From NCBI GenBank assembly GCA_025060015.1, contig JANXDB010000055.1:1-38663 (forward strand): a stretch of 38,663 nucleotides of DNA. The letters are read 5' to 3'. Below the pieces are notes generated by a model. It did no database searches and was not told the origin of the DNA. It saw nothing but the letters and a program-made list of their open reading frames with translations. Of this stretch, positions 1 to 38,663 are shown piece after piece; position 1 is the stretch's first letter, and every line of letters starts with the position of its first letter. The DNA is from Caldimicrobium sp. Lineage in GTDB: Bacteria; Desulfobacterota; Thermodesulfobacteria; Thermodesulfobacteriales; Thermodesulfobacteriaceae. The position numbers and the translations under genes are program-made.

Positions 1-2
1 AA

Positions 3-1007
3 AATGTAGTAAACATAGCCAAATATTTTCATACTGCAATTATTACTACCAGCCCTATAAGTATGATGGAGGGCGCTATTCATGTTCCCTTTGATGAAAA
101 AAGAGCTTTAGAGGTTGCTAAGGAGATTTTAAAGATAGCTATTCAGCGCTATCCTTTGAGAGATCCTTCTAAGGTATATATTCCAGAGCATTCGGTGGAG
201 ATAGTTGCAGGTTTTAGTCACGAAACTATTATGTATATTTTAGGAGGAAGGTTTAGGGCAAGTTATGCGCCCTTAATTGAAAATATTAAGAACGGTAAAA
301 TTAGGGGGTTAGCTCTACTTGCAGGGTGTGATCAGTATAGAGTTGAGGAGCCTATACAGGTGGAGCTAGCCAAGGAGCTTATAGCTAATGATGTTTTGAT
401 GTTAGCTACAGGTTGTTCCGCTACAGTGCTTGCTAAGGCAGGATTGCTCTCCCCTGAAGCCCTCTCCCTTGCTGGACCAGGTTTGAGGGAGGTTTTAGAG
501 GCGGTAGGTTGTCCTCCAGTGTTACACATGGGTGCCTGTGTAGATAACTCTCGGGTTCTTATAGCGGCAACCGAAATTACCAATATGGGCACCCTTACTG
601 AGGATCTACCCTTTATTCCTGCTGCAGGAGCAGCACCCCAGTGGATGAGTGAAAAGGCTATTGCTATTGGAATGTATTTCGTGACTACGGGAGTTATGGC
701 GGTCTTTGGACCAGATTTTCCCACTCTTGGCAGTAAGGTAGTTACCGATTTTCTATTCCACGAAATAGAGAAGTATTTCTACGGATGTTGGAGAGTAGCA
801 AGAACAGCCAACGAGTTTGCTAATATAATGCTTGACAGAATTGCCTTAGGTAGAAGAATTCTCGGAATAGATAAACCCAAGCCAAGGATTCTCTATGATA
901 TGGCTATGAGGCGAGCCCTTGAAGGTCAAAGATATATCCCACCTTTACATGGGCTTGGTTGCCTTGGAGGGCATCTAAAGGTTGTGGAGGGGGTCTCCAA
1001 AAGTTAG
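3..1007 (+). CDS. acsA: Anaerobic Ni-CO dehydrogenase catalytic subunit, 3' part
   Basis: This is the C-terminal ~334 residues of a CooS/AcsA-family Ni-Fe-S carbon monoxide dehydrogenase, which interconverts CO2 and CO and supplies CO to acetyl-CoA synthase. The frame is open to the left edge, so the gene is cut by the window rather than starting at the ATG at 63. Family landmarks seen are the Cys in LLAGCDQ, the LATGCSATV and HMGACVDN segments that carry C-cluster cysteine ligands, and the WMSEKAIAIG segment with the conserved Lys. The end of the protein matches the normal C-terminal part of this family. The 21-base gap to hdrA contains the AAAGGAGG site of the next gene, so the two are probably co-transcribed. 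The assignment to the CODH family is secure; whether it is the Acs-bound CODH is inferred from the downstream acs genes. Confidence 0.92.
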   Translation, partial: NVVNIAKYFHTAIITTSPISMMEGAIHVPFDEKRALEVAKEILKIAIQRYPLRDPSKVYIPEHSVEIVAGFSHETIMYILGGRFRASYAPLIENIKNGKIRGLALLAGCDQYRVEEPIQVELAKELIANDVLMLATGCSATVLAKAGLLSPEALSLAGPGLREVLEAVGCPPVLHMGACVDNSRVLIAATEITNMGTLTEDLPFIPAAGAAPQWMSEKAIAIGMYFVTTGVMAVFGPDFPTLGSKVVTDFLFHEIEKYFYGCWRVARTANEFANIMLDRIALGRRILGIDKPKPRILYDMAMRRALEGQRYIPPLHGLGCLGGHLKVVEGVSKS

Positions 1008-1028
1008 GCAAAGGAGGATGAACGCTAA

Positions 1029-4000
1029 ATGAGAGAAGCTAAGGGTAGGGTTTTAGTAGTAGGTGGAGGAATAGCAGGGATTCAGAGTGCCTTAGATCTA
1101 TCTGAGCTTGGTTTTTATGTATATCTTGTGGAGAAGAGGGCAAGCATTGGTGGGGTGATGGCTCAGCTGGATAAGACCTTTCCCACCAATGACTGTAGCA
1201 TCTGAATCCTTGCCCCAAAGATGGTGGAGGCCGGGCGGTCTCCTAATATAGAAATTTTAACCTTAACTGAGGTTTTAGAGGTAGAGGGGGAGCCAGGAAA
1301 CTTCGAGGTAACCCTTAAGCTTAATCCTCGCTACATCGATGAGAGTAAGTGCACCGCCTGTGGTGATTGTATGAAATATTGTCCCAGGCTTGCTGTGGAT
1401 ACCTATAATGCCAATTTAGCTTTTACCAGATCAGCTCGTATCGATTTTCCACAGGCTGTGCCCACAAAATACTACATCGATCCAGAAACTTGCCTCAGGC
1501 TTAATCATCAAACCTGTCAGCTATGTGCCAATGTCTGTGGACCAAAGGCTATAGATTTCAGTCAGACACCTGAGATAAGAAAGGTTAGAGTGGGAGCTAT
1601 AGTTCTCTCTCCTGGTTTTGGAAAGGTGCCTGTGGAGGCCCTGCAAAAGTTTGGCTACGGAACATACAGAGATGTGCTGCACAGTATTGAGATGGAGAGG
1701 ATAACCTGTGTAGCAGGTCCCACCGAAGGAGAGGTTATAAGGCCTTCTGATTTTAAGCACCCCAAAAAGATAGCTTATATTCAGTGTGTGGGATCCCGTG
1801 ATTTAACCTGCGGACAGCCATACTGTTCCAGTGTTTGCTGTATGTATGCCATGAAGCAAGCCTCAGTTGTAAAGGAACATGAACCGTCCGCAGAGATTAC
1901 TCTGTTTTTTATGGATATCAGAACCCACGGAAAGGGTTTTGATGAAAGCTTTTGGAATGCTGTAGAGAAATACGGTTTTAAGGTAGTTAAAGCAAGGCCA
2001 GGAAAGATTGATAGAGTTGATGGCAGACTTGTTCTGAACTATGTGAATGAAGGTGGTAAAGTTTGTAGAGATTACTTTGACGCAGTGGTGCTTTCCATTG
2101 GGCTTGGTGCCCCTGAGGATGCAAAGAAGATTTCCGAGATCTTTGGTATTGAACTCAACGAGTTTAACTTTGCTAAAACTAGCTATTTAAAACCTTTGGA
2201 AACCACCAAACCAGGAATATATGTGATAGGTGCCTTTCAAGGACCTAAGGATATTCCCGAAAGCGTAATGCAGGCCTCAAGCGGAGCAGCCCTTGCCTCT
2301 GAGCTTCTTAGGGAGGGAAGGTGGACCTCTACGGTGGTAAAGGAGTATCCACCTGAGGATATAGAGCTTTTATCAGGAGAGCCAAGAATTGGCGTCTTTG
2401 TCTGTCACTGCGGGGTTAATATCGCGGGTGTGGTAGATGTAAAAGAGGTAAAGGAATATGCTAAGGCTCTTCCAAATGTGGTATTAGCAGAAAACATGGT
2501 CTATGCCTGTGCACAGGATTCATTGGAACAATTAAAGGAAAAGATAAAGAAGTATAGGCTAAACAGAATTGTAATGTCAGCTTGCACACCAAGAACCCAT
2601 GAACCTCTCTTTCAGGACACATTAAGAGAGGCTGGTTTAAATTTAGCCTTAATTGAGATGGCCAACATTAGGGATCAGTGTTCTTGGGTGCATCCAGATA
2701 ATCCCCAGAAGGCAACTGAAAAGGCTAAGGACTTGGTGAGGATGGCGGTGGCTAAGGCAAGAAGACTCAAGCCCTTAGAGTTGCAACGGGTATCTGTTAC
2801 GCCAAGGGCTTTGGTTATTGGTGGCGGGGTTGCGGGGATGACCTCTGCGCTTTCCATTGCAGATCAGGGCTTCCAGGTTTATTTAGTTGAGAAAGAAGAA
2901 ACTCTGGGAGGAAATCTTGCAAAAGTAAAGCTTACCATCTCTGGAGAGGACCCACAGGCTTTCCTTAAGGACTTAGTTCACAGGGTGATGAATCATCCCA
3001 ATGTTAAGGTATATACCAGAGCCAAGGTCGATAATGTCTCTGGTTACATCGGAAATTACACCACAACCTTAAGAATTGGCGATGGTTCAGAGATTGTTAA
3101 TCATGGTGTAGTGGTGGTGGCAACTGGTGGAAAAGAATATAGACCAAACAACTACCCTTTAGATGGTGAGAGGGTTATAACCCAGCTTGAACTTGAGGAG
3201 AGGCTTGCCAAGTCAAAGACTGGTAAGAAATTTTCGAAAAAAGTGATCATGATTCAGTGCGCAGGCTCAAGGGGAGAGGAGCTCTCATACTGCAGTAAGC
3301 TCTGTTGCACTCAGGCCTTAAAGAATGCCCTAAAGATAAAGGAGATAAGCCCTGAAACAGAAGTGTATATCCTTTACTTGGATATCAGAGCTTATGGTTT
3401 TTACGAAAAGTACTATTTGGAGGCAAGGAAGAGAGGAGTTAAGTTCATAAGATTTCCTCAGGAGAAGCGCCCAAGGGTTGATGTCAAGAATAAGAAGGTT
3501 ATGGTAAGGGTCTGGGACACTGTTCTCGATGAGGAGTTGGAGATAAGTGGAGATCTCTGTGTGCTATCTGTGGGTATGGTTCCTTCTGAAGAAAGAGAAA
3601 TCGTAAATATTTTGAAGCTTGCTCAAAATCAGGATGGTTTTCTCATGGAGGCCCATGTTAAGTTGAAACCAGTAGAGACGGCAACAGATGGGGTTTACAT
3701 TGCGGGTTTAGCTCACAGTCCTCAACCTTTAACAGAGGTATTAGCGCAAGCAAGGGCTGCTGCTGCAAAGGCAGCCATTCCTTTAGCTAAGGGTTTTGTA
3801 GAGGTGCCACCTATTGTGGCAGAGGTCAGCATGGAGAAATGTATTGGCTGTAGTATCTGTGCCGAGGTTTGTCCCTTCTCAGCTATAGAGATGGTTAAGC
3901 TTGAGAAGAGAAGGAAAGCACAGGTTATAAAGGCTGCTTGCAAGGGATGTGGGATCTGTGCTTCGCACTGTCCTGTTTTTGCCGTTGATGTGGGAGGTTT

Positions 4001-4091
4001 CACCAGTGATGCTATATTGGAACAGCTAAAGAGCTTCAGTAGAGAAGAAAGAGAAGAGTTAGTTGAAGAAAAGAAGGTCGAAATTTTGTAA
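1029..4091 (+). CDS. hdrA: Fused double-FAD HdrA-like electron-transfer subunit, selenoprotein (Sec59)
   Basis: Flavin/Fe-S subunit of the heterodisulfide reductase HdrA family, the electron-bifurcating or electron-distributing core of Hdr/Mvh complexes in the cytoplasm. The ATG at 1029 follows AAAGGAGG and gives 1020 residues only if the in-frame TGA at 1203-1205 is read as selenocysteine. Residues 12-17 are an FAD GGGIAG motif. Sec59 lies in DCSI-U-ILAPKM, where the family normally has Cys. Ferredoxin cysteines follow (C108, C111, C114, C118), then a second HdrA half with CHCG at about 459, a second FAD motif GGGVAG from about 598, and a C-terminal double ferredoxin from C938. The second FAD half lacks the CxxC/U motif. 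This is roughly twice the core of a small HdrA, a tandem-fused architecture. The neighbours (mvhD, HdrC-like, metV, metF) suggest it routes electrons to or from methylene-THF reductase. Family call is firm; partner specificity is inferred. Confidence 0.9.
1203..1243 (+). promoter_or_regulatory. Sec codon plus SECIS-like hairpin in hdrA
   Basis: TGA at 1203-1205 in frame with both halves of hdrA. A 7-bp stem (1226-1232 with 1237-1243, one G-U pair) closed by a GGGC tetraloop begins 20 nt after the TGA. This is within the distance normal for bacterial SECIS elements, which sit just downstream of UGA inside the coding sequence. The hairpin was found by eye; no energy calculation was done. Confidence 0.68.
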
Positions 4092-4098
4092 TATTTAG

Positions 4099-4965
4099 AT
4101 GGTAATGACTATGGAAGCTTTAACTTTTAAAAGTCCCGAAGAGATTGAAAGAGAGGCTCAAAAATATGTAATAAACACCTTTGCAGACCTTTTAAGAGCC
4201 CTTAGAGAGCATCCCGATTGGGTTGCTGAGCTAAGAAGGCTTTTCTTAACTACCGAATTTCTGGAAATTCCAAAGAAAATAGAAGAAATCTTAGAGATGC
4301 TAAAGAGCCTTGATAAGAGAGTATCTACTCTGGAAGAGGATGTAGCGGTATTGAAAGGGGATGTGGCGGTATTGAAAGAGGATGTGGCGGTATTGAAAGG
4401 GGATGTGGCGATATTGAAAGGGGATGTGGCGATATTGAAAGAGGATGTGGCGGTATTGAAAGAGGATGTGGCGATATTGAAAGAGGATGTGGCGATATTG
4501 AAAGAGGATGTGGCGATATTGAAAGAGGATGTAAATTATTTGAAAGGAGAGTTTGGAAGATTTAAGGGAAAAGAATATGAGAGGAAAGTGAAGGAAAAAT
4601 ATTATGCTATTTTAGGGCGCATATTAAAGGGTTCGAAGATATTACCCTTTGAGGAAATCTTGCCTATCTTAGAGCAGGCTGAAGAGGAGGGAAGTATTTC
4701 AGCGGAGGAGTTTGATGATGTTTTGAGGCTTGATTTGCTTATAGAGGGAAAAATTAAGGCTACTCTTAAACCCGTGATTTTGGGTATAGAGATTTCCTAT
4801 AGATTGTATGGAGAGGATTTGGAAAGATCCTTAAAAAGGGCATTAATTTTGGGTAAGATTTTGAAAAAAGAAGTTATTCCAACTGTAGTTGGAGCGGAGA
4901 TTCCTGAGGGCTTAAAAGAGAAGGCGGAGGAAGTGGGGGTTTTAGTAATTCACAGTGAGTGGTAA
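4099..4965 (+). CDS. Coiled-coil protein with heptad tandem repeat and a nuclease-like C-terminal domain (DUF3782-like)
   Basis: A 288-residue protein of unknown function lying between hdrA (7-base gap) and mvhD (24-base gap), in an otherwise purely metabolic operon. The N-terminal ~80 residues are helical and charged. About residues 80-149 are ten near-identical heptads of the form E/G-D-V-A-V/I-L-K, an ideal coiled coil encoded by a 21-bp DNA repeat. The C-terminal ~140 residues (KEYERKVKEKYYAILGRIL onward, with a DLLIEGKI segment and a long alpha/beta region) resemble the PD-(D/E)XK-like domain of DUF3782-type proteins seen in thermophiles. That assignment is from memory of the family and moderate only. 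No clear Shine-Dalgarno precedes the ATG; ATG at 4105 and 4111 are alternatives. A role in the pathway is not evident; it may be a hitch-hiking gene. Confidence 0.7.
   Translation: MVMTMEALTFKSPEEIEREAQKYVINTFADLLRALREHPDWVAELRRLFLTTEFLEIPKKIEEILEMLKSLDKRVSTLEEDVAVLKGDVAVLKEDVAVLKGDVAILKGDVAILKEDVAVLKEDVAILKEDVAILKEDVAILKEDVNYLKGEFGRFKGKEYERKVKEKYYAILGRILKGSKILPFEEILPILEQAEEEGSISAEEFDDVLRLDLLIEGKIKATLKPVILGIEISYRLYGEDLERSLKRALILGKILKKEVIPTVVGAEIPEGLKEKAEEVGVLVIHSEW
4336..4545 (+). repeat. Ten-copy 21-bp tandem repeat (heptad-coding)
   Basis: Ten head-to-tail 21-bp units of consensus RRGGATGTGGCGRTATTGAAA, the last one diverged (encoding EDVNYLK). The period of 21 bp equals one coiled-coil heptad, so each unit adds two helical turns. 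Units differ by only a few substitutions (GAG/GGG, GTA/ATA), which implies recent expansion and likely copy-number polymorphism between strains. Confidence 0.95.
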
Positions 4966-4989
4966 AGAGAATCAAAAGAGGAGGACAAG

Positions 4990-5700
4990 ATGGATTTTGA
5001 ACCAAGGATATTGAGTTTTATGTGTAACTGGTGATGTTATGCGGCAGCTGATGCGGCCGGTGTGGCTCGCCAGAATTATCCCCCTTACCATAGGGTTATA
5101 AGGGTAATGTGCTCTGGCAGGATTGATCCTCTTCATGTGATGGAGGCCTTTGCCAACGGGGCCGATGCCGTCCTGGTAGGAGGCTGAAAGCTTGGAGAGT
5201 GCAAGTACCTGGATGGTAACTTCCAGGCGATAGTAATGGCTGAAACCCTTTGGAACCTTTTGGACCTTATTGGTATAAACAGGGATAGGTTCAAACTTGA
5301 GTGGGTCTCTTCTGCTGAACCTAATAAACTCGTGGAGGATATGCGAAGCTTTATGCTTGGGATAAAAGAACTTGGTCCCTTAGGAGTGTCTGAGGGGCTC
5401 TCGAAAGAGGACCTTAAGCTATATTTAGAGGCAGCCTGTGGAGTATTTCAAAACATGCAGGTTCGGACAGCCTATGGAAATGTTGCTAAGGAGCTAAAAA
5501 AATTAAAAGACTTTTCCATGGATACCATAAAAAGAAAGGTGGAGGAAAAAGTATTACCTGTTTTAAAAAACAAGCTCTATGAATTGGAGATCAAGGCTTT
5601 GATTCAAGATGGGCCTAAGAGTGTGGATTTTCTGGTTCAGAAGACAAGAGCAAGTGCAGAGGAACTGAATCCCATACTTGCAAAGATAATTAAGAGTTAA
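4990..5700 (+). CDS. mvhD: MvhD-type [2Fe-2S] electron-transfer subunit, selenoprotein with two Sec residues (Sec15, Sec66)
   Basis: Delta subunit of the methyl-viologen-reducing hydrogenase family, a small Fe-S protein that passes electrons to HdrA. ATG 4990 is preceded by AGAGGAGG. Full-length reading gives 236 residues and needs two in-frame TGA codons, 5032-5034 and 5185-5187. Both fall on family cysteines: [14 protein letters not shown] (family usually CNWC) and VLVGG-U-KLGEC (family usually GGC-x-x-G-x-C). Other conserved cysteines present are C12, C41 and C71. The sequence between ([27 protein letters not shown]) is canonical MvhD, so this is not a decayed gene. Residues ~135-236 form an extra, helical, Lys/Glu-rich C-terminal extension beyond the usual ~140 residues. 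Position after hdrA supports an HdrA-MvhD pair. The longest plain ORF (5236-5700) would lose every cluster ligand. Confidence 0.92.
5032..5070 (+). promoter_or_regulatory. First Sec codon of mvhD with SECIS-like hairpin
   Basis: TGA 5032-5034. A hairpin starts 18 nt downstream: GCGGCC (5053-5058) pairs with GGC-T-CGC (5064-5070, bulged T at 5067) around a GGTGT loop. A G-rich apical loop and a bulged U in the 3' or 5' stem resemble known bacterial SECIS features. Found by eye only. Confidence 0.6.
5185..5227 (+). promoter_or_regulatory. Second Sec codon of mvhD with SECIS-like hairpin
   Basis: TGA 5185-5187. A 6-bp perfect stem CCTGGA (5208-5213) with TCCAGG (5222-5227) encloses an 8-nt loop containing GG, beginning 20 nt after the TGA. 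This is weaker than the other three because the loop is larger, but at the same distance. Confidence 0.55.
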
Positions 5701-5711
5701 GGAGGATTGCT

Positions 5712-6251
5712 TTGAGAGTGGATTTAGCAAGAGAAGAGACGGTTAAAGCCTTTGTTGGAACTCATGTCTTTACCTATGATCAGTGTTTTAGGTGCGGAGC
5801 TTGCTCTGGTATCTGTCCTGTCAAGAAAGTAACTGGAGTTTTTGATCCAAGGAAGATAGTTCATCTTCTTCTTTTAGGTTTTTTGGATAAGATCCCTAAG
5901 GAGGTGCTTTGGTATTGTTCTCAATGTGGAAGCTGTGTTCCTGTGTGTCCTATGGATGTTAAACCAAAGGAGGTTATTTATGCCCTACGGGAATACATGC
6001 TAAGAGAGGGGCTTGTGGATTATGATACACTTTTCGAGTGGGGAGCCTTTGCCAAGGTAGATCCTAAAAAATGCATAGTGTGTCTTACCTGTGTTAGAAC
6101 CTGTCCCTTTAAAGCAATATCTATCAGGGAAGCGCAGTTTGCCTACATTGACCCAAGGTCCTGTAGGGCCTGTGGGATCTGTGTGGTGGAGTGTCCGGCA
6201 AGGGCCATTGAGTTGAACTCAATTCCTGAGTCCCTGGAGGTAAGAGCCTAA
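5712..6251 (+). CDS. HdrC-like iron-sulfur protein with four [4Fe-4S] motifs
   Basis: A 179-residue soluble electron carrier. Two motifs near the N-terminus, CFRCGACSGICP and CSQCGSCVPVCP, match the pair in HdrC subunits. Two more at the C-terminus, CIVCLTCVRTCP and CRACGICVVECP, form a classical 2[4Fe-4S] ferredoxin. It therefore looks like HdrC fused to a ferredoxin. I take the TTG at 5712 as start because TAAGGAGGA ends 6-8 bases before it; no in-frame ATG lies near the N-terminus. It follows mvhD by 11 bases and its stop overlaps the next ATG by one base. It probably links HdrA to another redox partner. No HdrB (CCG-domain) subunit is encoded nearby, so the usual heterodisulfide site is absent. 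Confidence 0.85.
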   Translation: MRVDLAREETVKAFVGTHVFTYDQCFRCGACSGICPVKKVTGVFDPRKIVHLLLLGFLDKIPKEVLWYCSQCGSCVPVCPMDVKPKEVIYALREYMLREGLVDYDTLFEWGAFAKVDPKKCIVCLTCVRTCPFKAISIREAQFAYIDPRSCRACGICVVECPARAIELNSIPESLEVRA

Positions 6252-6646
6252 TGGAGAACTCCTTTAAAATAGCCATTCTTTGCTGTAATTATACCAATTT
6301 GGCGGAAAGAGAGGATTTAGCAGACATAGTTGCTAGGATAGAAGTAAAACGCTATCCTTGTTCTGGGAAAATTGAGATAACTGACATTTTGAGAGCCTTT
6401 CGTGAGGGGGCTAAGGGAGTAATGGTAGCTGGATGTGCCAGAGGGACTTGTCATAACTTAAGGGGTAGTGATAGGGCAGAGAGGAGGGTTGTGGGAGCAA
6501 GGGCTACTTTAAAGGAGCTTGAGATTGAGCCTGAAAGAGTAGAGATGTTTTTTGTGTCTAGGTTAGATGCTGGCGATTTTGCTGAAAAGGCAAAGGAGTT
6601 TTATAGACGGATTCTGAAATTAGAACTTAAGGAGAGAACTCAATGA
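6251..6646 (+). CDS. Second MvhD-family (hydrogenase delta subunit-like) protein
   Basis: 131 residues of the MvhD/FlxB-type domain: an ILCCNYTN opening, a YPCSGKIEITDIL segment, then GAKGVMVAGCARGTCHN, which correspond to the family's three cysteine-bearing blocks. It is divergent from the selenoprotein MvhD upstream and keeps cysteines rather than TGA codons. It likely binds a [2Fe-2S] cluster and acts as an electron-transfer adaptor. It overlaps the HdrC-like gene by 1 base and metV by 4 bases (ATGA), implying translational coupling, so it is probably a fixed subunit of the same complex. Its placement next to metV suggests it is the adaptor that contacts the methylene-THF reductase; that is inference. 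Confidence 0.8.
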   Translation: MENSFKIAILCCNYTNLAEREDLADIVARIEVKRYPCSGKIEITDILRAFREGAKGVMVAGCARGTCHNLRGSDRAERRVVGARATLKELEIEPERVEMFFVSRLDAGDFAEKAKEFYRRILKLELKERTQ

Positions 6647-7314
6647 TAATAGCAGAGAGAAGGCCACTTTCTGAGATACTCAAAAATATTGAAGCCTACG
6701 AGAGGATTATGGTTCTTGGTTGTAGGGGCTGTGTAGCCATCTGTTCTGCGGGTGGGGATAGGGAGGTGGCTATTTTAGCAGAGGCTTTGAGGTTAGGAAG
6801 GGAGAAGAAAGGGAAGCCTGTTCAGGTTTTAGAGGAGACCTTTATAAGACAGTGCGATCCAGAGTATCTTGAACCTCTTAAAGACATCAAGGATAAGGTA
6901 GAGGCGGTGGTAAGCCTTGCCTGCGGGGTGGGAGTGAATTTAATTGCCGATCTCTATCCAGATATAAGGGTCTACCCAGGTGTGGATACTACATTTTATG
7001 GAGCAAACCTCTCTCTTGGAGAGTGGGTAGAGAAGTGTAGGGGTTGTGGAGATTGCATAATTGACCTAACCGCTGGACTTTGTCCTATTGCCAGATGTGC
7101 CAAGAATCTGCTCAATGGACCATGTGGGGGATCTCAGAGGGGAAGGTGTGAGGTCAAGGCAGAGATGCCCTGTATCTGGCATGAGATCGTTGAGAGGTTA
7201 ACCAAGAGAGGGGAGTTGGAAAGGCTCCTTGAGATCTGGACTGCTAAGGACTGGAGACCTGCTGGCGGAGATGGATTAAGAACAAGATTTAGAGAAGATC
7301 TTTTGGATAGCTAA
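6643..7314 (+). CDS. metV: MetV, zinc/iron-sulfur subunit of methylene-THF reductase
   Basis: 223-residue protein of the methylene-tetrahydrofolate reductase C-terminal-domain family (MetV), the partner of MetF in acetogen-type MTHFR. Cysteine-rich segments visible are MVLGCRGCVAICSAGG near the N-terminus, VSLACGVG in the middle, and a dense block CRGCGDCI...GLCPIARCAKN...GPCGGSQRGRCEV...PC, typical of MetV and thought to bind Fe-S and Zn. The ATG overlaps the preceding stop by 4 bases. The metF part of the next gene starts 11 bases after its stop. In acetogens such as Moorella, metV and metF lie beside hdrABC-mvhD, the arrangement echoed here. Confidence 0.88.
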   Translation: MIIAERRPLSEILKNIEAYERIMVLGCRGCVAICSAGGDREVAILAEALRLGREKKGKPVQVLEETFIRQCDPEYLEPLKDIKDKVEAVVSLACGVGVNLIADLYPDIRVYPGVDTTFYGANLSLGEWVEKCRGCGDCIIDLTAGLCPIARCAKNLLNGPCGGSQRGRCEVKAEMPCIWHEIVERLTKRGELERLLEIWTAKDWRPAGGDGLRTRFREDLLDS

Positions 7315-7325
7315 GGAGGGCTACC

Positions 7326-9869
7326 TTGGAAGTTAAGAGCTATCTTCAACAGGGATTAGAAAATGGACGATTTATTGTAACAGCAGAGATTGGTCCGCCA
7401 AAAAGTGCCGATGGAGAGCTGATCAAGAAAAAGGCTCGGCTTCTTAAAGGATATGTAGATGCGGTAAATATCACCGATTGTCAAACAGCTATCGTTCGGC
7501 TATCAAGTCTTGCTTCAGCGGTTTTAGTTATGAGTGAGGGGCTTGAGCCGGTCTTACAGATGACCTGTAGGGACAGAAATAGAATTGGTATCCAGGCGGA
7601 TCTATTAGGGGCAAGTGCCTTAGGAATTAGAAATCTCCTTTGTCTTACAGGGGATCATCCAAAGTTTGGAAATCATCCACAGGCTAAGCCGGTATTTGAT
7701 CTGGATTCCATTCAACTTCTCAATTTGGTTAAGGGATTGAAGAGCGGAAGGTTTGATAATGGGGAGGCAATAAAAGGAGCACTTCCCTATTTCTTTGTGG
7801 GTGCTGCTGAAAATCCCTTTGCAGAACCCTATGATTTTAGACCTTACAGGCTTGCTAAGAAGATAAAGGCAGGAGCGCAGTTTATTCAGACCCAAATCAT
7901 ATACAACGTTGATAGATTCAGAAGCTTTATGGAGCGATGTCGTGAATTGGGACTATTGGACCAGGTCTATATCCTTGCTGGAATTACTCCACCCAAATCA
8001 TTGGCCATGGCAAAGTATATGAAAGACAATGTGCCTGGACTTGAGGTCCCAGATGAGATAATTAAGAGACTCTCCTCTGCAAAGGACAAAAAGGAGGAGG
8101 GAATACAAATTGCTGTGGACATAATTCAGCAGGTGAGAGAGATCCCTGGTGTGAAGGGTGTTCATATAATGGCTATTGAGTGGGAGGAAGCTGTCCCAGA
8201 GATAGTAAAGAGAGCAGGTCTTGATACTGCACCCAGCTCTTTTGAGGTAACTCCACCCTTTGTGGTAGAGAAGGTTGTTGAGAAGATTGTGGAAAAGCCT
8301 GTGGAGGTGGTGGTTGAAAAGGTGGTTGAAAAGATTGTGGAAAAACCGGTGGAAGTGATAGTGGAGAAATTCTTGGAAAAAGAAATTCCCTGGGAGGAAG
8401 AGATGGCGGGAGAAAGGATACCTCTTGGAACACTTATTGAGGTTCTATCAGACTTAAAGGCTAGTCTAAAGAATATAAAGTCTGGAATGGAATCCCTTGA
8501 AGAAGGGTTAGCGAAGTTGGAGGAGGAGTTTTTAGGAAGGAGAGAACATAGACCCGTTGTGAGGGAGGTGCCAAAGAAAAGAGAGGAGATAACACCTCCA
8601 AAAGAGCCTTCATTAAGGGAGGCTCCTACTGTTGAGGTTAAACCCTTTGAAGAGGAAAGAAGAGAGGTATCGGAGGAGGTAGTTTCTATCAAGGAAGAAA
8701 CACCGTTAGAAAGGCCTGAGGAGAAGAAACTTGAGGTAAAAGAGGAGATAAAGCCAGAAGTAAAGGAGGAGGCTAAACCGGAGTTAAAAGAGGAGGTCAA
8801 GGTAGAAGAGGTTTCTAAACCTCTGATCGAAGCTCCTAAGATTGAAGAGGTGTCAAGGCCAGTTTCGGAACTTTTGATAGCTGGGTTTAAAGGGGACTAC
8901 CGGCCACTTTCTGAGAGGGCTAAAAAGATTCCACAGGATCTTTATATTGATAAGGCCACAGGATTGATTAAAGAGGTGATTATTGGTAAGGGAGATAGGG
9001 CTCTTAAATGTGGTAACGCCTCAGCTATAAACTTTCATCACTTTGAAGGTGAAATAAGGAATGGCATAAAGATTGCTATGGAGATCCTTGATATAAAACC
9101 TGACGACTGGCCAGAAAGTCTATCTAAGTACTTTGTAGAGGTCTATCATGACCCAGCGCTTTGGGCTAAGAAATGCGTTGAGGTATATGGAGCTGAGGCT
9201 ATATGTCTTTATCTTGCAGGCACGGATCCTAATTCCCTTGACTTACCTGCAGATCACGCTAAAAAGGTTGCAGAAAAGGTTGCCTCTGCAGTGGATGTTC
9301 CCCTAATTATTTGGGGGTCTGGTAATGCAGAGAAGGATACTGAGGTTTTAAGGGAGGTAGCTGATGTAGTTGGTCCCAAGGGGGCACTCATAGGGCCTGT
9401 GGTTGAGGCTAATCATAGGACTTTATCAGCGGTTGCCATGGGATACAATATTCCTGTCATTGCGTCGAGTCCTATAGATGTTAACTTAGCAAAACAGTTA
9501 AACATACTGCTTGAAAATATGGGATTAGGCCTAGATAAGATCATCATGGATCCCTCAGTTGGAGCTTTAGGTTATGGTATTGAATACACCTATTCAGTTA
9601 TGGAAAGGATAAGACTTGCAGCTCTTTATGCTCAGGATGCCAAATTGCAGGTGCCTTTCATTTGTAGCATTGGTAAAGAGGTTTGGAAGACAAAGGAGGT
9701 CAGTCTTCCCAGTGATGACTATATGGGGGAGGCAGAGGCGAGGGGGATCCTTATGGAAGCCTTAACAGGAGTTTGTCTTGCCTTAGCAGGTGGTGATCTC
9801 CTTATCATGAGACATCCCAAGGCTGTCGAGCTTTGTAAATTGCTTTTTAATAGCCTAAGCATGAGTTAA
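7326..9869 (+). CDS. metF-acsD: Fusion of methylene-THF reductase (MetF) and corrinoid Fe-S protein small subunit (AcsD)
   Basis: An 847-residue uninterrupted reading frame. Residues 1-299 are a full-length MetF (FIVTAEIGPPKS, VNITDCQ, LCLTGDHPKFGNH, FIQTQIIYN), the enzyme reducing methylene-THF to methyl-THF. Residues ~300-508 are a Glu/Lys/Pro-rich linker with a 16-residue repeat (positions 8262-8357) and a short predicted helix. Residues ~508-847 are a full-length AcsD/CdhD TIM-barrel subunit (KCGNASAINFHHFEG, YHDPALWAKKC, PLIIWGSGNAEKD, MDPSVGALGYGIEYTYS). The TTG at 7326 is chosen because AAGGAGGG ends 5-6 bases upstream. acsB follows 15 bases later and acsC after that. Fusion would tether methyl-THF production to the methyl acceptor complex. 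Both domains look intact; the functional coupling is inference. Confidence 0.9.
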   Translation: MEVKSYLQQGLENGRFIVTAEIGPPKSADGELIKKKARLLKGYVDAVNITDCQTAIVRLSSLASAVLVMSEGLEPVLQMTCRDRNRIGIQADLLGASALGIRNLLCLTGDHPKFGNHPQAKPVFDLDSIQLLNLVKGLKSGRFDNGEAIKGALPYFFVGAAENPFAEPYDFRPYRLAKKIKAGAQFIQTQIIYNVDRFRSFMERCRELGLLDQVYILAGITPPKSLAMAKYMKDNVPGLEVPDEIIKRLSSAKDKKEEGIQIAVDIIQQVREIPGVKGVHIMAIEWEEAVPEIVKRAGLDTAPSSFEVTPPFVVEKVVEKIVEKPVEVVVEKVVEKIVEKPVEVIVEKFLEKEIPWEEEMAGERIPLGTLIEVLSDLKASLKNIKSGMESLEEGLAKLEEEFLGRREHRPVVREVPKKREEITPPKEPSLREAPTVEVKPFEEERREVSEEVVSIKEETPLERPEEKKLEVKEEIKPEVKEEAKPELKEEVKVEEVSKPLIEAPKIEEVSRPVSELLIAGFKGDYRPLSERAKKIPQDLYIDKATGLIKEVIIGKGDRALKCGNASAINFHHFEGEIRNGIKIAMEILDIKPDDWPESLSKYFVEVYHDPALWAKKCVEVYGAEAICLYLAGTDPNSLDLPADHAKKVAEKVASAVDVPLIIWGSGNAEKDTEVLREVADVVGPKGALIGPVVEANHRTLSAVAMGYNIPVIASSPIDVNLAKQLNILLENMGLGLDKIIMDPSVGALGYGIEYTYSVMERIRLAALYAQDAKLQVPFICSIGKEVWKTKEVSLPSDDYMGEAEARGILMEALTGVCLALAGGDLLIMRHPKAVELCKLLFNSLSMS
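8262..8357 (+). repeat. 48-bp direct duplication in the MetF-AcsD linker
   Basis: Two adjacent 48-bp copies (8262-8309, 8310-8357), each coding V-V-E-K-V-V-E-K-I-V-E-K-P-V-E-V, followed by a degenerate partial third copy. The copies differ mainly at third positions. Charged alternating repeats like this make extended or helical spacers. Confidence 0.9.
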
Positions 9870-9884
9870 GGAGGGGGTAGGTTT

Positions 9885-12107
9885 ATGTCCAAGATAATTG
9901 CCAGTGCTGCTATAAGAGGAGCCCATAAGATAATTGAGAGAGCCTTTGAAAAGTATGAAGAGGCTGTAAAGAAATTTGGCAAAGAGGTGGAAATTGGTTT
10001 TCCTAATACCGCTTATTTTCTACCTATAATCTATGCCATGTTAGGTTACCCTGTTAAGAAGCTCGGGGATTGTAAAGAGGTATTAGAAGAGGCAAGGAGA
10101 CTTCTTCCTGAGCTTCCCAGTGAAAAACTATGGCTTCCCTATCTTGGACCAGCTCTTGATGCAGGTATGGCGACCTTCTTTGCAGAAGAAATTATAGAGG
10201 CTATTAGATACTTAGAAAATCCTAATTTTTATACTAAAACGGAAGAGCCCCTTGCGGATAATATTTGGCTTGGGGCTGCGGATGATGTTATTTTTAGAAA
10301 AAGAGGGGTAGAGTTTGTAGATGGAACTGCACCTGGCTTTGCAGCAATTCTTGGAGCACCTCCGAATAAAGAGACCGCTCAGAGAATTGCTCAGGAGCTT
10401 CTTGAAAAGAATCTCTATGTCTTTATGCATGATCAGACCAACGGAGTTTATATGCCCTATCTGTTAAAGGAGGCTGGGGTTCAACTTGGTTGGCCAACAA
10501 GACTTATACCCTTTGGGCCAGACTACACATCCGTCGTCTTTGCTATCGGTTTTGCCTGTAGGGTTGCCATGTCCTTTGGTGGTATCAAACCAGGAGATTA
10601 TCTTGGCAACCTTCTCTACAACAAGGATAGGACCTTTGCCTTTGTCATCACCTTTGGACCGGTCTCCGATGAGTGGTATGCAAACGGTGCAGGTGCTATA
10701 AACTGGGGCTTCCCAGTGATATCTGATTGGGATATACCTGAAATCAAACCCTTTGGCATTTGCACATACGAGCATGTAGTTTCTGAGGTTCCCCATGAAG
10801 AGATTGTCGATAAAGCTTTAGAAGTAAGGGGATTAAAGGTTACTGCCGTTAAGCTTGATATACCTGTAGCTTACGCACCTGCCTTTGAAGGGGAAAGGGT
10901 TAGAAAGGATGACCTATATCTAGAGTGTGGAGGAGGTAGAAGCCCAGCAGTGGAGCTACTTTTATCAGCACCACTAGAGGAAGTAGAGGATGGAAAGATC
11001 GAGGTTATTGGTCCAGAGATTTCTGATATACCCGGTCTCGGTATCAAGGGCCCACCTTACGTGTTGCCCTTTGCAGTGTTAGTCAAGGTGGCTGGAGTTA
11101 ACATGCAGGAGGATTTTGAGGCAATTTTGGAAAGGCAGTTTCATCACCTAGTAAACTATGCTCAGGGCATTATGCATGTGGGACAGAGAAATTTTATGTG
11201 GTTAAGATTCAGTAAACAGGCCATTGAAAAGGGTTTTCAGTTCTACCACATTGGAAGGATACTCTATGCCAAAATAAAACAGGAATATGGAGCAATTGTG
11301 GATAAATGTCAGGTGACCATATACACCTTGGAAGACAAGGTAAAGGAGATATTAGAGGTTGCTAAGAGTGTTTATGAGAGGAGGGATGCTCGTCTTGCTG
11401 GGCTTACCGATGAAGCGGTTGATGTTTTTTATTCTTGCACCTTATGTCAGAGTTTTGCTCCTAATCATGTATGTGTGATCACACCTGAAAGAGTGGGAGC
11501 CTGCGGAGCTTACAACTGGCTTGATGGCAAAGCCTGTTACTCCATCAATCCAGCAGGTCCTAATCAGCCTATACCCAAGGGTGAGGTTATAGATTCTGTT
11601 TTAGGACAATACACCGGTGTAAATGAGTATGTGAAACAGAACTCCCGTGGGGCAGTGGAAAGGGTCAGTCTTTATAGTATATTGATTGACCCCATGACAG
11701 TATGTGGATGTATGGAGGGCATTGCTGCTTTATTACCCTCAGTCAATGGTGTGATGATCGTGAATAGAGATTTTACTGGTATGACCCCCACTGGGATGAA
11801 ATTTTCAACCCTTGCAGGAATGGTTGGTGGTGGTCAAGTTACTCCCGGTTTCATGGGGGTTTCTAAACACTACATCACCTCTCCTAAGTTTTTATCAGCC
11901 GATGGAGGCTTGCTAAGGCTTGTATGGCTTCCCAAGATGCTAAAGGAGGAGCTTAGGGATAAATTAAAGAAGAGAGGAGAGGAATTAGGGGTGCCTGATT
12001 TAGTTGATAAGATTGCCGATGAGACCGTGGCTACTACAGAAGAGGAGGTTAAGGCTTGGCTTGAAAAGGTGGACCATCCTGTTTTAAAGCTTCCACCTTT
12101 AGTGTAA
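9885..12107 (+). CDS. acsB: Acetyl-CoA synthase (AcsB)
   Basis: 740-residue acetyl-CoA synthase, which condenses CO, the methyl group from the corrinoid protein and CoA at its Ni-Ni-[4Fe-4S] A-cluster. All six A-cluster cysteines are present: C518, C521, C530 and C540 in CTLCQSFAPNHVC...GAC, and C607/C609 in VCGCMEG. These are offset by exactly 12 from the Moorella thermoacetica residues 506, 509, 518, 528, 595 and 597, so the protein is collinear with the acetogen enzyme. It has the complete bacterial N-terminal CODH-binding region, unlike the shorter archaeal CdhC. The start ATG follows AAGGAGGGGG. It sits between acsD and acsC in one transcription unit. Confidence 0.97.
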   Translation: MSKIIASAAIRGAHKIIERAFEKYEEAVKKFGKEVEIGFPNTAYFLPIIYAMLGYPVKKLGDCKEVLEEARRLLPELPSEKLWLPYLGPALDAGMATFFAEEIIEAIRYLENPNFYTKTEEPLADNIWLGAADDVIFRKRGVEFVDGTAPGFAAILGAPPNKETAQRIAQELLEKNLYVFMHDQTNGVYMPYLLKEAGVQLGWPTRLIPFGPDYTSVVFAIGFACRVAMSFGGIKPGDYLGNLLYNKDRTFAFVITFGPVSDEWYANGAGAINWGFPVISDWDIPEIKPFGICTYEHVVSEVPHEEIVDKALEVRGLKVTAVKLDIPVAYAPAFEGERVRKDDLYLECGGGRSPAVELLLSAPLEEVEDGKIEVIGPEISDIPGLGIKGPPYVLPFAVLVKVAGVNMQEDFEAILERQFHHLVNYAQGIMHVGQRNFMWLRFSKQAIEKGFQFYHIGRILYAKIKQEYGAIVDKCQVTIYTLEDKVKEILEVAKSVYERRDARLAGLTDEAVDVFYSCTLCQSFAPNHVCVITPERVGACGAYNWLDGKACYSINPAGPNQPIPKGEVIDSVLGQYTGVNEYVKQNSRGAVERVSLYSILIDPMTVCGCMEGIAALLPSVNGVMIVNRDFTGMTPTGMKFSTLAGMVGGGQVTPGFMGVSKHYITSPKFLSADGGLLRLVWLPKMLKEELRDKLKKRGEELGVPDLVDKIADETVATTEEEVKAWLEKVDHPVLKLPPLV

Positions 12108-12130
12108 AAATCTTACGGAGGAAAGTTTTT

Positions 12131-13501
12131 ATGGGTCTTACTGGGATTCAGATTTTAGGCAAGCTTCCGAAGAAAAACTGTAAGGAGTGCGGTCATCCAA
12201 CCTGTATGGCCTTTGCCATGAAAGTTGCAGCAGGGCAGGCTGAGATTACTGCTTGCCCCTATGTAGATCCTGCGGTGGTGGAGGAGATTGCCGAAGCAAC
12301 AGCTCCCCCAATAAGAACGGTAAAATTAGGTTCAGGAGATCAAATTTTTTCCCTTGGTGGAGAGGTCGTATTATTTCGGCACGAAAAACGTTTTGAGAAC
12401 CCTCCTCCCTTAGGCACTTATATATCAACCTCCATGGATGAGGGCGAGATCTCAAGGAGGATCGATCTTTACAAAAAATTACAATGGGACAGAGTGGGAA
12501 TAAAGCTTCAACCGGAGGTACTCTTTATAGCCGATGGCAAAGATAGATCTAAGTTTGAGAATATTGTCAAGAGGGTGAGAGAGGAGCTACCTCATGTGGC
12601 CCTTGTTTTAGAGGGAGACAAAGCCTCTTTGGAAAAGGCTTTGTCTATTTGTGGAGACTTTAAGCCACTTCTCTATGGTGCTACTGTTGATAACTTTGAG
12701 GACATGACTTCTCTTGCCCTTGAAACCAGGGCACCATTAACGATAATTGGGAGATCCCTTGATGAACTAGCAGAACTTGTAGATAAAGCCCTGCAGAAGG
12801 GATTAAAGGACTTAGTCCTTGACCCAGGCTCCCTGAGTGTTAAGGAACTCTTTGAGGACATGGTTATCATCAGAAGGGCTGCGATAAAAAAGAGATATAA
12901 ACCCTTTGGTTTCCCTATAATCACCTTTCCTTATCGTTACGCAAAGGATTATCTGTCAGAGAGCCTCTTGGCAGGCCTACTCGTTGCAAAGTATGCCAGC
13001 GTTATAATACTCTCAGATCTAAAGGGTGAAAGTCTATTCAATTTGTTAGTTGAGAGGATGAATATCTTTACTGATCCACAGAAACCTCTGGTGGTTGAGG
13101 AGGGAATATATCCTGTAAACGGGCCTGATGAGTATTCGCCTGTGGTGATTACCTGCAATTTTGCTCTAACCTATTTCATCGTTAACGGAGAAATAGAGTC
13201 AAGCAGAGTGCCTACCTGGCTACTTATCAAAAACACTGACGGGCTTTCGGTGTTAACAGCTTGGGCAGCAGGTAAATTTGGAGCAGATAGTATTGCGGAG
13301 TTTGTGAAGCGCTGTGGTATTGAACAAAAGGTGAAACATCGTAAGTTGGAAATCCCTGGCTATCTAGCAGGTATCAAGGGAGAGTTGGAAGAGGAGTTGC
13401 CTGACTGGGAAATCATCGTAGGCCCAAGGGAGGCAAGCGGACTGCCTGCTCTGTTAAAAAGAGTCTATGCCGAGTTACAGGAAATGAAAAAGGCATCTTA
13501 A
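12131..13501 (+). CDS. acsC: Corrinoid iron-sulfur protein large subunit (AcsC)
   Basis: 456-residue large (gamma) subunit of the corrinoid Fe-S protein, which with AcsD carries the methyl group on cobalamin from AcsE to AcsB. The N-terminal [4Fe-4S] motif is C17-x2-C20-x4-C25-x16-C42, typical for keeping cobalt in the Co(I) state. It is followed by a TIM barrel and a C-terminal cobalamin-binding domain ending near VGPREASGLPALLK. The ATG at 12131 is preceded by CGGAGGAAAG. Length matches the Moorella subunit. Its partner AcsD is unusually fused to MetF upstream. Confidence 0.95.
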   Translation: MGLTGIQILGKLPKKNCKECGHPTCMAFAMKVAAGQAEITACPYVDPAVVEEIAEATAPPIRTVKLGSGDQIFSLGGEVVLFRHEKRFENPPPLGTYISTSMDEGEISRRIDLYKKLQWDRVGIKLQPEVLFIADGKDRSKFENIVKRVREELPHVALVLEGDKASLEKALSICGDFKPLLYGATVDNFEDMTSLALETRAPLTIIGRSLDELAELVDKALQKGLKDLVLDPGSLSVKELFEDMVIIRRAAIKKRYKPFGFPIITFPYRYAKDYLSESLLAGLLVAKYASVIILSDLKGESLFNLLVERMNIFTDPQKPLVVEEGIYPVNGPDEYSPVVITCNFALTYFIVNGEIESSRVPTWLLIKNTDGLSVLTAWAAGKFGADSIAEFVKRCGIEQKVKHRKLEIPGYLAGIKGELEEELPDWEIIVGPREASGLPALLKRVYAELQEMKKAS

Positions 13502-13517
13502 TCATAAGGAGGGTGAT

Positions 13518-14414
13518 ATGACCATAGAGGTTATCTGTATAGCTGAAAGTATAAACATCATGGGGAAGAGAACAGGTCAGGCTATGAAGGATAGAAATCC
13601 TCTTCCCATTCAACAGATGGCAAAGGAGGAGGCAGAATTAGGAGCAGATTATTTGGATCTCAACATAGGTCCTGCCAAGAAGGACGGCCCTGATTTGGCA
13701 AGCTGGATAGTTAAAGTAGTGGAAGAGGTTGTTGATACTCCCTTGTCCCTTGATACTACCAACCCTGAGGCCATGATCGCAGGAATTAGTGCTTCCAAAA
13801 AACCCTCTAAATGTCTAATAAACTCCATATCCATCCAGCCTGAGAGACTGGAAAAGCTTGGTCCTTTCGCAGCAGAGATGGGCTGTGATGTGGTAGCACT
13901 GCTTTGGGGTTTAGAAGGTTTACCAAGAGATGCTAACGAAAGAGCGGCTCTGGCTGTCGACCTTATAATGAAGCTCAATGAGTATGGAATACCAAATGAG
14001 AAAATCTGGGTAGATCCAATTCTCACTCCTATTACTTTGGGTGCAGATCAAATACAGGAAACCCTTATGTTTCTCTCCATGCTTCAAGACATAGCCCCTG
14101 GTGCTAAGAGCACCATTGGACTTTCCAATGTCTCTAATGGTGTTGCTCACCATCTAAGGCCCTATTTAAACAGGGCTATGCTTATGATGCTTATGAAATA
14201 CGGAATGTATAGTGCTATTGTGGATGTGTATGATAAGGAACTTGTAGAAATCGCCAAGGGTAAACATTCTGATTGGGTTAACATGGTGCATCGCATGATG
14301 GATGGTGAAGAGCCCGATGTGAAGAGTCTCTCTCCCAAGGAGTTAGAGATATACAAGACGGTAAAGGTATTAATGGGACAGACCATATTTTCTGAATCTT
14401 GGCTTGAATTGTAA
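13518..14414 (+). CDS. acsE: Methyl-THF:corrinoid Fe-S protein methyltransferase (AcsE)
   Basis: 298-residue pterin-binding TIM-barrel methyltransferase that moves the methyl group of methyl-tetrahydrofolate to cob(I)amide in AcsCD. Pterin-binding signatures seen are GADYLDLNIGPAKKDG, PLSLDTTNPEAMIAG, CLINSIS and TIGLSNVSNGV with the catalytic-site Asn. The sequence begins VICIAESINIMG, the usual N-terminal strand. ATAAGGAGGGTGAT precedes the ATG at optimal spacing. It is the fourth consecutive acs gene, 16 bases after acsC. Confidence 0.95.
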   Translation: MTIEVICIAESINIMGKRTGQAMKDRNPLPIQQMAKEEAELGADYLDLNIGPAKKDGPDLASWIVKVVEEVVDTPLSLDTTNPEAMIAGISASKKPSKCLINSISIQPERLEKLGPFAAEMGCDVVALLWGLEGLPRDANERAALAVDLIMKLNEYGIPNEKIWVDPILTPITLGADQIQETLMFLSMLQDIAPGAKSTIGLSNVSNGVAHHLRPYLNRAMLMMLMKYGMYSAIVDVYDKELVEIAKGKHSDWVNMVHRMMDGEEPDVKSLSPKELEIYKTVKVLMGQTIFSESWLEL

Positions 14415-14439
14415 AAATTTAAAGAGGGCGGAGTGAGTT

Positions 14440-17400
14440 ATGATAAGAGTTCGGATAAATGATAGGGAACTTAATGCAAACCCTGGAGATCTACTTTTAG
14501 AAATCGCTAGAAGGGAAGGTATTTACATACCAAGTCTCTGTTATCTGAAGAATGGAAGTGTGCCTGAAAAGCCCTGTGGTCTTTGTGTGGTTAAGGTTGC
14601 AGGTGAAGGTATTGTGCGCAGTTGTTCTTACAAAGTGGAGAGAGAGATTGAGGTCTCTACCGAGGATCCTGAGGTTAATGCTATAAGAAAGAAAATCCTT
14701 GAAGGTCTGGTTTCCAACCATTACGGTGATTGTAAGGCCCCCTGTCATACCCCCTGTCCTGGTGGTCTTAATATCCAAGGATACATTGGTTTTATTGCCA
14801 AGGGTGATTTTAAAGCTTCCCTTGCCCTTATCAAAGAAAGACTTCCCTTACCTGCTTCAGTGGGAAGGGTGTGCCCTAGGTTTTGTGAGCCTGTCTGTAG
14901 ACGCGCCTTAGTAGATGAGGCCGTGGCTATAAACAATCTCAAAAGGTTTGTTGCAGACTATTGTATGGAGAATGGTGAACTGCCTTTGGAGGTTCCTCCA
15001 CTAAATGGCAAAAAGGTTGCCATAGTTGGAGGAGGGCCTGCGGGCTTAAGTGCGGCCTATTTTCTAAGATTGGAGGGCTTTGAGGTAACTATATTTGATA
15101 GAGAAAAAGAGGCAGGAGGTCTTCTGAGGTACGGAATTCCTGCCTTTAAACTACCTAAGGACGTGGTGAAAAAAGAGGTAGAGGGAATATTAAACTTAGG
15201 TGTTGAGTTTCAAGGTGGAAAGATTTGGGGAAGGGATTTTTCTTTGAAGGATCTGAAAGAAGCTGGTTATGGGGCGGTATTGCTGGCAATTGGAGCAAGA
15301 AAGGAAAAACTTTATGGCTTTGAGGGCGAAGGCCTTGCTGAGAGTGCTTTGAAATTTCTCCTAGATTTTGGTAGAGGGGAAGTTGACAATAAGGCCTATA
15401 CCAAAAAGAGGATAGGCATTTTAGGTTGTAGTTATACTGCTATTGAATTAGCAAGGGTTTTGAGAAGGTTAGACTGCGAAGTAGAGGTAATTTATCCTCG
15501 CTCAAGGACAGAGGTCTCTGTTCCCTTAAGAGAGATAGGTTATGCGGAAAGGGAAGGGGTTAAGTTTACCTATGTTACAGCACCCTTAAAACTGATTAAG
15601 GGCGGAGGTTTTCATTTAACTCTTGCCAAAACTACTCTCTCTGAGAAAAGAGAGCTAAAGATTCTTCCTGAGACGGCCTTTGAAAGGGAGTATGATCTGG
15701 TTTTTAGAGCCTGGGGAGAGTTACCCAGTGATGAATTCAAGGCCTTTGGGGATATTGAAGCCAAGCTTGAGTTGAATCCCGATGGAACAATTAAGATAAA
15801 CAGCCAAACCATGCAAACTTCAGAACCATGGATATTTGCAGCAGGTGATTTTGTTCACGGTGCAAAAACCGTGATCCAAGCTGTAGCTTCTGGAAGAAGA
15901 GCGGCAAATATGATTGCTTCCTATCTCGAGAGTAAACCCTTTGAGAGGGCAGCTGTAACAGTTAAGTTTGACTTTTCCAGAGGGAAAAGAGCTGAGGAAT
16001 TTGACTCCAATTTCCTTGATCTCTTTGTCCCGAGTGAAAGGATGCATCTTAAAGAGAGAGAACCAGTGGAAAGGGTGAGAGATTTTGAAGAGGTCCTAAT
16101 AGGTTTCACAGAAGAGGAGGCATTTAAAGAGGCCAATAGATGTCTCAAGTGTGGTTGCTTAGGCATTCATAAGTGTGATTTTAGAGAGATTCTTATCAAA
16201 GAGGATGTTGGAGTTGCAAAATCTCGCAAAAAGATGAAATATGCCATTCAAAAGGACCATCCTCTTATCGAAGTAGATTCAAACAAATGTGTAGCTTGTT
16301 CAAAGTGTGTGAGGAGCTGTCCATATTCTGCAATTTTCTTTAGTGTAGTCAATAAGGGTACACCCCAAGAAGTAATAACCTTCAGATTTACCGAGGCCTG
16401 TGTTAACTGTGGCGCCTGTGTGGATGTTTGTCCCACAGGAGCACTTACGAAAAAGGAGCTTTTGATACCTTACAGCAGAAATCAGTCTAAACCTGTTAAA
16501 TCGGTGTGTACCTTCTGTGGAGTAGGTTGTAACCTTACCGTATGGGTAAAGAATGGAACCATTCTTGAGGTGACAGGTAGGGATTTACCGCCCAATAGAG
16601 GGTATACTTGTGTAAAGGGAAGATTTGGTTGGGAATTCTATAAAAGTAAAGATCGTTTAACACAGCCTTTATTGAGAAAGAGCATTAATGACGATTTCAG
16701 AGCGGTATCTTGGGAAGAGGCCTTAGATTATGTTGCGGAAAATCTTTTAAAGATCAGGGACAAATACGGACCTGAAGCCCTTGGATTTCTCTGTTCTGCA
16801 CGGACCAGTAATGAAGAAAACTTCCTTATGCAGAAGCTAGCCCGGACGATTTTTAAGACCAATAACGTTGATTGTCCAGCACGTGTCTGACACGCACCTT
16901 CGGTCGCAGGTCTTGCGGCCACAGTGGGAACCGGAGCTGCCTGTGTTCACTTTGAAGAGATCTTAAATGCCGAACTCCTTTTCCTAACGGGAACTAATTC
17001 CACCGATGCACACCCCATTGTTGCTCAGAAGATATCTAGAGCGTTGGATAGGGGTTGTAAACTCATTGTTGCAGATCCAAGAAGGATAGCCTTTGCTGAT
17101 AGGGCAAATGTCTATTTACCCTTGAGACCAGGAAGCAATGTGCCTCTCTTAAATGGCATAGCACATGTTATTGTGAGGGAGGGACTCTATAACAAAGAAT
17201 TCGTTGAGAATTATGTAGATAACTTTGAAGCCTATCAGCATTACATTTTAAGTGAATGGGATTTAGGAAGAGTAAGCCGATATACTGGAATAAAGCCCTA
17301 CTTAATTGAACAGGCAGCTATAATGTATGCCACCTCAAAAAGGGCTTTGATCCTATGGGGTTTAGGTCTCTCTGAGCATCGTTCTGGGTCCTATGGTGCA

Positions 17401-18519
17401 ATGGCAGCAGCCAATTTAGCAACGCTCTGTGGGTTCTGGGGAAAACCTGGATGTGGAGCTATGCCGCTTAGAGGACAGAACAATGTTCAGGGTGCCTGTG
17501 ATATGGGAGGTCTACCCTATGTGCTTCCAGGATATCAAAGTTACAAGGATGACGGCGTGAGGATGAGGTTTAAGGAGGTTTGGAAAGAGGATCTACCTGT
17601 AGTAGATGGTAAGACATTGCCCACTATGTTGAGAGATGCCCTTGCTGGAAAATTTAAAGCTCTCTATGCCATGGGTTATGACGTGGCCATGAGCCACGGT
17701 AATCTAGGAGAGGTTTGGAGAGCCCTTTCTAATCTTGAATTTCTGGTAGTGCAGGACATTTTCATGCCACTCAGTGGAAAGTATGCCCATGTTGTTTTAC
17801 CTTCCGCCTGTGTTTACGAAAAGTCTGGCACTTACACAAATGGAGAGAGAAGGGTTCAATTTTTTGAAAAGGCAGTGAATCCTCCAGGAGATGCCAAGCC
17901 CGATTGGTTAATTATAACAGAGCTTGCAAGAAAGCTTGGATTTTCCTGGAATTATACCTCCTCTTCAGAGGTCGCCCTTGAGATAGGTAAGGTATGGCAG
18001 GGGTGGGGTGGAATCAATCATTCGAGACTGAAGGAGAGGGGTATCCAGTGGCCCTGTTTGGATGAAGATCATCCTGGCACTAGTATCCTCTTTACCACAG
18101 GTTTTCCCAAAGGAAAAGTTCACTTAGCCCTAGCTAAACATGTGCCACCATTAGAAGAGCCTAACGAAGCCTTTACTTTTACCTTGGTAACTGTGAGAAA
18201 TCTTGAGCATTACAACATAGGCAGCATGACCCGTAGGTCCTCTTCTCTTTTAAACCTCTATCCTGAGCCTTTAGTTGATATAAACCCCGACGATGCCGAA
18301 AGGCTTGGAATTTTAGAGGGAGCAAAGGTAAGAGTATGGAACAACCGTGGTGAGGTTTTTTATAGGGCTAGGTTAGATAAGAGAGTTCCAAAGGGTTTGG
18401 TATTTACAGATTTTCACTTTGTGGATGCTCTGACGAATCTCTTGGTAAGCCCGGGACTTGATGAATTGATGGAGACTCCAGAGTACAAGGTATCGGTTGT
18501 AAATATAGAGCCGGTTTAG
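14440..18519 (+). CDS. fdhA: Multidomain selenocysteine formate dehydrogenase fused to NuoG-type and GltD/NfnB-like modules (Sec817)
   Basis: One 1359-residue gene if the TGA at 16888-16890 is Sec; otherwise it splits in two. Order: [2Fe-2S] domain (C34, C46, C49, C62, NuoG spacing); GltD-type Fe-S N-domain from CHTPCPGG; FAD domain with GGGPAG at 197-202; second nucleotide domain near 325-350 whose glycine motif is degenerate (ILGCSYTA); ferredoxin pair CVACSKCVRSCP and CVNCGACVDVCP; then the molybdo/tungstopterin catalytic part with [4Fe-4S] ligands C690, C693, C697, C724, and CPARV-U-HAPSVAGL. The last matches the active-site context of Sec formate dehydrogenases. It interconverts formate and CO2 for the methyl branch. 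The flavin module may allow NAD(P)H or bifurcating electron input, although the altered glycine motif argues caution. It lies last in the operon, 25 bases after acsE. Confidence 0.93.
16888..16920 (+). promoter_or_regulatory. Sec codon and SECIS element of fdhA
   Basis: TGA 16888-16890 followed after 11 nt by a 7-bp stem, GGTCGCA (16902-16908) with TGCGGCC (16914-16920), capped by GGTCT. The GGUC apical loop and the loop distance closely resemble the well-characterised SECIS of Escherichia coli fdhF. This is the most convincing of the four SECIS candidates here. Confidence 0.82.
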
Positions 18520-18751
18520 ATTACACTCCCCAATTTGCCTATAATGACTGCCGTTTTATCTTTAATGAAAAGTTTATACTTGTTATAAATCAGCTAGCTT
18601 TTATGATCGTCTAAAGCCTAACGAGTACCGCCTGATCTTATCTTGACACCTAGGATCAATGAAATTTGTGGTGCTTTCTTAAGGTTTTTATTAGCAAATT
18701 TAGGGCACTAAAAAATCTTGTAACTCTTGTCACTTGAATTATATTTTTGCC
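18520..18751. other. Intergenic stretch after fdhA
   Basis: About 230 bases of AT-rich DNA between the end of the Wood-Ljungdahl cluster and the radical SAM gene. A TTGACA-like hexamer at about 18642 has no good -10 at 16-18 bp. No terminator-grade hairpin was found. A 25-codon open stretch near 18590-18645 is too short to support. Confidence 0.5.
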
Positions 18752-19669
18752 ATGGGTGTACTCTTCGGACCTGTCAAATCAAGAAGGCTCGGTTTATCTC
18801 TGGGTTTGGAGCTTGTTCCAAAAAAAATCTGCTCCATGGATTGTCTCTATTGTGAGGTTGGAAAGACCACTCTTCATACCATAAAAAGAGCTGATTATAC
18901 AGACTGGTCTACCCTGGAAAGAGCTATCTTACAGGCCAAAGACTTTAAAGGTGAGTACAATGTCCTGACGCTTACCGGTAGTGGTGAGCCCACTCTGAAT
19001 ATACATTTTGAGAGGGTTGTGGAGTTAGCTAAAAGAACTATTCAGAAACCAATTGCAGTTCTCACCAATAGCACCACAGTTGTTGATGATTCGGTAAGAG
19101 AGGCACTCTGTGAAGTAGATCTTGTTCTTGCTTCCCTTGACGCTGCAAGAAAGTCCTCCTTTAGACTAGTAAATAGACCAGTATCTGATGTTTCACTTGA
19201 GGCTATTATCCAGGGACTTAAAGAGTTAAGAATTAATATGAAGGGTGAGCTTTGGCTTGAGGTTTTGTTGGTAAAGGACATTAACGATAGCAAGGAGGAC
19301 CTATTTTGTTTAAAAGAAGCTATCGTAGAGATCAACCCCCACAGGGTACAATTAAACACCGTTGTTAGGCCTCCTGCCTATGCCCTGGCCAAACCGCTCT
19401 CTTGGGAGGAACTGGTTAAAGTGAGAGACATAATTGGCGATAAAGCCGAAATAACAACATCTCAAGTTACATATATTAACTCCGTGGGTGGTTATGAGAA
19501 CTTAGAAGAACTTTTGATTGATTACTTGACTAGAAGGCCCGCACCTTTTAGTGAGCTTCTTGAGGTTTTTAAAAATGAAAAAAAGCTTTCAAACTCCTTA
19601 GAGAAATTGGTTGATCAAGGTAAACTGAAAAGACTCTCTCATCAGGGAGAGATCTTTTATCTCTCTTAA
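18752..19669 (+). CDS. Radical SAM protein (COG0731-like) with C-terminal winged-helix-like tail
   Basis: 305-residue radical SAM enzyme. CSMDCLYC (C-x3-C-x2-C) binds the [4Fe-4S] cluster that cleaves S-adenosylmethionine. GSGEPTLN is the SAM-contacting GGE-like strand motif, and FGPVKSRRLGLSLGLELVP is the characteristic N-terminus of COG0731-type proteins. The last ~60 residues (RRPAPFSELLEVF...HQGEIFYLS) look like a small winged-helix domain. Substrate is unknown; the family is loosely annotated as wyosine-synthase-related, which should not be taken literally in bacteria. I prefer ATG 18752 over TTG 18734 because the conserved FGPV block begins right after it. Neither start has a clear ribosome-binding site. 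Confidence 0.82.
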   Translation: MGVLFGPVKSRRLGLSLGLELVPKKICSMDCLYCEVGKTTLHTIKRADYTDWSTLERAILQAKDFKGEYNVLTLTGSGEPTLNIHFERVVELAKRTIQKPIAVLTNSTTVVDDSVREALCEVDLVLASLDAARKSSFRLVNRPVSDVSLEAIIQGLKELRINMKGELWLEVLLVKDINDSKEDLFCLKEAIVEINPHRVQLNTVVRPPAYALAKPLSWEELVKVRDIIGDKAEITTSQVTYINSVGGYENLEELLIDYLTRRPAPFSELLEVFKNEKKLSNSLEKLVDQGKLKRLSHQGEIFYLS

Positions 19670-19686
19670 AATTACTTTCAACGGTT

Positions 19687-20238
19687 ATGTCCACTAATAT
19701 GGAGAAAGGTTCCTATTATAAGAAGGTTCTAGAAGCACTTCTATTCTGCTCTGGGAAGGCCTTGAAATTAAGGGAACTTTCAGGTCTAATTCCAGAGCTT
19801 TCTTCCAAAGAGATTTCACTTCTGATAGAGGAATTAAAGAGAGATTATGAGGATCGAGGGGTGAGAATCGTTGAAGTTGCTGGTGGTTTCAGGGTTGAGA
19901 CAGCACCAGAGGTAGCTGAATTTATAAGGAATTATCTAAATCCTAAGAGTTTTAGATGGACAAAGCCCCTTCTCGAAACTTTAGCCATAGTGGCCTATTA
20001 TCAGCCTATTACCAGAGCAGAGATTTCTGCCAAGAGGGGAGGAATAGAGGTTGGTCCTCTGCTTAAGATACTCCTTGAGAGAGGCTTAATAAGGGTTGTT
20101 GGTAAAAAACCAATTCCCGGAAGGCCAGCCCTCTATGGGACCACCAATTTCTTTTTAGAATACTTTGGGTTAAAATCTCTAGATGATCTTCCACCACTAA
20201 AAGAACTTGATAGATTAAAGGGTGAGGAGGTTATATGA
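19687..20238 (+). CDS. scpB: Segregation and condensation protein B
   Basis: 183-residue ScpB, the winged-helix kleisin-associated subunit of the bacterial Smc-ScpAB condensin. Recognised by EALLFCSGKALKLRELSGLI at the N-terminus and the very conserved FRWTKPLLETLAIVAYYQPITRAEI...GLIRVVGKKPIPGRPALYGTT segment. No scpA is adjacent, although the two are often neighbours. ATG 19687 or 19699 are both possible; neither has a strong Shine-Dalgarno. The stop overlaps hisH by 4 bases. Confidence 0.93.
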   Translation: MSTNMEKGSYYKKVLEALLFCSGKALKLRELSGLIPELSSKEISLLIEELKRDYEDRGVRIVEVAGGFRVETAPEVAEFIRNYLNPKSFRWTKPLLETLAIVAYYQPITRAEISAKRGGIEVGPLLKILLERGLIRVVGKKPIPGRPALYGTTNFFLEYFGLKSLDDLPPLKELDRLKGEEVI

Positions 20239-20858
20239 TTGGTATTATCGATTATCAGGCAGGTAATCTAACCAGCGTTGCCAGAGCTCTTGATTATTTA
20301 GGATTTAAGTGGATTATAAGTTCCGATCCAGAGGTACTATTTAGTTGTGAGAGAATCGTATTTCCTGGTGTAGGAGCAGCAGGTTCAGCTATGAAAAGTC
20401 TCCAGAGATTAGAATTGGATGTCTTTTTGAAAGAGAGGTTTCAAGAAGGTATTCCCCTTTTAGGTATATGTCTTGGCACCCAGATAATCCTTGAAGAAAG
20501 TATGGAAGATGAAGGAACAAAAACCTTAGGTCTTATTCCGGGTAGGGTTTATCGTTTCCCTGATCCCTTGTTATACGGTGAAGAGAGATTAAAGGTGCCC
20601 CACATGGGGTGGAATAAAGTAAGCTGGGTCAAGGATCATCCTGTAATTGCCAATCTTGATCCGGAGTTTGAATACTACTTTGTTCACAGTTATTATCCTG
20701 TGATAGAGAGCAAGCTAGTTTTAGGGATGACTTTCTATGGTATCAATTTCTCTTCAGCCCTTGCCTACAAGAATTTAATTGCCTTTCAATTTCATCCAGA
20801 AAAAAGTGGAAGACCTGGTTTAGAGATACTTAAAAATTTTGGCAAGTGGGTTCCATGA
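20235..20858 (+). CDS. hisH: Imidazole glycerol phosphate synthase glutaminase subunit
   Basis: 207-residue class I glutamine amidotransferase that feeds ammonia to HisF in histidine biosynthesis. Seen are IIDYQAGNLTSV at the N-terminus, the nucleophile elbow GICLGTQ, the PHMGWN motif and the catalytic His/Glu in FQFHPEKSG. It is an orphan here: no other his gene is in the window. Its start overlaps scpB by 4 bases (ATGA-type coupling), and it ends only 2 bases from the end of convergent infC. Confidence 0.95.
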   Translation: MIGIIDYQAGNLTSVARALDYLGFKWIISSDPEVLFSCERIVFPGVGAAGSAMKSLQRLELDVFLKERFQEGIPLLGICLGTQIILEESMEDEGTKTLGLIPGRVYRFPDPLLYGEERLKVPHMGWNKVSWVKDHPVIANLDPEFEYYFVHSYYPVIESKLVLGMTFYGINFSSALAYKNLIAFQFHPEKSGRPGLEILKNFGKWVP

Positions 20859-20860
20859 AT

Positions 20861-21385
20861 TTATTTTTTCAGTGGAGAGAGCACAGCAATCATCTGTCGT
20901 CCCTCTAATTTAGGGGGGCTTTCGACTTGAGCTTTACCCTCCACTGCCTGAAATATAGCAAGAAAAACTCTATCAGCCATCTCTGGATGGGATATCTCCC
21001 TTCCCTTGAAGATAACTCTGATTTTTACTTTGTTTTTTTCCTCTAAAAATCTCAAAATGTGTTTTATCTTAACATCAAGATCATGCTTATCTGTCTTTGG
21101 ACTGAGCTTGATTTCCTTTACCTCGATTTGCACCTGTTTTTTCTTAGCTTCTTTAGCCTTCTTGGCTTCAAGATATAGAAACTCGCCAAAGTCCATTATT
21201 CTGCAGACCGGTGGAACAGCTTGAGGTGCAATTTCGACCAGGTCAAGGCCAAATTCTTCGGCACGCCTGAGGGCCTCTGAAAGGGAGACAATTCCTATTT
21301 GTTTGCCATCTGGACCAATGAGCCTTACCTCTTTGGCTCTGATCTTTTCATTTACCCTATACTTGTGTTTCAATTCCTGTTGCAT
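20861..21385 (-). CDS. infC: Translation initiation factor IF-3
   Basis: 174-residue IF-3: the N-domain begins YRVNEKIRAKEVRLIGPDGKQIGIV, a charged helical linker (LEAKKAKEAKKKQ) follows, and the C-domain holds KEIKLSPKTDKHDLDVKIKHILRFLEE and VIFKGREISHPEMA. ATG at 21385 with AGAGGAGGT upstream, so no rare ATT-type start is used. It follows thrS by 59 bases, the common thrS-infC order. rpmI and rplT, which normally come next, are missing; instead the gene ends against convergent hisH. Confidence 0.97.
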   Translation of the reverse strand: MQQELKHKYRVNEKIRAKEVRLIGPDGKQIGIVSLSEALRRAEEFGLDLVEIAPQAVPPVCRIMDFGEFLYLEAKKAKEAKKKQVQIEVKEIKLSPKTDKHDLDVKIKHILRFLEEKNKVKIRVIFKGREISHPEMADRVFLAIFQAVEGKAQVESPPKLEGRQMIAVLSPLKK

Positions 21386-21444
21386 ATATACCTCCTCTAT
21401 AAATTTTGATCACCCCCTTTGTAGGTAAAAGGTACTTCTTTTCA

Positions 21445-23373
21445 TCAGTGAAGTGAAAGGGGAGATAGTTCTGACTTTAGGAGCTGAAGTAAATCTGAGA
21501 GTTTGAGATTTTGTAAGAGCTCACCATTTCTTTTTCTCACGCTGATTGTCTGGGCCTGTTCCTCTTTATCACCCAGAATAATCATGTAAGGAATTTTCTC
21601 TAATTGGGCGGATCTGATTTTATAGCTTATCTTTTCACCTTTAAAATCTTTGTCCACTCTAAATCCTGCAGATTTCAGTTCCTGGAAAATCTTCTCTCCA
21701 TAGGAAACGTTTCTATCGGTAATGGTTAGAACTCTTACTTGAATAGGTGCAAGCCAGAAGGGGAAGGCCCCTGCGTAGTGTTCGATCAAAACCCCAAAAA
21801 ATCTCTCCAAAGAGCCAAGGAGAGCCCTATGAATCATGATTGGTCTGCTGAATTTGTTTTCTTCATTAACATATACCAAATCAAACCTCTCTGGTAAATT
21901 AAAATCTACCTGAATAGTGGAACATTGCCAAAATCTTCCCAGAGTATCCTTTATCTTTAAATCAATCTTTGGACCGTAGAAAACTCCCTCCCCTGGATCA
22001 ATTTGATAGGCTAATTCTTTATTTTCCAGAGCTGATTTTAAAGCTCTTTCTGCTTTGTCCCAGATCTCAGGAGATCCAACGAATTTCTCAGGCCTGGTTG
22101 AGAGAAAAATCTGATACTCCTCAAACCCAAAGACTTTAAGAAAGGTTATGACTAGGTCTAAGACGCCGATCAGCTCTTCCTCTAACTGATCCTCGCGACA
22201 AAAGATGTGTGCATCATCTTGTGTGAATCCTCTGACTCTTAAAAGTCCGTGTAGCACACCGCTTCTTTCGAAGCGATAAACTGTTCCCAACTCGCAGAGT
22301 CTTATGGGCAAATCCCGGTAACTTCTTCTCTTCTGATTGTATATGAAGATGTGAAAGGGACAGTTCATTGGTTTTAACTGATAAACTCTGTTTTCCAATT
22401 CCATTGAGGGATACATATTCTCCACATAAAAATCCAAATGACCCGAGGTCTTCCAGAGATCTCTTAGGGCAATGTGAGGAGTAAATACGAGTTGATAATC
22501 TCTCTTAAGGTGTTCCTCCCTCCAAAGGTCTTCAATTTGTTTTCTAATAAGAGCGCCCTTTGGAAGCCAAAGGACCAACCCTGGGCCAATATCTTCATCA
22601 ATCAGGAAAAGCTCTAAGTCTTTGCCTAATTTTCTATGATCTCTCTTCTTGACCTCTTCTAAGTGTTCAAGATAAGCCTTAAGATCCTTTTCATCAAAGA
22701 AGGCAGTTCCATAGATTCTCCAAAGCATAGGATTTCTCTCCTCTCCTCGCCAGTAGGCACCGGCAACAGATAAAAGCTTTAAAGCTTTGACCTGCCCTGT
22801 TGTGAGGAGATGAGGCCCTCGGCACAGATCAATGAATTCTCCCTGAGTGTAGATGCTTATTTGAGAGTCATCAAATTCTCTTATTAGCTCTAACTTAAAG
22901 TTTTCATTCAACTTTGAAAAGATTGCCTCGGCGTCTTTGCGATTTAAAACTTTGCGGTCTAACGGGAGATTTTTCTTGATGATTTCTTGGATTTTCTTTT
23001 CAATCAGTGCTAGGTCATCTTCAGTGAAAGGTCTTGGATAAGAGATGTCGTAGTAGAATCCTTCTTCAATGGTAGGACCAATACCAAGTTGGGCCTCGGG
23101 AAAGAGCTCTTTTACGGCCTGGGCTAGGATGTGTGAGGCTGTGTGTCTAAGAACCTCTAAAGCTTCTTTGTCATTAGGGTAAATCGGTTCAAGGATAAGA
23201 TCTTTTGTTTCATCGGGAATAGGGGTGTGCCAATCTATAATATCTGAATTAAACTTAAAGGCTACGGGTAATCCCTTTGGCGTTTTGATTTTTTTTAGTT
23301 CTGGAATTAAGGTTTTAAGTGGCTGACCTGATGGTAGATGAAAATCACCAAACTCTTTTATATGGATTTTCAA
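21445..23373 (-). CDS. thrS: Threonyl-tRNA synthetase
   Basis: Class II synthetase that charges tRNA-Thr. I place the start at TTG 23373, giving 641 residues, the normal ThrRS size. The longer reading frame to 23493 runs through the tRNA-Val gene (its first residues are translated tRNA sequence) and cannot be the true N-terminus. A weak GGGAG lies ~14 bases upstream. Domains in order: short TGS domain; editing domain with HTASHILAQAV and YWRGEERNPMLWRIYG; catalytic core with MNCPFHIFIYNQKRRSYRDLPIR, GLLRVRGFTQDDAHIFC and RPIMIHRALLGSLERF; C-terminal anticodon domain (LTITDRNVSYGEKIFQEL). It is probably co-transcribed behind tRNA-Val and before infC. Confidence 0.95.
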   Translation of the reverse strand: MKIHIKEFGDFHLPSGQPLKTLIPELKKIKTPKGLPVAFKFNSDIIDWHTPIPDETKDLILEPIYPNDKEALEVLRHTASHILAQAVKELFPEAQLGIGPTIEEGFYYDISYPRPFTEDDLALIEKKIQEIIKKNLPLDRKVLNRKDAEAIFSKLNENFKLELIREFDDSQISIYTQGEFIDLCRGPHLLTTGQVKALKLLSVAGAYWRGEERNPMLWRIYGTAFFDEKDLKAYLEHLEEVKKRDHRKLGKDLELFLIDEDIGPGLVLWLPKGALIRKQIEDLWREEHLKRDYQLVFTPHIALRDLWKTSGHLDFYVENMYPSMELENRVYQLKPMNCPFHIFIYNQKRRSYRDLPIRLCELGTVYRFERSGVLHGLLRVRGFTQDDAHIFCREDQLEEELIGVLDLVITFLKVFGFEEYQIFLSTRPEKFVGSPEIWDKAERALKSALENKELAYQIDPGEGVFYGPKIDLKIKDTLGRFWQCSTIQVDFNLPERFDLVYVNEENKFSRPIMIHRALLGSLERFFGVLIEHYAGAFPFWLAPIQVRVLTITDRNVSYGEKIFQELKSAGFRVDKDFKGEKISYKIRSAQLEKIPYMIILGDKEEQAQTISVRKRNGELLQNLKLSDLLQLLKSELSPLSLH

Positions 23374-23412
23374 TTTCTCTATAAGCTCTCCCTTTGAAAG
23401 ATGATTTAATGG

Positions 23413-23484
23413 TAGGCGCGGGCGGGATCGAACCGCCGACCTCTTGCGCGTCAAGCAAGCGCTCTCCCACTGAGCTACGCGCCT
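23413..23484 (-). tRNA. tRNA-Val (GAC)
   Basis: A full cloverleaf on the minus strand: 7-bp acceptor AGGCGCG/CGCGCCT, D arm GCTC/GAGC, anticodon stem CTTGC/GCAAG with loop TTGACGC (anticodon GAC), T arm GGCGG-TTCGATC-CCGCC, discriminator A. CCA is not encoded. The coding start of thrS lies ~40 bases downstream, so it likely serves as the processed 5' end of the thrS transcript. Confidence 0.96.
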
Positions 23485-23506
23485 ACTTTTCAAGAAAAGT
23501 AAAAAT

Positions 23507-23534
23507 AAAATAGCCCAAAAAGTCTCTTTGTCAA
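23507..23534 (-). promoter_or_regulatory. Sigma70-type promoter for tRNA-Val/thrS
   Basis: Minus-strand -35 TTGACA (complement of 23529-23534), 16-bp spacer, -10 TATTTT (complement of 23507-23512), about 22 bases before the tRNA. The context CCTCTTGACAAA also appears at the lipoprotein promoter (26483-26488 region). Confidence 0.65.
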
Positions 23535-23592
23535 GAGGTTGTATGAGTCCACAAGCCCAAAACTTACTCCATAAGTCCCTCCCACTCCTGCT

Positions 23593-23733
23593 CTATGTTA
23601 GTTCCACAGATACCAGAGAAGCTTCAACTGTGGCTTTTGTGCCAAAGGAGTGGTGAAATTCGATGACCTGTAGTCTAAAGGCAACCTCTTTTCTTTGGGA
23701 TGCCTCTTTGATGGCTTCAAGTCTTGGCAGCAT
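23593..23733 (-). pseudogene. Possible transposase N-terminal relic
   Basis: A 46-codon minus-strand frame (M-L-P-R-L-E-A-I-K-E-A-S-Q-R-K-E-V-A-F-R and on to ...HSFGTKATVEAS) that resembles the helix-turn-helix leader of IS481/integrase-core-type transposases, where ATxxAFGxSxxTxYRW usually follows. It ends in a stop just where the recognition helix should come, and nothing like an integrase core follows. No inverted repeats were spotted. Resemblance is from memory of the family; low to moderate confidence. Confidence 0.35.
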
Positions 23734-23925
23734 TTTAATGCTTTGATTGGATAAAGGATTAGTGAGAAGCTAAAAAGACCTTGAACTTATGCATTTTTTT
23801 ATCCCACATCCCAAAGTGAACTTTGTATATGCTAGATAGAGATCAGTACTTTGAAAGACAATATCTAAGGGCGTATTATTAGATCTTTCTCTTGTAAAGA
23901 GGAAAAAAGAAATTAAAATTAAATC

Positions 23926-23931
23926 TATAAT
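23926..23931 (+). promoter_or_regulatory. -10 element for tRNA-Leu
   Basis: Perfect TATAAT ending 7 bases before the tRNA 5' end, so transcription would begin at or next to the mature tRNA terminus. No convincing -35 was seen at 16-18 bp (the DNA there is A-rich). Confidence 0.45.
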
Positions 23932-23938
23932 AGATCTA

Positions 23939-24022
23939 GCCGGGGTGGCGGAATAGGCAGACGCGCTGGATTCAGGATCCAGTGGGAGCAATCCCGTGCG
24001 GGTTCAACTCCCGCTCCCGGCA
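23939..24022 (+). tRNA. tRNA-Leu (CAG)
   Basis: Class II tRNA: acceptor GCCGGGG with TCCCGGC, D arm, anticodon stem CTGGA/TCCAG with loop TTCAGGA (anticodon CAG), a long variable arm (GGGAGCAATCCC), T arm GCGGG-TTCAACT-CCCGC, discriminator A. CCA is not encoded. The long variable arm raised the question of tRNA-Sec, but the anticodon is CAG, not TCA. Confidence 0.97.
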
Positions 24023-24033
24023 TTTAAAACGTC

Positions 24034-25332
24034 ATGAAAAATCAAAAACTTCCTTCCCTGGATATCTTACAAAGGTCATTCATTGCTGATCTTCACATCC
24101 ATTCCAAGTTCAGCCGTGCAAGTTCAAAAAACATGGATCCTAAGACCCTTTCAAAGGTCGGAAAATTAAAGGGCATCCAACTCATAGGAACAGGCGATTT
24201 CACTCATCCTCTTTATCTGAAAGAATTAAAGGAATACTTAGAGTATGAGCCTGAAAGCGGATTTTACTTTGTTAAGGGTGAAGATTCAGAACTTAGATTT
24301 GTTCCTTCTGCAGAAATCTCTCTTATCTTCTCTCAAGACAACAAGAGTAATCGAAGAATGCATCTTATACTCCTTGCTCCTGATTTTGAAGTAGTTGAGG
24401 AGATAAATCTGTATCTATCAAAATTAGGTAATTTGAGTTCCGATGGGAGACCAACCTTTGGTATCTCTGCGGAAAGACTAACCCTTGATCTTGTATCCAT
24501 CTCACCTTATATACTGATAATACCAGCCCATGCCTGGACCCCTTGGTATTCCCTGTTCGGAGCCTTTTCAGGCTTTGATTCCATCGAAGAGGCCTTTGGG
24601 GAGGCAACCCCCTACATATACGCCATTGAAACTGGGCTTTCCTCGGATCCAGAGATGAACTGGAGAATCTCTCGACTAGATGGTATCACCCTACTCTCCA
24701 ATTCAGATGCTCACTCTCCCTGGAAAATTGGTAGAGAGGCAACAGCCTTCTTTTATCCTTTTTCCTTCGAAAACCTTTACCAATCTATCAAAAAAGGACA
24801 AATCGCCTACACCATAGAATTCTATCCTGAGGAGGGAAAATACCACCTTGATGGACACAGAACTTGTAAAGTAGTTCTCACACCTAAAGAGACCAAAGAA
24901 CTAGGCTACAAATGCCCCAAGTGCGGTCAAAACCTCACTATTGGGGTATTGCACAGAGTTGAAATCTTGGCTGACAGACCTGAAGAGTACCATCCACATG
25001 ATAAACCCTATTCTGTCCATCTGGTCCCGTTAATGGAGATCATGGCTCAGGTTTTTGATTTAAACCTAAATAGCAAAACCCTTGAGAGGCTTTATGTTGA
25101 ATATGTCACCAGAGTAGGAACAGAGTTTGACATACTACTAAAAAAAGACCTTCAAGAATTAGCTTCAAAATTGCCAGAAACTCTCGTCCTTGCCATTAAT
25201 AAGGTAAGAAACGGTCAAGTTTTCTTAAAAGGTGGATATGATGGTGTCTATGGGGAAGTAAAAATTTTTGAGAATTTTTCTGGGGAGGAAAGAACTTTTT
25301 TTAAACAAAAAAGTATTTTCCCCTTAGGCTAA
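24034..25332 (+). CDS. PHP-domain endonuclease Q-like DNA repair nuclease
   Basis: 432-residue member of the PHP family with a zinc ribbon (COG1379). The best-studied members, endonuclease Q of Thermococcales and Bacillus homologues, nick DNA 5' to deaminated bases such as uracil and hypoxanthine. PHP metal motifs are visible: ADLHIHSKFSRA near residue 18, GTGDFTHP, PSAEISLIF, IPAHAWTPWYSLFG and LLSNSDAHSPW. A zinc-ribbon-like part follows (GHRTCKV, KCPKCGQNL, ...LHRVEILADRP). Length fits the family (~424). The ATG begins 11 bases after tRNA-Leu with no Shine-Dalgarno in between, so it may be expressed from the tRNA transcript. Repair of heat-driven deamination suits a thermophile. The activity itself is inferred. 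Confidence 0.82.
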   Translation: MKNQKLPSLDILQRSFIADLHIHSKFSRASSKNMDPKTLSKVGKLKGIQLIGTGDFTHPLYLKELKEYLEYEPESGFYFVKGEDSELRFVPSAEISLIFSQDNKSNRRMHLILLAPDFEVVEEINLYLSKLGNLSSDGRPTFGISAERLTLDLVSISPYILIIPAHAWTPWYSLFGAFSGFDSIEEAFGEATPYIYAIETGLSSDPEMNWRISRLDGITLLSNSDAHSPWKIGREATAFFYPFSFENLYQSIKKGQIAYTIEFYPEEGKYHLDGHRTCKVVLTPKETKELGYKCPKCGQNLTIGVLHRVEILADRPEEYHPHDKPYSVHLVPLMEIMAQVFDLNLNSKTLERLYVEYVTRVGTEFDILLKKDLQELASKLPETLVLAINKVRNGQVFLKGGYDGVYGEVKIFENFSGEERTFFKQKSIFPLG

Positions 25333-25442
25333 ATTGACAAATTTGTAAGATCTCACAGACCAATTTTTGACCAAAAGCTTAAATTTCTAGGCATAATTTT
25401 TGAATAAACTTTTTTAAAAAAACCTAAAGAAAGGTGATATCT

Positions 25443-26198
25443 ATGAAAAAAGTATTATTAGCAATCATTTTCATACTCCTGTTCCAGTGCTTATCTGCAA
25501 ATTCTCAAGATATTGATATTGGCATCTCCATGAGTAATGGCAAAATAAGAAGTTTTTATTTTGCACTCAGTGACTATTACAGAATCCCTGAGGAGAAGAT
25601 TATCATTATTAAAAAACGCTATCCAATAATAATTGAAGATGAACTCCCAGTTATTTTGCTTATAGTGAGAGAAGCTGGAGTTGATCCAGATGTCATAATA
25701 GAACTTAGAAGAAGAGGATACTCTTGGTATGATATACTAATTCGGTTTAAGCTCTATCCAGAGGTTCTCTTTAAAAGATACATTATCTATGGTCCGCCCT
25801 ATGGTAAAGCCTGGGGTTATCACATAAAGAGGGGAAGAATAGTTTTTGAAGATAGAGATATCATTGTCTTATCAAACATGAGGTTTCTCTCAGAATATTA
25901 TAAAGAGGAGCCAGAGGTCATTATTAAGTATAAAGAGAAATATCCCAGATTTGTGGATATAAATTATGAGATAAGAGAAATGAAAAAGGAAAATAGATTA
26001 AAACAAGATTGGCAAGAAGAGAGGCCCTTCAAAGATCACCCATCAAAAGAAGAAAGATGGGATAGAAAAGTAGAAAAACAGAAGAATCAAGACAATATTG
26101 ACAAAAATGAATTGAAAGATAGTAAGAAGGAAAAGAAGAAAGATAATAAGCCTTTTTACGAGGACAGAGAACATCAAGGGAAAGGTAAAAGAGATTAA
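25443..26198 (+). CDS. Secreted protein of unknown function, basic C-terminus
   Basis: 251 residues beginning with a clear Sec signal peptide (MKKVLLAIIFILLFQCLSANS). I choose ATG 25443 because AAAGGTGAT lies just upstream; the GTG at 25434 falls within that site. The mature part (~25-170) has a conserved-looking core: DYYRIPEEKIIIIKKRYP, DELPVILLIVREAGVDPDVIIELRRRGYSWYDILIRFKL. It is similar in style to uncharacterised exported proteins of Deltaproteobacteria. From ~190 the sequence is strongly Lys/Glu/Asp-rich, low complexity and probably disordered. The signal peptide contains a Cys, but not in a lipobox. Function unknown. Transcription ends at the strong terminator 4 bases after the stop. 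Confidence 0.8.
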   Translation: MKKVLLAIIFILLFQCLSANSQDIDIGISMSNGKIRSFYFALSDYYRIPEEKIIIIKKRYPIIIEDELPVILLIVREAGVDPDVIIELRRRGYSWYDILIRFKLYPEVLFKRYIIYGPPYGKAWGYHIKRGRIVFEDRDIIVLSNMRFLSEYYKEEPEVIIKYKEKYPRFVDINYEIREMKKENRLKQDWQEERPFKDHPSKEERWDRKVEKQKNQDNIDKNELKDSKKEKKKDNKPFYEDREHQGKGKRD

Positions 26199-26201
26199 GT
26201 G

Positions 26202-26225
26202 AAAGGAGGGGAAGCCCCTCCTTTT
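26202..26225. terminator. Bidirectional rho-independent terminator
   Basis: Perfect 10-bp hairpin AAAGGAGGGG / CCCCTCCTTT with an AAG loop, and T-runs on the appropriate side in both directions. It lies between the convergent secreted-protein gene (+) and small lipoprotein gene (-) and serves both. Confidence 0.93.
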
Positions 26226-26231
26226 AGTATC

Positions 26232-26426
26232 TTACTTCTTCTCAGCAGGAGCAGCGCCTGTCTGATTAGCTGGTTGAGCTTCTGTCTGATTGGTTTGATT
26301 GGCTGCAGGCTGTTCAACCTTAGGTGGCTGTGGAGCAGGAGCTTCCTCTTTTTTCTTACAACCTGCTGTTAGACCCATGGCACCAGCTACCGTAAGAGCA
26401 AGCACAAGAGAAATTAACTTCTTCAT
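26232..26426 (-). CDS. Small lipoprotein, Ala/Pro/Gln/Asn-rich
   Basis: 64-residue precursor with a type II signal sequence: MKKLISLVLALTVAGAMG then lipobox LTAGC, so the mature lipoprotein starts at the Cys. The ~40-residue mature chain is KKKEEAPAPQPP followed by repeated QPANQT-like units, low complexity and without a folded domain. Such peptides are common in thermophilic Desulfobacterota, but no function is known to me. Strong AAGGAGGAGGG site upstream of the ATG, own promoter (26461-26488) and terminator (26202-26225): a monocistronic, probably well-expressed gene. Confidence 0.88.
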   Translation of the reverse strand: MKKLISLVLALTVAGAMGLTAGCKKKEEAPAPQPPKVEQPAANQTNQTEAQPANQTGAAPAEKK

Positions 26427-26460
26427 AGCTACACCCTCCTCCTTGTTTTTTGTTTGCCTA

Positions 26461-26488
26461 ATTATCTACCTCTTCTATCTTTTGTCAA
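26461..26488 (-). promoter_or_regulatory. Promoter of the small lipoprotein gene
   Basis: Minus-strand -35 TTGACA (complement of 26483-26488), 16-bp spacer, -10 GATAAT (complement of 26461-26466), 35 bases before the ATG. Shares the CCTCTTGACAAA context with the tRNA-Val promoter. Confidence 0.72.
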
Positions 26489-26505
26489 GAGGTCTTTTTT
26501 GATTT

Positions 26506-27360
26506 TTATACCACTAAGTTTTCAAGGAACATGCTTCTTTTTAGGACTTTAAACATTATCTTCTCTAAATCTTTAGTGGTAAGTCCTAAGGTCTCAATAA
26601 GCTTAGATGAAATCTTGTACTTAAAGGCATCTACCCCTCCAGTAATCCCCATTAGGTTAGCCAAGATGTTGGATAAACCAACTATGGCGGAAACCTTTTT
26701 TTGAATCATCAGGTCTGCATCATGATGAGCTCTCACAGCAAAGGTGATGTCTTCAGGAAAATCCCATTTCTTTAAAAGATACCCCCCAACCATCCCATGA
26801 TCTACTCCTAGGACAAACCACTCTATCTGTAAAAAATCCCAGGAAGGATTCTCCCTGGTTATTTCATGAAATTTAACCTCCTCCAGATTAGTATACAAAT
26901 CAAGAACGATTTTACCTAAATCATGCAAAAGAGAAGCAATATAGAGACTCTCTTTTTTTTCTGGTGAGAGTTTAAGTTCATTTGCAATCTCCTCAGTTAT
27001 AAAAGCACAATTTATAGAGTGAAGCCAGATATCCTTGGCACTAATCCCATAACCGGTTAAATTATCAGAAAAATATTTTCCCGATACAGATGCTAAGAGG
27101 CTCAATTTAATTTGGTCTGTTCCAAGATACATAAAGGCTTTGAGAAGGGAATCCACCTTTTGAGGTAGAGAAAAGGCGGCAGAATTCACCAATTTTAGGA
27201 AATTAACGGCTATTCCTGGATCGCTTTTTATAACCTGCTCAAGCTCTCTAAAGTCCAGCTCATCCCGTCTCAACAGTTCCAGAGCTCTCCTCGCTGTCTC
27301 TGGAAAAGTGGGAATAGTATCGACCTTGTTGAAAATCCTCTCCAATAGAAATTCACTCAT
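26506..27360 (-). CDS. HDOD-domain signalling protein
   Basis: 284 residues filled by one HDOD domain, a regulatory HD-superfamily fold found in two-component and c-di-GMP-related signalling. Conserved parts: IPTFPETARRALELL, IKSDPGIAVNFLKLVNSAAFSLPQKVDSL.KAFMYLGTDQIK, the LLHDLGKI HD motif and the DHGMVGGYLLKKWDFPEDIT helix. The retained HD dyad is unusual for HDOD proteins, many of which have lost it. No receiver or GGDEF domain is attached. Its start overlaps the CheD-like gene by 8 bases, so the two are coupled. Role unknown. Confidence 0.87.
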   Translation of the reverse strand: MSEFLLERIFNKVDTIPTFPETARRALELLRRDELDFRELEQVIKSDPGIAVNFLKLVNSAAFSLPQKVDSLLKAFMYLGTDQIKLSLLASVSGKYFSDNLTGYGISAKDIWLHSINCAFITEEIANELKLSPEKKESLYIASLLHDLGKIVLDLYTNLEEVKFHEITRENPSWDFLQIEWFVLGVDHGMVGGYLLKKWDFPEDITFAVRAHHDADLMIQKKVSAIVGLSNILANLMGITGGVDAFKYKISSKLIETLGLTTKDLEKIMFKVLKRSMFLENLVV

Positions 27361-27835
27361 ATCTTTCTATCCTGTTTTGAATTCTTAAAAGGAAAATCAG
27401 TTCTTTACCATTGATTTCAAGAGCTAAAGGCTCTGATAATTTTACCTTTTTAATCACTGATCCCTCTACAAGTCCCATCTTCTTAAGCCATGACTCTGCG
27501 AGCTTTAGATTCTTTTCAGCAAGGTCTAGATTCTCTGGATTTTCTTTATAAACACTTGCTCCTGCTAAAAACCATTTACAAGCCGATACATCAACATTAA
27601 TTCTCTCCAATTCCTCCTGAAACTTATTTAGAATGGTTTCACCGGAAAGGACAATGGCACCATCGATCTCTATGTCGAATTCCTTGTAAGGAAAAAGATA
27701 CGTTAATAAACCATAAATCTGTTTGGACCTATTGATAAAGCCTAAAGCTATTCCTGCTCCCAGACAATCTGATTTAAGATTGAGAGACTTCTTTGCTAAT
27801 ATTTCAAAATTTCCCCTGGATACCTTTATGATCAT
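27353..27835 (-). CDS. Degenerate CheD-like protein
   Basis: 160 residues whose layout follows CheD chemoreceptor deamidase: a beta-hairpin opening (GNFEILAKKSLNLKSD), CLGAGIALGFINRSKQIYGLLTYLFP in place of the family's LGSCVAV...GGLAHFMLP, a helix then KWFLAGASVYKENPENLDLAEKN in place of KIAGGASMF...IGERN, and a final strand pair. The catalytic Cys (GSC) is Gly here and the catalytic His (LAH) is Thr, so amidase activity is unlikely. It overlaps the HDOD gene, suggesting a joint regulatory role. No che genes are in the window. The family call is by eye and moderate. Confidence 0.6.
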   Translation of the reverse strand: MIIKVSRGNFEILAKKSLNLKSDCLGAGIALGFINRSKQIYGLLTYLFPYKEFDIEIDGAIVLSGETILNKFQEELERINVDVSACKWFLAGASVYKENPENLDLAEKNLKLAESWLKKMGLVEGSVIKKVKLSEPLALEINGKELIFLLRIQNRIERYE

Positions 27836-27850
27836 GATCTATCCTCTTGA

Positions 27851-29146
27851 TTATTCAAAAATTCTTAATCTTTTGGTTTTGGCCTTAACGATATCCAACT
27901 GATCAATTTCCTCTAATGCTTTCACTACCTGTTCCTCTCTGGTTTCATGAGTTAACATCACTATGGGTACAGCTCCCTTTCTTATCTGTCTTCCTATTTG
28001 CACCACCGAAGAAATGCTGATACCATGGTTGCCCAGTACGCCAGAAATCTTTGAAAGGACTCCTGGTCTATCTACCACAGAAAATCTGAAATAATATCTA
28101 AAAACGCTATCTTTCACGGAGACAAGTCTCAAATCTTTGTCTTCCCTTAATGGATATTTTATTAGGGGAAATTTGTTAAATCGAAGGTATTCCACAGCAG
28201 ATACAATGTCGCTCATAACTGCACTGGCTGTAGGCTCCTTACCAGCTCCCAACCCGTAGAGTAATACATCGCCCACGAAATCACCTTTGATATAAATAGC
28301 ATTATAGTTCAATCTTATAGAAGTCAAGATATGATTTTCTGGGAGCAAGGCAGGATAAACCCTTATTTCAAAGCCCTTTCTGCTCTCCCTTGCCTCAGCT
28401 AAAAGTTTTACAATATATCCAAACTGTTTGGCAAACTTTAAATCCATAAGATCTATTTCATTGATACCCTCCACGTATATTCTATGTGAAGGTATAAAGA
28501 CCCCAAAGGCAAGACTAGCAAGTATAGAGATCTTGTGGGCTGAGTCTAATCCTGTTAAATCAAGAGTTGGATCTGCCTCAGCATATCCCCTTTGTTTTGC
28601 CTCTTCAAGGGCCCTCTCAAAGGAAAGGTTGTTTTCCAGCATCCTCGTGAGGATATAATTTGTGGTTCCATTTATTATACCTAGAATGCTTTCAACCCTA
28701 TTTCCAATCAAAGCCTCTCTTAGAATCTTAATGACTGGAATTCCTCCACCCACCGAGGCCTCAAACCCAAGATAAGCTCCTCTCTTTGTCGCTAATTCAA
28801 AGATCTCTCCACCATACTCCGCAAGAACTGCTTTATTGGCAGTGACAACCTGTTTACCTGCCTCTAGTAATCTCCTTATATAAGTTTTAGCAGGCTCAAT
28901 TCCACCCATAAGTTCACATACTATGCTGATATCTCTGTCTTGACATATTTCTTCAAAATTCACTGTGATCTTTTCATCGGGAACACCTATGTTCCTCCTT
29001 TTTGAAATATCCCTGACTAAAATCTTTTTTATCTCCAAATCCACTCCCACTTTTTCTCTAAGTCTCTCTCTATGTCTCAGCCAAAGCTCGTACACTCCCT
29101 GCCCCACAGTGCCTAAACCTAAAAGAGCTATGTTTATCCTAATCAA
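27851..29146 (-). CDS. hom: Homoserine dehydrogenase
   Basis: 431-residue NAD(P)-dependent homoserine dehydrogenase of the threonine/methionine pathway. Rossmann motif ALLGLGTVGQGVYEL at the start, then CELMGG, VVTANKAVLAEYG, SVGGGIPVIKIL, NGTTNYILTRM and the substrate site GYAEADPTLDLTGLDSAHK. A C-terminal ACT domain (~350-431, VVDRPGVLSKISGVLGNHGISISSVVQ) gives likely threonine feedback. I use TTG 29146 because AGGAGGTG ends 5-6 bases upstream of it; the ATG at 29167 would lie before that site and inside nrdJ. Downstream of nrdJ in the same run. Confidence 0.95.
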   Translation of the reverse strand: MIRINIALLGLGTVGQGVYELWLRHRERLREKVGVDLEIKKILVRDISKRRNIGVPDEKITVNFEEICQDRDISIVCELMGGIEPAKTYIRRLLEAGKQVVTANKAVLAEYGGEIFELATKRGAYLGFEASVGGGIPVIKILREALIGNRVESILGIINGTTNYILTRMLENNLSFERALEEAKQRGYAEADPTLDLTGLDSAHKISILASLAFGVFIPSHRIYVEGINEIDLMDLKFAKQFGYIVKLLAEARESRKGFEIRVYPALLPENHILTSIRLNYNAIYIKGDFVGDVLLYGLGAGKEPTASAVMSDIVSAVEYLRFNKFPLIKYPLREDKDLRLVSVKDSVFRYYFRFSVVDRPGVLSKISGVLGNHGISISSVVQIGRQIRKGAVPIVMLTHETREEQVVKALEEIDQLDIVKAKTKRLRIFE

Positions 29147-29157
29147 GACTTCACCTC

Positions 29158-30984
29158 CTATTGACATTGATCATAACCACAACTTCCACAGAAAAGACAT
29201 TGGCCATGCACCTCTAAATCCTCTCCACACTTTGGACAGAGCAGCTTTTCACTTTCACCTGCTCTCACGTAAATTACTTGCTCTTCCTTTGAGCCATAGC
29301 GGTAGACAGTTACCCCTTTTAACTTCCACTCATAGGCTAAGAGATAAATGCGCTTGATATCCTCGGTTGTAGCTGTTGAGGGTAAATTTATGGTTTTTGA
29401 TACTGCATTGTGGGTATATCTTTGAAAAGCTCTCTGAACAGAGAGATGAACCTCAGGGGGAATTTCAAAGGTTGATAGAAAAAGCTTCTTTATTTCTTCT
29501 TTCAAAGTGCTCTTACTTACCAAACCATGGGCCTTGATTTCCTCTTTTAAACTCTCAATTTCCCTCTCGGAGTACATCTCCATGGACAAGACCTCATCAA
29601 AAAGGGGGTGAAACTCCTTAATTATAACACCATCCAAGGTTTTTCTCTCATAGTAGATTCCAAAAAGCGGTTCTATACCTGATGAAACGCCGGCAATGAG
29701 GGAAAGGGTTCCAGTAGGAGCAATGGTGGTGGTAGTTGCATTTCTAAGAGGGGGATAGTTCAATTGGTCCCATAGACTTCCAGGAAAGGCAGGAAAAGGC
29801 CCTCGTTCCGCAGCTAACATCATAGAGGCTTTCATGGATTCCTCATTTATAAAAGACATTATCTCTTCTGCTATCCTAAGAGCTCTCTCCTCTGCATAAC
29901 TCACCCTAAGTTTTATCAACATATCCGCAAATCCCATAATTCCCAGCCCTATCTTCCTATTCAAAGTAGTAATTTTTGCTATCTGGGGTAGTGGGAACCT
30001 GTTCACCTCTATCACATCATCAAGGAACCTCACAGCAAGGTGGATTATAATCCTTAGTCTCTCCCAGTCTATTCCACCATCTTTAACAAAATTTGCCAAG
30101 TTTATAGACCCGAGATTACAGGACTCATAGGCTAACAGAGGTTGTTCTCCGCAGGGATTTGTAGCTATAAGCCTTCCTAAGTGAGGGGTGGGGTTATGCT
30201 GATTGATGGTATCGATAAAAATTACTCCCGGGTCACCGGTTTTCCATGCATTTTCACAAAGGGTGTTGAATAACCACTCTGGTGAAATTTTGCGGACTGT
30301 TTTTTTAGTTCTTGGATTTATCAAAGGAAAGGGTTCACCCTTATAAAGGTGATAAAAAAAATCATCTGTCAGAGCTACGGATATGTTGAAATTGGTAAGT
30401 TCACCTGGCTTACTCTTAGAGTTAATGAATTCTTCAATATCAGGGTGATCTATGTTCAGAATACCCATATTGGCACCCCTACGTTTACCACCCTGTTTTA
30501 TGGCCTCGGTAGCGGCATCAAAGACCCTCATAAATGAAACTGGCCCACTGGCCACACCGGAGGTAGAAAAAACTACATCTCCCTTAGGTCTCAAGGAGGA
30601 GAAATTAAAGCCTGTTCCGCCACCTGATTTGTGAATGATTGCAGCCTGCTTTAAAGTCTCAAAGATAGAAAAAAGAGAATCTTCCACAGGTAAGACAAAA
30701 CAGGCAGAAAGTTGGCCCAAAGGCCTTCCGGCGTTCATCAATGTCGGTGAATTAGGCAAGAAATCGAGATTGGCCATTAGGTTATAAAATTTTTCACCGT
30801 ACTCTTCCCACCTATCACGGGATGCGGAAAAGTTCCTTTCTCCCTCAGCCACCGCCAAGGCTACCCTTTCAAAAAGGCCCTCCGGTGTCTCCACTATTTC
30901 GTTATCCTCGTTACGGGCTAAATATCTTGCCTTTAACACCAAAAGTGCGGAATCTCTTAGTTTAGTTGTGGCCTTTTTCTTCAT
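29158..30984 (-). CDS. nrdJ: Adenosylcobalamin-dependent (class II) ribonucleotide reductase
   Basis: 608-residue class II RNR that makes deoxyribonucleotides with a B12 radical, no oxygen or second subunit needed. Seen: MNAGRPLGQLSACFVLPVEDS (first redox Cys), KSGGGTGFNFSSLRP, NPCGEQPLLAYESCNLGSINL with the radical-site Cys and Asn/Glu, NATTTTIAPTGTLSLIAG, and a C-terminal Cys-rich tail (CPKCGEDLEVHGQCLFCGSCGYDQC) carrying redox-shuttle and zinc-like cysteines. There is no N-terminal ATP-cone, so activity-site regulation is probably absent. ATG overlaps the preceding gene by 4 bases. B12 dependence is consistent with the corrinoid-based pathway elsewhere in the window. Confidence 0.96.
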   Translation of the reverse strand: MKKKATTKLRDSALLVLKARYLARNEDNEIVETPEGLFERVALAVAEGERNFSASRDRWEEYGEKFYNLMANLDFLPNSPTLMNAGRPLGQLSACFVLPVEDSLFSIFETLKQAAIIHKSGGGTGFNFSSLRPKGDVVFSTSGVASGPVSFMRVFDAATEAIKQGGKRRGANMGILNIDHPDIEEFINSKSKPGELTNFNISVALTDDFFYHLYKGEPFPLINPRTKKTVRKISPEWLFNTLCENAWKTGDPGVIFIDTINQHNPTPHLGRLIATNPCGEQPLLAYESCNLGSINLANFVKDGGIDWERLRIIIHLAVRFLDDVIEVNRFPLPQIAKITTLNRKIGLGIMGFADMLIKLRVSYAEERALRIAEEIMSFINEESMKASMMLAAERGPFPAFPGSLWDQLNYPPLRNATTTTIAPTGTLSLIAGVSSGIEPLFGIYYERKTLDGVIIKEFHPLFDEVLSMEMYSEREIESLKEEIKAHGLVSKSTLKEEIKKLFLSTFEIPPEVHLSVQRAFQRYTHNAVSKTINLPSTATTEDIKRIYLLAYEWKLKGVTVYRYGSKEEQVIYVRAGESEKLLCPKCGEDLEVHGQCLFCGSCGYDQCQ

Positions 30985-32762
30985 AGTTCAACAAGAATGA
31001 GATTCTGATAAAGAGGATCTGGTGGATTTTCCAGATCAACATACCTGAATTCTCCTTCAAATCTGTTGAAAACGAAGTTCATAAAACCAGTGAGAAGATC
31101 TTCATCTACATAGTAATGGGATCTTGCCAATTTTTTGAAATTTTCCGTAAGGATTTCCTTTATTGAATCCTTTAGGTATCCATTTCCGTCCTTTATATCT
31201 ATGAGACTCTGCAAAAGCTCTTGCCAACGACTCCGAGGAACTGCCCTGAAAATAAATTCCCCATTTAAAAGATAAGAGGAAATTGCAGTGAGAATCAACG
31301 AACTCCAAGTCAAGACCATATGATCAAAGTTGCGTGATGGCTTTAAAACTTCTTTTATCCAGTGAGAGGGAGAACCTAAAGACCTCTCCAACAGAGGAGC
31401 AATGTAGGCAATTTCCTCTAAATATCTTCTAACCATTCTTAACTCCCCAACCCTGGAAAACTCAACATACTCCTCAGAAGTCCCTATCATAGCAGGATTA
31501 AAGAGTTTTACTTCATTTAAATTCTTGGCTAACACTCCCTTTAAATATCCCTCATATGGTTGGTCTAAGTATTTTAAAACAACTGGATTGAAGTCCTTTC
31601 CAGTCACAATGGAAAGGGCAAATCTTCTGAGTTCTCTTAAAGCTGTCCTTGAAACCCTGAAAATCTCCTCTAGGTAATGATTTTCCAGGATGGATTTAGC
31701 CTTTTCCAAATCCGAACCAGCAAGATACTCAATACCCAAATTCAAACCAGCCCACATTTTAAAGATTCCCCCTTTCACCTCTTCAATACCATCAATAACA
31801 GGGTGATCAACTAGAGTGACTTTGGTGGCTAACCATGCAAGTTCTCTTTGAATTCTAACCAGGACATCTGTATCTCCGATCATCCCTAGTATGTTAAAAA
31901 TCGGAAGTTTGCCCTCCCCTTCATAGGGAAGGAGATAGAGAATTTGCCCTCCCTCGGATACATCTCCAGGTAAATACTCTCGTACTACAGTTGAGAGACC
32001 TCTCGGATGAATGTAGGAATAGACCTCCAAAGAGGTAAAATAATCTGGAATACCTTCATCAGCTAGTCTGCCATTTCTGAATCTGAAAGCTCTCTCTTCA
32101 ACCTCTGAAGGCAACTCCGCAATTAAAGCCTCCATTAGCGAAAAATACATTTCAGGCCACTCGTCTCGTATAATTTCTATGATTCTTCTAAAGTAAAATT
32201 CCACTGCTTCGTCTTTAAATTCCACAAAATAAAAGTCATCCAATGTAAAGGGTGGCAGAAAATCACGGGCCTCGAGTATATCCACTTCATCTGATCTCTT
32301 ATGTATGCGAAGGAACTTTTGCATCATGGCTATCAAAAAATCCCAATCAGCAACTTCCAGCCACCTCTTCAACAGATCCTCACCAGCCTCGTATATGAGA
32401 ATTAACCAGCTCAAAATCCTCTCTGCTTTCAATCGGTCCTTAAACCAGGCATCAAAATCAAAGAGAAACTGTATTTGACTTCCCTTGGCATGACTTAACA
32501 ACTCCACTGCCTGCTCAAGTGAAGAGGCCTTTAAAGTGAGGAAGAATTCAATGAGTGGAAGATTTCTGACCAATCCAGTTGGATAGGGAGAAAGAAGGAT
32601 TAATCTAGCCTTACTCTCCCAAGGAGCCCTAAGTAGGATCTCCATGAGTTCCTCAAATTTAAGAGGTTTTAAAGCAGATTCGAGTTCTGCCTCACTGAGG
32701 CTGAAAAGCTTATCGAGATCAATAGATAGAGAAGTCTCCTTCGATGAAAAAGGCTGATTCAT
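30981..32762 (-). CDS. Large uncharacterised helical protein (possibly DUF6178 family)
   Basis: 593 residues, acidic and mostly alpha-helical by eye, with no signal peptide, membrane segment or metal motif recognised. Distinct stretches include FSLSEAELESALKPLKFEELMEILLRAPWESKARLILLSPYP at the start, LPPFTLDDFYFVEF, FRFRNGRLADEGIPDYFTSLEVYSYIHP near the middle and WSSLILTAISSYLLNGEFIFRAVP near the end. I believe this is the conserved Desulfobacterota family labelled DUF6178, but cannot verify it. The ATG at 32762 gives a 44-base overlap with the YraN-like gene; no nearer start exists before residue ~40. It overlaps nrdJ by 4 bases, implying coupling. Function unknown. Confidence 0.82.
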   Translation of the reverse strand: MNQPFSSKETSLSIDLDKLFSLSEAELESALKPLKFEELMEILLRAPWESKARLILLSPYPTGLVRNLPLIEFFLTLKASSLEQAVELLSHAKGSQIQFLFDFDAWFKDRLKAERILSWLILIYEAGEDLLKRWLEVADWDFLIAMMQKFLRIHKRSDEVDILEARDFLPPFTLDDFYFVEFKDEAVEFYFRRIIEIIRDEWPEMYFSLMEALIAELPSEVEERAFRFRNGRLADEGIPDYFTSLEVYSYIHPRGLSTVVREYLPGDVSEGGQILYLLPYEGEGKLPIFNILGMIGDTDVLVRIQRELAWLATKVTLVDHPVIDGIEEVKGGIFKMWAGLNLGIEYLAGSDLEKAKSILENHYLEEIFRVSRTALRELRRFALSIVTGKDFNPVVLKYLDQPYEGYLKGVLAKNLNEVKLFNPAMIGTSEEYVEFSRVGELRMVRRYLEEIAYIAPLLERSLGSPSHWIKEVLKPSRNFDHMVLTWSSLILTAISSYLLNGEFIFRAVPRSRWQELLQSLIDIKDGNGYLKDSIKEILTENFKKLARSHYYVDEDLLTGFMNFVFNRFEGEFRYVDLENPPDPLYQNLILVEL

Positions 32763-33114
32763 AATGTTTTATCTCACCATCCTTGAGATTTACCACTACT
32801 ACATCAAAGCTAATACTCTTTATTCTACTCAAAATCTGGGAATTTTTAAGACAGAAAATTTTAGCACTCCAAAGGATTCTACGTTTTTTGTGAAGATTTA
32901 CCTTTTCTTCAGGATTATAAGGCGTTTCTTTCGAGGTACTCTTTACTTCAACAAATACGAGATGATCCCCTTTTTTGGCAATAAGATCGATTTCGCCAAA
33001 CTTGGTTTTAAAATTCTTTGCAAGTACCTCATAGCCTTTGTCTGTGAGAAAGACCTCAGTTATTTTTTCAGCTGAGATTCCAATAGCTTTTTTAGATGGC
33101 CTTTTGTTATCCAC
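32719..33114 (-). CDS. YraN/UPF0102 family nuclease-like protein
   Basis: 131 residues with the YraN signature: GISAEKITEVFLTDKGYEVLAKNFKTKFGEIDLIAKKGDHLVFVEVKS. GEIDLI and the FVEVKS Glu/Lys are the PD-(D/E)XK-type core residues. Commonly found beside rnhB and rplS, as here, in many bacteria. Biochemical role is not settled. ATG 33114 lies 8 bases inside the end of rnhB; its 3' end overlaps the following large gene by 44 bases. Confidence 0.9.
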   Translation of the reverse strand: MDNKRPSKKAIGISAEKITEVFLTDKGYEVLAKNFKTKFGEIDLIAKKGDHLVFVEVKSTSKETPYNPEEKVNLHKKRRILWSAKIFCLKNSQILSRIKSISFDVVVVNLKDGEIKHYESAFFIEGDFSIY

Positions 33115-33730
33115 TCTTAAAACACTTATATCCTATGCGATGCTCAGGACATGGCCCAATGAGCCTAATTGCCTCTAAGTGTTCTGAAGTAGCATATCCC
33201 TTGTGCTTTTCAAAACCGTAGTCGGGGTATAACTTTGCAAGCCCTCGCATATAAGCATCTCTCGTTACTTTGGCCAAAATACTACCACCCGCTATGGATA
33301 GACTCAGGCTGTCTCCCTTAACTATGGCTCGCTGTAATCCCCTGTATTCAGGAATACCCATGGGTCCATCAACCAGAAGAAGGTCTATTTCCCTTACCTG
33401 GGCAAGAGCCCTTCTCATGGCCAAAAAGAGAGCAGTCATCAACCCTAAGTTATTAATCTCTTCTGTATCTGCCTTGGCTACTCCATATGAAAGAGCTTCT
33501 TTGATTATAACCTCAAAGAGGTTCTCTCTTTGCTTTTCAGTAAGAGTTTTTGAATCTTTGATCAGTGGATTTGAATAATCCTTTGGAAAGATCACCAGCC
33601 CAACAAATATAGGCCCAGCAATAGCACCTCTTCCTGCCTCATCAATGCCTGCTATTCTTAGAAACCCCTGGGACCAGAAGAACTTCTCCAGGGGCTCGCT
33701 TTTTAGGTTATTCCATGACCTTTTGATCAA
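33107..33730 (-). CDS. rnhB: Ribonuclease HII
   Basis: RNase HII, which removes RNA from RNA-DNA hybrids and single ribonucleotides from DNA. Acidic catalytic residues are seen in [15 protein letters not shown] and LLLVDGP, with [17 protein letters not shown] and the family's substrate helix. I use TTG 33730 (207 residues, normal size, 23-base overlap with rplS). The longer frame to 33790 would overlap rplS by 83 bases and add residues with no RNase HII character. A CTG slightly further in is another option, so the exact start is uncertain. Part of the rplS-rnhB-yraN order common in bacteria. Confidence 0.93.
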
Positions 33731-34073
33731 ATCTCTCTTTAAGTCTTGCAGATTTTCCAGCCCTTTCTCTGAGATAGTAGAGCCTTGCACGCCTAACCTT
33801 TGCTCTTTTCACTATCTCGATCTTTTCAATTCTGGGCGAATGCAAAGGAAAGGTGCGTTCAACACCAACACCAAAGGAGACCTTTCTCACTGTAAAGGTT
33901 GCAGATGTTCCAGAACCCCTTCTTCTGATAACAACTCCCTCAAAAACCTGAATTCTCTCCTTTTCTTCACCTTCCTTTAATTTGTAATGTACCTTTACAG
34001 TATCACCTGGTGCTATTTTGGGTAAATCTGTTTTCATATAGAGTTTTTCTACTTCTCTAACCTGTGGCATCAT
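33708..34073 (-). CDS. rplS: 50S ribosomal protein L19
   Basis: 121-residue L19: [66 protein letters not shown] and [24 protein letters not shown] place the start at ATG 34073 (MMPQV...), which has GGGGAGGG 7-8 bases upstream and gives the normal L19 length. The longer frame to 34163 would add 30 unrelated residues and begin upstream of the promoter at 34105-34132. Confidence 0.96.
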
Positions 34074-34104
34074 AAAAAAACCCTCCCCATCTGTGTTTGA
34101 ACTT

Positions 34105-34132
34105 AATATAGCATAAATTTCTGCTGAGTCAA
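34105..34132 (-). promoter_or_regulatory. Promoter of the rplS operon
   Basis: Minus-strand -35 TTGACT (complement of 34127-34132), 16-bp spacer, -10 TATATT (complement of 34105-34110), 31 bases before the rplS ATG. Supports the short rplS start and separates this block from murI. Confidence 0.68.
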
Positions 34133-34234
34133 TTTGATCCAAGGCAAGGACTTGCTGCTTCATCCCTTAAATAAACTCACTACATCAGAAAGTTCGGAAG
34201 ATAGCTCTTAGCAAAAAAATGCTTCTAACTAAGT

Positions 34235-35023
34235 CTACCAGATAACCTTGTTTAACTTTACCTTTCTTTTTAGAAACATCTGCGCAATACTTTCAAAATT
34301 GGGTGTTAGATCAGAAACCCAGATCTCTGGCTCTCCGTTAGATTCAAGACATTTTTGAATCTCTACATTATTGGCAATAAAGTGAGCAACCTCATGAGCC
34401 ACCTCTTCAGAAGGATCTACAAGTTTGATCCTCTTTCCTGCTTTCTCGGATATGATCTTTTTAAGAATCGGATAGTGAGTACAAGCCAAAATGAGGGTAT
34501 CGATGCCTTTCATTTTAAGTGGTATAAGATATTTTTTCACTATGCTTCGTGTCTCAGGTTTTCTCAACCAACCCTCCTCTATAAGAGGCACCAACAGAGG
34601 TGCAGGATTGGTTGATAGGCTTATCTCTGGATCTGCCTCGGCAAAGAGCCTCTGATAGATTCCACTTGATACAGTAGTGCGAGTTCCTATAAGCCCAACT
34701 TTCTTGTTTTTAGTTAAACTCAAAGCCTTTCTGAAAGAGGGAGTGACCACTTCAAAAAATGGTACCCCTTTAAAATGACTCTTTAGCACGGGGATAGCTG
34801 TACTTGAGACCGTATGGCAGGCAACTACAATTATCTTTGCTCCTCTCTCTAACAAAAAATTGGTGTTCTCTATGGCATAGCGAGTCACCGTCTCAGCGCT
34901 CTTTGTGCCGTAAGGAGTCCTGGCGGTATCACCAAAGTAGAGAATCTTATATTGATTCACCCTCTCGAGTAGTTCTTTAACCACAGTTAAGCCACCAAGT
35001 CCTGAATCAAAGACCCCGATCAT
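34235..35023 (-). CDS. murI: Glutamate racemase
   Basis: 262-residue MurI, supplying D-glutamate for peptidoglycan. Catalytic landmarks: GVFDSGLGGLTVV, YFGDTARTPYGTKS, the first catalytic Cys in VVACHTVSS (families usually read ACNTA, so Asn-to-His here), PLIEEGW and the second Cys in LACTHYPIL. Both proton-shuttling cysteines are present. Its ATG overlaps the upstream small membrane gene by 4 bases. About 160 bases separate its end from rplS; no strong terminator was seen there. Confidence 0.94.
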   Translation of the reverse strand: MIGVFDSGLGGLTVVKELLERVNQYKILYFGDTARTPYGTKSAETVTRYAIENTNFLLERGAKIIVVACHTVSSTAIPVLKSHFKGVPFFEVVTPSFRKALSLTKNKKVGLIGTRTTVSSGIYQRLFAEADPEISLSTNPAPLLVPLIEEGWLRKPETRSIVKKYLIPLKMKGIDTLILACTHYPILKKIISEKAGKRIKLVDPSEEVAHEVAHFIANNVEIQKCLESNGEPEIWVSDLTPNFESIAQMFLKRKVKLNKVIW

Positions 35024-35301
35024 CTCATCCTGAAGTAATGTTCAAAACTCGCTGAAATTGCCGTAATGAGAGCTATAAAAAGCACCCACTTAATGAACTG
35101 AATCCTGTTAAGAGACTTTTTGGTAAAGCGAAATTTTAAACCATTTATTATAATGGTTAACCCAAGGGCATATAGTGCAGTGCCAAAAAATATCTTTGAA
35201 CTCTCAACAATGGTCTTTTCAATACTTGATGGATATATCCTCAAACTAAAGAGGAACCAGAGTATTCCGATCAGTATGAAAAGGAGTCTCTCTTTAGTCA
35301 T
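35020..35301 (-). CDS. Small membrane protein of unknown function
   Basis: 93 residues with three hydrophobic segments: RLLFILIGILWFLFSL, FFGTALYALGLTIIING and WVLFIALITAISAS, connected by a basic loop (KFRFTKKSLNR). Predicted inner-membrane protein, unrecognised. It overlaps murI by 4 bases and follows the DUF364-type gene by 9 bases, so it belongs to the same transcript. No family known to me. Confidence 0.68.
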   Translation of the reverse strand: MTKERLLFILIGILWFLFSLRIYPSSIEKTIVESSKIFFGTALYALGLTIIINGLKFRFTKKSLNRIQFIKWVLFIALITAISASFEHYFRMR

Positions 35302-35310
35302 TACCCTTAT

Positions 35311-36060
35311 TTACTTTTTTATCCTAAGATTAACCTTTTGTAAGGCCCCTGCCTTAAAGAGTGCCCTTGCCCCTTTTCCCTCACAGATCAACTTGAAAAC
35401 AAGCTCTCCATCCTTAATTATTACTCCAGATAGCCAGGTCACCGGGCTGAATTTGAAAACTTCTGGGGCAATGGGCGTAGAGGGCCCCATTAATATGACC
35501 TCTGGAATCCTCTCTAAGATGGGAATATACCTGTGAAAGGTTTTATTGGCAAGCGTTGCAGAGGTGACAATTGCAAGAGATATTCTACCTTTGTCCTTTA
35601 TGGCTTTAAGCCCCTCTTCCATATCATCCTTTTCCAAAAGCCAAATCCTGCCCACCCTTCTCTCCAACTTTTTAAATATGGGTTCAAAATGTCCAACCAT
35701 AAGTATTTCATCATCAGTGGATAGCTCGACTATCTTAAGAGGATCTTCCTCTGTTAGATCTTTTACAATATCCTTACGGTTGTTCAGTAGAGAATTTATA
35801 ACAGCCAAGGCAACAGTTGACTCTAAAGTATCGAAAGAGAGGTATTTTTTTACTAGTAAATCGGCAGGTTCTCTCCAAAAGGATCCCTCGTAGAGTTCAC
35901 AGCAATCCTTAAGAATGTCCCCTGGTGTGTAGGCAATTCCACATCCAGTTCTCTCCACCTCAGCAAATGTAAATGTTAGGCCTATCAAAACTCTCTTTAC
36001 CTTTTTTGCTCTAGCAAGGCTTAGGGCTAAATTGGTTAACCCTTCATAAATGGGTTCCAT
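35311..36060 (-). CDS. DUF364/putative heavy-metal chelation domain protein
   Basis: 249 residues with the layout of the DUF4213/DUF364 family. The N-terminal half has RVLIGLTFTFAEVE, CGIAYTP and LESTVALAVINSLLN; a Rossmann-like C-terminal half has EILMVGHFEPIFKKL, AIVTSATLANKTFHRYI and VILMGPSTPIAPEVFKF..WLSGVIIKDGE, the hallmark strand-loop. These proteins are linked in the literature to metal or anaerobic metabolism, but no reaction is established. It lies 2 bases after dapB; this seems organisational rather than functional. Confidence 0.82.
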   Translation of the reverse strand: MEPIYEGLTNLALSLARAKKVKRVLIGLTFTFAEVERTGCGIAYTPGDILKDCCELYEGSFWREPADLLVKKYLSFDTLESTVALAVINSLLNNRKDIVKDLTEEDPLKIVELSTDDEILMVGHFEPIFKKLERRVGRIWLLEKDDMEEGLKAIKDKGRISLAIVTSATLANKTFHRYIPILERIPEVILMGPSTPIAPEVFKFSPVTWLSGVIIKDGELVFKLICEGKGARALFKAGALQKVNLRIKK

Positions 36061-36062
36061 CG

Positions 36063-36875
36063 TTATATATCCCTAAGACCAAGAACATCAAGCATGGAAT
36101 AAACACCTGGCTTTTTGTCGGCAACCCAAAGAGTGGCTTTTATGGCACCTCTTGCAAAGGTCTCTCTTGAACTGGCTCTATGAGTTAGCTCAAGCCTTTC
36201 GCCAATGCCAGCAAAGAGGACGGTGTGTTCTCCCACTATATCACCGCCTCTTATGGTTTGGATGCCAATCTCCAGGGGTGGCCTCTCTCCGATGATGCCC
36301 TCTCTGCAGTATCTAAAATTGTCCTCACTGCGATTCAAGACCTTCGCTATAGCCTGAGCCAGCTTAAGTGCTGTGCCACTTGGAGCATCCTTTTTCATGC
36401 GATGATGGGCTTCAATAATCTCTACATCGTAACCATCAGAAAGGACCTTTGCTGTCAGCTCAACAATCTTGGTGAGAAGGTTCACCCCCATACTCATGTT
36501 ATAGTCCTGAACTAAAGGAAAATTATCCCTCGCAAGAGAATGAACCTCAGAAAGCTCTTCCTTTGAGAAACCAGTGGTTCCGAGAACCATGGGTTTTTTG
36601 TATTTTGAATTAATTCGGGCATGTTGTAAACTAGCCTTGTGAAAGGTGAAATCAATGATAACATCCCCCCTTTCAATCACCTTTTCAAGGGAATCTTCGA
36701 TGATAACTCCCCTAGAGGGACCTCCCACCACCTCCCCTATGTCTCTCCCTACAAGGGGGCTATCTGGTGCCTCAAAGGCACAACTTAACTCTAATTCAGG
36801 ATTCTGAAAAATGAGCTGAGCTATCATACGTCCCATCCTACCACCAGCTCCTGCCAAGATCACCTTTAGTGGCAT
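36063..36875 (-). CDS. dapB: 4-Hydroxy-tetrahydrodipicolinate reductase
   Basis: 270-residue DapB of lysine/meso-diaminopimelate synthesis, using NAD(P)H. Seen: nucleotide motif ILAGAGGRMGRMIAQ, DVIIDFTFHKAS, VLGTTGFS, NMSMGVNLL, the catalytic EAHHRMKKDAPSGTA and RGGDIVGEHTV. The ATG overlaps the SbcD-like gene by 10 bases. With murI nearby it supplies peptidoglycan precursors. DapB and Hom both belong to the aspartate-family branch, although not contiguous here. Confidence 0.96.
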   Translation of the reverse strand: MPLKVILAGAGGRMGRMIAQLIFQNPELELSCAFEAPDSPLVGRDIGEVVGGPSRGVIIEDSLEKVIERGDVIIDFTFHKASLQHARINSKYKKPMVLGTTGFSKEELSEVHSLARDNFPLVQDYNMSMGVNLLTKIVELTAKVLSDGYDVEIIEAHHRMKKDAPSGTALKLAQAIAKVLNRSEDNFRYCREGIIGERPPLEIGIQTIRGGDIVGEHTVLFAGIGERLELTHRASSRETFARGAIKATLWVADKKPGVYSMLDVLGLRDI

Positions 36876-38038
36876 AGCATTCCCTCCTTTTGTTCTTTTT
36901 GATTAAATAAATCCAAGTAGGTCTCAAAGATTTGCCATAATTCCTCTTCTGGCCCTCTCTTTTCAAGGAGTTGATAAAACTCCCTAAACAGGATCTTCAG
37001 CTCAAGCTGAGTATCTTCCTGACTCATGCCTTCAATAAAAAGTTCATGCACGTCTCTTTCAGATTGGGGACTCACGTAATCGAGGTAAAGTAAGTTGGGA
37101 AATCTCTTTTTAAGTTTAGCATGAACATCAAATATGGGCTTGTCCTCCTCTAATATGACCTTCACATAGGACTCATCTTCAGGCAAGGAGCAAATGCTCT
37201 CGAAGGACCCTTTTATAATTTTCAAAATATATGGTGGTTCAAGAGGGATGAGTTCTAAATGGGAAATGATTCCCTCATTGAATTCCACAAGAAGCACACC
37301 TCTTCTCTCAGAAAAGATCTCAAAGGAATAGGGTAGAGGAGCACCAGAGTATATGAACTTATTTGAATATGTCTGATACCTATGAAGATGTCCTAAGAAG
37401 AGGTATTTAAAGGGCGAGAAAAGATCCTTTGGAAATAAGTATTCGTTACTAAATCCCCTTAAGAGTAGCTCTTCACCTGATGGAACGGCCTCTTCAATGG
37501 CAAAATGGCCAACCAGTATGGCAGGATCTTTTAGAGTTTTATCGGCAAAATAATCCCAAAGAGCCTCCCTCAATGGATTAGCAGCCTCTTGGGCCCTCGA
37601 GTAGTAGTGACCTAGTTTATTCATCAACTCAAAGGGAGGTAGATAAGGGAACAGATACAGGTTCAAGGTGTTGCCCTGGGAATCTCTCACTACAAAGGGC
37701 TCAATAAGGTATTTCAAATCATCTATAATGTAAATAGCTGCATATTCCATGAAGTGTTTATGTAGAGCTGTTCTTCTTGAATCGTGATTGCCAAGGATAA
37801 ATATGGATTTGACTTTGGTATAGGATAACTCTCGCAGGAATTCTTCAAAGTAGAAGAGAGTCTCCTGATCGGGTAAAGGTTTATCAAGAATGTCTCCTGC
37901 GACAATCAGAAGATCTGGTTTTACATCTCTTAAAAGCCCGAGAAATTGATCATGGAAAAATTTGGATTGATAGGGAAGAAGTTTAAGATTGTATAAGGCT
38001 TTTCCCAGATGCCAGTCTGAAGTAAGAATTATTCTCAT
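36866..38038 (-). CDS. sbcD: SbcD/Mre11-like metallophosphoesterase DNA nuclease
   Basis: 390 residues. All phosphoesterase motifs of the Mre11/SbcD family are present: TSDWHLGKA, VAGDILDKP, ILGNHDSR, VGHFAIEE and FLGHLHRYQ. The C-terminal half has the capping-like region typical of SbcD. It would act with an SbcC/Rad50 ATPase at DNA ends, but no sbcC is adjacent, which is unusual because the two normally form an operon. It lies between rlmE (6-base gap) and dapB (overlap). Confidence 0.87.
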   Translation of the reverse strand: MRIILTSDWHLGKALYNLKLLPYQSKFFHDQFLGLLRDVKPDLLIVAGDILDKPLPDQETLFYFEEFLRELSYTKVKSIFILGNHDSRRTALHKHFMEYAAIYIIDDLKYLIEPFVVRDSQGNTLNLYLFPYLPPFELMNKLGHYYSRAQEAANPLREALWDYFADKTLKDPAILVGHFAIEEAVPSGEELLLRGFSNEYLFPKDLFSPFKYLFLGHLHRYQTYSNKFIYSGAPLPYSFEIFSERRGVLLVEFNEGIISHLELIPLEPPYILKIIKGSFESICSLPEDESYVKVILEEDKPIFDVHAKLKKRFPNLLYLDYVSPQSERDVHELFIEGMSQEDTQLELKILFREFYQLLEKRGPEEELWQIFETYLDLFNQKEQKEGMLCH

Positions 38039-38044
38039 TTTAAA

Positions 38045-38638
38045 TCACAGTTTGTTGATGGCAAGGATAAAGAGCTCTTTACTGCCCTTTCTGGTGGCAG
38101 ATGGCCTAAAAATTATAACATTTTTAAAGATTTTTTCAAATTCCTTACGCACTCTAGTTAGCTCTGACCCATCAAAAATTTTAACAACCATAGATCCTCC
38201 CTTTCTTAGAAGAGTTTTAGAAAGCTCTAATGCTCCATGCACAAGCTCGACAGATCTCACATGATCGGTTACTTCTATTCCTGTTGTTTTTGGTGCCATG
38301 TCACTCAATATCAAATCAAACTCCTCTATCCCAAGGGCTCTGAAATCATCCATAGTTAGTTCAAAGATATCCTTTTGAATAAAGGTAAAAAGCTTAGATG
38401 AAAATTTCACAGGTTCTAGATCAACACCCACCACCTTTCCCAGTGGACCAACTATTTCACAGGCATATTGAGACCAAGAACCAGGGCTTGCCCCCAGATC
38501 TAGAACCCTAAATCCAGGTCTAATAAGTTTATACTTTTTTTGAATTTCCATTAACTTAAATACCGATCTTGCAGGATATCCCTTCTCCTTTGCTAATTTT
38601 GCCCACTTATCAAACCAGGGATTCCCTTTAGAAGACAT
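38045..38638 (-). CDS. rlmE: 23S rRNA U2552 2'-O-methyltransferase RlmE (FtsJ/RrmJ)
   Basis: 197-residue FtsJ-family methyltransferase. SAM site VLDLGASPGSWSQYA, acidic VVGVDLEPV, LSDMAPKTTG and the catalytic K-D-K-E tetrad (K in ARSVFKL, D in SDMAP, K in MVVKIFDGSE, E in SKELFILA). Complete: ATG 38638 preceded by AGAGGGG. It is the first visible gene of the minus-strand block; the promoter lies beyond the right edge. Confidence 0.94.
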   Translation of the reverse strand: MSSKGNPWFDKWAKLAKEKGYPARSVFKLMEIQKKYKLIRPGFRVLDLGASPGSWSQYACEIVGPLGKVVGVDLEPVKFSSKLFTFIQKDIFELTMDDFRALGIEEFDLILSDMAPKTTGIEVTDHVRSVELVHGALELSKTLLRKGGSMVVKIFDGSELTRVRKEFEKIFKNVIIFRPSATRKGSKELFILAINKL

Positions 38639-38663
38639 ACCCCTCTAACCCTATGTCAAGCCT

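Follow-up and report, generated by a model that had tools for sequence, protein, structure and literature searches.

A MetF-AcsD fusion gene with a predicted internal start for free AcsD in Caldimicrobium and its relatives

The fusion gene and its neighbourhood

The window, by which we mean the whole stretch of 38,663 nucleotides analyzed here (contig JANXDB010000055.1 of Caldimicrobium sp.), carries a run of Wood-Ljungdahl genes on its forward strand. The run begins with the C-terminal part of the CO dehydrogenase CooS/AcsA, cut by the contig end (63-1007; PF03063), and continues with HdrA (1221-4091; NCBIfam HdrA2), a small open reading frame, a FlpD-like frame of 154 amino acids that has a partial PF02662 match and is shorter than in most relatives (5236-5700), an HdrC-like 4Fe-4S protein found by profile search (5712-6251), MvhD/FlpD (6251-6646; PF02662) and MetV, the partner of MetF (6643-7314; PF12225, E 5e-35). 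The MetF-AcsD fusion follows, and after it AcsB (9885-12107; NF040764), AcsC, the large subunit of the corrinoid protein CFeSP (12131-13501; NF003195, 552 bits), AcsE (MeTr), the methyltransferase that acts between methyl-THF and CFeSP (13518-14414; Pterin_bind PF00809, with NF005719 as the best match but below its curated cut-off), and the formate dehydrogenase FdhA (14440-18519). Comparison of loci found this order largely retained across the genus and the order. MetF is encoded beside its acetogen-type partner MetV, and the AcsD domain shares an operon with its partner AcsC. Among the subunits of a MetFV-HdrABC-MvhD complex, HdrA, HdrC, MvhD and MetV are present in the cluster, and no HdrB is annotated within it. 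The FdhA frame passes through a TGA (16888-16890) in the context CPARV-TGA-HAP. A hairpin (-14.9 kcal/mol) lies just after it, a tRNA-Sec (84 bits) is encoded in the genome, and the TGA is likely a selenocysteine codon. A 288-aa frame with coiled-coil repeats adjoins HdrA (4099-4965) and was seen, among the compared loci, only in the window and in L035.

The fusion gene itself (7326-9869, forward strand) is a single open frame of 847 amino acids, with a TTG start and AAGGAGG upstream, in which MetF precedes AcsD. As the preliminary description had it, MetF is complete and in frame with AcsD: the MetF (methylenetetrahydrofolate reductase) domain occupies aa 1-300 (7326-8225), and the Pfam model MTHFR PF02219 matches aa 7-298 over profile positions 2-287 of 287 (E 2.4e-46). 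The AcsD domain, the small subunit of CFeSP, is likewise full-length. With the stop codon it covers 8955-9869 (aa 544-845, by PRK04452), Pfam CdhD PF03599 matches aa 550-795 (E 2.3e-39), and the NCBIfam AcsD models span aa 542-845, with a score above the NF003376 cut-off and below those of some subfamilies. Against the Moorella small subunit 4djd_D the domain gives an E value of 6.9e-78 at 46% identity. Homology to AcsD thus begins near aa 542 and not at 508, as was first proposed, and the linker, first put at some 200 residues, extends over aa 301-541. The frame is the only AcsD that a search of the genome retrieved. One other MTHFR-like protein is encoded there, a chain of 532 aa that includes a MetV-like DUF5981 C-terminal part (L071, 4110-5708; G000 contig 14).

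The linker has three parts. A first segment rich in V, E, K and P (aa 301-359; 8226-8402) has low pLDDT and contains the 16-residue repeat noticed at the outset, present as a 48-bp tandem repeat of 2.0 copies (8262-8357). It is followed by a conserved helical module (8403-8561) and by a second, E/K/P-rich segment (8562-8954) that is disordered here and TPR-like in other lineages. An AlphaFold2 (AF2) model of the fusion gave two folded domains and a helix at aa 367-403 within the module, the rest of the linker being disordered. The two folds match the CFeSP small subunit 4djd and the Thermus thermophilus MTHFR (8eac/1v93), while the relative placement of the domains is not fixed by the model (linker pLDDT about 30, pTM 0.48).

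A putative internal start at the helical module

In four Thermodesulfobacterium-like genomes (L047-L050), metF and acsD are separate genes. Their acsD starts with its own ATG directly at the helical module, which has remained on AcsD, and is preceded by GGAGG or AGGAG in three of the four; the first linker segment, which the fused relatives maintain as an uninterrupted frame, is gone. At the same place in the window and its fused relatives lies an in-frame ATG (8403-8405; Met360 in the window), which opens the helical module and is the predicted start of a free AcsD of 488 aa, with GGAGG five bases upstream (8393-8397). The duplex energy with the anti-Shine-Dalgarno sequence is -10.2 at this site compared with -9.0 to -12.7 at the true starts of the operon. 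In the window's group, where alignment gaps scattered the internal methionine over several columns and the position was anchored by hand, 9 of 10 sequences retain GGAGG, even though codon -4 encodes W, L or V and codon -2 encodes E, V, G or T. The background is GGAGG at 23 of 342 comparable sites in the same genes. Against the site speaks that motifs resembling a Shine-Dalgarno sequence are common in GAG-rich coding sequence. A further genome, G003, also has the internal GGAGG-ATG.

Codon-level comparison of the Desulfobulbales pointed in the same direction. Their linkers carry the motif AGE(H/D)xMNEKER, whose glycine codon is GGA in all 25 fused genes, the sole invariant among 131 conserved fourfold sites, and this in genes where GGA makes up 3-31% of glycine codons. 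Among 174 columns, only this codon and the one just before it, that is, the two Shine-Dalgarno codons, are purine-only. We then searched 243 genomes with a pattern that left the third base of the glycine codon free, using the reversed pattern as a control. This retrieved 130 matches in 125 genomes, every one with GGA, and none for the reversed pattern, while a control motif within AcsD in the same genome set had GGA at 1 of 42 glycine codons. Because the 243 genomes again contain some of the 25 genes, the pattern test is largely but not wholly independent of them, and the counts are not independent of one another because the genomes are related. A Shine-Dalgarno sequence, a start codon in frame with the downstream domain and constraint at the nucleotide level, the features by which sequence comparison recognizes genes with internal initiation, are all found here, and a conserved ribosome-binding site with its ATG suggests that the gene also yields AcsD in free form.

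The internal start is not universal. No convincing one was found in the fusions of the Thermodesulfatator type (f3), of Thermosulfurimonas or of short-linker Thermodesulfobacterium, and in a third lineage only 3 of 13 sequences have a start at the module. A universal internal start is excluded by f3, Thermosulfurimonas and the short-linker lineages, and on these comparisons two products are not a general property of fused genes. Lineages without the start seem to have AcsD in fused form alone, an argument that the protein functions when fused. The same lineages favour the simplest alternative, in which the full-length fusion alone is made and the internal Shine-Dalgarno-ATG is a by-product of Glu-rich coding, as do the frequent GAGGAG sequences of the linker. 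We nevertheless regard this explanation as improbable. Against it stand a rare codon fixed at 130 of 130 sites, compared with 1 of 42 in the control, one invariant fourfold site in 131, and a GGAGG that outlasts changes in the amino acids it encodes and sits at the true acsD start of the split relatives.

The linkers differ widely in length and kind between lineages (V/E/K/P repeats, TPRs, coiled coil), yet all are in frame; TPR or TPR-like repeats occur, for example, in the MetF-AcsD linkers of L055 (7674-10310) and L081 (7998-11150). Preservation of the frame across linkers unrelated in sequence argues that the full-length read-through product is under selection. An hhalign comparison of the helical module between the two main lineages gave a probability of 48%, which only hints at homology. 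A long disordered linker is easy to cut, and the clade with separate genes does well with separate proteins; the fusion might accordingly be made and then cleaved into MetF and AcsD as a mere device for equal synthesis. We consider this quite unlikely, since no conserved cleavage motif was seen, the helical module is kept between linkers that are otherwise unrelated, and with cleavage a separate start for AcsD would serve no purpose. The constraint on GGA within a short segment could also reflect a regulatory element in the RNA, such as the site of a GGA-binding translational regulator, and not a start. The exact spacing of the Shine-Dalgarno sequence to a conserved in-frame ATG, the purine constraint on the preceding codon and the fact that acsD begins at this place in the split relatives make such an element very unlikely. 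We therefore favour, as the likely reading of these sequences, a gene that encodes a bifunctional MetF-linker-AcsD protein of the Wood-Ljungdahl pathway and, by internal initiation in the same frame, free AcsD.

Distribution and history of the fusion

AcsD was found in 257 of 395 genomes from the phylum. The best matches, about 45, lie in frames of 722-1174 aa from at least 15 families, two split genomes excepted, while the frames of weaker matches are mostly 313-546 aa long, with three exceptions that are AcsD-CooS fusions. Fused homologues of 722-895 aa are present in the window's own genus, family and order, and the fusion also occurs in one-contig assemblies (G001, G010, G011, G013, G030 and G032) and in isolate genomes. 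Other carriers include Desulfurivibrio sp. AMeS2, Desulfocapsa and many Desulfobulbaceae, with the order CooS, MetF-AcsD, AcsB, AcsC, FdhA; in the Desulfobulbales loci MetV, Hdr and AcsE are absent next to the fusion. MetF is separate in the matches from Chloroflexi, Planctomycetes and Actinobacteria. In the Desulfobacterales L086 and L090, metF and acsD are separate but adjacent and in the same order as in the window, plausibly the pre-fusion state.

The AcsD tree unites all fused and split rows in a single clade (SH-aLRT 100, branch 0.39), and in the AcsB tree a branch with support of 100 separates them from the other rows; the four split genes form a clade of their own (100). The MetF tree places the window within a set of 12 rows, 8 fused and 4 split (97), but is distorted by the very distant row L177, so that the clade test is weaker there. 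Of the apparently unfused rows inside the fused clade, L062, L092, L113 and L138 reflect a contig end or a break in the frame, and the others are the four true splits. Because the AcsD and AcsB trees group all fused copies in one clade, these sequences are best fitted by a single fusion event, with one later fission in L047-L050. Repeated independent fusions are unsupported by the single fused clade of the two trees, and an ancestral split state within the clade is less parsimonious.

The preliminary description had asked whether close relatives have two genes and whether the junction is a mis-join. Such relatives do exist, yet theirs is a derived fission within the fused clade. Separate genes in four relatives might suggest an assembly or sequencing error that joined two genes, but the fusion recurs in isolate genomes, in assemblies of a single contig and across at least 15 families, which rules such an error out for practical purposes.

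In the stretches read of L047-L050, the HdrA, HdrC and MvhD genes are absent upstream of MetV. A Thermodesulfobacterium-like genome that is 99% complete (L068, G026) has MetV-MetF, and our searches found no AcsD match in it.

Proposed function and relation to known systems

We propose that full-length MetF would join MetV and the electron-transfer subunits HdrA, HdrC and MvhD, while the long flexible linker tethers it to AcsD, which with AcsC would form CFeSP. New methyl-THF would be released near its acceptor, although methyl transfer would still need AcsE. Ribosomes starting at the internal GGAGG-ATG (8393-8405) would make free AcsD with the helical module at its N terminus, and this would let CFeSP exceed MetF in number and shuttle to AcsB. 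Once the upstream linker was lost, the internal start would have become the start of a normal gene. We lean towards an ancient gene encoding both a tether and free AcsD, in which the internal site sets the ratio of tethered to free protein and the later fission followed a second start that already existed. The sequences themselves show the fusion, its conservation, its clade and the internal site with its constraint; use of that site, the stoichiometry, the complex and channelling are what we infer from these comparisons, and channelling of the methyl group by the tether is plausible. A strict tether, as envisaged earlier, is not supported, since the internal ribosome-binding site and ATG suggest that AcsD is also made free. 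The multi-enzyme methyl-transfer complex then suggested does fit further, independent fusions in relatives. In Thermodesulfobacterium-like genomes AcsC and AcsE share a frame (L046, 14111-16564; L048, 4628-6958; L050, 3458-5863), with L046 also carrying the MetF-AcsD fusion. Other families have AcsD joined to the CO dehydrogenase CooS (L177, 5315-8686; L178, 2922-6374; L179, 3676-7002). In L178 an internal ATG with a Shine-Dalgarno sequence (-12.0) stands before a helical-looking segment ahead of CooS, a parallel to the window. An unfused AcsD with a long Ala/Lys/Glu-rich C-terminal tail lies just before CooS in L066 (9089-10711) and L067 (8148-9770); such tails are common to many families and resemble a half-made AcsD-CooS fusion.

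The architecture is not new, although the preliminary description knew of no account of it. The 2016 genome paper of Desulfurivibrio alkaliphilus AHT2 lists an 'mthfr/acsD ... fusion' with the same two domains in one gene of a Wood-Ljungdahl cluster; the definition of the cluster goes back to delta proteobacterium MLMS-1 (Pierce et al. 2008), and the fusion is there mentioned in passing, without analysis, distribution, internal start or function (PMC5016858). In the related Desulfurivibrio sp. AMeS2 (L098), MetF and AcsD are 64% and 57% identical to those of the window; the Desulfurivibrio fusion gene adjoins CooS and lacks the MetV, Hdr and AcsE genes that lie near the window's. The adjacent MetF, MetV, HdrA, HdrC and MvhD homologues resemble the MetFV-HdrABC-MvhD reductase of Moorella thermoacetica (PMC8515935), in which, however, MetF is not fused to AcsD, and whose HdrB was not found next to the window's genes. 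The AcsD domain shares its fold with the CFeSP small subunits of Moorella (4djd, 46% identity) and Carboxydothermus (2h9a, 40%), but known AcsD proteins, of 309-323 aa, are free and have neither the linker nor the helical module at their N terminus. Archaeal Cas11b is a known second product of the kind proposed here, translated from an in-frame start within a longer frame (PMC11899642); in the window such a product is predicted from sequence, and, unlike in Cas11b-type genes, the longer product adds a second enzyme.

In the literature searched, mostly without subscription papers, so that earlier descriptions are possible, we found no second product of the MetF-AcsD fusion and no report of an internal in-frame start in Wood-Ljungdahl enzymes. 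The internal start inside the linker thus appears to be new. The fusion goes unmentioned in a 2026 study of Desulfobacterota pathways (PMC12827605) and in a paper on Thermosulfurimonas (PMC4911364). It may explain papers that name the gene just methylenetetrahydrofolate reductase, or report acsABC without acsD: TDIS_1006 of T. dismutans, reported as methylenetetrahydrofolate reductase only (PMC4911364), is by gene order probably a MetF-AcsD fusion, and a Ca. Desulfobulbus paper gives acsABC, two metF and no metV (PMC7117923).

The Wood-Ljungdahl pathway is among the oldest routes of CO2 fixation, and the carriers of the fusion are a large group of sulfur-metabolising, CO2-fixing bacteria. The conserved internal start predicts a second protein that annotation has missed in well over a hundred of their genomes, and the clade-wide link between MetF and AcsD, together with the AcsC-AcsE and AcsD-CooS fusions, offers natural constructs with which the hand-over of methyl groups inside a complex may be tested.
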